From contig CM057474.1 in the NCBI GenBank assembly GCA_030035585.1, positions 4,520,501 through 4,584,500 of the forward strand: a stretch of 64,000 nt of DNA, given 5' to 3'. The notes beneath the pieces are model-generated. The model was given only the letters and a program-made list of their open reading frames with translations, ran no database searches and was not told where the DNA came from. Origin of the DNA: Dugong dugon (taxonomy: Eukaryota > Chordata > Mammalia > Sirenia > Dugongidae). Each line of letters begins with the position of its first letter. The first letter of the stretch is position 1. The position numbers were made by a program, and so were the translations under genes. Positions 1 to 64,000 of the stretch are shown one piece after another.

Positions 1-34
1 GCTGCTGTCAATTAACAATTTACTCGATAATATG

Positions 35-243
35 TTCCTGGGTGGTGCAAACTATTAACATGCTTGGCTACTAACTGAAATGTTGGAGGTTTGAGTCTAC
101 CCACAAGTGCCTTGGAAGAAAGGCCTGGTGATCTGCACTTCCCAAAAATTAGCCATTAGAGGCCCTATGGAGCACATTTCCACTCTGACACGCATGGGGT
201 CTCGTGAGGCAGAATCGAGTCAGTGGCAACTGGGGTTTGATAA
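35..243 (+). repeat. AfroSINE, variant with 'gctaactgaaa' head
   Basis: The head reads cctgggtggtgcaaac and is followed by a ctaactgaaatgttggaggt B-box-like region. An insert 'gaaaggcctggtgatct' follows and then the shared tail 'cagaatcgagtcagtggcaa'. This second AfroSINE variant recurs at 14787, 30396, 38926, 40311, 48488 and 49575. Confidence 0.85.
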
Positions 244-284
244 TACATGCACATCACACTAAATAAAAATTTCCTCAAAAGCTG

Positions 285-520
285 ATAAGAATAATTAACA
301 TTTATTAAGTTCTTACTGTATGCCAGGTATTGAGCTGTGTGTTACATGAAATTCTTAAATTAATTCTGATAACATTCTAGGTAGATAGTATTGTTTTCCT
401 TGTTTTACAGATGAGGACACAGAATATTAGAGAAGTTTAATTAGTTCCCAAAGGTCCAAATTCAAATGAGTTATTTCTTTTCCAGAGTCCATGCTCTTAA
501 CCATTATGCCATGTTGCCTC
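285..520 (+). repeat. MIR SINE relic
   Basis: The order of landmarks is that of MIR: 'actgtatgccaggtattgag', then 'ttacagatgaggacacagaa', then 'catgctcttaaccattatgc'. It is diverged, as expected of an ancient mammalian element. Confidence 0.8.
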
Positions 521-1027
521 TCGGGCTATATAAAATATATGGGTTTGCGCAGAAGGAAAACAAGGAAGTTAATGATCATTTTACAAAAAGATTCTTTATT
601 GGGTGATAGGATCTTCTTCAGTCTTTTAATGCAACAAGCACTCCGGATTCATTCAAAAGCCTCTCAATTATAATAGTTCAATTTGCATGCTCTTCAGTTG
701 CAGTAACTCTTGGAGGACACAATTCTGTACATGACAAAAGAACTATAAATTATTGCTTCATTACTGATGTTTTTATGTTTGAAAGAAAGGTAATTTCTTG
801 AAATTAAAAAATAAATCAATATCCCATATTTGTTTCCAACCATAACTATAAGGAACTTAATTATAAATATATATATTATGGAAATCAAACCTCCATGTAC
901 CTGTCAGTCAACTTAAAAAATTAACGAAATTTCCCGATTTCCCAATATGATTTAGAAATTTTGGCAATAAGAAGGGGGGCTGTATGATTTATCATTTAAA
1001 CCAGAACACTTGAGAGTAAAAACTAAA

Positions 1028-1187
1028 AAACCAAACCTGTTGCCGCTGAGTCAATTCCGACTCGTAGTGACCCTATTGTACAGAGTAAAACTGGCCCATA
1101 GGGTTTCCAAGGAGCGCCTGGTGGATTCGAACTGCAGACCTTTTGGTTAGCAGCCAAACTCTTAACCACTAAGCTACCAGGCTTTCT
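1028..1187 (-). repeat. AfroSINE
   Basis: The reverse complement of the typical AfroSINE is seen: 'aaacctgttgccgctgagtc' at left and 'aaccactaagctaccaggc' at right, the latter being the tRNA-like head. Confidence 0.9.
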
Positions 1188-1469
1188 GTTTGAGAGTAAA
1201 AGAGGTCGTTATTAATAATTCCACCAGGACAACAAGCGTAAACCAAGACTATGGGGGAAGGCAGGACGTATGGTCACTCTAGAGCTAATTCAATTTTGTA
1301 ATATTTAGGTATTTAATAACATACAAGACATAAAAAACATACCAGACAAAATAGTTCTGGTGTGAAAGAAGACATAACCTCTCTTATAAGATAGTTTCTT
1401 ATATTCATCATGTTGAAGAGGGTCTATGGACTTTAAGCACTCTGTGGAGAAATTAAATAAAGCATATTG

Positions 1470-2011
1470 GTATATTTTTTATTGTGGTGGAAATATACAC
1501 GTCAAAACAGTTGCCAGCACAACAACTGACACTGATTACATTTTTCATGGAGTGCCACCATTATCACTATCCTTTTCCAAAATATTTCACCACTGTTAAC
1601 GTAAACTCAATGCCCTCCAAACAGAAACTTCCTCTTTCCCCCTCCCTCCCACCCCCAATAACCATGAATAATCTTTAGTTTCTGTATATTTGCTTATTTC
1701 ATATAAGTGAGATCATACAGTATTTGTCCTTTTGTGACGAACTAATTTTGCTCAGCATAATGTTTCCAGGATTCCTCCATGTTGTACCATGGATAAGAAC
1801 TTCATCTCTCTTCGTGGCTGCATAATATTCCATTATATGTGTATACCACACTTTGTTCATTCATTCGTTTGTTGACAGACATTTGATTGTTTCACCTTTT
1901 GACTATTGCGAAAAAGTGACGCAGTGAACATCGGTCTGCAGGTTTCTGTTTGCGTTCCTGCCTTCACGTCTTCTGGGTATATACCTAGGACTGGGATTGC
2001 TGGGTCATATG
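1470..2011 (-). mobile_element. L1 LINE 3' end, part 1 of a split copy
   Basis: It carries the antisense L1 3' UTR and ORF2 3' landmarks 'gatcatacagtatttgtcc', 'ctcagcataatgtttccagg' and 'gggattgctgggtcatatg'. The copy is interrupted by a solo LTR at 2012 and resumes at 2495. The 3' terminus is at the left, next to a T-rich run. Confidence 0.85.
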
Positions 2012-2494
2012 TGTCTCAGGCTGGGTTCTCTAGAGAAGCAAAACCAGTAAAGTGTATAAATATGTATATATAGAGAGATTATATCAAGGAAACAGCTCAC
2101 GTGATTGTAGAGGCTAGAACATCCCAAGTCCGTGGATCAGGGTAGAGGCCTCTCCCAAGTCACACAGCTGCAGAAACTGGCAAGCCCAAGATCGGCAGGT
2201 CAGAGAGCAGGGCTCCCGCTCACCGGCTGTGCAGATCGATGAATCCCAGGTTCGGCAGATAAGCTGATAGCTCAAGTCCCAGGAATGGGAGATGAGACAA
2301 CAGGAAGCAGCTGCAGGATCCAGAGAGAGCAAAAAGCCAGAACGTCTGCTTATATACAGGTGTGGGCCACACCCCCAAGGAGACTCCCTTTCATCTGATT
2401 GGCTACTCACAGTATATTCAATCATGGGAGTGATTACATTAAAACACTGAGAATCATGGCCCAGCCAAGCTGACACACAATCTTAACCATCACA
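2012..2494. mobile_element. Solo LTR, ERVL/MLT2-like, with 5-bp target duplication
   Basis: This 483-bp unit starts TG (tgtctcaggctgggtt) and ends CA (taaccatcaca), and sits inside an L1. Both sides carry ATATG (2007-2011 and 2495-2499), a 5-bp target duplication as made by ERVL-type elements. The phrases 'gggttctctagagaagcaaa' and 'cagccaagctgacacacaa' resemble MLT2-type LTRs from memory. No internal retroviral sequence remains, so it arose by recombination between two LTRs. A truncated second copy lies at 42713. Strand is probably + but not certain. Confidence 0.8.
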
Positions 2495-2710
2495 ATATGA
2501 TAATACTATGTTAAACTTTTTGAAGAACCATCAAACTGTTTTCCACAATGGCTACACCATTTTATGTTCCCACCAGCAATGGGTGAGGGTTCCATGTTAT
2601 CTCCAACCGCAACACTTAACTGTTTTCTGGTTTTATATCATTGCCATTGTAATGGGAGTGAGATGGTATCTCATTGTGGTTTTGATTTGCATCCCCCTAA
2701 TCTCCTCTTG
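2495..2710 (-). mobile_element. L1 LINE 3' end, part 2 of a split copy
   Basis: It continues the L1 ORF2 3' region after the LTR insertion, with 'ttccacaatggctacacc' and 'gtgagatggtatctcattg' in the same antisense order as the other L1 copies in this window. Confidence 0.85.
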
Positions 2711-2858
2711 GTAAACCCTGGGGGTGTAGTAGTTAAGAGCTATGGCTGCTAACCAAAAGATCAGCAGTTTGAATCCACCAGCTGCTCCTTGGAAACCCTG
2801 TGGGGCAGTTCTTACATGAGTTCGAATTGACTCAACAGCAGTGGGTTTGGGTTTTTGG
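2711..2858 (+). repeat. AfroSINE
   Basis: The head 'ggctgctaaccaaaagatca' and the tail 'cgaattgactcaacagcag' with a T/G-rich end are present. It abuts the L1 fragment ending at 2710. Confidence 0.9.
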
Positions 2859-3010
2859 AATCTGCTCTTTTTATATCTCAAAGGTAATTAAGTTTAAGAC
2901 ACCCTACTCTGATATGGCCTCATTAACATAACAAAGAAACCCTATTTCCAAATCAGTTTACATTCACAGGTGTGGGCGTTAGGATTCCAAAATTCCAATT
3001 CAATCCATAA
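2859..3010 (-). repeat. MaLR-like LTR relic (partial)
   Basis: The phrases 'gatatggcctcattaacata' and 'caggtgtgggcgttaggatt' match the antisense of MaLR-type LTRs as I remember them; the same block recurs at 27030-27110. Confidence 0.45.
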
Positions 3011-3079
3011 CAAGCGGGTAATGCAAGTAAAGCACTTAGCACGTTTTTTTGGTACACAGGAGCACTCAGTGAAGAGTGA

Positions 3080-3265
3080 CTTTCTTTTCCTTCTTCTTCC
3101 ACCTCCTTTTCCTCCTCTTCTCCTACCTTTACCCTCTCCTCTCAGGGGTCAACCGCAGCAGAGGCCGCAGTTGGGACTTGATGGGGAGGCTGAAGCGGGT
3201 GAGCAGGAGCTGCTCCAGGGTCCAGGCCAGGCGGCACCCTCCGTGATGCTCACCAGTTCCTGGGG
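3080..3265. other. Pyrimidine-rich block followed by a GC-rich stretch, unassigned
   Basis: A CTT/CCT-rich run (3085-3147) leads into a locally GC-rich, repeat-free segment (3147-3260) reading openly on both strands. I could not match it to a known protein in any frame, and no splice or retrocopy signature stood out. Confidence 0.3.
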
Positions 3266-3479
3266 ACAGTCTGAGGTGGGATCCTTCATTGCCCTATTCA
3301 GAGGGAGTTCAAAGTTTCATAACCTGAGTATTTAAAATCATGACCCTATTTCTGGTGAGGCCAGGAAGTATCAATTAAACGTAAAATTGGGATGTTACTC
3401 AATTCAGAGAACTGCTATGAGAATTCAGTGGAAGAACTTATGTACAGGGTCTAGCACAGTGTTGGCCTAGCTCTGTGGT

Positions 3480-4785
3480 TACCTTACACGTTTACTTCTC
3501 CCTAGAAGACTCCGTAGGAGTTACGATGAACGAGGAAGTGTCACCCCGAAGGCTGTTTCTCTACTCGTGGAGGAGGCAGACCCCCCATGCCCCACATCAG
3601 CCCCCGGAAGAGTCCTTCTGAATGGCCGCTCATTCTTTAATCAGATCAGAGGACTAGGTCAATATTTAGATTTATAGGATCTCATTCCTGACCAAATGTC
3701 AAGAAGCAGAATAGAGGAAAATTTTTGTGACTTCTGTTTGATTTGTATTGATGATGACATTTCCATAGCTTGTAATTTTTGTCAGTAAAAAAAAAAAAAA
3801 AATCTGCATTAAATACATAACAAAGATTTCATTTTAGGCAGTGAAGCGTGTGAGAACAATGGTGGCATTTTGTTCTTCCTTCACTGTGTTTGTGATACAT
3901 ACGAGCGCTTTGCAAACCAGCAAGGGTGCCGGCCAGTTGCTTGTACAGACACAAAGATAAATCTTCTCGGAAGAAATTAAGTGAAGGATGTAGGCCATTA
4001 GCTAAGACTCCTGGAGCACTTTATCCTAGTCTATAAGGACTGAAAGATGGACGTTTGAGATTTGGTAAGATACACGATATAATCTTTTAAAGCAAAGCTG
4101 TTTGTTTCTATGTCTCTATTTTTTCAGTAGATAATGGATGGATGAAGAGTTAAGCAACCATTTCACCAGGCATTAAGTACCTTAACTGAATTATGAATAT
4201 AGAATTGCAGTATGAGATGTATATAAACAGGAGCACCCTGTTGGAGCTGGAAGCAGGACATTAATTTTTCTTAAAGCCATAAACGTGGAAGGACTAGACA
4301 AGGAAGGTCAGAGAGAGTGAAGAGTCATATTCAATCACATGAACAAATGATGCCCTCATTATTTGTACCGCACTTGCTCTTTCTCACACATGGCCGTCCC
4401 TGACCACTCCCACCTCTGAGGATGGTGTTTTTTGGTGGGCAGGAGCCCCCTACAGTGGCAGTGCCAACAGAAATGGGGGAGCTCACTGATAATGACTGGG
4501 ACCCACGGAGCGTCCTGGGCTCAGTTTCTCTCTCTCTGGCTTGAGGTTCAATTTCCTATTTCCCTGCGTGGCCCATGGTTTCAGAGTCCCAGGTCAAAGG
4601 GCCCATTTTCATCCACCTCTGCATGTATCTCATGCACATTTGAACATGCGTCTGCAAACTGAACGTTTCAGGACCTGGCATGGGGTAGTGATTCAAGCTG
4701 TCCTTCAAAGGTCACCGAGCCAACTTAGCACCTGAAGGTGGAAGGACCAGCAGCCCCACAGGGCAAAGTCCTGGCCTTTAGAATT
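3480..4785. other. Unannotated non-coding stretch
   Basis: No recognisable gene or young repeat was seen. The ORFs at 4432-4735 are short, lack family resemblance and look like chance. Confidence 0.5.
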
Positions 4786-4850
4786 TTCTTCCCTCCCTCT
4801 TCCCTCCCTTCTTTCTTCTCTTTTTTCCTTCCCTCCCTCTTTCCAAAACG
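4786..4850. repeat. Polypyrimidine (CCCTT-rich) low-complexity tract
   Basis: The tract is almost pure C and T on the + strand, with ccctccctc and ttcttttttcc units. Confidence 0.85.
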
Positions 4851-4978
4851 AGTCTCATCCTAACTTTTGGAGTCAGAGACCAGCCTGAGAGACATCACTG
4901 TCTTGCAGTAGCAATAACAAGCAGGTGTCCAGCATCTGGGACATCGTTCCTAGGATCTCATCCCTTAACAGGGACTCA

Positions 4979-5345
4979 TTTTGCTGTTGTTAGTTCCCTT
5001 TGAGTTGGCTTCCACTTACGCTCCTGCCCATCTTCCCGGTCACTGGTATGTTCACGCCCATTGTTGTGACCACCTTGTAGTTTGGGTGCCTTCCAACCTA
5101 GGGAGCTTATCTTCCAGGACTTTATTGGGTAATATTCTGTTGTGATCCATAGTGTTTTCATTTGGCTAATTTTCAGAAGTAGAGCACCAGGCCTTTCCTC
5201 CTAGTCTGTCTTAGTTTGGAAGCTCTACTGAGGCTTGCCCACCATGGGTGACACCACTGGCATTTGAAATAGTGGTCACATAGCTCCCAGCATCATAGCT
5301 ATATGCAAGCCACCACAGTATGACAAACTGACGGACAGGTGGTGG
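4979..5345 (-). repeat. RTE-tailed afrotherian SINE-like element
   Basis: It starts 'ttgctgttgttagttccctt' and carries 'gtagtttgggtgccttccaa', 'agtctgtcttagtttggaag' and 'caccacagtatgacaaactg'. The same arrangement occurs at 10428-10812 (same strand) and 35461-35772 (opposite strand). The left edge shares the gttgttag tail with RTE copies at 9368 and 53927, so it looks like a non-autonomous passenger of the RTE. Confidence 0.7.
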
Positions 5346-5359
5346 TCTCATTCTAGCTC

Positions 5360-6490
5360 CTCCCAAATTTTAAAAAATCGGTGAAGAGCACAAAAGAGTG
5401 AATTGTGACCCTTTTGTTATCGCTAATAGCAGCTGGCAGTTACTGCTTTTCTGGGGACTTCCTCTTCCTCCCTTCTGCTCACAAGCCCCCTTTCTACAAT
5501 TTCTTCTCCATTTTCTCTCTTCCTTCCCTTTCTCTTCTCTGATTATTTCCCGTTTCTGGGGTCTCACAGTTGCTGTGACCTCAAGTACGAGTGGATTTTT
5601 TTTCTTCCCCCCGGTTTTCTCCCCCCAAGATGTAGACAGCATGTTTATGAGGGGGGAGCTCCTTTAAAATTTGGCAACAGCAAGCAATGAAAAACTGATA
5701 CTTAAAGGACTTAGCAAACTCATTATTTGGGGTCTTGTTTGTATGTCCCTGGAACTTCTACCTTGTCAAAACATTTTTACCAGTTTCTAATGGGGACAAA
5801 TTGGAGTTATTCACAGGAGCAAAGCTCATATCCATAGCAACCATTATGTTTTGAATTCCTAAAAGTAGGCTTAAACTCCCAAGTTTTAAAAATGTAAAGC
5901 CAGTGTTCAACCTCAATCAATATTTTCACTAACGTAATAATAAATAGGATACAGTGACTGGAGTTAAGTCTTAAACCCCCTGACAAAAGAACCACAAAAT
6001 AGTTCCAAATTAATGAACGTGCTCATTGTCTTTCCCAGGTGGGGCAATGATCCTTGCTGGTCTTCAGTTTGACGCATATACTCTTGTACTTTTAGACTGT
6101 TTTTCTTGGAAATTCGCTCAGGGACAATGAATTGGGCCTTTGTTTGATTCTCTGTAACAATTGGTATAATGCCAACTAGGTACTAAATTTTTCTTGAATG
6201 TGATCAGTTTGATGTTGGATAATAAATATTACTGCTGGGGCTCTAGACATGGCATGAAGTAAATCTATGGCTGATCCTTATTTATCAAACATCAGCACAA
6301 TCAGTGTGATCACCACACCCAGATGAAACACATCTGTTCATACAGGATGTCAGGGCATGCTGCTAGGAACACAGCCAAGGGTAGAGGTTGCTGTCTAGGC
6401 TCAAGACTCAGCACCTGGGTTCTGCCTTGTGAAGGGCATGTCCTTGAGTGTCTCCTGACTGTCTCTCAGCCTCCTCATTTGTTAAACAGG
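5360..6490. other. Non-coding stretch, no gene seen
   Basis: A pyrimidine-rich patch lies at 5455-5535 and a weak MIR-like run at 6355-6490 ('tctcagcctcctcatttgtt'). Nothing else was recognised. Confidence 0.4.
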
Positions 6491-6494
6491 AGTG

Positions 6495-6935
6495 TGTGTA
6501 GACAGAATAATGGCTGCAGATGGCCTCATCCTAATCTCCAAAACCTGTGAATATGTTACATTACATGGTGAACAACAGTTAGCAGACGTAATTAAGTTAA
6601 AGATCTTGAGCTGAAGAGATTATCCAGGTGGGCCCAATGCAATCACAAGGGTCCTTGTAAGAGGGAGGCAAGAAGGTCAAAGGCAGCAGATGATGAGAGG
6701 TCGTGAGAAGCAGAGGTCAGTGTGATGCAGGGCCAGGAGCCTAGGAATGTTGGCAGCTTCTAGATCTGGAAGAGCCAAGGAAACATTTTCCCCTGGAGCG
6801 TCCAGAAAGAATGCAGCCCTACAGACCCATTTTAGACTTCTGACCTCCAGAACTGTTAGAGAATGAATTAATGTTGCTTTAAGCCCCTAAATTTGTGGTT
6901 ATTTGTTACAGCAGCAATAGGAAACTAATACATAG
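6495..6935 (+). repeat. Ancient MaLR/MLT1-like LTR relic
   Basis: Landmarks are 'cctgtgaatatgttacatta', 'cccaatgcaatcacaagggt' and, at the end, 'tgttacagcagcaatagga' followed by aactaata. These recall MaLR solo LTRs. It is highly diverged; the family name is from memory. Confidence 0.55.
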
Positions 6936-6937
6936 TA

Positions 6938-7040
6938 TGTTAATACCTTCCTTGCAGGGTTGTGTAAGGATTCAATGAAAACAGCTACGTGAGGATATAA
7001 CACAGTACCTGATACATAGAGTGAAATCAGTGCTATTATC
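6938..7040 (-). repeat. MIR relic
   Basis: The antisense MIR phrases 'ttgcagggttgtgtaaggat' and 'acagtacctgatacatag' are visible. Confidence 0.5.
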
Positions 7041-7203
7041 AGTCTGTAAAGCTTTACCTTTGCCCCTACTGGCATAACGTTAAATACTACCCCAGGATTT
7101 CTCTCTGCACCCTCTAGTTTATATTCAGTGGACTCAAAAAGTGGGAAAATAGCATTGTTTCTCTTGGCTGCTTTATACCAAGCAGTGTGGGACAGCAAAC
7201 CAG

Positions 7204-7262
7204 AAAACCAAGCCTATCGCTGTGGCGTTGATTCTGAGTCATGGCGGCCACAGCTCCCTACA
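7204..7262 (-). repeat. AfroSINE 3' scrap
   Basis: The segment 'gttgattctgagtcatggcg' resembles the AfroSINE 3' portion; the tRNA-like head is missing. Confidence 0.45.
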
Positions 7263-7669
7263 GAATTTCAGACAAAATAATAATCTTTTGAGAGCCGAGG
7301 GAGGAAGCTAGAATTTATAGAGCCAGGAACTTTGCATGGTATAATGTCCACAGGCCTGTGAGGCGGGGTTCCCAAGGCTCACAGAGGTCAAGTCAGAGCT
7401 AGTAAGATGTTAAATCCAGACTCAGATCTCAGTCTGTCTTAATTAAAAGCCCAGGATTTCTCTAGCACTTCTTTAGACTTCATCTTGAAACACGTGTCTG
7501 GCTTTTTAAAGACACTTTAAATGATCAAATAATTATTCATACTCATTTTGTGCAGAACACCGTCCCAAGTTCATGATGCAACAATATTATTTCTTAGAAT
7601 CCACCGAAGTGGTTTCTGCCACTTTTCCAACTCTGCAGGGCAGATAACAGTAGTGGTGGTAGTAGTAAT

Positions 7670-7900
7670 AAAAATTCATTATTATCTTGTAATGCACTTT
7701 TGCAATTTTAAAAGCACTTAAAAAAAATTTATCCTGATCCTGTCAGTAATCTCGTGACTCCTGAAAGGCAAGTCTTACTACCCACTTAGAAGAATTCTGA
7801 GGTTCACAGACTGCTTTGCCCAAGGCACACATCTAAATGATATTCCAGAAGCATGTCTCCTGATTCAAAATGTTAAACCATGTCAGTTATATTGGTCTTT
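7670..7900 (+). repeat. MIR relic
   Basis: The MIR order is seen: a diverged 'cccacttagaagaattctga', then 'tttgcccaaggcacacatct', then 'gtctcctgattcaaaatgtt'. Confidence 0.5.
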
Positions 7901-9020
7901 GGAAGTGACCTTCCCATCTAGGTCTGGAGAGTGATTTGCAAACTACTTCTAGCAGAGTGCCTCAGCTGTGCTCAGTTGGCAAATGCGTGTTTAGGCAAAT
8001 GAGTCCAGCAAGAATGTGCTGAGTTCTGGAGCTATTTTGAAAGCCAGACCTTTCTGTGCTGCACATTAAGCTTCCACTGAGGGAATTAGTGATTGTTTCT
8101 AAGGGCTTTGGGGTCAAGTTTCTCAGAAGGTCAGTGTGTTTTATAGCCTACTTAAAAATTGGAATCTATGTAATAGCTATAAATTCTTCACATAATTTAA
8201 TAGTAGACTGACTCTCTTATTTTTCACTTGCAGTGGTGAAAAAAAGAAAACAAACTATATTTCTCCTTGAAGTTCTTTTGTACAGGCATAATAGTTTCTC
8301 TTCTCTCTCCAAGTTTGGTAGCCAGAATTAACGCATTTCCAGGAATTTTTCTTTATACAACAATATGTATTCATTCCCGCAACCTTGAGATACTTACACT
8401 TCAGCCAATTCCTTTCCTTTGTAATGATTTACCAGTTCCCTATCCTTTTAGTAGAACATACATAATTAATCAAATAATAGTTAGCATTCCCTTCTCTTTT
8501 TGCCTACGTTTACATGCTTTTCAAAAAATACGGATAAACTGTTTAGAGAATTCCTAATTCTGCACTCACTTGTTGACTATAAGTGTCATTGTTATGGTCC
8601 CATCAATGTTTTTTATACATTTAAATCTTCATGTTTTTAAAAAACTGTTCTGAAATTCTAAACTCATTGAATTTTGTGTGTGGTTTCCTCTTGAAAAGAT
8701 AGTCATGTGTCCAGTCTTTTCCCCACCCACTTACGCAGTGCATTCATTAATACAAACCATCTGATTTCTGAGCATTTTTATTGCTAAAATTTTTGTTTAA
8801 ATTGATAATCAAATGGTAGGACTAAAAGAAATTTTTTTTTGGCTCCACGTAGACATACATTTTAGCTAGTCACAGTGATAATATACTATCAGTGAAGCAC
8901 GTTACAAGCATGCTACTGTATTTTACGAATTTTAAGATGGATTTTTTTTTTAACCTTTTACCATCTCTGAAATGGAGGCATGTCTTATAATCAATGTGGT
9001 AAGAAAGCATAGTTTAATTA
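7900..9020. other. Non-coding stretch
   Basis: AT-rich single-copy-looking DNA. No gene, RNA or young repeat was recognised. Confidence 0.4.
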
Positions 9021-9028
9021 ACAGTGCT

Positions 9029-9180
9029 TTTTTTTTTTTTTTTTTACTCCTTGGTGGCAGCTACTTAACTTTTTTGCTATAAATAATAAAGTCCTTTGTC
9101 TTGGACCCAGGAGTCTCGTGTCTTCTGCCAACATGCACGAAACTGCGGCAAGCTCATTTGTTAGCTTACAAGTAGGGTAA
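9029..9180 (+). repeat. Possible LTR 3' part (R-U5-like), low confidence
   Basis: A T-run is followed by 'ctataaataataaagtcctt' and then 'ggagtctcgtgtcttctgcc'. A polyadenylation signal followed by this kind of phrase recalls the R-U5 region of gamma-type endogenous retroviral LTRs. No matching 5' part or target duplication was found. Confidence 0.25.
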
Positions 9181-9367
9181 AATTTCAGACCCTTGACAGT
9201 TCTTAACTCTCATATTATCAAAATTCTAGATTTCCTGCTCCTTCATTCAATGCTGATTTTCAAGGACATTGCCAATAGTAAGAAAGGTACTGTTTATTCT
9301 CCATTCAATTGTAGAGATATGAGTGGAGATGACCAAAAAAGAGTTAGATATTGGGGTATTTGGCATA

Positions 9368-9990
9368 TGTTGTTGTTGTTAGGTGCCGTCGAGTCAGTTC
9401 TGACTCGTAGTGACCCTGTGTACAACAGAACAAAACACTGCCTGGCCCTGTGCCATCCTCACAATCATTGATATGCTTGAGCCCATTGTTGCAGTCACTG
9501 TGTCAGTCCATCTCGTTGAGGGTCTTCCTCTTTTTTGCTGACCCTCCATTTTACCAAGCAGGATGTTCTTCAGGGACTGATCTCTCCTGACAACATGTCC
9601 AAAGTATGCACACAAGTGACCCTTGCCAGCAGGTGTGAGCTGGCTCCAGCACAGCACTTCTGTTTCACATTCTTCCTGGGTTACCTCTTCCAAATTGATG
9701 TCTTTAATCCCCTTCATATGCCAAATTCCTGGAGCCTTGTTTTTCATTAGTGCCTTCAGGGCAGCTTGGACTTCTTCTTTTAGTACCTTGGGTTCTTGAT
9801 CATATGCTACCTCCTGAAATGGTTAACTATCGACCAGTTCTTTTTGGTACAGTGATTCTCTGTATTCCTTCCATCTACTTTTGATGCTTCCTGCGTCATT
9901 TAATATTTTCCCTGTAGTCTTGCCATCCTTGCTTCTAAGGAGTATTCTGGTTGTACTTCTTCCACGACAGATTTGTTCATTCTTTTGGCA
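9368..9990 (-). mobile_element. RTE-clade LINE 3' part (inverted-copy, 3' arm)
   Basis: The 3' end lies at the left (gttgttgttaggtgccgtcg). The antisense frames encode RTE reverse-transcriptase C-terminal motifs, such as YFGHVVRRDQSLK, then GQQKRGRPSTRWTDTV, and RWKEYRESLYQKEL nearer the 5' side. The frame is broken and segments are deleted relative to the copy at 53927, so it is inactive. At about 9990 the sequence flips strand and the upstream part of the same element follows in inverse orientation. Confidence 0.8.
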
Positions 9991-10427
9991 GTCCTTGAGT
10001 ATATCCCACCTGAGTTCAGAGACCATCTCAAGAATAGATTTGATGCGCTGAACACTAATGACCGAAGACCAGATGACTTGTGGAATGATATCAAGGGCAT
10101 CATATGTGAAGAATGCAAGAAAGAGGTCATTAAAAAGACAGGAGAGAAGGAAAAGATCGAAATAGATGTTAGAAGAGACTCTGAAATTTGCTCTTGAATG
10201 TCAAGTAGCTTTGCTCTTGAATGTCAAGCAAAAGGAAGAAATGATGAAGTAAAAGAGCTAAACAGAAGATTTCAAAGGGCAGCTTGAGAAGACAGAGTAA
10301 AGTATTATAATGACATATGCAAAGACCTAGAGATAGAAAACCAAAAGGGAAGAACACACTCGGCATTTCTCAAACTGAAAGAACTGAAAATTCAAGCCTG
10401 GAGTTGTAATATTGAAGGATTTTAGTT
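9991..10427 (+). mobile_element. RTE-clade LINE, inverted 5' arm of the same insertion
   Basis: On the + strand it encodes EYIPPEFRDHLKNRF and then RRPDDLWNDIKGII. The same segment reads on the - strand in the RTE copy at 53927 (around 54985-55071), proving inversion relative to the 3' arm at 9368. This head-to-head arrangement is the mark of twin priming during target-primed reverse transcription. The frame carries stops (around 10198 and 10288). Confidence 0.8.
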
Positions 10428-10812
10428 GTTACCGAGTTGGCTCCAACTCATGGTGACCCCACATACAACAGAGTGAAATGTTGCCCACTCCTGCACCCAT
10501 CTTTACTATTGTTGGTATGCTTGAGTCCATTGTTGAGGCCAATTTTTGAGTGTCTTCCGACCTAGGGGGCTCATCTTTCGGCACTGTATCAGACAATATT
10601 CGGTTGTGATCCATAGGATTCTCACTGGCTGATTTTTGGAAGCAGATCACCAGGTCTTTCTTCTTAGTCTGTCTTAGTCTGGAAGCTCTGCTGAAAGAGC
10701 TTCCCCCATGGGTGGATCCTGGTGGCATCTGAAATACCAGTGACATAGCTGCCAGCATCCTAGCAACAAACAAGCCACCACAGTATGACAAACTAACAGG
10801 TGGGTGGTGGTA
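10428..10812 (-). repeat. RTE-tailed afrotherian SINE-like element
   Basis: It parallels 4979-5345 phrase by phrase ('gtgtcttccgacctagggg', 'ttcttagtctgtcttagtct', 'gccaccacagtatgacaaac'). It abuts the inverted RTE arm. Confidence 0.7.
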
Positions 10813-10814
10813 TC

Positions 10815-11629
10815 CCAAAGTACTGCCCCCTAATTTTAGAGATGAAGAAAGTGAGGTCAGGGAAGCTTAAGTGAGATGTCCAGGATTGTGCAGGCATTTT
10901 GAGTTGGATGTGGGTTTGTCGAGTTGAGTTTTGGTAACAGTGGCACAAACTACTGGCTCTTCAGCCCTGTCCCCAGTCAATGGTCATTCTAGCCTACACC
11001 ATTTCTGCAAGACGAACACTGGCACTCTGGAAAACTAACCATCCTTGCAGGGTTGAATGGCCTGTAAGACACTGAGTCAGTCACTGGTTAAAAAATGTAA
11101 GAAATATTGTGAATCAGTTACTTGTTGACTCTACCTATAAGTAATATAGTTTATAGTAATCTTGAAGGTCTGTGAAAAGCTGGAAGCATTTGAGAACAGT
11201 GATGGTGAAGAAGCCAGGAGTAAAAGCGTCTGTGGCTCTCCCCTGTGCTTCCCTTCCCCCAGCTCCCATAATGTAACTGGATAAATACACGGAAGTCAAG
11301 ATGGTTTAAAACAATACGAGGGAGATTAAGTGGTCTATGGTTTTTCTTAACATAGCCTAAATCAATAATGTGAGATGGTTTCCTGTTAATGTTTAGGAGT
11401 TCACGCGTCTTAGCTTCCATCACTGTGAAGTCCTTTCCTGCCAATACCTGGTTTTATACGTTTTAAAAGTTGTCTATCTCATAGTCACAGTTAACCTTTT
11501 AGATAGCTCAGAGAATACAAGATGGCTGTCGTAGTTTCTTACGCAATTAAATGTTAATTACTTGACACTAAATCAGATTTTTCCCTCAGAACGTTTTCTT
11601 GATTTCCTGGACCTTCTAACCCTCACTGT
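10815..11629. other. Non-coding stretch
   Basis: A short MIR-like piece may lie at 10840-10920 ('gaagaaagtgaggtcaggg'). No gene was recognised. Confidence 0.35.
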
Positions 11630-11814
11630 GTGTGTATGATTCCGACTCATAGCAACCCTACAGGACAGAGTAGAACTGTTCCATAGGGTTTCCTAGGCTG
11701 TATTCTTTACAGGAACAGATTGCCAGGTTTTTCCCATGGAGAGGCTGGTGGGTCCCAACCACCAGTCTTTTGATTAGCAGCTGAGCATTTAACCATTGTG
11801 CCACCAGGGCTCCA
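11630..11814 (-). repeat. AfroSINE
   Basis: It carries 'gattccgactcatagcaac' and, at right, 'accattgtgccaccagggct', with the extra internal segment 'aggaacagattgccaggttt' seen in a longer AfroSINE form. Confidence 0.9.
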
Positions 11815-11892
11815 AATATGTATACATGTATGTATATGTATAAATTATATATGTCTAAATAAACAGGTGTGTGTATATATATATGTATGTGG
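11815..11892. repeat. TA/TG-rich microsatellite-like tract
   Basis: Imperfect 'atgtatatgta' and 'gtgtatatatatatgtatgt' units follow the SINE head. Confidence 0.8.
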
Positions 11893-12024
11893 TCTTCTAT
11901 CGTTCGAGCATCAAGAGACTGTCTTTGGTCCTGGATTATGATAACTTTTCAAAATTGTAATATCAAATGTTAAAGTTTCAGTTGTTTGACCAGTCAGAAC
12001 CAGAACTGCCCATAGACCCAGGTA

Positions 12025-12212
12025 GGTTTGCCAGATTTAACAAATAAAAATACAAGATACTTGAGTTACATTTGAATTTCAGATACACAATGAATAATTT
12101 TCAGTATATCCTATGCAGTGTTTGGGATATACTTATACTAAGAATTACTCATTGCGTATCTGAAATTCAAACAGAATGGGGCATCCTGTATCTTATCAGG
12201 GAGCCCTAGACC
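12025..12212. repeat. Palindromic DNA-transposon-like repeat
   Basis: Two arms read toward each other. The left arm has 'tttgaatttcagatacaca' and the right arm the reverse complement with 'gcgtatctgaaattcaaac'. The match extends to about 80 bp per arm with mismatches and small gaps, around a centre near 12115. Non-autonomous DNA transposons of ancient mammals have such structure; I do not name the family. Confidence 0.55.
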
Positions 12213-12219
12213 TATGCTG

Positions 12220-12832
12220 CTGGGGGACCCTGTACTAGGTCCCTGGCTGTAGAGGCTGCCCAGCGTCTCTCCTCAGGGTGAGCAGTCCTTGGTGCCAAAT
12301 GGACATACCGACCAGCCCCACACCCTTGTTACAGACCTTGCACGGGCTACTTGTGGCTCTAAAATCTCCTGCCTAAAGAGTAGTTGCCTCTAGAGCTCAG
12401 GGTGGCACCCAGAAGGACTGTTCTGGGGAAAAGTCTATAGTCCTTTTGAGTGTGACCCTAAGCTCAAGGTACGGCTAAGAGGTGACTGATAGGAGAGCGT
12501 GGATAGTGTTAGGGTATGTGGCTAAGGTGTCCACAGGTCCCGTAGGGAGGTAGGACAGTCAGAGGTGCAAAAAGAAGAGCAGGGCCTCCATTTTTACTCT
12601 CGTTCCAGGCCCCACAAATGTGACGGTGAGCTTACAGAGGGCTTCCTAGTCTCGTGTGTGTGTGTGTGTGTGATTTCCACTGGCTATCAGTTGAAGATGG
12701 GCACAGGTGTATAATGAGGACAGCGTGTAGGAGTTTCCACTTACAACGTATGGCTTCAATTGTTTAATTTGCTTCAATGGATCTGCTTTGGGGGAAGTCT
12801 GTTCCTCCTTGTAGAAATTTCATCAGTGGATG
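12220..12832. other. Non-coding stretch
   Basis: A short TG run lies at 12655-12672. No gene or clear repeat was found. Confidence 0.4.
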
Positions 12833-12849
12833 GGTATTTATTTATTTAT

Positions 12850-12987
12850 TTATTAATTAAAATATTTTATTGTACTTCAGGTGAAGGCTTACAGAACAAA
12901 CAGTTTCTCATGTAACAGTAGTACACATGCTGTTTTATGACATTGGTTAACAACCCCACAACATTTTAACCCTCTGAATTCTCAGCT
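12850..12987 (-). mobile_element. L1 3' UTR fragment A (split by a second L1 tail)
   Basis: The phrases 'attttattgtacttcaggtg' and 'catgtaacagtagtacaca' match the antisense L1 3' UTR also seen at 30714 and 41282. A TTTA repeat precedes it at 12836-12850. Confidence 0.7.
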
Positions 12988-13107
12988 TTTTTTTTTTTTG
13001 GTGAAAATACACATAGCCAAAGATACACCATTTCAAAACTTTTTACGTATACATTTAAGTGACATTGACTATGCTCTTCCAATTGTGCTGCCATTCTCAC
13101 CCAAGAC
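12988..13107 (-). mobile_element. L1 3' end of another subfamily, nested
   Basis: A T-run (12988-12999) is followed by 'ggtgaaaatacacatagcca' and 'taagtgacattgactatgct', matching the tail type at 34837 and 60050. Confidence 0.65.
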
Positions 13108-13310
13108 GAAGGCTTACAGGACAAAATAGCCTCCCATTTAACAGTTACTACAAATGTTGCCCTATATCAATGGTTAACAATCTCACAACACATCAACAGT
13201 ATCCTTACTCAACTTGTGTTCCTTATCATCAGCTTCCTACTCCCCCTCTGCCTTCTGGCCCTTGTCACTGGACTCCTGTACCTCGTTAGTCTCATTTAGT
13301 TTTACTGGGC
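13108..13310 (-). mobile_element. L1 3' UTR fragment B
   Basis: It starts again with 'cgaaggcttacaggacaaaa' and continues 'caatggttaacaatctcac', so it repeats fragment A in diverged form. This suggests two L1 tails adjacent or nested. Confidence 0.6.
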
Positions 13311-13311
13311 T

Positions 13312-13760
13312 GGAAAAAAAAAAAAAAATTAAAAAAACCAAAAACCATGTCACCATTAACAGCAAGACCACCATGAAGTAAATCCAGCATCTCTCGTCCG
13401 TACCGAGCTTTTTAAGCAATGGTTCCGCTGAATGGACCCAGGGGGCTCTGTTTAAGTGCTAGTCGTTCTCCAGGGGTATCTCAGAGTGCTGCAACACAAG
13501 CTTTGCACATTTTACAAGTAACACAGCGTGACTTGTAAGTACAGATTCTCTCTGTCAGGAAAAAAAAAAGTAGAAGGAAGTCATGAGAGAAAAGCAGGCT
13601 TTTGTGGAGCTACATACACTAGGTTGTTTACAGTATGAACAGTGCTTACTTAAGCTTAGAGAGAAAACTAAGCTAATAATTGCCTAGGGCTCGGGACTGC
13701 ATGAACGCACCGTTGGTACACGCCAGAAAGGGATTTTTTAAAAGGGCTCGTGGGATCAGT
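13312..13760. other. Non-coding stretch with A-rich runs
   Basis: A-runs lie at 13315-13328 and 13560-13569. No gene was recognised. Confidence 0.4.
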
Positions 13761-14150
13761 TAAAATTGCATTTGGCTTGCATGTAACAGGCACCCAACTG
13801 CAGTGGCGCAACAAAGTCGGGCGTCTATTTTTCTCTTGGAAGTAGCTCCGTGTAATAAGCTCTGTGACACCACAGAGGACCCAGGTTCTTCCTGCCTCCC
13901 CACTGTGCCACACTTGGCCCCTGGCTTTTTCCTCTTGCTTGCAAGATGGCTCCTGCTTCTCTAGGCAGGAAGCAGAAGGCTGAAGGGCAAAGTAACATTG
14001 GCACGTCTGTCTGCTTTTTAAAGAAGGTTACAAGCAGCAACTCTCGTGCATGTCTCACTGGGCATTCAAGTGTCAGAGGGCCACCCCCAGCTTCAAGGGA
14101 GTCTGAGGTGGTGAGTGTTTCAGTGGGGCACATTTCTACCCTGAACAATA
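13760..14150. repeat. Possible ancient LTR-like relic
   Basis: The phrases 'gcttgcaagatggctcctgc' and 'catgtctcactgggcattc' have the flavour of an old mammalian LTR or MER element seen antisense. Both-strand open frames here have no protein similarity that I recognise. Confidence 0.25.
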
Positions 14151-14539
14151 TGCTGGTTCTCTTAGGAAGGAGAACAGTAAAGGTGGACATTGGGCAGGCT
14201 ATTAGCCATCTCTGCCACAGATGCAAACAAGTATATAAACTCTTCAAAACACAAGACATTGTTCCTCCCAAGACACCTAAAAAATCCATCACTACAGTAA
14301 CTTAAATAGATACGAATAGGACAAATAATAATTGCAACCAACACTTATTTTCAAGTGCTATTTATTTGCCCAAAAATTACTCCACAGGTTGAGAGATTGT
14401 CTCTCCAGATGTTTATACAATAGACCTGAGTATCAGCTAGTCAAAAATTCTTTACCACATTATGCAATTTCCTTTTTGTTATAAAAACTGGATTGTTAGC
14501 AGATATAATACACCTCAACTTTAAAACATTTAACCCTGA

Positions 14540-14786
14540 CAACTAAAATGACAATATTTATTAAATGCATGGTATAATTAAAGCAATGCAGAGATGAGCA
14601 AAATGATCCCTGCCTTCCTGGAGCTTATGACCTGGTAGGGCGATATGAGAATACGCTTCACGGAAAAGACGTTGGAGATAACGCTTTATATAGAGTGCAA
14701 CAATATGGAGATAGAAGGGGTGGAGCCAGTTCAGGCAACTATGGGTAATCCAAACCCACGTTGATGGAATTCTAGTGTGTCTCCTA
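14540..14786. repeat. Possible MIR/MIR3-like relic
   Basis: The run 'ccctgccttcctggagctta' followed by 'tggtagggcgatatgagaa' resembles a MIR-family element. Support is weak. Confidence 0.35.
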
Positions 14787-15023
14787 CCTGGGTGGTGCAA
14801 ATGGTTCGGCTAGCTGCTAACTGAAAGGTTGGAGGTTGTGTCTACCCAGAGGCACCTCGGAAGAAAGGCCTGGTGATCTACTTCTGAAAATCAGCCGATG
14901 AGAACCCTATGGATCACAACATTCCAATTTGCAACTGATTGCATGGTCCAGGGCCGGGCAGCTTTTCCCTTGTGCATGCGGTCACCATGAGTCGAGGCCG
15001 ACTTGATGACAGTTAACAAGTGT
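14787..15023 (+). repeat. AfroSINE, variant type
   Basis: It opens 'acctgggtggtgcaaatggt' and carries 'aaaggcctggtgatctactt', then 'gtcaccatgagtcgaggcc'. About 50 bp of extra sequence sits between the middle and the tail. Confidence 0.85.
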
Positions 15024-15024
15024 T

Positions 15025-15599
15025 GTGCACCGAGCACCCTACGGGGTGAGCCCAAGGCTAAGCTGAGTTTCCACACTTCACATACAAGCCCGCCTCACTT
15101 GAGGTCTTGGATGGTTTATGAAATGGAAGGTGACTTTGGGATGAAGCATGTAATCAAAGCAACTTAAAGGAAGATGAGTAACAAACACTTTGAAAACAGT
15201 GCTAAATGCTAATAATTAAGTGTTGTTACAGGAACTTCAAATTATCCATTGATTAATGGACACGAAGCCTCCAAATGCATTTTCAAAAAATTTCTGTGGA
15301 TAATTCTGACCTGTGGTTAATTTAAAACATTTCATTTCACTTAAAAGAATGTACTGTCTTCAATCTTGGACTCACATGGAACTCTTATCACATGGAACTT
15401 TCAATCTGCCACCTAAAAAAATTTCCACTTTCTATGAAAAGACAGGATTACATAATTTTTCAAGAGATTGTCATTTTCGCCTCTATTTCTGATCTCGTTA
15501 TTTAAGACAACAGAAGAATATTAATTTAAGAGAACAAAAAAGAGTCCTTGGCATTTCTACATAACCTTCCGGTGTTTTCTGCTCAATTACAACATAAAA
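15025..15599. other. Non-coding stretch upstream of the CpG island
   Basis: AT-rich DNA. No exon or repeat was recognised. Confidence 0.4.
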
Positions 15600-16420
15600 A
15601 CAGGTACTCGCGGTGGCAGAGAGGGCAGCTACAGTGCCCGGGAAGAAACTTCGGATTTTACAAATAACTTGGTGGGAAGGCGGCCGCCGGCCGGCTCTCC
15701 CTCTGAGCAGCCTCCATGGTGGACTACTTCCTCGCCGAGCTCCTCTTCCCCTTCCCTCCTCCGGCCCCACTGCCAGCCTGTGCCCGCGCCCACACTCCTC
15801 GCGGCGCCGTCCTCCTGCGCCAACGTGGCGGAGCGCACAGGTCGGCCGGGTCAGGTGGTTGGGTGACGCCCCGGGAAAGCGCTCTTCGCCGAGGGCGGGC
15901 GGCGCCGCCGCGCCCGACGCCTCCTGGGGGTGGGGACTTGGCCCGGGTCGGCGGCAGAGCGAGCGCGGAGGAGCTCGGCGCGGCACGGCGGGTGATCCGA
16001 GCTGGGACGGGCTGCAGGCGGCGGAGGCGCCGAGGACGCGGCGCGGCAGGCTGGAGACATGGACCGAGGCGAGCCAGGTGAGGCGCTGGCACCCGCCGGC
16101 ACGGGGCCCCCGGCTGGGCGCGGGACTGCGTGCGGCCCGGTGCCTACCCGGGTGCCGGTCTCAGTAGCCCGCGCCGCAAGTTGTCTCTCTCCGTTCCGGA
16201 TCCGGCATCGTGGGGGCCGAGGCGGAGGAAGCGGCACTCGCGCTCGGAGCGGGCTGCTGGGGCCGCGCGCCCGGGTGCGAGAGTGTGCCGGTGGGTGCGG
16301 GAGGTTTCGGGAGCGGAGCCGGGGATGCAGACCGCGAGGCGCTGTGGATGGAGAGCTGCGTCTGGGCAGTCCAGTAGAGCCGAGCTTTTGTAAGTGATGG
16401 TTACAAAACCGTGGATCATT
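15600..16420 (+). promoter_or_regulatory. TPD52: CpG island and probable TPD52 alternative promoter
   Basis: This is the only extended GC-rich, CpG-dense block in the window, and the flanking sequence on both sides is AT-rich and CpG-poor. It contains a GC-box core (gggcggg at 15893-15899), a CRE-like gtgacgcc at about 15863, and many gcggcg blocks. No TATA box is evident, as is usual for CpG-island promoters. It surrounds the short coding exon at 16059-16077, so the GC-rich sequence just upstream of 16059 is probably 5' UTR. The transcription start cannot be placed from sequence alone. Open reading frames of 60-200 codons appear on both strands here only because stop codons are rare in GC-rich DNA; they are not believed to be genes. 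Confidence 0.8.
16059..16077 (+). CDS. TPD52: TPD52 alternative first coding exon (partial gene, exon 1 only)
   Basis: The exon encodes MDRGEP plus the first base of a glycine codon, and is followed directly by a GT donor (gtgagg at 16078). The start context is good, with a purine (G) at -3 and G at +4. From memory, human TPD52 short isoform begins MDRGEQ, and the next exon starts with GLLRTDP; the codon split G|GN after residue 6 agrees with this. TPD52 is a small cytoplasmic coiled-coil protein of about 184 residues, implicated in vesicle trafficking and often overexpressed in carcinomas. Only the first 6 residues are here, so the coiled coil and phosphorylation sites lie on exons beyond the window. 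The sixth residue is P rather than the remembered human Q. An alternative reading is that a different gene starts MDRGEP, but CpG island, Kozak context, donor and phase together favour TPD52. Confidence 0.72.
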
Positions 16421-16689
16421 TCGCCCCCGAAGATGGAAGTAGGATCCTCTTCCCCTCATTCACTTAACGTGCTGGTTTCTAGTTAAGGTGGTTAGGCTTT
16501 TTGGTGAGGTTTCACTCTATGGCCTTGGCTTTGGATGCAGATATTTATTAGACGAAGTGTCTCCAAATTGCAGAGTGGTGTTTGTGGGGTTATTTGGAGG
16601 ACGGGAGCTTTTCTTTAATAAGGATCTTCTTTTACCCATCCACGTGCAACCCCACAACACAAAATCCATAGTCTGATTTACCATGATTT

Positions 16690-16800
16690 TATAGTGACCC
16701 TGTAGGAGAGAGTAGAACTGCCGCATAGGGTTTCCAAGGAGCTGATGGTGGATTCAAACTGCTGACCTCTTCGTTCGCAGCCAAGCTCTTAACCACGGTG
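16690..16800 (-). repeat. AfroSINE, truncated
   Basis: The core 'gtagaactgccgcatagggt' and the head 'cgcagccaagctcttaacca' are present. The 3' part is degenerate. It lies just inside the TPD52 intron. Confidence 0.8.
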
Positions 16801-17666
16801 AATTTACCACAGCCTTAGATGCATTTGTTTCTTAGATAGCAACTGAAGTGAAATTGCCCAGATAGAATCATTGTATAAGAGAGATGTAGCAATAGCAGAG
16901 CATGGTTTTCAGATTTCAGATTGCTTCATCCTAGAGATCTGATAATAACCCAGTGATTGTAACAAAGAGATGTGGGACAGGACTTAAAGAAAGATAGGTA
17001 AACACTAAAGTTTTGGGAAGGGGAGGTAGGAATCACTTCTTTTGGGAGCTCTGGTACAACAGTTTTTATTTCTTTGCTTATTACTTTCCCATATTTGCCT
17101 GCACACGTACGTGTTTTTAGGTAAACACAAGCATATTCCATATATATTATTTTGTATTTTACTTTTGATAACTTAGATGATAGAATCTTCCAATCTTTCC
17201 TCTTCTCCCACCCCTGAAATTAATCTCACACTTAACATATGAGCACTTACAAACATTGTATATAATATATAATAAATATGGTACACACATTTTATATATA
17301 TATTATGCATATATATGCACACACACATAAACACCCTCACACACATATATTATTGTCCAGATTTTAAGCTTCTTGAGGTTAGAAACGTTGCTTCATATTT
17401 GCTCCTCATTTGGTAACATGGTGATTTGCAAATAGTAAACATTCACGTGTTTGAGTCGGGAAGCTTGTGGTGCGTCTCAGATCCCTTGTTAGGAGAAGGT
17501 CTAGGGACCATCTAAGCCAGCATTGTGCATATTTGTGTATTTATGCGTCTTACATTGTAGTCATATTTTACGTGGTATTTTTTAGAGTCAGGATACTTGT
17601 GAAAGTAGATGAAATAGCTGTTTTTGACTTAGGTGAATGGGATGACTGATTTTGTTAGATTTTGTG

Positions 17667-17767
17667 CACCAGCTGCTCCTTGGAAACCCCGTGGGGCAGT
17701 TCTCCTCTGCCCCATAGTGGCGCTGTGAGTCGGAGGGGACTCCGCGGCGACAGGCTTGCTGTTTGGT
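17667..17767 (+). repeat. AfroSINE, 5' truncated
   Basis: It starts within the body at 'caccagctgctccttggaaa' and runs through 'gtgagtcggaggggactccg'. Confidence 0.85.
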
Positions 17768-17972
17768 GTTTTGTTCTAGCTTGGCTGGTGAGAGTCGTCC
17801 TCATTAGGACCTCAGCAGTGTCCCGGTTTACTAAGACGCTGTGTTGTTTTTGTAGGACTAGTTTTAAGTATCTAATGCTAAGGCTTATTTTATACATTTT
17901 TTGGTTTATAAGAGGTCTTTTCTGTCTTTAATTTTCAAATTTTTTTTTGGTCAAGATGTTTGTTAGTACTGT

Positions 17973-18139
17973 TAAAAAAGAAAACCAAACCAGTTGCAGT
18001 TGCGTGGATTCCGACTCACAGAGACCCTGTAGGACAGAGTAGAGCTGCCCTATAGAGTTTCAGGGGGTGGCTGGTGGATTCATACTGCTGACATTTTGAT
18101 TGGCAGCTGAGCTCTTAACCTCTGCGCCACCAGGGCTCC
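17973..18139 (-). repeat. AfroSINE with 13-bp target duplication
   Basis: A complete copy is flanked by TTGTTAGTACTGT at 17960-17972 and 18140-18152. The A-rich 3' end adjoins the left duplication as 'taaaaaagaaaaccaaacc', typical of LINE-driven insertion. Confidence 0.93.
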
Positions 18140-18152
18140 TTGTTAGTACTGT

Positions 18153-20150
18153 GAGTCCCCGTTTTTAATTGTCATTCCTGAGGGCGAGGGAAAGGCGTCC
18201 TTTCCATGTGGCGAGTGTGGAGGAGTTAGCTTAGAATGAAGGATGAGTTAGTCACTTCCCTTGCGACGGTCAGCGGGCTCTCCCCCAGCTTCTCTGGGTA
18301 GGAACCACATGACCTTTGGTACACTTACAGTTCTGTTGGCCTGGATTGCCTTTCCACCTTAGGTCTGTTTTCACCAGACTCAGTTTAGTGAGGCTTTGCC
18401 TTTCATCTTTAGGTTCCGAGGGCACACACACGGTAGATGCTCCGAAATGCTTGTTTAAGAGCGGCTTCCAGCTGCTGGAACCTCCGATGTCCCCCAGGCC
18501 TGCCTCTGCGTCCCATTTCCTCTTGCACTTTTTCCTCTGTTCTCAAGAAGCAGAACTCTGTGGTTAGGTGAAGAAAGTTGAGGGTGAGTTTATATGTAAG
18601 ACCTTTGAACTGGCAGGGTAGATGAGTCAGTCTTCAATGAATCTGTAGCGAGACTTGGCTGCAAGTGAAGGAGACGGATCCTGGGATTTTAAACCTGCAT
18701 ATTTACCCACCCTGCTGGCTGAAATAAGATGTAAAACTCTGGGATTTTCTCGTGACTTGTGATTTTTGCTAAGTATTTAGAACTAAATTAGACAATTTTA
18801 GGATTTGTTTAACTTTTTAATAGGAAGGGAGTTTTGTTACTTTTGCCTATCCCTTAGAAAAAAAACACTTGAGATGCAAAATTAAATGCCCACCTTTTGT
18901 TTTAAATGCATTTCTCTATTGAAAATGTCTCTTTAAACCCTTTTTTTTAATGAAGTTGTCAAAATTCATCCTTTGATACCAGTTTATTTAACAGTTTATA
19001 AAGTTTAAAAAATAAACACAGGAATTTTCCTCGTTTTTTTCAACTGTTTGTTCTAATGTTCTTTAGTATCTCTCATTTTCCACCCCATCTCATACCCAGA
19101 TCTTGCAGACAGTACTCTGCTTGTTTTTGAGAACTCAAAGTCAGCTGACTTAGAATACCTTCAACTCCCAGAATTTCTAAGCAGTAGGAGGCCCAGCACC
19201 TTTAACGTGGAGTATTTCCTACTTTGAAAGGGCAGTGCCGTGTGCTTACTAGAGCATCCATTATGGAAAAAACCTGACTGCCTTTTATGGGGCTGAATCA
19301 ATATTTATACTTGAGTACTGTCTTATGTTAGTAATAACCTTTAGCTGAGCACCATTGTACTGAAGTGACAGTCACCTCGCATGCCATTCAGCATTTTAGC
19401 TGTGTTTGATTTAAAAAAAAAAAAAAAAAAAAAAATCCAAGCTTTGTTATTTTAAGGGAAGAGGGAAAGCTGCTGGGGCCACAAAACTGGGGAGAGGGAA
19501 GAGCTGCAAGAAAACAGAGCAGTACAAGAGTATGCCCATGTAATTTCAGCATTGCATCTATGCTTTAGAAATAACAAAAATGTGAGATATGTCATTTATT
19601 TAAAAGCAAAACAAATGGATAGGTGAATTGATGACAGTTTTGAGGGACCGCCCACAAATCTCTCGGTGAGACCTGCCCATGCTGTTAATGTCTTTGGTCA
19701 ATAGTCCCGCTTTCCATATGGCGCTAATGTCTTTGTTAGCTCCTGTTCACTTGCCTTTATTTTTACGGAGCAGCCTGCCTTGTCCCTAGGGGAAAAGCTG
19801 AGTGGTGGGAGGCCTCTCATCTTTTATTGAGATCTCACAACAGAATAATGTATGCATGCAGTAGAAGCAAATATTCTCGTAGTTCAAAACAAAGAAGAAC
19901 CTCAGACCCACTGAACTGTGCTGCTGATCTTTTTATTGTAGGGCTAAGATTATTTTATATTTCTCTTGGGGTTAATTATTTCTGTTTGAATTGTTGACTG
20001 TTGTAAAAGCTCTCTGAGACCTTTCTAAACCTTACTGAAACTGGATGGGTACTGGTTGTACCGAGGCCATGACCTTACCTATGTATTTTTATTAGAAAAA
20101 CATCCAAGGGATTCAAACGCTTGGTGAAAGTATTTAAAAAAAAAAAAAAA
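18153..20150. other. Intronic stretch, no gene seen
   Basis: It contains a 23-base A-run at 19413-19435 and a second at 20136-20149. No exon was recognised. Confidence 0.4.
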
Positions 20151-20784
20151 GGAAGAAATGCTTTTTGATACCTAATAGTGTTGGTTCATTTTAGGAAAAT
20201 CAGAGAATATAGATAAGGAAAAAGAAAAGAAAATCACCTATAAACCCATTTTGAAAAATTGCTGTCAGTTGTATGATGTATTGGTGTATTTCTGTCCATA
20301 TAGCCATTCTTTGAAATAAGCAGATTACAAAATAATCTCTTATTGAATAGCCCATTTTGTGACTTGCCTTTATTTATTTTTACTCAATATATTGTTTAAA
20401 CATACTTCTCCCATGTTGATTTGACTAGTATCACTAGGTAATTAATACATATGACACAGAATTGAAAAGGGCGAAAAAGTTGTAAATTGTGAAATCACCC
20501 TCCCATCCCTATCTTCAAAGCTGTTTCCTCTCCCAGGATGCAACATTGTCACTAGTTTCTTATCTATCCATCTGGAGAGATTGTATGTGTGTATGTATAC
20601 ACCTGTACACACACGTGCACATGGGTGCACACACACATTGAAACAGATATGTGTGGGTATCTTTTATAAACTGTAGCACATAAGTTGTTTTCTTCACTTA
20701 AATACAGTACATGTTTTGGAGATCCTTCAGGACCCTGTTATATAGAGCAACTTCATTTTGAATGGATATAGAATGGCCTGTTCC

Positions 20785-20989
20785 ACCCCAATCCATTGCC
20801 ATCAAGCCTATTCCAACTCACATCGACCCTATAGGACAGAGTAGAACTGCCCCTCAGGGTTTCCAAGGCTGTCAATCTTTACGGAAGCGGACTGCCACAT
20901 CTTTTTCCTGCAGAGAGGCTGGTGGGTTTGAACCACAGACCTTTCATTTAGCAGCCAAGCACTTCAACCACTGCACCGCCAGGGCTCCT
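20785..20989 (-). repeat. AfroSINE, long form
   Basis: 'gccatcaagcctattccaac' at left, an internal 'tttacggaagcggactgcca', and 'ccactgcaccgccagggctc' at right. Confidence 0.9.
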
Positions 20990-22190
20990 TAGATGTACCA
21001 CAACAGACAGTACACGTTTAACTTGTTATCTGTTCATGGACATAATATTTCGCTATTAAAACAAAGCTGAAGCAGATATATTTGTCTGTAAGCCATCTCA
21101 TCAATGTGTCAGTATGTTTTGTAGGAAAAATTCCTTGAAGAATATGACTGTTCAGTTTTGATACTGCCAAATTGCTCCCTGTAGAAGTGGTGCCAGTTAT
21201 TCTTCACCAGCAATGTGTGAGCGTCTGCCTCTCCACACCACACAGCCAGGGTGTTGTCACATGTTTTGATCTTTCTTACAAAAGTGGTTGCTCAGTATGT
21301 ATATATATAGGTATATTTGTCTTAATATAAAGACGGTTGTATTTCCTTTGGTATGTTTAAGATCTATATTTTCTATGAAATGTCTGCTCCAGTTCTTTGC
21401 CAGTTTTTCTACTGTATCATTTATCTTTTTATTCTTGACTTGTAGAATGCAGCCGTCTGTGCATGATGTGATTTGCTAAGATATGTATTTCCTAGTTTGT
21501 CATGCCTTTTTTGACTTTATTGTGAATTTTTTCCAAGCAGAAATAATTGATGACTCATTTATGTTTCTAACTTTTGATCATTCTTAGAAATAGCTTCTTC
21601 CCTTTGAGTTTATGTTTTTATGGTTTTATTTTACATTTAAATCTGTCATCCATCTGGGATTTATTTTGGCAAAAAGTATAAGGTATGAATTTTAACCCCC
21701 CACCCTTTCATGGCTATCTAATTGCCCAGCACCATTCATTGACTAATGGATTTTTCCTCTACTGATTTAAAATGCAACTGTTATCACATTCCAGATTCCT
21801 GTATTCTTTTCTGTTGATATGTCTATTTGCTCACTGCCAGCAACCAAACTATTTACATTCTTATAGCTTTATAATATGTAAAAAAGTCTGGAAGGGCTGG
21901 TTTCCCCTGATTATACTATTTTTTTCCCCCCTCAGAATTTTCCTGGCTTTTCTTGCCAGATTTTATTTCCAAATGAACATTAAAATCAACTTGTCTAGGT
22001 GACCATTTGACAGAAATCCTGTTGGCATATTTTCCTCCCTTTCTCCCTCTCTTTCTTCCTCCTTCCCTCCCTGTGATTAGAGTTTGGTCTATTTCTTTAT
22101 TGAATGCCCCATATACATTCATCATGGTCATACTGTATATACAGTTTTGTATTCTGATTTGGAAACTATGAGATCACAAGAATTCTACCA
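20990..22190 (-). mobile_element. Old L1 LINE relic (ORF2 3' half)
   Basis: Several antisense L1 landmarks occur in order: 'cttcaccagcaatgtgtga', 'gtctgctccagttctttgcc', 'taattgcccagcaccattca' and 'ttttcctggcttttcttgcc'. It is strongly diverged, consistent with an ancient L1M-type copy. Confidence 0.55.
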
Positions 22191-22334
22191 TATTAAAAAA
22201 AAATCCCCCAAGCTGTAATTTTTGATTAGTGCACCATTTGGATGTTTATTTAACCTTTCCTCTGCTGAACTGTGGTTTGCTTTCCATTTTTGCTATTAGA
22301 ATGCTTTAAGAGAAATTATTTTTAGATGGTTATT

Positions 22335-22543
22335 GGAGCCCTGATGGCACAGTGGTTAAGAGCTCAGCTGCTAACCAAAAGGTCGGTGGTTCTTACCCAC
22401 CAGACGCTGTGCGGGAGAAAGATGTGGCAGTCTGCTTCCGTAAAGATTGACAGCCTTGGAAATCCCAAGGGGTACTTCTGCTCTGTCCTGTAGGGTGGCT
22501 GTGAGTCGGAATCAATGTGACAGCAACGGGTGTGTTTTTTTTT
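22335..22543 (+). repeat. AfroSINE, long form
   Basis: A full copy from 'ggagccctgatggcacagtg' to 'agtcggaatcaatgtgacag' with a T-rich end. Confidence 0.92.
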
Positions 22544-22544
22544 A

Positions 22545-23730
22545 AAGGAAGAGTCAAAGGATGTAAATATGCTTAAGGTTTTTGATGCCTGTTGCTGAAT
22601 TGTTTTCTGGAAAACATAATTGTCATTGTCTTTTAAAAAATAATTATATATCTTATAGATAAAAAATGCCATCTCTTTTCATTTTAAATTTCTTTGTTTT
22701 GTAGAGAGGTTATAGACATTATTAGCCATTTGTATTCCCCTCTCGAGATCATTTCTGTTATTTACCCACTTAAGAAAATTTAGTCACTTTTTACAGTTGG
22801 AATCTTAGTGTGTTTTTGCCTACTTATTTGTACTCTGCTTGTCCCCTACCCGTTTTGTGGCAAATATTTACTTTTTCTATTTTTCTTTTCATTTTAGTTA
22901 TGCTGGGCCTTTGAATGCTATTTTCACTAACAAAATACAGTATTAAGAGCAGACATTTTCTAGATGACATTTTCGGGGGTAGTTTGCATGGCTCTGAGTA
23001 GCTTTCAGTCCTTCCTTCTCTGCGTCTTCTTCCTTTAGACACTTTTGTAATCAGTACTAAAAATGGTGCTTTCAGACGGGGCTGAATTAATTTATATATC
23101 TTGACTTACATGCGTGGTGAATGTGTTTCATATTGCTGCTATACAAGCGTATGTCAGTTATAAAAATTACACAGTGTGTGACCTTGATATATTTTGGATT
23201 GAGGATTCATTTCACAGGATCAGCTTCACTCATTGTATTCTGAGCTTGGTTAATGGCATTGTGGTGTGGAAAAGGAGCTTCTGATCCCATCATGAGGGCT
23301 GAAGGAATAAAATTTCCTGTTATCTAACCAACTAGGATCTGTACTTGGCTAGAAATAAAGTATCTGAAGAAGAGACTGCCTTTTTATATTTGCATCCCCT
23401 GCACTCAGTTCAAATGTGTATATGGTAGGTACTCCATAAATATTTGTCATGTTGCAATACAGTAATTGGAAAGATCTCTAGAGTAAATAGGTTCCAATGA
23501 GATTAGATAGAAGAGGCCAAAAATTAGGGGAAGGTCTGGTCTGGCAGGGTGACAGGAATAATGTTCCAGATATGCTTATAGTTTTATACATAATCACTGA
23601 AAATCTGTTTTGTAAGTAGAAGCCAAACTGGTACTTTACTTCTGAAGTATGTGTGTAAGAATGTGTGTGTGCACATGTACAGATAGAGAAGAGACAGTGT
23701 TGGTTAAATTTGTATTCTGCAAAAGATCTT
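22545..23730. other. Intronic stretch
   Basis: No gene or clear repeat. A short MIR-like 'ggtactccataaatatttgt' lies near 23426. Confidence 0.4.
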
Positions 23731-23736
23731 GGATAT

Positions 23737-23935
23737 AAAACTCATTGCCGTTGAGTCGATTCCATCTCAAAGCAACCCAGTAGGACAGAGACGGACTGCC
23801 CCATAGGGTTTCCAAGGCTGTGATCTTTATGGAAGCAGACTGCCACATTGGTCTTCCACGGAGCACCTGGTGGATTCGAACTGTTGGCCTTTTGGTTAAC
23901 AGCCAAGTGCTAAACCGTTGCACCACCAGGGCGCC
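23737..23935 (-). repeat. AfroSINE, long form
   Basis: From 'aaaactcattgccgttgagt' to 'cgttgcaccaccagggcgc'. Confidence 0.92.
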
Positions 23936-24096
23936 TTCATATTGGACATAGTGTTCAATAAATACTTTCATAAATAAGTTTATATGATGTTGTATCAAAG
24001 TTATTTGCTTCTAACGCGTCCTGCACTCAGGAGGCATGGATGGTCTCAGTACATTTTAAGAAAAGTTTTCTTTGAATATAAATTGACTAGGGCGGT

Positions 24097-24113
24097 GGGG
24101 GGGGGGGGGGGGG
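24097..24113 (+). repeat. G17 homopolymer
   Basis: Seventeen consecutive G in the sense strand of the TPD52 intron, preceded by ggcggt. Long G runs can form G-quadruplexes and are prone to length error. Confidence 0.9.
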
Positions 24114-24269
24114 TGTTGTCACTAGTGAAAAGTGTCAGCAGAAATTCTGTAAAGAGGGAAAAATGCACACAGTATGACTGTCTGGGGCATTTAGCAAGGG
24201 GATGACCAGTGGTCCGTGTCGCTGTGTCCCGAGGGTATCACTTGATTGGAATGATGATGTTGATACCAC

Positions 24270-24405
24270 CTGACCTTTGCAGAGCTCTTGCTACCCTTTC
24301 TACGTGTTATCTTGTTTGAATCTTTCAGTGCTACAGAGAGGTAGGACTGGTATTATTTCTATTTTATATCTGAGGAAGCAGAATCTGAAAGATCATGACT
24401 TCCCC
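24270..24405 (+). repeat. MIR relic
   Basis: 'tttctacgtgttatcttgtt' followed by 'gaggtaggactggtattat' and 'tctgaggaagcagaatctga' follow MIR order. Confidence 0.65.
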
Positions 24406-24663
24406 ACATATCCCCGGCTGGATAGGGAGAGCTCTCCAAAAACTCCATCCCAAACTATTGCCATAAAAAGAATAACCTGGGGCCCGAGAAAAATGTAAAC
24501 TATGCTTGCTAACCAGCTTACAGGGCTGGGACACTTCATACTTTTGAGAAAGGTTTTCCATCCAACTAGTTAAAACAGAGTTGTAATTTGAAGGGATCAG
24601 CCTTCAGCCCTGCATTATTACAATTATTTAAGTTTTTCAGTTGGAGTTGTACCAGGTCACTTT

Positions 24664-24716
24664 TAGTATGAGTCAGAATCGACTCGATGGCAACGGGTTT
24701 TGTTTGGTTTTTGGGT
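24664..24716 (+). repeat. AfroSINE 3' tail scrap
   Basis: Only the tail 'gagtcagaatcgactcgatg' with its T/G end remains. Confidence 0.75.
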
Positions 24717-24734
24717 GTTACTACTGTTAACAGT

Positions 24735-24975
24735 ACCAACACCAGCATTGGTTGAGCACTTTCTGTATGCCAGGTTCTGCTCTAAATGCTTTTCATGTAT
24801 CATTAAAAAAAAATCTTCACAGCAAACCCTGTGAGCATATGCTAATATTTTCCCCACTTTACAAATGGAGAGGCGAGGTTATACACTTCTCCAGGAGTCC
24901 GTAACTTGGCAGAGACAGGTTTAGGTTTGAAACCTGCAACTGCTGGCTTCTAGTACATGCTCTTACCTGCCATAT
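24735..24975 (+). repeat. MIR relic
   Basis: 'gcactttctgtatgccaggt', 'ccccactttacaaatggaga' and 'tagtacatgctcttacctgc' are present in order. Confidence 0.8.
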
Positions 24976-25114
24976 ACAGTCTTGTTTTTCCTTGCAAAGG
25001 TATCGTACAAAAGTGCAGCCTGGCCGCTAGCTATGGTAGTAACTGTGGAAAGACAGGACTGACAAGTGTATTTACCAGAATCTGGCCTGTGTGTCAGAAC
25101 TAATTACAAATGCT

Positions 25115-25300
25115 TAGTGCAAAGAAGTCACATCCGGGTTTGAAATTTGGCTTTTTCACTTTCTGGTCATGAGACCTTGCATAAGTCACTAAACCTCTCT
25201 GAGGCTGATAATACTTCAAACGTTTGTTAAAATTAAGTAAAAATCTGTGATGAGTACTGTCTGGTATACACTTGGTGCTCACTAGTACTGATTCTGAAAC
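25115..25300 (-). repeat. MIR relic
   Basis: The antisense order is seen: 'acatccgggtttgaaatttg', 'aagtcactaaacctctctga' and 'tgtctggtatacacttggtg'. Confidence 0.75.
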
Positions 25301-25304
25301 TGAG

Positions 25305-26100
25305 TATTAGCTATTTCTGTAAAATGCTAATTCAGTGGTTCCCAGTTCAAAGGAAACATGTCATTTATTTGGAAACAAACGTGACGGGATGTCTGTCCTC
25401 AGGCTCGCGGGTTGGCCTAGAGAGACAAACAGCTAGGCCGCTGCTGTGGAGAGATGGGGGTTAGAAGGGCTGCATGCCCGTGACCGACCAGGAAGTGAGC
25501 AGCTCTGGGCACCGTCGTCAGAAGAGGATTCCCTTAGTGGATGACCTTTGAACTTGGGCTTGAAGGCTAAGTAGGAAGCGTTGCAGATGGTGGAAGAGAA
25601 GAGAAGAGTGAGGAAGGGAATTTTTGAAGAAGGTTCAGCATGTGCGAAGGTACAGAGGTGTGAAAGGACAAAAAAGTGGTTGTGAATCCTCAAAAATTCC
25701 CCATGGATGGAGTTTGAAGGTGCTAGCTCGGGGAGTGGGAGAGGCCTGTGCACGAGGATCAGGAATCAGGACTGTATTCTGTAGGCAGTAAGCTGGTGTA
25801 GGTGTGTGGGGTTTAGTCTTGGAAATAGGATTCTGGCAGGTGAATCAAAGGGGCAAGTAAACCAGTTAGGGGCTGTCACTATATTCCAGGTCAGAGATGA
25901 GGAGGCTGTGGATGGAGGCCCGGAGATCTCCAGGTTAGATTGGATCTGATGTGGGGGTGCTTGGGAAGCCTGAGGAAAAAGAAGATTAGCGAAGGGCCTT
26001 CAGATTGAGTGAAAAAGGAACTGGAATAGAGAATATAGAAAGAAGAGTAGATGGGGGGAGGGAGATAATGAATTTGTTTTGAGGTATGCCAAATTGAGCT
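25305..26100. other. Intronic stretch, purine-rich
   Basis: The stretch 25540-26040 is G/A-rich on the + strand with words such as gaagggcctt and gtgtgaaaggacaaaa. It may be an old retroviral or LTR relic but I could not assign it. Confidence 0.3.
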
Positions 26101-26640
26101 CTGTTGTAGTTATCCAAAGCTGCATAACAGCTACCCCCAAACTGTGGATTTAAAACAGCAACATTTATGACACTCATAGGCCTGTAGTTTGGGCAGGACT
26201 TTCTGGGAACAGCTTGTCAGCTCCACTCAGAATCAGCTGGGGAGCCTTGACTCCTGGGGCTGGGATCATGGAAGCCTCACTCTCTCACGTGTAGGCAGTT
26301 GATGCTGGGAACATGCAAACAGCTGGTGCTCCTTGGGCCCCTACCTCTTATTATATGGTCCCTCCAGTAGGGTAGCCACAGAGTGCCTGGACTTCTTACA
26401 TGTTAGTTCGGGACTCCCAAGGAGTGAGTCCCGAGAGAGACAAGAGGAAGCTGTATAGCCTTTTATGGTGTAGCCTCAGAAGTCACGTGGTGTCCCTTCC
26501 ACCGCATTCTGTTAGAAATGAGTTGTAAAAGCAAACCCGTGTTCCAGGGGAGGGACTTAGAGTACGCCTTTTGGTGGGAGGAGTATCAGTGAGTATGTGG
26601 ACGTGTGAAAACACCATCAGGTCCTTGTGGGAGGTCCATG
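26100..26640 (-). repeat. Old LTR-like relic
   Basis: 'aaagctgcataacagctacc' followed by a diverged 'gtggatttaaaacagcaaca' is the antisense end of an ancient LTR-type repeat. A related block begins at 48895. Confidence 0.4.
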
Positions 26641-26727
26641 GGCACTGGTTCAGGACCTAGTTAGGAGGGACAATTTGGATTTCTAAGAGGAAGAGGTGGG
26701 CAGGATATCATGACTGGGGAGATCTTG

Positions 26728-26796
26728 AAAACCAGTTGCCTTTGAATTGATTCCAACTCGTGTTGGAGTAGAGCCGTGCTCCATAGGGTTTTCTTT
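26728..26796 (-). repeat. AfroSINE 3' scrap
   Basis: Contains 'gaaaaccagttgcctttga' and 'gtgctccatagggttttct'. Confidence 0.7.
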
Positions 26797-26811
26797 TCCT
26801 TGTTTTTGACT

Positions 26812-27100
26812 TTAAAGAACAGAAATGTATTTCCTCACAGCTCTGGAGGCTAGAAGCCCAAATCAGGGAGTTGGCTGTGTCACTTCCTTCTGTGAGGCTC
26901 TCTCCTGTTTATGGCGGCCATCCTTGCTGTTCCTTGGCATTCCTTTATGGTTCTTGGTGTCTGTTTTCTCCCATGTGTGTCTGTGTGTCTGTTCTGCTCC
27001 TTTTTTATAACTTAGAAGTGAGTGGGTGTAGGACCTACCTGCCTTGGGTATGACCTCATTAGCATAACAAAAGAAAACTCCATTTCCAAACAGAGTCATA
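26812..27100 (-). repeat. MaLR-like LTR relic, split by an AfroSINE
   Basis: It reads 'cctcacagctctggaggcta' then 'gggtatgacctcattagcat', the antisense of MaLR-type LTRs. It resumes after the SINE at 27264-27285 ('tacagggattaggatttcag'). Confidence 0.55.
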
Positions 27101-27107
27101 TTTATAG

Positions 27108-27255
27108 ATAACAAAAATAAAAAACAGAACCAAACGCATTGCCGTTGAGTCGATTCCGACTCATAGTGACCCTATCCAAGGAATGACTGGTGGATTCGAA
27201 CTGCTGACCTTTTGGTTAGCTGCTGAGCTCTTAACCACTGCGCCACCAGGGCTCC
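27108..27255 (-). repeat. AfroSINE with 8-bp target duplication
   Basis: ATTTATAG flanks it at 27100-27107 and 27256-27263, inside a MaLR-like relic. The A-rich end 'ataacaaaaataaaaaacag' is at left. Confidence 0.92.
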
Positions 27256-27287
27256 ATTTATAGGTACAGGGATTAGGATTTCAGCAC

Positions 27288-27432
27288 ACTCCATAGGGTT
27301 TTCAATGGCTGATTTTTCAGAAGTAGTATCACCAGGCCTTTTTTTCTGGGTGCCTCTGGGTGAACTGGAACCTCCAACCTTTGAGTTGTTAATAGCTGAA
27401 CAGATTAACTGTTTGTACCACCCAGAAACTCC
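27288..27432 (-). repeat. AfroSINE, variant type, 3' truncated
   Basis: It runs from 'ccatagggttttcaatggct' to 'gtttgtaccacccagaaact', with the variant middle 'tctgggtgcctctgggtga'. Confidence 0.85.
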
Positions 27433-27434
27433 TA

Positions 27435-28490
27435 GGAGATCTTAGTACGTGTACTATTTGAAGCTATTCAGTTGCTGAGACTGCGCAGGGAAACCAATAG
27501 ACGAAAAGAAAAGAGGATTGTGCACGGAAGGCGAACATTTCAGGGCAGGGAGAAGATGCGAGTTTAGAAATCAGAGTTTGACTTTCAAAGGCGGTGGAGA
27601 GGCCAAGTAGGTCGTGGGGAAAAGGGAGATACTGGCTTTGGGGATGAGGTATTGGCTGGTCATGGGTAGTCCTGATACGTGCGAGCTCCATGGACTGAGG
27701 TGGGGTTGGGTGAGTGAGCAGGGCAGATACAGTGGATTCCAAGCCGGTGGGAATGATAAAACGGAGGCAACATATACACTGCTCTTTGGAGAAGTCAGAT
27801 GATGTTTTGGAGGGAAATTTGGATTAAGTGATGGTCATTTGCTTGTGTGGCTTGAGTGGGTGTGTTGTTTTCAAATGTGTAGAGATGAGTGGTTTGACAT
27901 TTGTACATGTTTGAAAATGAGAGAAGAAACCAGAAGCAAGGGAAAATAACTGGGCTTTGTTATTTGCGTGTATGTTCCTGGTTTTAGTTAAGATGCTTTT
28001 AACGCAAAATGCATTTTAATCGTGATGATACAGAGTTTGACCGTCAGGGAGCTGAGGTCTGCAAGCAGTAACTCACTGTAATGTGTAAGAGCTTTGCATA
28101 GAGTAAGTGCCCATTAAATATTTGCAGAATGAAAGTATTATACTTTCCTGGGTGATATGATATCCAGGGAGGCATTTTAACCCAGAGGTGACATTTGAGC
28201 AAAATTGTAGTAAAATTGTGATTTTTAAAAAAAAAAACAGTGAATTCTCAGGACAAAGCTGACATTGCGAGTTCTTGCTTTCACCCTGGAGCTTTTCGGC
28301 CGCGGGATTGACCTGTGCAGCGTCTGGATTTGTCAAATACTCTCACTCAACTTCTCTTGAGAAATGACTTTCATTCTAGAGTGGCACTTTCCCATCTCGA
28401 GACTCAGCTCTTTTCCTCAGGTCATAGTTGAAAGAGAAATATAACTTCCAGGTCCCTCTACCCTGGTGATTCTTAAATGGATTGCTACTG
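27435..28490. other. Intronic stretch
   Basis: A MIR-like antisense piece may lie at 28070-28135 ('taagtgcccattaaatattt'). No exon was recognised. Confidence 0.4.
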
Positions 28491-28505
28491 CTTATTGCTT
28501 CAATG

Positions 28506-28679
28506 GGAACCCTGGTGGCGTAGTGGTTAAGTGCTGCGGCTGCTGACCAAAAGGTTGGTAGTTTGAATCCACCAGGTGCTCCTTGGAAACTCTATGGGGC
28601 AGTTCTACTCTGTCCTATAGGGTTGCTGTGAGTTGGAATTGACTTGACGGCAATGGGTTTTTTTTTTTTTTTTTTTTTA
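28506..28679 (+). repeat. AfroSINE with target duplication
   Basis: A complete copy ending in a T-run of about 22 (28657-28678). The flanks are ATTGCTTCAATG (28494-28505) and ATTGCTTCAGTG (28680-28691), one mismatch. Confidence 0.93.
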
Positions 28680-28691
28680 ATTGCTTCAGTG

Positions 28692-30395
28692 AAAGTTTGG
28701 ACTAATGGTACAGATAACGTGAAAGATTTATCTTAGTTTAGGGAGCTTTTTATTTTTCCCAGCATTCCAGTCCCTTCCCAAACTTACTTTCTCTTCCTTA
28801 GCCCCAGAGAGTCTCTGGCCTTTCCAGGTGTTTGACATGGGCCAGTGCTGTGGTCACCATTGAGGAAGGAAGGTCTGGTGACATCTTCCTCGTCTGATTA
28901 TTCCATTAGCAATGGTGACTGTACGCGGTAAATATAAAAAGCAATAAACTTTGATGAAGGATTCTGCTTTTCAAAGTACACTAGATCACTTTGAGAATTC
29001 CCTGAAATCCAAAGTGGAACATAAAACTCGAATCCACGTGTGTCTGTCTGCTCCTTTCATTTTGCTCTTTGTGCGTGCATTTCTCAGTGCCTCTGCCTGT
29101 CTTCCATTTTTGCATTTTTTTTTCTCCTTCCTTTAGCCTTTCTCTCTTTTCCTGTCTTTTTTCTCTACCTAATTTTCCTTCTTTCTCTTAACATTTCTCT
29201 ATTGGAGACCTTAAAATGGAGCTCAGGTCTTTTTTTTTTTTTTAATTTTGTTTTTAGTTAAGAGATTTCAGGGTTTTATTCAAAAAATTGTTATGTACTT
29301 TCCTAATACTATTTTTTTTTCTGTAGGAATGAAGAAACCCTGGAAAACATTTCCAAGTTTGTCTGCCTGTTAGTCATTAATTTCGTTGCTATGGCAAAGC
29401 TCCTGTAGGTCTTTTTGTTGTTGTTGTGTATGTGAAGATTCAAAACTGAGAAACAAAAACAGTTCTAATTATTAATTGGGAATTAAAAAACATCATGCCT
29501 TATTTAACGATTTGGGTCTTTTCTGTATGAATCCTTAGCAAAGGACAAACGCTTAGAAGTCATGGCACCATTCCCTTTTCTTGACTGAAGGCACCATAAT
29601 TTTTAAAACTTATTAGAAGGTGAAGAGGAAACATGTGCCTTTTCTTTTGCAGTTAGACGAATTGAGGGAAGTGGTGAGTCAGTTCCGATTGTAATCTCGT
29701 GCTGTACAGAACCAGACCTCTGAGGTGTGCTCATGTCCACCTTGGACTCTGGACATACTGTCCACCAGCGAGGACCCCAGCTCCCTGAGAGCCTTACCTG
29801 TGCACAGCACGCTTGGCGGCTAGGGAGCAGCTCCCGGAAGCGTTCACTGAAAGTCACCCCCAGAGAGCAGCAGGACCCACGGACTCTCGGATCCTCCTGC
29901 CTCTCCTGACCAGGAGGCCCTATCATCCTTTTGCTTTGGATGACAAGTTTGAAGTTCATCTAGCTCTCATAGTTTATCTGCAATGTTATACTACCTCTCA
30001 ATAACGTAGAGAAACTTGACTTTAAATGAATTTAGTACACAGACGTATGTTTGCCCAAATGGAGCTGATTTATTTAATGACATGCAAGCCTTAAATGTAG
30101 GGAATTTTGGCTTTGAAACATTCTGTTAACTACTGGTGAAGTGTTATGATGCTGATATAGCAAAATCCTTAGGCCTGCAAATGCAGGGTCTTGATATTGC
30201 TGTTGTGGGGAGGAAAATCCCTGTCCTCGAGTGGGGGAGAAGGCAATGGTGAGACAGTGCTCTAAAGGAGGCGCTCCCCTGCCCAGCCTGCTTGAGAGAG
30301 CATTTGAGGAATTATTTTTCCTCCTGAGGCAGTACACCTCTGCTTATTTTAATGGAAGCCACTGGGCAAATAGAACCAACTGTGCAGTTCACACA
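28692..30395. other. Intronic stretch
   Basis: A pyrimidine-rich patch lies at 29095-29190. Open frames at 29603-29959 on the - strand have no recognised family and overlap ordinary intronic DNA. Confidence 0.4.
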
Positions 30396-30590
30396 GAGTC
30401 CCTGGGTGGTGCAAATGGTTACTTGGCTGCTAACTGAAAAGGTTGGAGGTTCCACCCAGAGGCACCTTGGAAGGAAGACCTGGAGATCTACTTCTGAAAC
30501 ATCAGCCATTGAAAACGCTATGGAGCACAGTTCTGTTCTGGCACACACAGGTTGCCATGAGTTGGATCAGCTGGAAAGCAAGCTGGTTCA
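30396..30590 (+). repeat. AfroSINE, variant type
   Basis: From 'gagtccctgggtggtgcaaa' through 'gaagacctggagatctactt' to 'ccatgagttggatcagctg'. Confidence 0.88.
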
Positions 30591-30713
30591 GCTGGTGTAG
30601 AGTCATCCTAAACTTCCTCCAGTTACAGGGCATTGCATAGCTAAGGAAGCTGTACTTATTATATTTAGTGTTTTTCTATGCGTTGGAGTTAGAGTAACTC
30701 CTTATAATTTTTT

Positions 30714-32872
30714 ATTTTTTATAAATTTTTTTGTGCATTAGGTGAAAGTTTACAGAGCAAGTTAGTTTCCCATTTGATAGTTTGTACATAAAGTGTTCCA
30801 TGACATTCCATGAGTGCCCTCTCCCATTTCTGTCCTAGGTTCCCCGTTTCCTTTTGTCCTGAGTTGCTACCCCTCGCTGCCTTATTATCTTTGATTTTCG
30901 GCAGTTGTTACCCTTTTGATCTCATATAATAGATCATCCAAAGGAGCATGTTTCTCTCCGGTGTTATTGTTTATGTTATGAGCCTGTCTGTGGTTTGGCT
31001 GAAAAGTGGTCTCTGGTAGTGGCTTCTGTTCCAGTTCAGAGTATGTCTAAGGGCTGTAGTCTCAAGGCTTCCTCTGGTCTCTGTCAGACCAGTAAGTCTG
31101 GTCTGTTTTGTGAATTTGGTCTTTTGTTCTGAAGATTTTCTCCTTCTTTGTCCAGGACCCTCTGTTGTGATTCTAGTCAGAGTGGTGGGTAGTGGCAGCT
31201 GGGCAACAGCCGAGACCATTTTTCTGGTCTCGGGATCATGTAGGCTGTGTTTCATGTGGTCCAGTAGCCCTTTGGACTAATTGCTCCTTTGGGTCTTTGG
31301 TTTTTTTACTTCTCTTTTGCTCTGGACGATAAGAGACCTATCGTTGTATCTTAGATGGCCGCTTGCAGGCTTTTAATGTTAAGACCCTACTCGCTGAAGT
31401 AGGATGGAGAACTTTCTCTTTATGTACTGTATTGTGCCAATTGAAGTAGATGTTCCCTGAGTCTATGGCCCTTTGCCTTCGAGCCCAGGAACTTCGTCTC
31501 ACAGTGCTTGGTTATGTCTAAGAAGTTGCCCTGCCCGTGGCCCTTGTGTGCTCTATTGTCTATATTAATATATCAGCAGCACCTACAGTTACGTATGTAG
31601 AAATATCCACCACCAAACCTATCTCTGCAGGTGGGTGTGCTCTCTCACACCCTCCCACACCTCTTGTCATGTCTATCTAGCTGTGTATCCATTTGTAATT
31701 AGTGTTTGTTAATACCACTGTTGCAGGACTGTCTGTGCTGTAGACATTACCGTTGTCGCCCCTCGTTCTTGTGCGTCTCTCAGTTTCCTCCCACACCTTC
31801 ATCGTGTTTCACTTACTTCTTCCATATTGTGTATTATTGCCTTTCCTTTCACCAAGATTAACATGTGTCTTCTGTCTTTTTTTGGTAATTTTTCCTCCCT
31901 AGTAACCATCAAAGAAAGTTTTTTTCCCCCCTTTGTGTAAACCTTTTCTCGTTTCTTTATAATAGTGGTTGCGTACAATATTTGTCCTTTTGTAATTGAT
32001 TTATTTCCCTCAGCATAATGTCCTCCAAATTCATCCACGTTGTGAGACGTTTTGCGGATTCGCCATTATTCTTTATCGTTGCATGGTATTCCATTGTGTG
32101 TGTGTACCACAGTTTGTTGATCCATTCATTCATCTGTCAGTGGGCACTTAGGTTGTTTCCATGTTTTTGCTATTGTGAATAATGCTGCAATGAACATAGA
32201 TGTACAAATGTCTGTTCCTGTCACGGCTTTTATTTCTTTAGGACATATACCTAGGAGTGGGATTACTGGCTCATACGGTATTTCTGTTTCTAGCTTTTTA
32301 AGGAAGCATCATATCATTTTCCATAGTGGTTGTACCATTTTACATTCTAACCAGCAGTGTGTAAGAGTTGCAGTCTCTCTACAACCTCTCAGCATTGGTT
32401 ATTTTCTGTTTTTTTGATTAGTGCCAGTAATGGCGGGGTGGGATGGTATCTTATTGTAGTTTTGATTTGCATCTAATGGCTAACGATCACAAGTGTTTTT
32501 TCATGTGTTCGTTAGCTGCCTGAATGTCTTCTTTGGTGAAGTCTCTGTTCATATCCTTTGCCCATTTTTTAATTGCGTTGTTTGTCTTTTTGTCGTTGAA
32601 GCGTTGAAGTTTTCCATAGATTTTAGAGGTTATACCCTTGTTGAATATGTTGTAGCCAAAATTTGTTTCCCAGTCTGTAGGTTCTCTTTTGGAGAAGTCT
32701 TTTGATGAGCATAAGTGTTCAATTTTTAGGAGGTCCCATTTATGTAATTCATCTTCGGCTGTTTGTGCGTTTTTAGTCACATTTGGTATTCTGTTTATGC
32801 CATATATTAGGGCTCTTATACTTGTCCCTGTTTTTTCTTCCATGGTCTTTTTAGTTTTAGGTTTTATATTTA
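30714..32872 (-). mobile_element. L1 LINE, 5' truncated, 2.2 kb, with 14-bp target duplication
   Basis: CCTTATAATTTTTT flanks the element at 30700-30713 and 32873-32886. The 3' UTR (about 30714-31960) lies at left, followed by the ORF2 C-terminal region, whose antisense frame (roughly 32487-32872) includes NWDL-type motif 'KWDLLKIEHLCSSKDFSKRE'. The domain is the C-terminal region of L1 ORF2, downstream of the reverse transcriptase. ORF2 catalytic domains are absent, so the copy is dead. It lies antisense to TPD52. Confidence 0.93.
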
Positions 32873-32886
32873 CCTTATAATTTTTT

Positions 32887-33666
32887 GGATGAGTTAAAAT
32901 TAACCTAAGTGGAAAAACACATACAAAAGCATAGCGATAAAACATTTCTTTGTAATAAAAAAGCCTAGTGACCACAGCCATCTCAAATACTCTTCTCCCG
33001 AATTTGTTCGTGTCTAAGTCATGCTTTCTTTGAATAAAGATATTAATTAAGGGACAGATGTGCTAATTGAACATAAATTCTAATGAAAAAAATCTAAGGC
33101 ACAGGCAGATCTCATTTTGTTCCTTCACTATTATTTACCGGCTCTCCCTCCCTCCTCTGCACATACCCAGTCAAATTAGTATTCAGGCACTTAATCACAA
33201 GTGTTTGCTGGAAACACAGGGTGCTTTCTTTGGCAGGCCTTCAGGAGATCAGGTTTCCTCTGTTCAAAGGGGAACCAAGACCTGCTTGTACCCATGTCTT
33301 TCATGTAAGAGACCTTCATTAGAGCTGGATCGGCCAGTCACAGTTCTGGATATTAGATGTAGTGGGTGTTTGGGTGGGGAGAGATGGCGTTTATCCATCT
33401 AGGAAGGGTGTTCTCACAGCAGGGGCATTTCCTCCATCTTTGTGCTGCGGGTGCCGTTAGCCGCACCAGGCCAGGTTCTTTGCCAAGTGGTGTTTGCTTC
33501 TGCCTGTGGGATTCTGTGCGGGGGTTGGTGTAGCCTGGTCCTGAGGAAGACATGACTGGTCCCTTATCTCCTTATCAGGTCTCTACCTCTGGGTGGAGGG
33601 GGTGGGGCTGGGGGAGGAAAGATGCTTAGGATTCACCTGCTTCTGAGGGTGAGGGGGTGATAAAAG
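32887..33666. other. Intronic stretch
   Basis: No repeat or exon was recognised. A G-rich patch (33590-33660) precedes the inverted repeat. Confidence 0.4.
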
Positions 33667-33779
33667 GTAGATAGTGCCAGGTCATCACAACCCACTTGTA
33701 CTTTGATACAAGCAAAACCCCATGCTTGAAGTCACTGCAGAACTACAAAGGAACAGCTGTGTGCCGTTCAATTTCCTGG
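33667..33779 (+). repeat. Left arm of a 113-bp inverted repeat
   Basis: It pairs with 34422-34534 in reverse complement over 113 positions with 4 mismatches and no gaps (about 96% identity). It begins gtagatagtgccagg and ends atttcctgg. It matches no repeat family I know and occurs nowhere else in this window. Confidence 0.9.
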
Positions 33780-34421
33780 TCTGTTCTTACTTGCTGCTCC
33801 TTCTTCCTTTTTTCAACTCTGAGTATTCAGAAATGTCTGTTCTAGAAGGTTCCTCCAGTGCCTATCCCCTGGGAAGGCAGAGACTTCCCGAGCTGCAGTA
33901 ATGCATTATTGAAGTAACAGGGAGGTGCAGGGCTCTTGTTTATGTTGAAAGCTGCCTACCAGTAAGTGACGAATATTGACATAAAGGCAATTACATCCGC
34001 CATGTTGCTTTTTAACTTAACATGCTTCCTAACTCATACCCAGCGATCTTGTTATATACCTTACTGCGTATAAACTACTTATGCTCTTTTTCTCAAGGCT
34101 TAAATGTGTTCCCTTTAGAGGTAAAGGGTTTCTTTCTTCACTACTCTGGTTCCTTCTCACAGACAGGAAACTCTTTCGTTGTTGTTGTTTTCCGATAATT
34201 AGCTGTTTCTGTTACACGAGGGTGTAATATCAGCACTTCTTGCTTCATCTTCTCTGGCTAAAGAACCTAAGGTTCTTAAATAGATATAGCTAAAACATTG
34301 GCCCTGTTGAAGGGGAAAAAATTGGCTGAAATAGGATTCGTGGGAGATGAGAAGGAGAGCTGGGTTTGCTTTCAGGTTAAAAAAAGAAATTGTTTTTCTC
34401 TGTGCAATGGGGAAGCATAGC
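33780..34421. other. 642-bp loop between the inverted repeat arms
   Basis: Single-copy-looking sequence with no gene, SINE or LINE recognised. A short gttgttgttg run lies at 34180-34189. Confidence 0.5.
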
Positions 34422-34534
34422 CCAGGAAATTGAATGGCACACAGCTGTTCCTTTGTAGCTCTGCAGTGACTTCAAGCATGAGGTTTTGCTTGTATCAAAG
34501 TACAAGTGCGTTGTGATGACCTGGCACTATCTAC
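34422..34534 (-). repeat. Right arm of a 113-bp inverted repeat
   Basis: It begins ccaggaaattgaatgg and ends ggcactatctac. Similarity to the left arm stops sharply at both ends. The sequences just outside the arms (gataaaag and tggaataaag) are only vaguely similar, so no clean target duplication is claimed. Confidence 0.9.
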
Positions 34535-34836
34535 TGGAATAAAGCTTGAAACCGGAGTAGCTGATGTTCCGAAAACCCAAAAGTGAGAATGTGCTTTTGT
34601 TCAGCTGCTTCTCCTCAGTGAAATTTGAAGAGCACTTCGTTATACAGAGCGAAACTCTTCTTTGACTTTCCTGTTGCAAACTTAAAGTAAAAATATCTAG
34701 GCTGCATTAGATGTTGACTTTTAAAACTGTTGTATGGAGTATGCCCCAGGGGCCATCATGCACTTTTGACATCAAACCAACCAAGCTCTCACTTTGTTTA
34801 AAAAAATATTTTAGACGTGAAAATCAATAATTCTTT

Positions 34837-35113
34837 TTTATATATAATTTTATTTGTTTTGTTGTTGTTGTTGAGAATATACACAGAAAAACACACACCA
34901 ATTCAGGAGGTTCTCCATGAACCATTCAGTGACATTGGTTACATTCTTCGAGTTGTACAGCCATTCTCACCCTCCTTTTCTGAGTTGTTCCTCCCCCGTT
35001 AACATACACTCACTGCCCCCTAAGGTTCCTGTCTAATCTTTCGAGTTGCTGTTGTCAGTTTGATCCCATATAGATCTTAAAAGAGCATAATGCTCGAGGC
35101 AGACAGAAAGTCC
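34837..35113 (-). mobile_element. L1 3' end, 5' truncated, with 10-bp target duplication
   Basis: ATAATTCTTT flanks it at 34827-34836 and 35114-35123. It carries 'gagaatatacacagaaaaac' and 'ttctgagttgttcctccccc', the L1 tail type also found at 42385 and 60050. Confidence 0.88.
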
Positions 35114-35235
35114 ATAATTCTTTATAACAGGTAACTTTTTTTTTTTTCCCACTAGTTTGGAACATGACTTATCGCATGGTAGGGAGATTATTGGGTTACT
35201 CTTATTGCCGTCCTTCAAGTGAAAATTAAGCATCA

Positions 35236-35435
35236 AACCATAAAAAGAAACCACTGCTGTTGAGTCAATTCTGACTCATAGTGACCTTCCAGGACAGAGC
35301 AGAACTGCCCCCGTAGGGTTTCCAAGGCTGTAATCCTTACAGAAGCAGACTGCTAGCTACATCTTTTTCCCAGGGAGTGGCTGACATGTTCGAACTGGCA
35401 GCTGAATGCTTTATCCGTTGTGCCACCAGGGCTTT
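35236..35435 (-). repeat. AfroSINE, long form
   Basis: From 'aaaccactgctgttgagtca' to 'gttgtgccaccagggct', with the middle 'ttacagaagcagactgctag'. Confidence 0.9.
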
Positions 35436-35460
35436 TTGAACATTAAATATAGTTAATCCT

Positions 35461-35772
35461 ATTTGTCAGTTTGTCGTACTGGGGTGGCTTGCTTGTTGCT
35501 ACGATGCTGGAAGCTATACCACCAGTATTTCAAATACCAGCAGGGTCACCCATGGTGGGCAGGTTTCAGCTGAGCTTCCAGACTCAGACAGACTAGGAAA
35601 GAAGGCCTGGTCATCTCCTTCCAAAAATTAGCCAGTTAAAACCTTAGGGATAGCCTGGGTCCAAACATAACCAAAATCAGGAAGATGGCTCAGGACTGAG
35701 CAGCGTTTCATTCTGTTATAGATGAAGTTTCGACGAGTCGGAGTCAGCTTGATGGCAGCTAATGACAACAGC
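35461..35772 (+). repeat. RTE-tailed afrotherian SINE-like element
   Basis: It is the opposite-strand counterpart of 4979-5345: 'tttgtcagtttgtcgtactg' at left, and at right 'gagtcggagtcagcttgatg' then 'taatgacaacagc'. Confidence 0.7.
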
Positions 35773-35774
35773 AA

Positions 35775-36645
35775 TCCTGTTTGTAGATTTATAGGTTTCT
35801 AACTTTGTGTTAAAGTGGACTCCTGACCACACTTCTGGCGTTTATCTCCGTAAGTATCGGCAGTGGTGGCTGATTTCACGTCTGACTGTAATATTAACGG
35901 GAAGTAAAGTACAGGTATGTATGTGTTTGTGTTTTTCCAAGGCCACACTACCTTGAAGGTGGGTGATGGCGCCTCAGAGGGAGAGAGGCTCGATGTCCTC
36001 ACTAAGATTTGTTACTTAGATTTCAGAGCTCCCTTCCTTGTCATCTTTGTCCTGCTACCCTGTTAAATAAACAGTACAAACACATGTAAAAGTGGCAGTG
36101 GGGGCTGGGAACAGCGCTGGCCACCACAGTGTGTAGTGCTGAGCAGTCGACAAAACAGCACAACAAAAGACCTTATCAAAGTCTGGCTTTTTCCAAACAG
36201 TATTCTCATTGTTCTTTTTCATCCTTTAGTAGCTGTCTTTTTACTGGAGTTGGGCATTTGTCACGTGCTCTGTCCAGAGGAGACTCCAGTAAGACCAGCT
36301 GAGCTCTGTTGAGAGCTCTGGAGTAAAATTCCCACTGCACTTGTTTTTCATGCCTTTTGTAAACCCCAGTATCTCAGCACCTGTTAGGGAACCTCCTTCT
36401 CCTATTGCATCAGCTTTATCTCCCCCATGGTTACGTGGTCAACCTTTCCCTAATCCCTTCCCTAGCACCTGGGATTCCCAAGAAGGTTATTTTTAACTTC
36501 CATGTGCAATTCATGAATGTACTCTGTTACCAGAAAAAGCCGGGTGGAGCAGGGGTTGGGGGACAAAAGAATATAATTTCTAAGGGATATTAGTTGGTGG
36601 GAGTTCTGTCAGATCTTTCTTAGTTATGTGTGAACATGCCTCTCC
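35775..36645. other. Intronic stretch
   Basis: No exon or clear repeat was recognised. Confidence 0.4.
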
Positions 36646-36647
36646 AG

Positions 36648-36840
36648 ACCGCTGGTTCTGGAACTTGAGCTTGCATCAGAATCATGTGGAGGGCTTGTTA
36701 AAATACAGATTTCTGGACCCCATCTCCAGGGTTTCTGATTCCATAGGTCTAGAGTACACTGAGAATTTGTGTTCTTAGGAGGTTCCTAGGTAATACTGAG
36801 GCTGCTGGTTCATAGAGAACACTTTGGGAACACTGTATAG
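36648..36840 (+). mobile_element. MER5A-like hAT non-autonomous DNA transposon
   Basis: 'catcagaatcatgtggaggg', 'tttctgattccataggtcta' and 'agagaacactttgggaacac' appear in MER5A order. An ancient eutherian element. Confidence 0.75.
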
Positions 36841-36862
36841 AGTTGATTTTGTGTGTGTGCCT

Positions 36863-36863
<1 letters not shown>

Positions 36864-36893
<30 letters not shown>
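36864..36893. repeat. (AAC)n microsatellite
   Basis: About nine uninterrupted AAC units, followed by an A-rich end. Confidence 0.95.
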
Positions 36894-36912
36894 AAACATG
36901 CTATCATAGTAT

Positions 36913-37062
36913 GGAGCCCCGGTGGCGCAGTGGTTAAGTGATGTGGCTGCTAACTAAAAGGTCGGCAGTTCAAATCCTTGGAAACCCTATAGGGCTGTTC
37001 TACTCTGTCCTCTAGGGTTGCTATGGGTCAGAATCGACTCAATGGCAATGGGTTGGTTGGAG
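36913..37062 (+). repeat. AfroSINE with 11-bp target duplication
   Basis: TATCATAGTAT lies at 36902-36912 and 37063-37073. A copy from 'ggagccccggtggcgcagtg' to 'cgactcaatggcaatgggtt', with a short internal deletion after the B-box. Confidence 0.93.
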
Positions 37063-37108
37063 TATCATAGTATATGTGTTTCCCTAATTATCTGTAATTG
37101 TCTTGAAG

Positions 37109-37306
37109 GGAGCCCTGGTGGCACAGTGGTTAAGTGCTCGGTTGCTAACCAAAAGGTCAGCGGTTTGAACCCAGCAACCACTCCGAGGGAGAAAGAAGTG
37201 GCAGTCTGCTTCCATAAAGATTGCAGCCTTGGAAACCCTGTGGGGCAGTTCTGCTGTGTCCTCCAGGGTCGCGTGAGTCGGAATCAACTCAGTGGCAGTT
37301 TTTTTA
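37109..37306 (+). repeat. AfroSINE, long form
   Basis: From 'ggagccctggtggcacagtg' to 'gagtcggaatcaactcagtg' with a T-run. Confidence 0.93.
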
Positions 37307-37381
37307 TTTCTTAGAGAGCTTTCTGTGTCAGTTATATATCTATGTCCTCCTTTTTGACTGCTGTCTGGTGTTCCAGAGTAT

Positions 37382-37587
37382 AAAAAAACCATTGCCTTTG
37401 AGTCAGTTCCAACTCATGGTGACCCCATGTGGCAGAGTAGAGCTGTGCTGCATAGGGTTTTTTTGACTGTGAACTTCATGGAAACAGATTGCCGGGCCTT
37501 TCTTCCACGGTACCAGTGGTGGGTTCAAACTGCCAACCTTTTATGTAAGTAGACAAGAGCAAACCATTTTCGCCACCCAGGGACCTT
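37382..37587 (-). repeat. AfroSINE, long form
   Basis: 'aaccattgcctttgagtcag' at left and 'ttcgccacccagggacc' at right, with the head degenerate. Confidence 0.85.
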
Positions 37588-38056
37588 AATGTAATTAAGC
37601 GTGCCTTAGTTTAAAGTGCCTTAATTTGATTTTTCTTCTACTAATGGACATTTTTGGTTCCTTCCAGCATTTTTCTTAACTGCCGTAAACCAACGCTGCA
37701 GTTAACATTTTTGTTCATTCCTCCTTTACGCAAACATGTTTGTCCAGGGTGGATATGGGGAAGTGAAACTGCTGAGCATCTGCATTTTTCATTTCATTCC
37801 TGATTCTTTGGGATGCTTACCACGTTAACATCCAGCCCTGGGTAACTTGTTTTATTCTCCCTCCTAATCCCGGTCTGAACCAAAGTTGCTAGAAAATTTA
37901 TAACAATATGCCTGACTGCACCCTTTACAGATTCAGCCTGAAATGGGCTTTGAGCTGCTGGGCCGTATTTTTTTCATTTTTTGTAGACTTCCTAAATCAG
38001 TGACATTCGACTGTTTTTTTCCTACTTCTACCTGAGGAATAAAAATTGCCCTCAGT

Positions 38057-38333
38057 GGTTCACCCTTCAACAAAAGATTAGACAGGCCCATAAAACAAAC
38101 AGTAATACACATAGCTCAGGCACATATACTGACTGGGCACACCAGCCCAGGGGCAAGGACGAGAAAGCAGGAGAGGGTAGGAAAGCTGGACGAATGGAAA
38201 TGGGGAACACAAGGTTGAGAAGGAGGGAGTATTGACACGTCAAGGGGTTGGCAAAACAGTACGTGTGTGAATTGTTTAATTTGCTGTGTAAACTGATTTG
38301 CTTTGTGAACCTTCACCTAAAGCACAATTAAAC
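38057..38333 (+). mobile_element. L1 3' end in sense orientation, with 13-bp target duplication
   Basis: AATTGCCCTCAGT lies at 38044-38056 and 38334-38346. It ends 'aaccttcacctaaagcacaa', the complement of the antisense L1 tail at 30714 and 41282. It is the only young-looking L1 tail in the intron lying in the same direction as TPD52. Confidence 0.9.
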
Positions 38334-38546
38334 AATTGCCCTCAGTAACAGTGGCTCACTGCGGTAACCTTAGATCTGCGTGTATCTTTTTAGGTGATGT
38401 CAGTGCTAGATTTTTCCAATGCACATGTTCTTTCCTCCCATCAGACTCTGCGTGTCTGTAACTAGAAGTGCAGTCTGTGTGCTGTCCACCCTGTAAACCA
38501 GTTATTCCTCTTTTTCCACTCCTTCCTGGGCAGTGATAGGTGTTAC

Positions 38547-38570
38547 GTGTGTGTGTGTGTGTGTGTGTGT
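38547..38570. repeat. (GT)n microsatellite
   Basis: About 12 uninterrupted GT units. Confidence 0.95.
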
Positions 38571-38925
38571 TAGGTGGGGCTACAGCCGTAGCCAGCTTGT
38601 AGCGGGGCAAGTGGGTGTTACATCCTAGCACTGTCGGTCCTGATTTTTTGGATTTCATGGAATGGTAAAATTAAAATTAGGCACGGGGGTGCTCACACTG
38701 CGTTGTCAGCTCCTTGTTTCGCCAAGTTATTAAAACCAACCAGAAAATCAGGAAGATCATTATCTCAGAATAAAGGACATTACTTTTGTGTTTAGTGTCT
38801 CCTTTTGCTTCAGACAGGTGAAAACGTTGCCAGTCTAAAATTGTCCTAGTATGTGGAGGAAGCCTGTTATTTTTTCAGTAAAAGATGCGATGTCTGTATT
38901 AAGCTTTGCTAGTTTGTCCGGCTGT

Positions 38926-39124
38926 TAAACCAGTTGCCATTTGGTTGACTCCAACCCATGGCGACCCCATGATTGTCAGAGAAGACCTGTGCTCCACGGG
39001 ATTTTCAGTGGCTGAGTTTTCAGAAGTAGACCACCAGGCTTCTCTTCTGAGGTGCCTCTGAGTGGACTCGAAACTCAACCTTTCAATTAGCAGCTGAGCT
39101 TTAACCGTTTGTACCTTCTAGGGC
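38926..39124 (-). repeat. AfroSINE, variant type
   Basis: 'aaaccagttgccatttggtt', 'cttctgaggtgcctctgagt' and 'ttaaccgtttgtaccttcta' mark the variant form. Confidence 0.88.
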
Positions 39125-39130
39125 CCCTTT

Positions 39131-39292
39131 CCAAAAAACCAACTTGTTGTCATCAGATGGATTTTGACTAATAGTGACCCTATAGGACAGAGTAGAATTG
39201 CCCCATAGGTTTCCAAGGAGTGGCTGGTGGATTCGAACTGCCAACTTCTTGGTTAGCAGTTGAGCTCTTAACCACTGTGCCACCAGGCCTTC
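39131..39292 (-). repeat. AfroSINE
   Basis: It directly follows the previous copy in the same orientation: 'aaccaacttgttgtcatcag' to 'accactgtgccaccaggcct'. Confidence 0.9.
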
Positions 39293-39294
39293 AG

Positions 39295-40300
39295 GGCCCA
39301 CTTAGTGGTGTTCTTGACTAGTAGGGACTGCTGGGGGCAGGGTGGGGTGAGGTGGAAAGTGGATTGGAGCTCTGTCCTATAACATGCTCTCTCCTGAAGA
39401 AAAAAATCTTACAAGATTCCTTCTCTGACTCCTGCTGTGTGCCTGGCACAGAGCTGGGTTCTAGATAAAGAGAAGCCAGAGAGTGTCCCTGCATTTCAGC
39501 AGCTCCCTGGTGGTCCAGTTTCTCCTATGGCACACAAACTACTTCCTCATCAAAATGTGTTGAAACATTTATGGTGCTGACTACCATCAACTCTCTGAGG
39601 TCAGCATCTTTATGTGGAATCACCACTTCTGGCCATAAGACCAGTTTAAATTGGGTCGCTGTTGTATCTTTCAGCTACTTGGGAGAACCTGCTTTTCACT
39701 TAGCTGTTCAGGGTAGCGTAAAACAAAGAAACCCTTTCTGTTGTAAGGAAACCTGAGTATCTGTTACCTACCTTTGCATTTCTGCTTTGGCATCTGAAAA
39801 TGCCCTAATAAATGACAACAAAATTTGCGCTAATTTTAATACCAGAGCTTTTCAATATGGAGTGAACCTCAAGGAGCACTTCAAGGAGCCTGAGACACTT
39901 ACTCATTTTGAATCCATGTTGTGTGTGGAAACAAATTAAAAAATAACCCACAGATAACTCATTACAATTTTAATTCTTTTCAAATAACTAAAATCTAAGG
40001 GGTTATTAGATTTTAAATAGATACTGTGCTTTATTATTATTATTATTATTATTTTTTGGTTATAAGGTGCTAAGGGGATTGAGAGGACCTAAAAATTTTG
40101 AAACCCTTAGTTTGGTCAAAATGGACACTGGATGCCATATGAAAACTGGACCCATGAAGCCATGTAAAAGTGACATTCCAACACCTGCCCCAGAGAACCA
40201 GGTGTGAGCACTTTCTTTTTGGGTTTATTGTGGTAAATCTGATAGAAAAGGTGCTTTTGAAGGAAGGATGGTGGGCTCTGAGTCATGTGACCACCCCGTG
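39295..40300. other. Intronic stretch
   Basis: Contains a (TTA)n run at 40031-40052 and otherwise no repeat or exon that I recognise. Confidence 0.45.
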
Positions 40301-40310
40301 AACTTCCCCA

Positions 40311-40513
40311 AACCAGCTGCCATTCAGTCAGTTCTGACTCATGGAGCTCCTACGTGTGTCAGAGTAGAAGGGTGCTTTGTAGGGCTTTCAGTGGCTGCTC
40401 TTTTGGAAGTGAGTTGCCAGAGCTTTCAGAGGCATCTCTGGGTGGACTCGAACCACCAGCCTTTCAGTTAGCAGCTCAGTGCGTTAACTGTTTGTATGGC
40501 TCAGGGGCTCCTA
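40311..40513 (-). repeat. AfroSINE, variant type, with 10-bp target duplication
   Basis: AACTTCCCCA lies at 40301-40310 and 40514-40523. The variant middle 'catctctgggtggactcgaa' is present. Confidence 0.9.
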
Positions 40514-40524
40514 AACTTCCCCAC

Positions 40525-41275
40525 GAAGACCACTACTGTGAAACCTAATAAATATTTAATGTAAGAGGGGGCATGTGATGCTGTTCCTTAGGTGAAGGCT
40601 TGCTTCAGTTGCTATGGTGAGACAAGGACACAGCAGGCCCTTCAGGGACGGGGAGCAGGAACAAAAAAGGTCAATTAACCTCAGGCTTGAAGCGTTCTGT
40701 TGTTGGTGCTGATGAGAATCGATCAGTCTCTTTATGGTCTCCCATATTGTGATATGTCTAACATTTTTACTGTTCATTGTTTTTTTCAGTACTGTTTTGT
40801 TTTAGCTGGACTTTCCCTTCCTGTTGCTGGCATATCCTATAGCATTGTAGGTTGGTAAAATTAAATTATGATTTATTTACTAATCGTAATACTGTAAAAT
40901 TCCTTAGAGTAGATAAAAGAACAAAGTATTACAGTATAAATTTTCCCTATAAGGATTACTTTCATTGGAAGGTGCATGAAAGTTATGGCTGATTCTGACT
41001 ATACCTTAAAAATTTTTTAAAGCTGATTACAAAAGTTGTCATGTATATTTGGAATCTGTCACATGGATTTCACCTTACAGGCTCACCAGCAAATAAATTG
41101 ATGTGGCTTTTGTGATTGTTTAAACTTTAATCTTTATTTTTCATGAATGTTATGAGAAGGTAAATATCATTTTTCTGAAAAGCATTTTGCTTCTTTTTGC
41201 TGCCGTATACAGTGAAATATAATAGAATCTTAATAAATGTTTAATAAATGTTGAAAATGAAATTATCCAGTCCTT
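40525..41275. other. Intronic stretch
   Basis: AT-rich. No exon or young repeat was recognised. Confidence 0.4.
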
Positions 41276-41281
41276 AGTAGG

Positions 41282-42002
41282 ATTTTTTAAAATCTTTTTT
41301 TTGTTGTATTTTAGATGAAGATCTACAGAGCACATTAGTTTCTCATTAAACAATTAATACACATATTATTTTGTGACACTGGATGCCCCTCCTACCCCCA
41401 TGACACATCATCACTCTCCCCTTCTTGACCTTCAGTTCCCCGTTACCAGCTTCCTGTCCCCTCCTGCCTTCTCGTCCTTGCCCCTGGGCTGGTGTGTCCA
41501 TTTAATCTTGTTTTGTTTTATGGGCGTGTCAAAATTTTGGATGCAGGGTGAACCTCAGGAGTGACTTCATTACTGAGCTAAAAAGGTATCCGGTGTTCTC
41601 GGGGTTTCTCTAGTCTCTGTCAGGCCAGTAAGTCTGGTGTTTTTCTTTGAGTTAGAATTTTGTTCTACATTTTTCTCCAGCTCTGTCTGGGACCCTCTAT
41701 TGTGTTCTCTGTCAGAGCAGTCAGTGGTGGTAGCTGGGCACAATCTGGTTGTGCTGAACTCAGTCTGGTGGAGGCTGTGGTGGTTGTGGTCCATTAGTCC
41801 TTTGGACTAACCTTTCCCTTGTGTCTTTGGTTTTCATCATTCTCCCTTGCTCCAGGCAGGGTGGGACCAGCGGAGGATATTAGATGGCTGCTCACAAGCT
41901 TTTAAGACCCCAGATGCTACTCACCAGAGTAGGATGTAGAACATTTTCTTTATAATTTATACCAATTGAGCTAGATGTCCCCCAGGACCATAGTCCCCAG
42001 CC
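41282..42002 (-). mobile_element. L1 3' UTR copy, 5' truncated
   Basis: The L1 3' UTR in antisense: 'tgaagatctacagagcacat', 'ggttttcatcattctccctt' and 'cacaagcttttaagacccca'. AGTAGG at 41276-41281 and 42003-42008 may be the target duplication (the match extends imperfectly into the T-run). Confidence 0.85.
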
Positions 42003-42157
42003 AGTAGGGTTTTTTTTTTTTTTTTAATATTACCATTTTCTTAGTCCACTGAGTTGATTATTTAATACTCTGTAAAAACTCTAGAAATGATCATTTTTGT
42101 TTGCTTGATCAGTTGGTTGCCTTTAAATGCCGGACACTATGCTATACTATGAAGCTT

Positions 42158-42180
42158 TAAAAAAAAAAAAAAAAAAAAAA
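42158..42180. repeat. A22-23 homopolymer
   Basis: A pure adenine run. It could be the tail of an unrecognised retrocopy, but upstream sequence matched nothing. Confidence 0.85.
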
Positions 42181-42384
42181 GTAGAAAGAAATGAACTCAT
42201 GGCTCTTGTACCTAAGAAAGATATAAAACAAGTGGGGGGATGCTAGCATATGAGTTAGCTACATTAAGTTATAAGATGCTAAGTGTAATTAGCCCAGAAA
42301 ATGCTTATGGATGGCTTCCCTCTAAGTTTTAATGAGTTCTAATCAAAGAGGAAGACTATGTTCCAAAGGAGCCAAACTTCAATA

Positions 42385-42712
42385 GTTTATTTTATTTTTG
42401 TTGTCATGGAGAATATACACAGCAAAAAATACACCAATTCAAATTTCTACATGTACATTTCAGTGACATTGATTACATTCTTTGAGTTGTCAACCATTCT
42501 CACCCTCCCTTTCTGACTGCCCCCTCAGGTTCCTATCTAATACTTCAAGTAGCTGTTGTCACTTTGATCCCGTATAGACAGTTCTTAAAAGAGCATAATG
42601 CTCAAGGCAGACATTCATTAGTAGTTAAGCTAACTATTGTTTGGTTTTAAGAAGACTTCAGGGGATATTTTTGGTTTAAGGTTTAAAGATTATCTCAGGG
42701 CAATAGTTTCAG
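42385..42712 (-). mobile_element. L1 tail, split by an ERVL-type LTR fragment (3' part)
   Basis: The tail type of 34837 and 60050: 'ggagaatatacacagcaaaa', 'gttgtcaaccattctcaccc' and 'aagagcataatgctcaaggc'. It stops at 'caatagtttcag', where the undisturbed copy at 60050 continues. Confidence 0.8.
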
Positions 42713-42979
42713 AAGCCAGCTGCAGGAGCCATGGTGAGCAAAAGCCCGCAAGCCTAGCCAGAAAGTCCACCTATATTGGATGCAGACCACACCTCCAGGG
42801 AAACTCCCTTTCAGCTGATTGGCTACTCACAGCAGATCCCATCATGGAGGTGATCACATTAGATCAGCTCTCATCATGGAGATGATTACATCATTATACA
42901 GTTGCCAAACTACATCATAACTGCCAAACCACTGAGAATCACAGCCCAGCCAAGTTGACACACAACCTTAATGATCACA
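42713..42979. mobile_element. ERVL/MLT2-like LTR, 5' truncated
   Basis: It matches the 3' half of the solo LTR at 2012-2494: 'cagctgcaggagccatggtg', 'gctgattggctactcacag' and 'cagcccagccaagttgacac', ending in atgatcaca. The first ~290 bp of the LTR are missing and no clean target duplication was seen. Confidence 0.7.
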
Positions 42980-43430
42980 GGGGGTTTCTCTAGCCTCCAT
43001 GGCTCCAGAAAGGCTAAATTCCATGGAAGTTTGAAATTCTGTTCTGCATTTTCCCCCTTTTGATCAGGATTCTTCTATAGACTCTTTGCTGAAAATGTTC
43101 AGTAATGGTAGATGGGTACCATCCACTTCTTCTGGTCTCCTGGCAAAGGAGGCATGTTGTTCACGGAGGCAATTAGCCACACTTTCCATTTCCTTCTCCT
43201 TTTCCTGACTGTCCTTCTTCCTTTGTTGCTCCAGGCAGATAGAGACCAATTGCTGTGCCTTGGATAGCGGCTTGCAAGCTTTTAAGACCAATGCATGATG
43301 CAGCAAAGTAGGAGATAGAACAGAAGCACTAAACACTCTACTAGGCCAGTTAACTGGGATGTCCCATAAACCTCCAAACCAGGGAACCAAATCCCATGAG
43401 GTTTTTGGTTGTAGCAGCCTCAGCAGCTGC
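42980..43430 (-). mobile_element. L1 tail continuing past the LTR fragment
   Basis: 'tccatggctccagaaaggct' and 'aattctgttctgcattttcc' continue the L1 3' UTR in the same order as at 60415. It then includes 'gcggcttgcaagcttttaag', shared with the 3' UTR at 41282 and 44001. Confidence 0.8.
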
Positions 43431-43748
43431 TCTTTTTTTTTTTTTTTTTGGTCATTGTTGTAAATTGTTTGCCAATTCAACTTTTTACAGGTGTACAACT
43501 TATTGATAGCAATTACAGTAATTGGCTGTGCAACCCTACCCTTAATCAACGTGATATTTCCATCACCATTAACCCCCACCCCCCTTTTCCCTATCTCCCG
43601 CCCTTGGTAACCACTAATAAAATTTGGTCTCTATACATTTGCCTTTTCTTGTCTTTTTATGTAAGTGAGGTCATACAGTATTTGTCCTTTTGTGACTGAC
43701 TTATTTCACTCAGCATAATGTCTTCCAGCTCCTTTAAGTTGTATATGC
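43431..43748 (-). mobile_element. L1 3' end, separate copy
   Basis: It starts with a T-run (43431-43449) and 'ggtcattgttgtaaattgtt', then reaches 'gtgaggtcatacagtatttg' and 'tcactcagcataatgtcttc'. Confidence 0.8.
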
Positions 43749-43756
43749 CCGATAAA

Positions 43757-43912
43757 CCAAATCCGTGCTGTTGTATTGATCCTGACTCATAGTGACCCTA
43801 AAGGAGAAAGTAGAACTGCCACATAGGGTTTCCAAGGAGCAGCTGGTGGATTCGAACTACTGACCTTTTGGTTAGCAGCTGTAGCTCTTAACCATTGCAC
43901 CACCAGGGCTCC
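43757..43912 (-). repeat. AfroSINE
   Basis: The flanks 'atgcccgata' and 'atgcccaata' look like a diverged 10-bp target duplication. It sits in the outer end of the palindrome's left arm. Confidence 0.9.
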
Positions 43913-44000
43913 ACATGCCCAATAGTGGGCAATTATTAACTGTATTAATCTAGGTCACATACTGTACAATCTTTGGACAACACGGGTAGCTTATAATTTT
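43913..44000 (+). repeat. Palindrome left arm, outer part
   Basis: It matches the reverse complement of 45095-45183: 'caattattaactgtattaat' and then 'gtacaatctttggacaa'. The L1 at 44001 interrupts it and it resumes at 44866. Confidence 0.85.
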
Positions 44001-44848
44001 GTTTTGTTGATTGTTGTAGTTTAAGGGAAAGTTTACATTTCAAGTTAGTCTCTTATATAAAAATTTATACATACATTGTTATGTGACTCTAATTGCCCTC
44101 CCTAAACTGTGACAGCACACTCTTCCTTTTCAGCCCTAATTTCCCATGTCCATTCACCCAGCTCCTAACTCTCTCTGTCTTCCCATCTCATCTCTGGACA
44201 GAAGCTGCCCATTTAGTCTCATGTATCTACTTGAGCTAAGAAGCACACTCTTCACGAGTATCATTTTCTATCCCACAGTCCAGTACAATCCCTGTCTGAA
44301 GAGTTGGCCTCAGAAATTGTTTTAGTTCTGAGCTGATAAAGAATCCAGGGGCCATGCTTTCCAGGGTTCCTCCAGTCTCCATCAGACCATTAAGTCTGGT
44401 CTTCTTGCTAGAATTTGAGTTCTGCACCCCACCTTTCTCCTGCTCCATCAGGGACTCTCTGTTGTGTTCCCTGTTAGGGCAGTTATTGGTGGTAGCCGGG
44501 CACCATCTAGTTCTTCTGGTCTCAGGCTGATGAAGTCTCTGGTTTATGTGGCCATTTCTGTCCCTTGGGCTAATACTTTCCTTGTGTCTTTGGTGTTCTT
44601 CATTCTCCTTTACTGCAGGTGGTTGGGACCAACTGATGCATCTTAGATGGCCGCTTGCAAGCTTTTAAGACCCCAGATGCCACTCAGCAAAGTAGGATGC
44701 AGAAAATTTTCTCAGTAAACTTTGTTATGCCAGTTGACCTAGATGTCCCCTGAGAACATGGTCCCCAGACCCCTGCCTCTGCTCCTCTGTCCCTTGAAAT
44801 GTTTGACTGTATTCAGGAAGCTTCTTAGCTTTAGTTTAGTCCAGTTGT
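44001..44848 (-). mobile_element. L1 3' UTR copy inside the palindrome arm, 17-bp target duplication
   Basis: GGGTAGCTTATAATTTT flanks it at 43984-44000 and 44849-44865. It carries 'caagttagtctcttatataa' and 'ttgcaagcttttaagacccc'. The insertion postdates formation of the palindrome. Confidence 0.92.
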
Positions 44849-44865
44849 GGGTAGCTTATAATTTT

Positions 44866-44904
44866 AAATGTTCTAAAAGTTCACAAGACTGAAACTGAAA
44901 AAAT
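44866..44904 (+). repeat. Palindrome left arm, inner part
   Basis: 'aaatgttctaaaagttcaca' matches the reverse complement of 45061-45094, continuing the outer arm once the L1 is removed. Confidence 0.85.
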
Positions 44905-44944
44905 AAAAACAAAAAACTTCTTTTTTTTTTCAGTTTCAGACTTG
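44884..44944. repeat. Short hairpin at the palindrome centre
   Basis: CAAGACTGAAACTGAAAAA (44884-44902) pairs with TTTTTCAGTTTCAGACTTG (44926-44944) with one mismatch around a 23-base A/C/T loop. Confidence 0.85.
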
Positions 44945-45056
44945 AAAAAACAATTATTTTTCCCCATGAAAACCCTATCCTAGAGTGCTTAATGGGCATG
45001 GGGTTCTTTTTTGGGGTGATAAAAATGTTCTGAAATTAGATCGTGGTAATCACATT

Positions 45057-45183
45057 TTTTTTTTAGTTTCAGACTTGTGAACTTTTAGAATATTTAAAAT
45101 TATAAACTGCCCGTTTTGTCCAAAGATTGTACGGTATGTGGCCTAGATTAATACAGTTAATAATTGCCTGCCATTGGGTATAT
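45057..45183 (-). repeat. Palindrome right arm
   Basis: It contains 'agtttcagacttgtgaactt' and 'ggcctagattaatacagtta', the reverse complement of the split left arm over about 120 bp with a handful of mismatches. Confidence 0.85.
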
Positions 45184-45340
45184 TCAACTTCAAGGGCAGA
45201 GTTAGTTTTCCCTTGGGAAAAATTCAGTACAACAGTAAGTCTGTGAATATACTTAAAACCTCTGAATTGTATTCTTTAAAAAAGGTGAAATTTATTGTAT
45301 GCAAATTACATCTCAATAAAACTGTTATTAAAAAAAAAGC
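45184..45340 (+). mobile_element. Old L1 3' end (probable)
   Basis: 'gaatatacttaaaacctctg' and 'ttacatctcaataaaactg' followed by an A-run is the usual end of old L1M 3' UTRs. A preceding piece, 'gataaaaatgttctgaaatt', lies at 45018, so the palindrome's right arm may have interrupted it. Confidence 0.6.
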
Positions 45341-45466
45341 ACCATCCTTAATGTTACCTCCCAAAACCTCCTTGCTCCCTCCTCTGCACCAGCATCTTGG
45401 ACATAGCAAGCATTTAGTGAATATAGGTTGACTGAATGTTGAATAATACTGTTGAAATAATACAAG

Positions 45467-45650
45467 TAGTAAACCAGCCTACTGCCCTCGAGCTGATTTC
45501 GACTTATGGCGACCCCATGTGTTACAGAGTAGAACTGCTCCATAGGGTCTTTCTTGGCTGTAATCTTTACAGAAACAGATGGCCAGGCGTTTCTTCCATG
45601 GAGCCATTGGGTGGGCCAGACTTTTAGGTTAGCAGCTGATTGTATGCGGC
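45467..45650 (-). repeat. AfroSINE, long form
   Basis: 'agtaaaccagcctactgccc' at left, 'ttacagaaacagatggccag' in the middle. The head is degraded. Confidence 0.85.
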
Positions 45651-45889
45651 TCCAGCCAGCTCCTTTGGTTGTAGGGGTAGGGGGGGTAAAACTCTGGGTG
45701 CCGGGGAGGTCTGACAGGGTCTCTGCAGCAACGGGGAGGGCTCTCCAGGAGGAGATGGTGCTGGGAGGGAAGGCAGGCTTTGTATGGGGGAAGAAGGTGA
45801 TCTGGTGGCTCATTTGTCCGTGGTGGCACCAGAGGAAGATGTACCACAAGCAGGTGTCACAGGTACACTCATTATTCTGTATTTGGCTT

Positions 45890-45978
45890 GTTTTCCCTAA
45901 AATGTATCTTGGACATCTTTCCTTACCTAATGTATGAAAATAGATCTTTTTTCTTTTTAACAGCTTTATGGAGGTATA
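45890..45978 (-). repeat. Old L1-like fragment A
   Basis: 'ccctaaaatgtatcttggac' and 'tttttaacagctttatggag'. The same run recurs at 47190-47275. It is interrupted by the AfroSINE at 45979. Confidence 0.5.
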
Positions 45979-46099
45979 GAGCCCTGGTGGTGCAGTGTTT
46001 AAGAGCTAAGGTGACCTACGGCTGCTAACCGAAGGTCGACAGTTTGAATCCAGCAGCTGCTCCTGGGAAACCCTGTGAGGTAGTTCTGCTCTGTCCTAG
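45979..46099 (+). repeat. AfroSINE, 3' truncated, with 9-bp target duplication
   Basis: GGAGGTATA lies at 45970-45978 and 46100-46108. The copy stops in 'ctctgtccta', so the RTE-like tail is absent. Its host fragment resumes as 'taatttaccataaataaggc'. Confidence 0.9.
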
Positions 46100-46109
46100 G
46101 GAGGTATAA

Positions 46110-46985
46110 TTTACCATAAATAAGGCATCTTTTTAAGTCTCCTACTGAAGACCAGTGAGAGGTGAGAAGAACCACCAGTGGTCCTGGATGCAGGCCAAAC
46201 ACGAGTCTGTGTTGGAAACTTGTGAAGCTACTGTTTTATGGTCCAAATTCTAGTTGCCTTGACCTTCTACACCAGGAACCTGGGTGATGGCTGCATTTTG
46301 GGGAAGTGTGTGTGGGGTGTGAGCCAGAGTTCTTACTGCTCCTCTCTGTGTCCTGGGACAGCGAGTGAAGAACCCGATCAGGTACCTAGACGAACAAAAG
46401 CTGAGGGAGTAGGGTGAGGGGAGAGGGCAGAACCCAGACCCCGAGATCTGCACCATTAAGGAAGGTCTGGTTACAAGCTTTGGGAGCATGGTGTTCAGTG
46501 GCCTTTTGGGGTTCATTTTTGTTTTTTTCATTTTTATATTTTTATTTTTGATAATTCTCTATGAAGAGTGTATTTTCAATTCCTTGCACTCATATAATCC
46601 TGTAACTTGTATGGAATGGGTCAGATGCCTTTTCATATAATTGCAAAGCACAAACCACTCTGGGTTTTGTTTAGCACCTGGGAAGCAGAGAGCTAAGTTT
46701 TCTGAAACCGCATTTTCTTCCTCAAAGGGCATTCAAATTCTCTTCCTGTTGGGTTTTATGAAATAAGGTTTCAAACTGAGGACTCTGTCACATAGGATCT
46801 TATTATCTAAGACAGACATCTGTTTAAAGTCTTCTACTGAGAAATATTTGCATTCTTAGGTCCAGAGCTAGCCCTTCCCTCAAAGGCCAAGATTAACTAG
46901 CACCATAATAACTTGGGCTCTGCTTTGAGAATCTTGCTTTTGGTGGCTTCTACCCAGCTTGTTTTTGTTCGTATGAAAAATAATA
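46110..46985. other. Intronic stretch
   Basis: No exon or clear repeat after the L1-like fragment ends near 46140. Confidence 0.4.
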
Positions 46986-46989
46986 CAGG

Positions 46990-47440
46990 TGTAAGGCAAA
47001 ACAAATTCAAACAGTGAAAAAGGGTATACAGGTAAGATCCATCTTCCACCCTACACCCATTCCCCAGAGATCACTGTCGTGATTGGCTTCCTGGCAGTCC
47101 TTCCAGAAATGTGCATGCAGGTGATGTGTACGATCACTCAAAAAGTCCAAATGGAACGTGGCATACCCAGTATTCTGCACTTTGCTTATTTTCCCTAAAA
47201 TGTATCTTGGATATTTCCTTACCTAACACATAAAGATGGACCTTTTTAACAGCATTATGGAGGTATAATTTACCATAAATGATCACCATATACTTTGCCT
47301 TAAAATTCACTTATTTTAAGTGTACAACTCAATTTTTAGTAAATTTATGGAGTTGTGCAACTATCACCACAGTCCAGTTTTGGGACGTTTCCATCACCCC
47401 ACACTCCCACGCCCTGGGCAGCGCCCAATCTGTGTTCTGT
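46990..47440 (-). repeat. Old L1-like relic
   Basis: 'cattatggaggtataattta', 'gtgtacaactcaatttttag' and 'gtgcaactatcaccacagtc' follow the antisense 3' UTR order of old L1M copies. Confidence 0.6.
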
Positions 47441-47444
47441 CGCA

Positions 47445-48485
47445 GATTGATTTCACTCTTCGTGACGGTGACTAGAGATCCATTTTGTAGAAGTACAGAA
47501 ATGGATTTACCGGGTCTCCTCTTCATGCAAATTCAGGTTATTTATAGTTTTTTGCTAAGGTTTTCTTCTCCTGCTTTCTTACTCTCTCTCAAAAAATTCA
47601 ACGTGATTGAAATTTTGCCTTTGGGCCAGACTTGGTAAGAGCTATGAGAGAGCTTTAGCTGGGTTGTTTGTGAGTTTTCTAGTCATTAGCTTTAGGAATA
47701 GGGGAGTTTTAGGGCCTGGGTAATTAGTTACATTTGAATAGAAACGTCTGAGGCCGGCCTTGATTAGGGGAAGCCCAAGGATCAGTGTTTATTTTATGGA
47801 TGTGGGTGGTGTGGAGTTAGTATTCACACTGGCTTGAGAGGAATTTATTATTTTGGTTTTTCCTTTTTCAGTTCAGAACAGCTCTCAGTTTTCCTTTTTC
47901 TGTACCTAGGAGACCAGAGGAGTTGTCGAGTGTTCAGAAGTATGTCTTGGGATGTATTTTTCAGGCTGTGCGTTGGGTCCTGTTATTGGGTTGTAAATAC
48001 TGACTGGGTGGTTTTTAGGAAACAGAATAGAACAGAATAATATTAAAATGCTTTGCATGTTATAATGGTGAATGTTTTCTGAAACTTCAGTTTTAGTTAT
48101 AAATCTGTGTGTCTGTATCTGTGTGTGCTTCTGATGTAAACATCAGAAATGTTTAAAAGCCGGTTCCTTACAAGTTATAGAGTCTCTCAGTTTCAATCAA
48201 GGGATCAAACAGATTATATTCAGACTGCTTCATCTGAGCTGTGCTAGGATTTTTCCTGAGCAGACTAGATTAAGGCAGTTCATTTAGATAAAAATATAAA
48301 TGGGGGTTAGCTGGGCCAATTTGTCTGAGGAAGTGGGAGGTGAAAATGAAAATATTCACACACCAGTGAATTATGCAGTTGTTCTAGAGGGGAGGCTCTG
48401 GATGAATTTGAGTCAGTTGATCAACTATTTGATTCAGGCATTTGTGACACCAACAATGTGCATTCATCCTGACTAGGGAGAATGT
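47445..48485. other. Intronic stretch
   Basis: No exon or young repeat was recognised. Confidence 0.4.
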
Positions 48486-48487
48486 TT

Positions 48488-48678
48488 TACGAGGTGCCAC
48501 TGAGTCAATTCCAACTCATGGCAACCCTGTGTATGTCAGAGTAGGGTTTTCAATGGCTAATTTTTTTCCAAAGTGGGTCACCAGGCCTTTCTTCCGAGGT
48601 GCCTCGAGGTGGACTGTAACCTCCAACCTTTTGATTAGTCGCTGAGCACGTTCACTGTGTACATCACCCAGGGCTTCC
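48488..48678 (-). repeat. AfroSINE, variant type
   Basis: 'gaggtgccactgagtcaatt' at left and 'gtgtacatcacccagggctt' at right. Confidence 0.88.
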
Positions 48679-48894
48679 AGGGAGAACTTCTGGAATAATG
48701 AAATTTACTGGATTTTTTGGCTGCAATAACTTTAAGTTCCCATCCTATATAGGCATCCCTTCCATAGTATCTCAGTTTGCTAGTTCTACATCTTACACTT
48801 GCATACACTTGTATGCTAAAAGGAAATCCATTAAATCTCAAGGCAGCCCAGTTCTTCAGCTTTGTGTTGAACACCCTCTGGATTCATATGCTCC

Positions 48895-49390
48895 GGGTTC
48901 CTGGATTGAGCAGCTGTTTGAGTTATCTATTCCTGCATAACAAATCACCCCAAAACGGAGGTGATTCTGAAAACAGCAAACATCGTCTTAGGAATAAATC
49001 AGGAAGCTAGGGGCAGCTTATCTGGGTGGTCTGGCTCAGGGTCTCTAGTGAGATTGTGGTTGACAGTTGGGGCTGCAGTAATCTGAAGACTAAATGGAAC
49101 CACAAGATCGGCTGTTGATAGAAGGCCCCAGTTCTTTGCTGTGTGGATCTCTGTGCAGAGCTGCTTGAATGTCCTCACGTTTGTCTGCATGTCTGTCTGC
49201 CTCTCGGAGAGCGAGACCAAGGCCAAAGCCGAATGTCTTTATGACTTAGCCTTGGAAGTCACGTATCATTACTTTTGCTATATATTTTTGGCCACATAGA
49301 CCAACCCTGATAAATACGGGAAGGTCTACACAAGAGTATGGATACCAGGAGGGGAGATGACTGGGGCCGTCTTGAAGGCTGGTGCCATGG
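48895..49390 (-). repeat. Old LTR-like relic
   Basis: 'gagttatctattcctgcata' and 'ggctcagggtctctagtgag' belong to the same diverged class as 26100-26640. The family is uncertain. Confidence 0.4.
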
Positions 49391-49574
49391 ATAGATGGTG
49401 GTTGTCGTAACTTCCTAGGGCACCTTGATGGAAGAGCGTAGTTCAGCTTGACTCAAGCTGATGAGTTAGGTTGGTTGGGTTTAATGTACCTCAGAAGAGC
49501 TCTCAGCTTTTAGACATAGCTGCTCCCCAAATGGAAATGGTCTCCCTCAAATTCCTTGATTGGAAATGTGAAGC

Positions 49575-49730
49575 TGACCAGTTGTAGTTGAGTTGACTGC
49601 AACACATGGCCATCCCATGTGTGCCAGAGTAGAACTGTGCTCCGTAGGGTTTTCAGTGGCTGATTTTTTGGAAGTAGATCTCCCAGCCTTTCTTCTGAGG
49701 CACCTCTGGGTACACTTGATTTGCACCATC
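49575..49730 (-). repeat. AfroSINE, variant type
   Basis: 'gtagttgagttgactgcaac', then 'gaggcacctctgggtacact'. The head is partly lost. Confidence 0.85.
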
Positions 49731-49984
49731 CAAGGACAAGTTAACTCACCTTTTCTTTCGTAATAAGGGAGAAAAGGAAAAAATCCTAAAAGGGGGCTGA
49801 ATCATTGCACCATAAAGTGGCTTCAGTGCCTAGAGATTAAGATTTCGATGCAGATGGCGGAAAAGGTGTGTCAGACCCTCAGATTTCCTGCTGATTAAAA
49901 CATAGGTGGGAGCGGGTTGCCTGTGATTTGGGTAAGGAAAAGGCTCCCCAAGCATGCGGAAAAAGCCACCCTCATCCTCGAGAG

Positions 49985-50135
49985 CCGTGCATCTCAAGGG
50001 TTGTTCCACACACCTGTAACATCAGCATCACAGTTCTCAGGTCCCATGTCCAATCTGCTAAATCAGAATTTCTGGCAGGGGCCCCCCAAGCTTGTGCTTT
50101 AAAAAGTTTTCCTGGTAATTCTGATGACTGCATCT
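49985..50135 (-). mobile_element. MER5A-like hAT relic
   Basis: 'aacatcagcatcacagttct' and 'aaatcagaatttctggcagg' match the antisense of the element at 36648. Confidence 0.55.
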
Positions 50136-50139
50136 GCTT

Positions 50140-50755
50140 AGTCTCCTCAGGGATGTGATAAAAAAGAAAAACTTTCCCATGTCCAGTGCATCCTGCACCA
50201 GAGTGATGCCTGCTCCAGAGCTGGCTCCTGTTCTCTCCAGCTTCGTTTCCAGGTTCTTCTCTCCATTTCTCTGACCTGGAGAGCTGCAGTACCTGCTGCA
50301 CTTTGCAGGACTGTGGTTTTAGCTCCACTGGTGAGCTGTATTCCTGGGGAAAAGGCCACAGGCATTGGTGGAAGAGAGACCATAGAAAGGAGAAGTTGGC
50401 AGTGCCAGAGAAACTCCTTTATCCCTTCACAGTTGGGCACAGATACTGCCCTTTTGCTACCAGCTCTAGATGGAAACTTGCGGAGATGTTTGAAGTCAAG
50501 AAGACAGTGGCACGCACTGACTTTGAGGGCGCTTTTCTGGGTGGTAAGTCTGGGATAATAGTAGTCACCGTGGCTGTCTTATAAGATCTTTGTGTGAACC
50601 AGATGAGATAATCAATGTTAAAGGCTTAGGAGTCTGTAAGGTACGACACAAATATTTTCTTACTGGAGACAAACTTTTCCTTCTGCAAAAGTTAGCTCTG
50701 TCCCTTGTGAAAGTCCCGCCCCCATCCCTACACTACCAGTTCTGTTACTTGAGTA
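50140..50755. other. Intronic stretch
   Basis: Short open frames on both strands (50147-50584) have no recognised family. No splice-flanked exon was identified. Confidence 0.35.
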
Positions 50756-50925
50756 ATTGGAGCCCAGGTGGTGCAGTGGTTAAGAGCTTGGCTGCTAACC
50801 AAAAGGCCGGCAGTTCAAATACACAGTCTGCTCCTCAGAAACCCTGTGAGGCAGGTCTCCTCTGTCCTGTAGGGTTGCTATGAGTCAGAACCAACTCGAT
50901 GGCAACAGGCTTAGTTTTTCGGTTT
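50756..50925 (+). repeat. AfroSINE
   Basis: From 'ggagcccaggtggtgcagtg' to 'gaaccaactcgatggcaaca' with a T-rich end. Confidence 0.93.
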
Positions 50926-50934
50926 TCCTAGGCG

Positions 50935-51020
50935 TGTGGTAAGGACTGTGGGAGAGAATACATGTAGATCACAGTGCCCGGCACACAGTAAGCACACAGT
51001 CAACAGTTATTGTTTCTGAA
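50935..51020 (-). repeat. MIR relic
   Basis: 'cagtgcccggcacacagtaa' and 'agtcaacagttattg' are the antisense MIR end. Confidence 0.65.
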
Positions 51021-51024
51021 GTAG

Positions 51025-52715
51025 ACGTGACAGGTACTAGATTAAACTGGTAAATTAATCGACTGCCACTCGCAAGCTATGGCCATGGACTAGGGTCCAC
51101 ATTGTTTCTGCCTTCTCATTGACCTCGTGGAGTGATGAGACAGTTTTCATTACTCGTTATTTTCTATATTTGGATGACTTCCCCAGTTGAATTCAAGCCA
51201 TGATTTCTAGTCCTTACATCTTCATCTTCTGCTGCATGGTACAATAGAAACTTAAGTCTTTAAAAAAAAAAAAAAAAAAAAGACCTGTTATTCTTCCTTC
51301 TTGCTGGGTGTAGTCATCCTCCCAACTCAGTACCCAGCTTCCCCCGAATGAATCAACAGTTTTTGGTCTTTTCTTTAAGTTATCAGCAGTATCATCAAGT
51401 TCCCGGGCTCTAGGTTGGAAAATTGAGAGAGTTTCTACAGTTAATCCAGTGGTAGTTGACGAGGTAACATGGACCAGGCCTAAGGTGTGGTAGGAGGAAC
51501 AGAAAGGAGAAATGGAGCTGGAGGAGACTGAAGGGCAGGTTGTTAGCACTCTGGCTGAATTGGTGGGTGAGTCAGAAGAAGGAAAAAGTATGGAAGTTTG
51601 AAGCCTGGGTGACTGGAGAAAGTGGGAGTGCTGTGAATAAAAAATCAGGAGGAACACGCATGAGAAGAGAGAGGAATAACGGTTTTAGAGAAATTATATA
51701 AAATTCAGTTTCAGAATTTGAATATGAGCGGGGTTGGTGTCCACCAGGCAGTTTTACATGAAATAGGACCCATTGTTGGCCACAATGCTCCTCCTTCCAT
51801 CCCTGGGACCTCTCAGAGAGTCAGACAGAAGTTCAGACGGGGTATAAAGTCCTTTTCTGCCTGAGTATATAGTCTCCTAAGATAATATCTGGAGTCCCAG
51901 GAAGAGGGACCCATGTTTTCTGAGGTTGCAGCCATATAAACTTGAGATCTGAATTAGGAAGACTGCTTACAAACACTTCTGCGAAGAAACATAAAGAGAA
52001 CAACCATTGAACCTTGGGGACTAGTGCTTTTGAATGCTGTATTTATTCCTTATAGCAACTGTACAAGGCATGTATGGTTACTCCAGGTTTTCAAATCCAG
52101 GAAGAAGGCATCGGAGAGATTGGGTACCTGTCCGTAGGTAGTAGGTGCTTGAATCCAACAGCTCATCATTAGGAATGTATGAGTCTTCCTTTTACAGCAG
52201 TGTCAAAGGGCATTATGGCTGTTAGAACCTGAAAAATATAAAGTATGAGATAAAAAAATGTCCTGGAGATCCTTGACCAAGATCAAGGGGAATTAATCTT
52301 CAGGATATCTTCTGCCCCTTCTTTTTTCCCACCCCACCGTTGGCTCATTGCTAGAGACCCTCCTCATCTGGTACTGTATCGCCTGAAGGGCACTGGACCA
52401 CAAGTCATTTAAGCAAACCCTGCGTTTGTTTCTCTGAATCAGTAGGGGGTGGCAGAGAACAACCAAACAAAGTCTGCTTTCATATCCTGTCCTTAGAACC
52501 TTCATGCTCCACCTGCTCTGTTTCCCTCTTGACACCTCTCCCATCCTCAACATGACTTATCGTAAATCCAGGAGGTACTGGTCTCCGTGGCCACTGGCCA
52601 TTGTATCGCACCATTGTAGAAGGGAGGTGGGTTTACCCATAAATTCGCTCATAAGATCCAGAATCCTCATTCATAAACAATTGTAATTGTAATTTCAATA
52701 ACCAGTTCCAGAACA
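51025..52715. other. Intronic stretch
   Basis: Contains an A-run (51261-51281) and a weak MIR-like piece at 52030-52170. Open frames at 51214-51657 and 52293-52553 (-) have no recognised family. Confidence 0.35.
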
Positions 52716-52719
52716 TTTA

Positions 52720-52900
52720 CCACGTATTGAACAATTTGCAAATATGGAAAGATACAATCTATCATATATGAGATAGGTTTTTATTATCCCAGTTTTACTG
52801 CTGAGGAACTTGAAGTTCAAAGAGTTTGTTTCACAATTTCACACATCTCGTAAGTGGCAGAGCTGGATTTGCATCCCTAGTTTTTCTGACTCTACAGCTA
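52720..52900 (+). repeat. MIR relic
   Basis: 'ttatcccagttttactgctg' then 'cgtaagtggcagagctggat' are clear MIR landmarks. Confidence 0.8.
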
Positions 52901-53249
52901 CGTTTGTGTGTGGCATCTTTGGTTGGGTGACATCCCTTGGCAGCTTTCCCTCAAGTGGAAACTTGGTACAGGCACTTTCCATCTGGGGGCTTTGCTCCTA
53001 CCTGGGAGGGTGTGAAGGCGAGAACATGAGACCACGGGAGGTTTTTAAGGACCACGTCTGCAAGTGGCACGTGTCCCTTTTGCACACATTGTGTTGGTCA
53101 GGTTGTATTTGCACGTGCCATGTAACTGCAGGGGGCTCTGAGGAATGCAGTCTCGCTAGGTACCCTGGAGGAAGAAGAAACGGGATTTGGTATATACACG
53201 GAAGTCTTTGCCACAGGACCATCGCGCTTTGCCTTCTTAATTTAGCAGT

Positions 53250-53880
53250 GTAAGGAGACATTTTTCCATGTTGGCATGTACAGCTCCCTCACTTTAAATG
53301 GATTGAGACTGTTCCATTCTACAGCATCATCATAATGGACAACCCTTCTTCCCTCCTTCTCTCTTTCTTTCCCTCCCTCCTTCTTTCCCTCCTTTCCTCG
53401 TTTCCCTTATTTGCTATAATCACTAGTGCTATAAGAATATCCTCATATATGATATAAATATAGTCATAGGATAAATTCCTAGAAGTGGAATTGCTAGATC
53501 GAAGGGCTATATATTTAACATTGTTGTAGATATCATCATATTTCCCAGCAAAAAGTTTATATTCGTTTAAATTTTCATCAGTAATTAATTAGAGTGCCCA
53601 TTCTCCAATATCACAATATTATCAAACTTTAATCTTTGGCTTTTCCTTTTAATTATTGATCTAAATAAGTTCTTTTTATATTGAGAATATTAGCCCTTTG
53701 TCTGTCATGGTCATGTGGTCTAGTTATTTGACTTCTGATTTTGTTTATGGTAGATGTTTCCAAATAGAAGTTTTAAATCTTCATGAGGTCAACTTTGTCC
53801 ACCTTTTCCTTTATAGCTAGAGTTTTCTGTCACGTTTTAGAAAGTCTTTTCCCACTCCAAGATTAATTTTAAAAATTAAA
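53250..53880 (-). mobile_element. Old L1 relic with polypyrimidine insert
   Basis: 'gaatattagccctttgtctg' and 'cttcatgaggtcaactttgt' are old antisense L1 landmarks. A CCTT-rich tract lies at 53345-53405. Confidence 0.55.
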
Positions 53881-53926
53881 AGAAAAAACCCACCCATAAT
53901 TATCTTTTGTAAATTAAAGAAGTATT

Positions 53927-55640
53927 TGTTGTTGTTGTTAGGTGCTGTCGAGTCAGTTCTGACTCAGTGACACTGTGTCCAACAGAACGGAACACTGCCC
54001 GGTTCTGCGCCATCCTCACAGTTGTTGCTGTGTTTGAGCCCATTGTTGCAGCCACTGTGTCAGTCCACCTGGCGGAGGGTCTTCCTCTTTTTCGCTGACC
54101 CTCTACTTTAACAAGCATGATGTCCACACAGTTGAATGCCTCTGCATAGTTAATAAAATACAGGTAAACATCTTTCTGATATTCTCTGCTTTCATCTAGG
54201 ATCTATCTGACATCAGCAATGATATCTTCTTCAGAATCCAGCTTGAATTTCTGGCAGTTCCCTGTCGATGTACTGCTACAGCTGTTTTTGAACTTTCCTC
54301 AGCAAAATTTTACTTGTGTGTGATATTAATGATATTGTTAGATAATTTCTGCATTTTTTCTTTGGAATGGGCACAAATATGGATCTCTTCCAGTCGACTG
54401 GTCAGGTAGCTGTCTTCCAAATTTCTTGGCACAGACGAATGAGCACCTCCAGCCCTACGTCCCCTTGTCGAAACATCTCCATTGGTAAGCTGTTAGTTCC
54501 TGGAGCCTTGTTTTTTGCCTTTAGTGCACTTTGGACTTCTTTCTTGAATACCATCCATTCTTGATCATAAGCTACCTCCTGAAATGGTTTTGGTACAGTG
54601 ACTCTGGGTATCTCTTTCATCTTCTTTTGATGCTTCCGGTGTGGTTCAATATTTTGCCCATAGAATCCTTCAGTATTGTAACTCAAGGTTTGAGTTTTTT
54701 CTGGAGTTCATTCATTTTGAGAAATGCTGAGCCTGTTCTTCTGTTTTGGTTTTCTAACTCCAGGTCTTTGCATATTTCATCATAATACTTTACTTTGTCT
54801 TCTCGAGCCCGGCTTTGAAATCTTCTGTTCAGCTCTTTTACTTCATCGTTTTTTTCACTTTAGCTACTCTACCTTCATGAGCAAGTTTCAGAGTCTCTTC
54901 TGACATCAGTTTTGGTCTTTTCTTTCCTGTCTTTTTAATGACCTTTTTGTTTTCTTCATGTGTGATGTCCTTGATGTTACCCCACAACTCATCTGGTCTT
55001 TGGTCGTTAGTGTTCAGTGTGTCAAATCTGTTCTTAAGATGGTCTCTAAATTCAGGTGGAATATACTCAAGGTCGTGTTTTGGCCTGTGTGGAACTTGTT
55101 TTAATTTTCTTCAGCTTCAGCTTGAACTTGTGTATGAACAATTGACGGTCAGTTCTGCATTCCCCCTGGCCTTGTTCTGACTGATGATATAGAGCTTCTG
55201 CATCATCTTTTTCCACAGATGTCAATTTGATTCCTGTGTATTGCATCCCACTAGGTCTACGTGTATAAAAGGTCGCCTTTAATGTTGTTGGAGAAAAGGT
55301 ATTTGCAATGAATAAGTCATTGGTCTTGCAAAATTCTGCCATGTGATCTTGGGTGTCGTTTCTGTCACCAAGGCCATGTTTTCCAAGTACTCATTCTTCT
55401 TTGTTTCTAACTTGTGCATTCCTATCACCAGTAATACATCAGTGCATCTTGATTATATGTTTGATCAATTTCAGACTGCAGAAGTTGGTAAAAATCTTCA
55501 ATTTCTTCATCTTTGGCCTTAGTGGTTGGTGTGTAAATTGAATAATAGTCGTATTAACTGATCTTCCTTGTAGGCGTATGGATATTATCCTATCACTGAC
55601 AGCATTATACTTCAGGATAGATCTTGAAATGTTCTTTTTA
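53927..55640 (-). mobile_element. RTE-clade LINE, 5' truncated
   Basis: The 3' end is at the left (gttgttgttaggtgctgtcg). Going toward higher coordinates the antisense frames show the RT C-terminal GQRKRGRPSARWTDTV, the RT core stretch KNKAPGTNSLPMEMF (about 54480) and the endonuclease-RT linker LFIANTFSPTTLKATFYTRR (about 55260-55320). The frame is broken by shifts and stops. Its left half is the reference used here to show that the RTE at 9368-10427 is inverted. The right edge is near 55640. Confidence 0.85.
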
Positions 55641-55663
55641 TTTTGTACAACCAAATATTTCTT

Positions 55664-55680
55664 CCACCTGGAATATTTTT
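55664..55680. repeat. Target-site direct repeat, copy 1
   Basis: CCACCTGGAATATTTTT, identical to 60033-60049 and 60548-60564. It is followed by the T-run that marks the 3' end of the L1. Confidence 0.92.
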
Positions 55681-58600
55681 TTTTTTCCTTTTGTGATTGA
55701 TTTATTTCACTCAGCATAATGGCCTCCAGTTTCATCCATGTTATGAGATGGTTCACAGATTCATTGTTGTTCCTTCTCATTGCATAGTACTCCATTGTGT
55801 GTATGTACCATAGTTTGTTTATCCATTCATCTGTTGATGGTCATCTAGGTTGTTTCCATCATTTTGCTATTGTGAACAATGCTGCCATGAACATAGGTGT
55901 GCATATGTCTATTCGAGTGATGACTCTTATTTATCAAAGATATAATCCTAGGAGTGGGATTGCTGGATTGAATGGTATGTCTATTTCTAGCTTTCTGAGG
56001 AAGCGCCATATCATTTTCCAAAAGGGTTGTATCATTTTGCATTCCCACCAGCAGTGCATAAGAGTTCCGATCTCCCTGCAGCCTCTCCAACATTTCCACT
56101 GTTTTTGATTCGTGCCAGTAATGCCGGGATGAGATGATATCTCATTGTGGTTTTAATTTGCATTTCTCTAATGGCTAGTGATCCCGAGCATTTCCTAATG
56201 TTTCTGTTGGCCATTTGAATGTCTTCTTTGGTGAAGTGTCTGTTCATTTCCTTTGCCCATTTTTTAACAGGATTATTTGTCTTTTTGTTGTACAGGTGTT
56301 GGATTTTCTTGTAGATTATGGAGATTAGACCTTTGTCTGACTTGTACCGTCCAAAAATTTTTTTCCCAATCTGTAGGTTCTCTTTTTAATCTTTTGGTGA
56401 AGTCTTTTGAAGAGGATAGGTGTTTGATTTTTAGCAGATCCCAGTTATCTAGCTTACCTGTTGGGGCTTGTGCATTGATGGTTATGGTTTGTATCCTGTT
56501 AATGCCATGTATTAAGGACTGAAGTGTTGGTCCTATTTTTTCTTCTATGAACTTTATAGTTTTAGGCTTTATATTCAGGTTTTGATCCATTTTGAAGTAG
56601 TTTTTGTATACGGTGTGAGGTATGGGTCCTGTTTCATTTTTTTGCAGATGGATATCCAGTTTTGCCAGCACCATTTGTTAAAAAGAGTGTCTTTTCCCCA
56701 TTTGATGGACTTTGGGCCCTTGTCGAAGATCTGGTGACCGTAGGTGACCGTAGACCAATTCTGTTCCATTGGTCAATGTATCCGTCTTACCGGTACCAGG
56801 CTGTTTTGACTACTGTAGCTGTATAGTAGGTTCTGAAGTCAGGTAGTGTGAGTCCTCCAACTTTATTCTTCTTCTTCAGTAGTGCTTTACTTATTTGGGG
56901 CTTCTTCCCTTTCCATATAAAGTTAATGATTAGTTTTTCCATCTCTTTGAAGAATGTTGTTGGTATTTGGATCGGAATTGCATTGTATTTGTAAATTGCT
57001 TTGGGTAGAATTGACATTTTCACAATTTTGAGTCTACCTATCCATGAGCATGGTATGTTTTCCCATTTATGTAGATCCCTTTGGGTTTCTTGCAGTAGTG
57101 TTTTGTAGTTTTCTTTGTATAGGTCTTTTACATTCCTGGTCAGATTTATTCCTAAGTATTTTATATTTTTAGGGGCTATTGAAAATGGTATTGCTTTCCT
57201 GATTTCCTTTTCATCGTTCTCCTTATTGGTGTATAGGAATCCAACTCATTTTTGAATGTTTATCTTGTATCCTGCTACTCTGCTGAATCTTTCTGTTAGT
57301 TCCAGTAGATTTCTCGTGGAGTCTTTAGGGTTTTCTGTGTATACTATCATATCATCTGCAAACAGGGAGAGTTTACCTTCTTCATTACCAATTTGGATGC
57401 CCTTTATTTCTTTCTCTTGCCTTATTGCTCTAGCTAGAACTTCCAGCACAATGTTAAGTAGGAGTGGTAATAAAGGGCATCCTTGTCTTGTTCCTGTTTT
57501 CAAGGGGAATATTTTCAGCCTCTCTCCATTAAGAATGATGTTGGCCATTGGTTTTGCATAGATGCCCTTTATTGTGTTGAGAAATTTCCCTTCTATACTT
57601 ATTTTATTGAGAGTTTTTATCAGGAATGGGTGTTGGACTTTGTCAAATGCCTTTTCTGCATCAATTGAGATGATCATGTGATTCTTTTCTTTCCTTTTAT
57701 TTATGTGGTGGATTACGTTGATTGATTTTCTAATGTTGAACCATTCTTGCATACCTGGTATGCATCCTACTTAGTCGTGGTGTATTATTTTTTTTGGATA
57801 TGATGCTGAATTCTGTTGGCTAGAATTTTGTTGAGAATTTTTGCGTCTATAGTCTTGAGAGATATTGGCCCGTAATTTTCTTTTTTTTTGACGTCTTTTC
57901 CTGGTTTTGGTATCAACATTGTGCTGCCTTCATAGAATGTATTTGGAAGTGTTGCTTCCTCTTCTGTGCTCTGAAATAGCTTGAGTAGTACTGGTATAAG
58001 CTCTTCTGTAAATGTTTTGTAGAATTCTCCAGTGAAGTCATCTGGGCCAGGGGCTTTTTTGGTTGGGAGTTTTTTTTTTATTACCTTTTCAATCTCTTCT
58101 CTTGTTATGGGTCTGTTCAGATTTTCAACATCACTTTGTTGTAGTTTGGGTAGGCTGTGTGTTTCTAGAAATTTATCCATTTCCTCTAGGTTTTCAACTT
58201 TGTTGGAGTAGAGTTTTTCATAATGTTCTGTTATATTCCTTTTTATTCCAGTTGGGTATGTTGTAATGTCCCCCATTTCATTTCTTATTTGGGTTATTTG
58301 TGTCCTCTCCTGTTTTTCTTTTGTCAGGCTGGCCAGTGGTTTGTCGATTTTGTTGATTCTTTCAAAGAACCAACTTTTGGTTTTGTTGATTCTTTCTATT
58401 GTTTTTCTGTTCTCTATTTCATTTATTTCTGCTCTGATCTTTACTATTTCCTTTCTTCCGGTGGTTGTGGGCTTTTTTTGCTGTTCTCTATTTGTTTGAG
58501 TTCTGTAGTTAATGTTTTGATTTTGTCCCTTTCTTCTTTTTTGATATGTGCATCTATTGCTATAAATTGTCCTCTGAGGACTGCCTTTGCTGTATCCCAA

Positions 58601-59658
58601 AGGTTTTGGTATGCTGTGTTTTCATTCTCATTTGATTCTAGGAATTTTTTGATTCTATCTCTGATTTCTTCTATTACCCAGTGATGTGTAAGCAGGGTAT
58701 TATTCAGTTTCCATGTAATTGATTTTTTTTCCTTGCTCTTTCTGTTGTTAATTTCTACCTTGATGGCATTGTGGTCAGAGAAGATACTTTGAAATATCTC
58801 AGCGTTTTGGATCTTGTTTAGGATTGCTGTGTGGTCTAAGATGTGGTCTATTCTGCAGAACGTTCCATGTGCATTGGAAAAGAATGTGTACTTTGCAGCA
58901 GTTGGATGGAGTGTTCTATATATGTCTGTGAGGTCAAGTTGGCTGATTGTGCCCTTTAGGTCTTCTGTATCTTTGCTGAGTTTCTTCTTAGTTGTTCTGT
59001 CCTTTACTGAGAGTGGTGTGTTGAAGTCTCCTACTATTATTTGTGGAACTGTCAATTTCTCTTTTCAGTGTTGTTAAAGTTTGTTTTATGTATTTTGGAA
59101 CCCTGTCATTGGGTGCCTAGATGGTTTATTATGGTCATGTCTTCATGATGGATTGTCCCCTTAATCATTATAGTGCCCTTCTTTGTCTTTTATGGTAGAT
59201 TTTGTTTTAAAGTCTATTTTATCTGAGATTAGAATTGCCACTCCTGCTCTTTTTTGGTAGTTGTTAGCTTGATATATTTTTTTCCAACCTTTGACTTTTA
59301 ATAAATTCACATCTTTGTTTCTAAAGTGTGTCTCTTGTAGACAGCATATTGATGGATCCTGTTTTCTTATCCATTCTGCCACTCTCCGTCTCTTTATGGG
59401 TGCATTGAGTCCATTTACATTCAGTGTAATTATTGATAGATGTGGGTTTGTTGTTGTCATTTTGTAGTGCTTTTTTTTGTGGTGCTGACATTTTCTTTGT
59501 TCTTCTTATTCTCTTGTGCTGAGTTACTTTTGTTTGTGGATTTTTGTTTCATTTCTTTTGTTTTTGTAGGTTTTGTTTTTGCTGAGACTTTATGTTTTTC
59601 CTCTTTTTTGCAATGAGTATGTTTGTTAACTTCCTTTGTGGTTACCATAAATTTTGCA
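55681..59658 (-). mobile_element. L1 LINE, about 4 kb, 3' part of a chimeric L1-28S rRNA insertion
   Basis: It runs antisense from a T-run (55676-55686) through ORF2. Domains in element order: endonuclease (59460 down to about 58700, NVNGLNAPIKRRRVAEWIRK at the start, SDHNAI near its end), reverse transcriptase (58100 to 57250, with [16 protein letters not shown] and LFADDMIVY), and the C-terminal region to about 56200. ORF2 is broken: a nonsense codon at 57771-57773, a shift near 58480, and disruption near 59160-59055. The RT YXDD-box equivalent (FADD) is retained. It lacks the long L1 3' UTR and ends 14 bases after an AATAAA (complement at 55701-55706). Confidence 0.95.
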
Positions 59659-59802
59659 AGGCCGGCGGACCCCGCCCCACACCCCTCACGGGGAAAGCGG
59701 AGGGGCGCCAGGGGCCTCCTACTTATTCTACACCTCTCATGTCTCTTCATTGTGCCAGACTATAGTCAAGCTCAACAGGGTCTTCTTTCCCCACTGATTC
59801 CG

Positions 59803-59833
<31 letters not shown>

Positions 59834-59913
59834 GTATAGTAGGTAGGGACAGTGGGAATCTCGTTCATCCATTCACGCACGTCACTGATTAGATGACGAG
59901 GCATTTGGCTACG

Positions 59914-59953
<40 letters not shown>

Positions 59954-60032
59954 CATTGAATTTCTTCACTTTGACATACAGAGCACTGGGCAGAAATCAC
60001 ATCACGTCAACACCCGCCGCGGGCCTTCGCAA
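59659..60032 (-). pseudogene. 28S rRNA fragment fused to the 5' end of the L1
   Basis: About 374 bp read in antisense as a conserved core piece of 28S ribosomal RNA, from 'gcgaaggcccgcggcggg' at 60030 through 'gtgatttctgcccagtgctc', 'aactatgactctcttaacg', 'gggattccgcc'-type stretches and 'gacatgagaggtgtagaata' down to 'gcggggtccgccggcc'. It contains the R2 retrotransposon target region, with one change (ttaacgtagcc for ttaaggtagcc). Differences from the remembered rRNA are few, many at CpG sites. rRNA sense and L1 sense run in the same direction, with rRNA upstream, as expected if reverse transcription of L1 RNA jumped to 28S rRNA. It is not a working rRNA gene. Confidence 0.95.
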
Positions 60033-60049
60033 CCACCTGGAATATTTTT
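60033..60049. repeat. Target-site direct repeat, copy 2
   Basis: CCACCTGGAATATTTTT directly after the 28S fragment. It closes the chimeric insertion and begins the next one. Confidence 0.92.
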
Positions 60050-60547
60050 AAAAAATTTGTTTATTTTGTTGTCCTTATTGAGAATGTACACCGCAAAACA
60101 TAACACCACTTCAGCAATTTCTACATGTACAGTTCAGTGACATTGATTATATTCTTTGAGTTTTGCAGCTATTCTCACCCTCCTTTTCTGAGTTGTTCCT
60201 CCCCCATTAATGTAAATTCACTTCCCCCTAAGGTTTCTGTCTAATATTTCAAGTTACTGTTGTCAATTTCATCGCATATAGATAAATCTTAAAAGAACAC
60301 AATGCTCAAGACAGACATTCTTTACTACTTGAGCTAAACTATTGTTTCATTTTAAGAAGACTTCAGGGAATATTTTTTGTTCAAGGAAGATTATCACAGG
60401 GCAATAGTTTCAGGGGTTCATCCAGCCTTCATGGCTCCAGAAAGTCTGCATTCCATGAGAATTTGAAATTTTGTTCTGTGATTTATCCCTCTTGATCAAA
60501 ATTCTTCTATAGAATCTTTCATCAAAATGTTCAATAATGGTAGCCGG
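60050..60547 (-). mobile_element. L1 tail copy between target repeats 2 and 3
   Basis: An L1 3' UTR fragment with an A/T-rich left end, then 'gagaatgtacaccgcaaaac', 'cattgattatattctttgag', 'cttcagggaatattttttgt' and 'ttcatggctccagaaagtct'. It ends in gtagccgg before the third target repeat. The same tail type occurs at 34837 and 42385. Confidence 0.9.
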
Positions 60548-60564
60548 CCACCTGGAATATTTTT
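60548..60564. repeat. Target-site direct repeat, copy 3
   Basis: A third identical CCACCTGGAATATTTTT, followed by gagtataaggaattactg, the presumed original right flank. Confidence 0.92.
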
Positions 60565-62350
60565 GAGTATAAGGAATTACTGAAGTAAGGTTCAAACTTT
60601 ATTATGTTTTTTCCAAATGGCTAGTACATTATTCCCAACAATTATTGAATCATCTGTTATTTCTTTTTTTTTTTCTGTAGCTAGCTAACTTGATGTTGTC
60701 CATCAACTTCATCTTTAATTATTGAGATAACTTTTTGAATGAATGTATATAAGATTATAAGAATTTATTTGCAGCAAACTGAAATTGATTTGAATAAAAT
60801 ATGTGTCCAGGCCTGGCATGGCTTCATTTTTATGAGTGGAGGATTTAAGTGAATTGTGTAGTTAGAGAAGAGGAACCAAGATCTCCGTACCTATGCTGTC
60901 ATACGTGTCTTCTGAGCTTGTAATTTGATTTAGTGAAGATGTGAACTTTCTGTCAGTTTTTTCTGTAATTCTGTTGGTTTCCTTTGACACTTATATTCAC
61001 GCACTTACAAAATGATTGGCGAATTATCCAAATATATGTAAGCTAAGTGGAGGTATATTAAACAGATAGAATGTAATCTATCAAAAACATTTAGGCCATC
61101 AGGTTGGAATTGGGAGCTGGAGAGTATTGAAATGTTTCAGGTGTATGAAAAGATTCTGTTTAAACTCTTGGCCTTAGCAGGTAAATCGGTTGGTTGGTTG
61201 AAGGGTTTCTAACTAAATTTCTTTGAATGTGCTGAGTCTTAAATGAAAATGTTCTAAAGAATTTAAAAGCAAAATTATAAACATTTTCTTTTGTCTTCAA
61301 AAGCACAGAAACAAAGAAAAAAAAAGTTTCCCCTTGGAAGAGAAGAATAAAACCTGAGCTTGTAGATTGTAGCATTTCATTAGTCCATTTTTCCTTATTT
61401 TATCAAAACAGTGAAAAACTCATAGTCTTATGCTTGGATATAGATTTTTACTGAGGTTTTCAGAGGTTGATTAGAGTAAAACAAAACCAGTCTCAGAATT
61501 ATTTAAGTGAAACAAAATACAAACGTTAAATGAAGCGGAGATCAAATGTGGGAAAATTTTACAGACTCCCTAAGTATGAATGTGGACATTTGATTTTACT
61601 GGAACTGTGCAGACCTCTGTTTATCTCTGACTGTGTCCGTGTGTTAATGCTACCTCTCTTTAATCAGTGTGGTCTTCACATTTAGGCTTCTTGTTTCCCT
61701 GAGTGAGTACACACTGTTGGCATGCCCGTTGGGGATGGTCCAGGAGAATGCCGATGTCCTTCAGACATACTCCTGGGCCATGCATGGTGATTCTGGAGTA
61801 GGATTTGATAACAGAGCCTGCGGCCATCTGTGGTCTTATGTAGAGTTCACTTCAGAGATCCACAATGTTTAACGGTTTATCTCTAAACATTTTGTACGTA
61901 GGTTGCTGTACTTTCTTATTTCATAGTTAAGTTTTAACCATTTCCTCAGTCTTCATGACTCGTAAACTAAGATCGGGTGTGATGTTAACACTGCTGGGAT
62001 GCCATAATGAGAATGGGCATGTATAAAAATACTATCTTTTATCGATTCTAAAATTGAGATACACTCCATAGTCAGTGGCAGATTAGATTAGATGAAATGT
62101 AGCTGTCTTTTTATTTTTTAATCAAAAGGACAAATTAACATTTGAGAAATAACCCCAGACTTCTCAGAACTTTTGGCCTGCGTATTCATGGACCACTTGG
62201 AAGGAGAATAACCGGTAAGTATCCTGTTTTTCCTTGCGACTGTACTGGGCTCGCAGCTTCATCTCTGCCCACAACTCTCTCCACCAGATCCTTGCTCACC
62301 TGGCAGCCTTGCTTTCTTAAATCTCTGTTTTCTCTGCGTGATAAACTGTT
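60565..62350. other. Intronic stretch
   Basis: No exon or young repeat was recognised in this AT-rich stretch. Confidence 0.4.
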
Positions 62351-62354
62351 ACCT

Positions 62355-62460
62355 CTGAGTCCAGTGGGTCTTAACTCAGCTGTGCATTTGAACCACCAGG
62401 AGAATTTTAAAAACATACCAATGCCGTGGTGCAGGTTCTGACTCATCCCCCTGGTCTGTG
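62355..62460. repeat. Possible MER-type hAT relic
   Basis: 'tgcatttgaaccaccaggag' then 'ttttaaaaacataccaatgc' recalls MER20/MER5-type elements. Weak. Confidence 0.3.
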
Positions 62461-62789
62461 AAACATGCCCGTCTCTCTCCTTTAGCCACAGGTCCTCTCT
62501 GGTCCTGTCTAATACATTGCCAGTGTCACAGATGTGCACTTCAGATGAGTAAGTAAGCACAAGCAAGCCTGTGCTTACCTTGCCTACTAGGTCATCTTGC
62601 CTCTGTCAGGGATTGTACATTTGAAAAGAGACTTTGATTCTGTAGGAAGTTGCTGTGGGATTGGGAGAGAGACAGATGCCAGCTATACCTAGAAGCAAAT
62701 TGTTTGATGTGAAAAATGTGAGATTGTTCACAACAGGTGATTTGGTAAGCAAGGTAAGCATGGTGCTTACTGGGTAATCTGCCCCTGTA

Positions 62790-62966
62790 TACCCACTGCC
62801 ATTGAGTCGGTTCAGACTCATAGCGACCCCATAGGGTTTCTAAGGCCGTAAATCTCTACAGAAGCAGACTGCCACATCTTTCTCCCATGGAGCCACCAGG
62901 TGGTTTCAAACCACCAACCTTTCGGTTAGCAGTCGATCGCTTTAACCACTGCGCCACCAGGGCTCC
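62790..62966 (-). repeat. AfroSINE, long form
   Basis: 'cccactgccattgagtcggt' at left and 'ccactgcgccaccagggctc' at right. Confidence 0.92.
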
Positions 62967-63054
62967 TTGCTCACTATATTAGGCTTCTCTTTTTCACTGC
63001 TATCCTGACCTGCTGTTGCTGACGTCATCATTCACCACCTGCCAACTGTCGATT

Positions 63055-63200
63055 TTTCCTTCCTTATCTTACCAGACATCTCTGTTGCGTTTGACACTGT
63101 TGCTCATTTCATTTCTTGAAACTCATTTTCTCAGGCTCTCCAGATGTTGGGCTTCATTGGTGTCCCTGGGTTTGGTCTCATTTTCTGTTGTGTTCTGACA
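63055..63200 (+). repeat. CR1/L2-like LINE relic
   Basis: One forward frame reads DISVAFDTVAHFIS, a diverged form of the reverse-transcriptase block with AFDTV(D)H that is typical of CR1/L2/L3-type LINEs. It is followed by a reading resembling GFIGVPG. A stop interrupts the frame. Only about 45 codons are visible. Confidence 0.5.
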
Positions 63201-63204
63201 TGGC

Positions 63205-64000
63205 AGTGTGTGGCGGTCGACCCAGTTCCTGCTTTTCACAAGAGCGTTTTCATGAGATTTTAACCAAATTCACTAATCTATTGGATTTCCAATTTCTCAT
63301 TTATGAAATGCAGTGATGCCAAAACCTGTGCAGGAATTAAAAAAAAAAAAAAATTTCCTCATGTGGGGAAGACGTGAAGTAGGCATCCTCATCATCATCA
63401 CCATAACGAGGAACGTAATTCCTTTATTAATCGTGTAATTAATAATAATTCAGAAAATCATGTCACCATGCCTTATTCTCTATAGCTCTGGGAACTCATA
63501 GAGAAATCAACGAACATCTTCCAAAACGAACAAAGGAGAGAAGACAGCCAGGCTGGAAGCTCTGATCCCTAAACTAGGCTGCGTCTATGATGGGAGACCA
63601 AAGGTGACCAGTGGCTGAGAGTGCAGGGTTAGCATCTGGCGAGGTCTGGGCTCGGTTTGTTTTGGAATTAATTCCAGGCATTTGTACTGAGGATGGAATC
63701 CCAGGTGGCACTCCTTGGGAGAATGAGCAGAGTTCCGGGGGAGGTAATTATATTACAGTTGCCACGTGGCTTCTGCGGTTTCCGAGGATTAGTTTGGATG
63801 GTCTGTTTGGGGTTGGCTGTTTTTATACAACATATTTGTTAGTTTTGCAGTATGGTATTCATGAGGATTAATGGCTGTATTAAGGAGGAATAAAGCTCAG
63901 ATTCTTCTGAGAACTTGTTATAAAAACATCCAGTCAAAATCCCCAGTCTGTGTGACCGTAATCTTTTAATTGAATTGAATAACGTGCTGTCTTATTCCGC
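63205..64000. other. Intronic stretch to the window end
   Basis: An A-run lies at 63339-63353 and a short atcatcatcatc run at 63390. No exon was recognised. Confidence 0.4.

Follow-up and report, generated by a model that had tools for sequence, protein, structure and literature searches.

A probable single 28S rRNA-L1 insertion in the dugong genome and the recurrence of its 28S ends at two further loci

The window, a 64,000-nt stretch of the Dugong dugon genome, contains between positions 55664 and 60049 a minus-strand block lying between 17-bp direct repeats (Table 1). In the sense of the L1, the block consists of a piece of 28S rRNA, an L1 and six A residues; the L1 3' end and tail lie at the low-coordinate end, and the 28S, also on the minus strand, lies at the L1 5' side. 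Rfam identifies the non-L1 part as LSU_rRNA_eukarya on the minus strand, with 219.6 bits (at the gathering threshold) in the window and 310.3 bits (E 8.6e-83) when the short stretch 59600-60060 is searched, which confirms the identity proposed in an earlier sequence-only reading of this DNA. We take the piece to correspond to about nt 3,627-4,003 of the 5,035-nt human 28S, a numbering that depends on an approximate human reference sequence and is good to about +/-10; comparison of the sarcin-ricin loop with its usual position suggests an error of 5-10 nt. The L1 is 69-90% identical to other L1 copies in the window by blastn. The same reading had recognized the minus-strand L1 and the 28S with limits that are corrected here: its 28S, placed at 59659-60032 (about 374 bp), starts three bases off, and its L1, placed at 55681-59658, takes in the A tail. 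The border between that tail and the duplication falls inside a T run and is conventional. The window also contains tRNA-like SINE heads, which resemble those of AfroSINEs.

Table 1. Features of the 28S-L1 insertion in window coordinates
Feature	Position	Strand	Basis
Target-site duplication, L1 3' side, CCACCTGGAATATTTTT	55664..55680	+	Repeat comparison
Short A tail of L1 RNA	55681..55686	-	6 T on + strand, running on from the 5 T that end the duplication
L1, 5'- and 3'-truncated, 3,969 nt	55687..59655	-	blastn against window and genome copies
AATAAA, 14 nt upstream of the A tail; may signal premature polyadenylation	55701..55706	-	Sequence; function inferred
28S rRNA piece, 377 nt, sense with L1	59656..60032	-	Rfam and alignment
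Target-site duplication, 28S 5' side, CCACCTGGAATATTTTT	60033..60049	+	Repeat comparison
Nicked strand ..ATTTTT/AAAAAA.., L1 endonuclease-type site	60044..60055	+	Sequence; nick between 60049 and 60050

The two copies of the duplication are 100% identical over 17 bp, in agreement with the sequence-only reading. When 40-base stretches were compared, the longest word common to the two outer stretches was 17 bases, against 5 for the left and inner stretches and 6 for the inner and right stretches; 3,992 random 40-mer pairs from the window shared words of at most 14. Beyond these 5-6 bases no copy of the duplication was found at the inner junction, and the 28S and L1 flanks do not carry different duplications, the arrangement that the earlier reading had named as a sign of two events. 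The 28S-L1 join is gapless and in the same sense, as had been described, with no extra base and no overlap. Its position was fixed by two comparisons: the L1 copy in L028 has GGGTAAAATTGATGGTAACC at the place of GGCCTTGCAAAATTTATGGTAACC in the window, and the 28S-like copies that run on (L009 and L028) read GGCCTTGC and then further 28S sequence. Therefore TTGC is 28S, and the L1 portion starts at AAAATTTATGG (AAAA). The short homology (gc) suggested at 59656-59660 is not supported, these bases being 28S sequence by the L028 L1 comparison; the window junction has no microhomology, the first L1 base being A where the next 28S base is G, with T as the preceding L1 base. The nicked strand reads GGAATATTTTT/AAAAAATTTG, a good TTTT/AA site; the L1 endonuclease motif is given as TT/AAAA in PMC13174262. 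Because a single duplication encloses the block, the join is gapless and in the same sense, and the site is of the endonuclease type, the window insertion is best read as a single target-primed 28S-L1 chimera, and this reading is well supported. The earlier proposal of one insertion made by template switching thus holds in its first part; for the second, switching and RNA ligation are both compatible with the data.

The window L1 also stops short at its 3' end. In all six other L1 copies viewed the sequence goes on, reading CACAAAAGGACAAATA / CACAAAAGGACAAATATTG or close to it, and 388 exact matches to a 36-base form of this continuation occur across the genome; the window L1 RNA therefore ended early. 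The AATAAA upstream of the tail suggests premature polyadenylation of the L1 RNA. Internal priming is a possible source of the same end, as the continuing L1 (GGACAAATATTG) and the duplication (AAAAATATT) have 7 bases in common, but it leaves the six extra A residues unexplained.

At least 22 matches to the 28S piece occur in the genome containing the window, and ends were examined at 21 of 22 loci, L005 (C12), 99.2% identical to C174, being set aside. The 28S leads directly into sense L1 at three of the 21, a lower bound for such chimeras in this genome: the window (L001), C16:83.08 Mb (L023) and C21:51.94 Mb (L024), so that a genome scan for other L1-28S junctions, proposed in the sequence-only reading, yields at least two more. 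At all three the 28S ends at the same base, immediately after GGCCTTGC (reference-28S position 442), and it starts at reference-28S positions 66, 67 and 67 (L001, L023 and L024, respectively; ..CAT/CGCGAAGG), the window perhaps one base earlier. Both ends together were found at none of the 18 other loci examined; L028 has the 5' start of the chimeras, and its 28S runs 51 nt further 3'. The L1 start points differ: L001 begins at position 1 of the window L1, the most upstream start of the three, L023 at about position 1456 (80% identity), and L024 contains an old L1 3' end. The L1 of L024 gave no match to the window L1's own 3' end (Smith-Waterman score 35, shuffled maximum 43); it is identified as L1 by its similarity to two other old window copies, at 1400-2300 (96, shuffled maximum 37 in 100 shuffles) and 43300-43900 (68, shuffled maximum 41). 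Substitutions in the 28S core relative to the human reference 28S number 13 of 315 in L001, 30 of 314 in L023 and 26 of 295 in L024, with 5, 14 and 11 of them, respectively, at CpG, and the flanks of the three loci differ. Since both the L1 breakpoints and the 28S divergence differ, the three are separate events, the window chimera probably being the youngest on an uncalibrated scale. In L023, whose junction has microhomology of 0-1 nt, CAAATGGAA is present at the 28S 5' edge and directly behind the A-rich tail, a probable short target-site duplication (among the 3,992 random 40-mer pairs, 26 have at least 9 bases in common); a search for a duplication at L024 found none. L014, with the same 28S start followed by 69 nt resembling inverted L1 and then by sense L1, is left out of the chimera count; its inverted match scores barely above the shuffled maximum (42, shuffled maximum 40), and no duplication was found there.

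Two further stretches of 28S were used as queries. The adjacent stretch gave 26 genome matches, some of them rows for one place, and a third stretch gave 37. None of the 26 has sense L1 abutting the 28S 3' end in a comparison with the window and L023 L1s, a library that would not pick up an old L1 end such as that of L024. Short L1-like matches in sense do occur further downstream, at a distance of 445 nt in L052 and of 177 nt in L053, and antisense L1 surrounds L043 and L051.

The 5' start of the chimeras is not confined to them. Among 18 loci (the 21 minus L009, L025 and L026, which extend further 5'), eight start at reference-28S positions 65-70: L001, L010, L013, L014, L020, L023, L024 and L028. 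L013 joins this group only with gaps, L020 is its least certain member and L019 a possible ninth. Gapped alignment extends L014, L019, L020 and L028 upstream to positions 37-48 through short gapped matches, which are taken as chance. A comparison with a small L1 library revealed no L1 next to the 28S at L010, L013, L020 and L028. Closer alignment of L010 and L013 weakened a second cluster of 5' ends, near reference-28S positions 95-99, which is not claimed. On its own the fixed 5' point may represent a reverse-transcriptase stop. The R2 target region does lie within the piece, as the sequence-only reading had pointed out, and explains neither end: the R2 site is some 115 nt away from the 5' end and some 260 nt away from the 3' end, and its presence is incidental.

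The same ends at three insertions suggest that a specific 28S fragment was captured repeatedly. A formation in two steps, with a 28S pseudogene inserted first and an L1 later beside it or in the reverse order, would draw on the 28S pieces that occur in the genome without a recognized L1; it is extremely improbable, as the only long repeat encloses both parts of the window block and the 28S 3' end abutting the L1 is the same at three loci. That sameness of the 28S piece is what a mobile composite 28S-L1 family, with the three loci as its copies, would account for; the L1 breakpoints differ at all three, so each junction arose anew, and such a family is very unlikely. A single L1 insertion in which the reverse transcriptase switched inside intact 28S and halted at a fixed obstacle, with no discrete fragment involved, deserves more attention, and we give it a small chance. 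Internal switching has been described for U5 (PMC4476161), and the four loci with no L1 found share the 5' end and vary at the 3' end, as a fixed stop predicts. It leaves the identical 3' end of the three chimeras unexplained, the window junction has no microhomology to guide switching, and the stop would fall in the far arm of a hairpin, a place where RNA structure should not block the enzyme. Identity of both ends at three loci argues for a discrete fragment of about 377 nt over random switching within 28S, and a pre-cut fragment is the simpler account of a fixed 5' point combined with a fixed 3' point.

We therefore consider it very probable that the window holds a single L1 insertion made by target-primed reverse transcription that copied a discrete 28S fragment, and that at least two more independent captures of this fragment took place in the genome. 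We infer both the real RNA fragment behind the shared ends and the manner of its joining. Against such a fragment stand the number of both-end matches, just three, the lack of a duplication at L024 and the shortness of that at L023; the human 28S lengths (50-482 nt, PMC13174262), more varied than those of the dugong-genome chimeras, also count against it. Folding at the 28S 3' end gave no significant structure (z +0.52 and +0.72), and a hairpin-loop explanation of that end was accordingly rejected; the 5' end lies inside the 5' arm of a hairpin (z -2.92), not in a loop. RNase L cutting of 28S near nt 4,032 was considered and set aside, a literature search having given no support. The cyclic-phosphate cut sites in HeLa 28S that are named as most frequent in the text of PMC4005677 include neither fragment end.

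In the proposed mechanism, L1 endonuclease would nick the + strand at TTTTT/AAAAAA, and the T-rich 3' end would prime on the short A tail of a prematurely ended L1 RNA. Reverse transcription would then copy about 4 kb of L1 and go on into the 28S fragment, entering at the 3' end (..GGCCTTGC-3') and finishing at the 5' end (CGCGAAGG..), yielding a sense 28S-L1 chimera within one 17-bp duplication. The two RNAs may have been ligated before reverse transcription, or the enzyme may have made an end-to-end template jump; we rate the two about equal, with a slight lean to ligation. Constant 28S ends, variable L1 ends and the lack of microhomology fit both alike. In chimeras made by template switching, microhomology or untemplated bases are often seen at the switch and are not obligatory; this hallmark is absent in the window, which is still compatible with a homology-free end-to-end jump. 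The hallmark of U6/L1-type ligation, a constant RNA 3' end on variable L1 positions, is present at all three loci; ligation of this type would further entail a 2',3'-cyclic phosphate at the 28S 3' end and dependence on RtcB.

The window insertion belongs to an already known class, the 28S/L1 chimeras, known from human. Law and Burns (PMC13174262, 2026) report 18 human examples, 83% of them sense, with a median 28S length of 269 nt (50-482), a 28S start often near nt 3,636 and 3,636-4,115 as the most frequent region, and propose ligation or template switching. With these 18 and at least three in the same dugong genome, the earlier description of the 28S partner as uncommon holds only in part. 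The window resembles the human chimeras in having 28S 5' of a truncated L1, in sense, from the same core region and within the 50-482 nt range, with a start about 10 nt from human 3,636 on a numbering that is itself good to about +/-10. It differs in that its L1 is also 3'-truncated and in that it lies in another genome. A start near 3,636 is described as uncommon in other genomic 28S loci (PMC13174262), whereas in the window's genome that start also occurs without a recognized L1. Other reports of 28S/L1 chimeras were not found at title and abstract level, and the text sections of PMC13174262 do not describe a common 28S 3' end; the shared 3' end, together with a similar 28S start in another genome, is what is new here beyond that text.

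Two other classes offer comparisons. As in U6/L1 chimeras (Doucet 2015, PMC4476161; Moldovan 2019, Buzdin and Garcia-Perez, as cited by others), a sense RNA is joined to a 5'-truncated L1 within one duplication, and a constant RNA piece meets a variable L1 breakpoint; for U6/L1, RNA ligation before reverse transcription has been reported (PMC13247085, PMC13174262). The U6 partner, however, is an entire small RNA with its natural terminus, whereas the window contains an internal piece of a 5-kb rRNA. The tailless, 5'-truncated rRNA retropseudogenes (PMC5322556) are likewise 28S-derived and inserted by the L1 machinery, but have no fused L1, in contrast to the window 28S.

L1 chimeras record which RNAs, and with which ends, stood near L1 replication in ancestral germ cells. 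It is conceivable, at somewhat short of even odds in our judgment, that the mammalian germline produces a 28S fragment of about 377 nt (..CAT/CGCG to TTGC/GGG..) which L1 prefers as a partner in this lineage and also, judging from the 5' end, in the human one, in which case the chimeras would be a fossil record of an rRNA cut. Three independent captures with the same ends and a nearby human start lead to a testable claim: that 28S cleavage in the germline yields a specific product, and that the end of this product becomes linked to L1 RNA, whether through ligation or through a jump.

The 28S rRNA-L1 insertion lies beside an older minus-strand repeat (60050-60410 of the window), on its A-rich tail side, and further copies of this repeat are found within the window at 34846-35105 (83%) and 42391-42712 (78%). 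At the opposite end of the insertion, the L1 stops at CACAAAAGG (55687-55706), downstream of AATAAA, while other members of the family extend further; premature polyadenylation is a possible cause of this early end. Two tRNA predictions elsewhere in the window read like the heads of SINE copies and not like tRNA genes, and a search of the window with GGAGCCCTGGTGG, allowing at most 2 mismatches, gave 18 matches (7 on the plus strand and 11 on the minus strand).

tRNA predictions in the window
Feature	Position	Strand	Basis
Predicted tRNA 1	1111-1184	minus	tRNA prediction
Predicted tRNA 2	62891-62963	minus	tRNA prediction

When the genome was searched with the 28S piece of the insertion, the only match above 90% among the matches listed was the query itself, and functional rDNA was therefore not seen in that search. 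Among the matched loci, a long and old 28S-like sequence is present twice, at L005 (C12:72.15 Mb) and at L006/L025 (C174), with 99.2% identity between the two copies. In the search with the 28S 3' stretch, 8 of the 37 match rows stop at query positions 163-169, a clustering that may only mark where a diverged expansion segment starts.

At another locus matched by the 28S piece, L014 (C9:18798927), positions 3001-4642 comprise 28S sequence that starts at the common 5' point, then 69 nt of inverted L1-like sequence and finally a sense L1. The sense L1 ends at 4642, and another L1 seems to begin there with its first 5' part.

Two of the loci matched by the adjacent 28S stretch are L043 and L051. 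L043 (C10:5226289) carries a 28S piece at 1445-1672 with antisense L1 on either side. At L051 (C1:149191704), a 65-nt 28S piece (1500-1564), 98% identical to human 28S, is flanked on both sides by L1 with 93-95% identity to the window L1, the 28S being antisense to the L1; this piece is rRNA that was inserted into, or captured by, L1.
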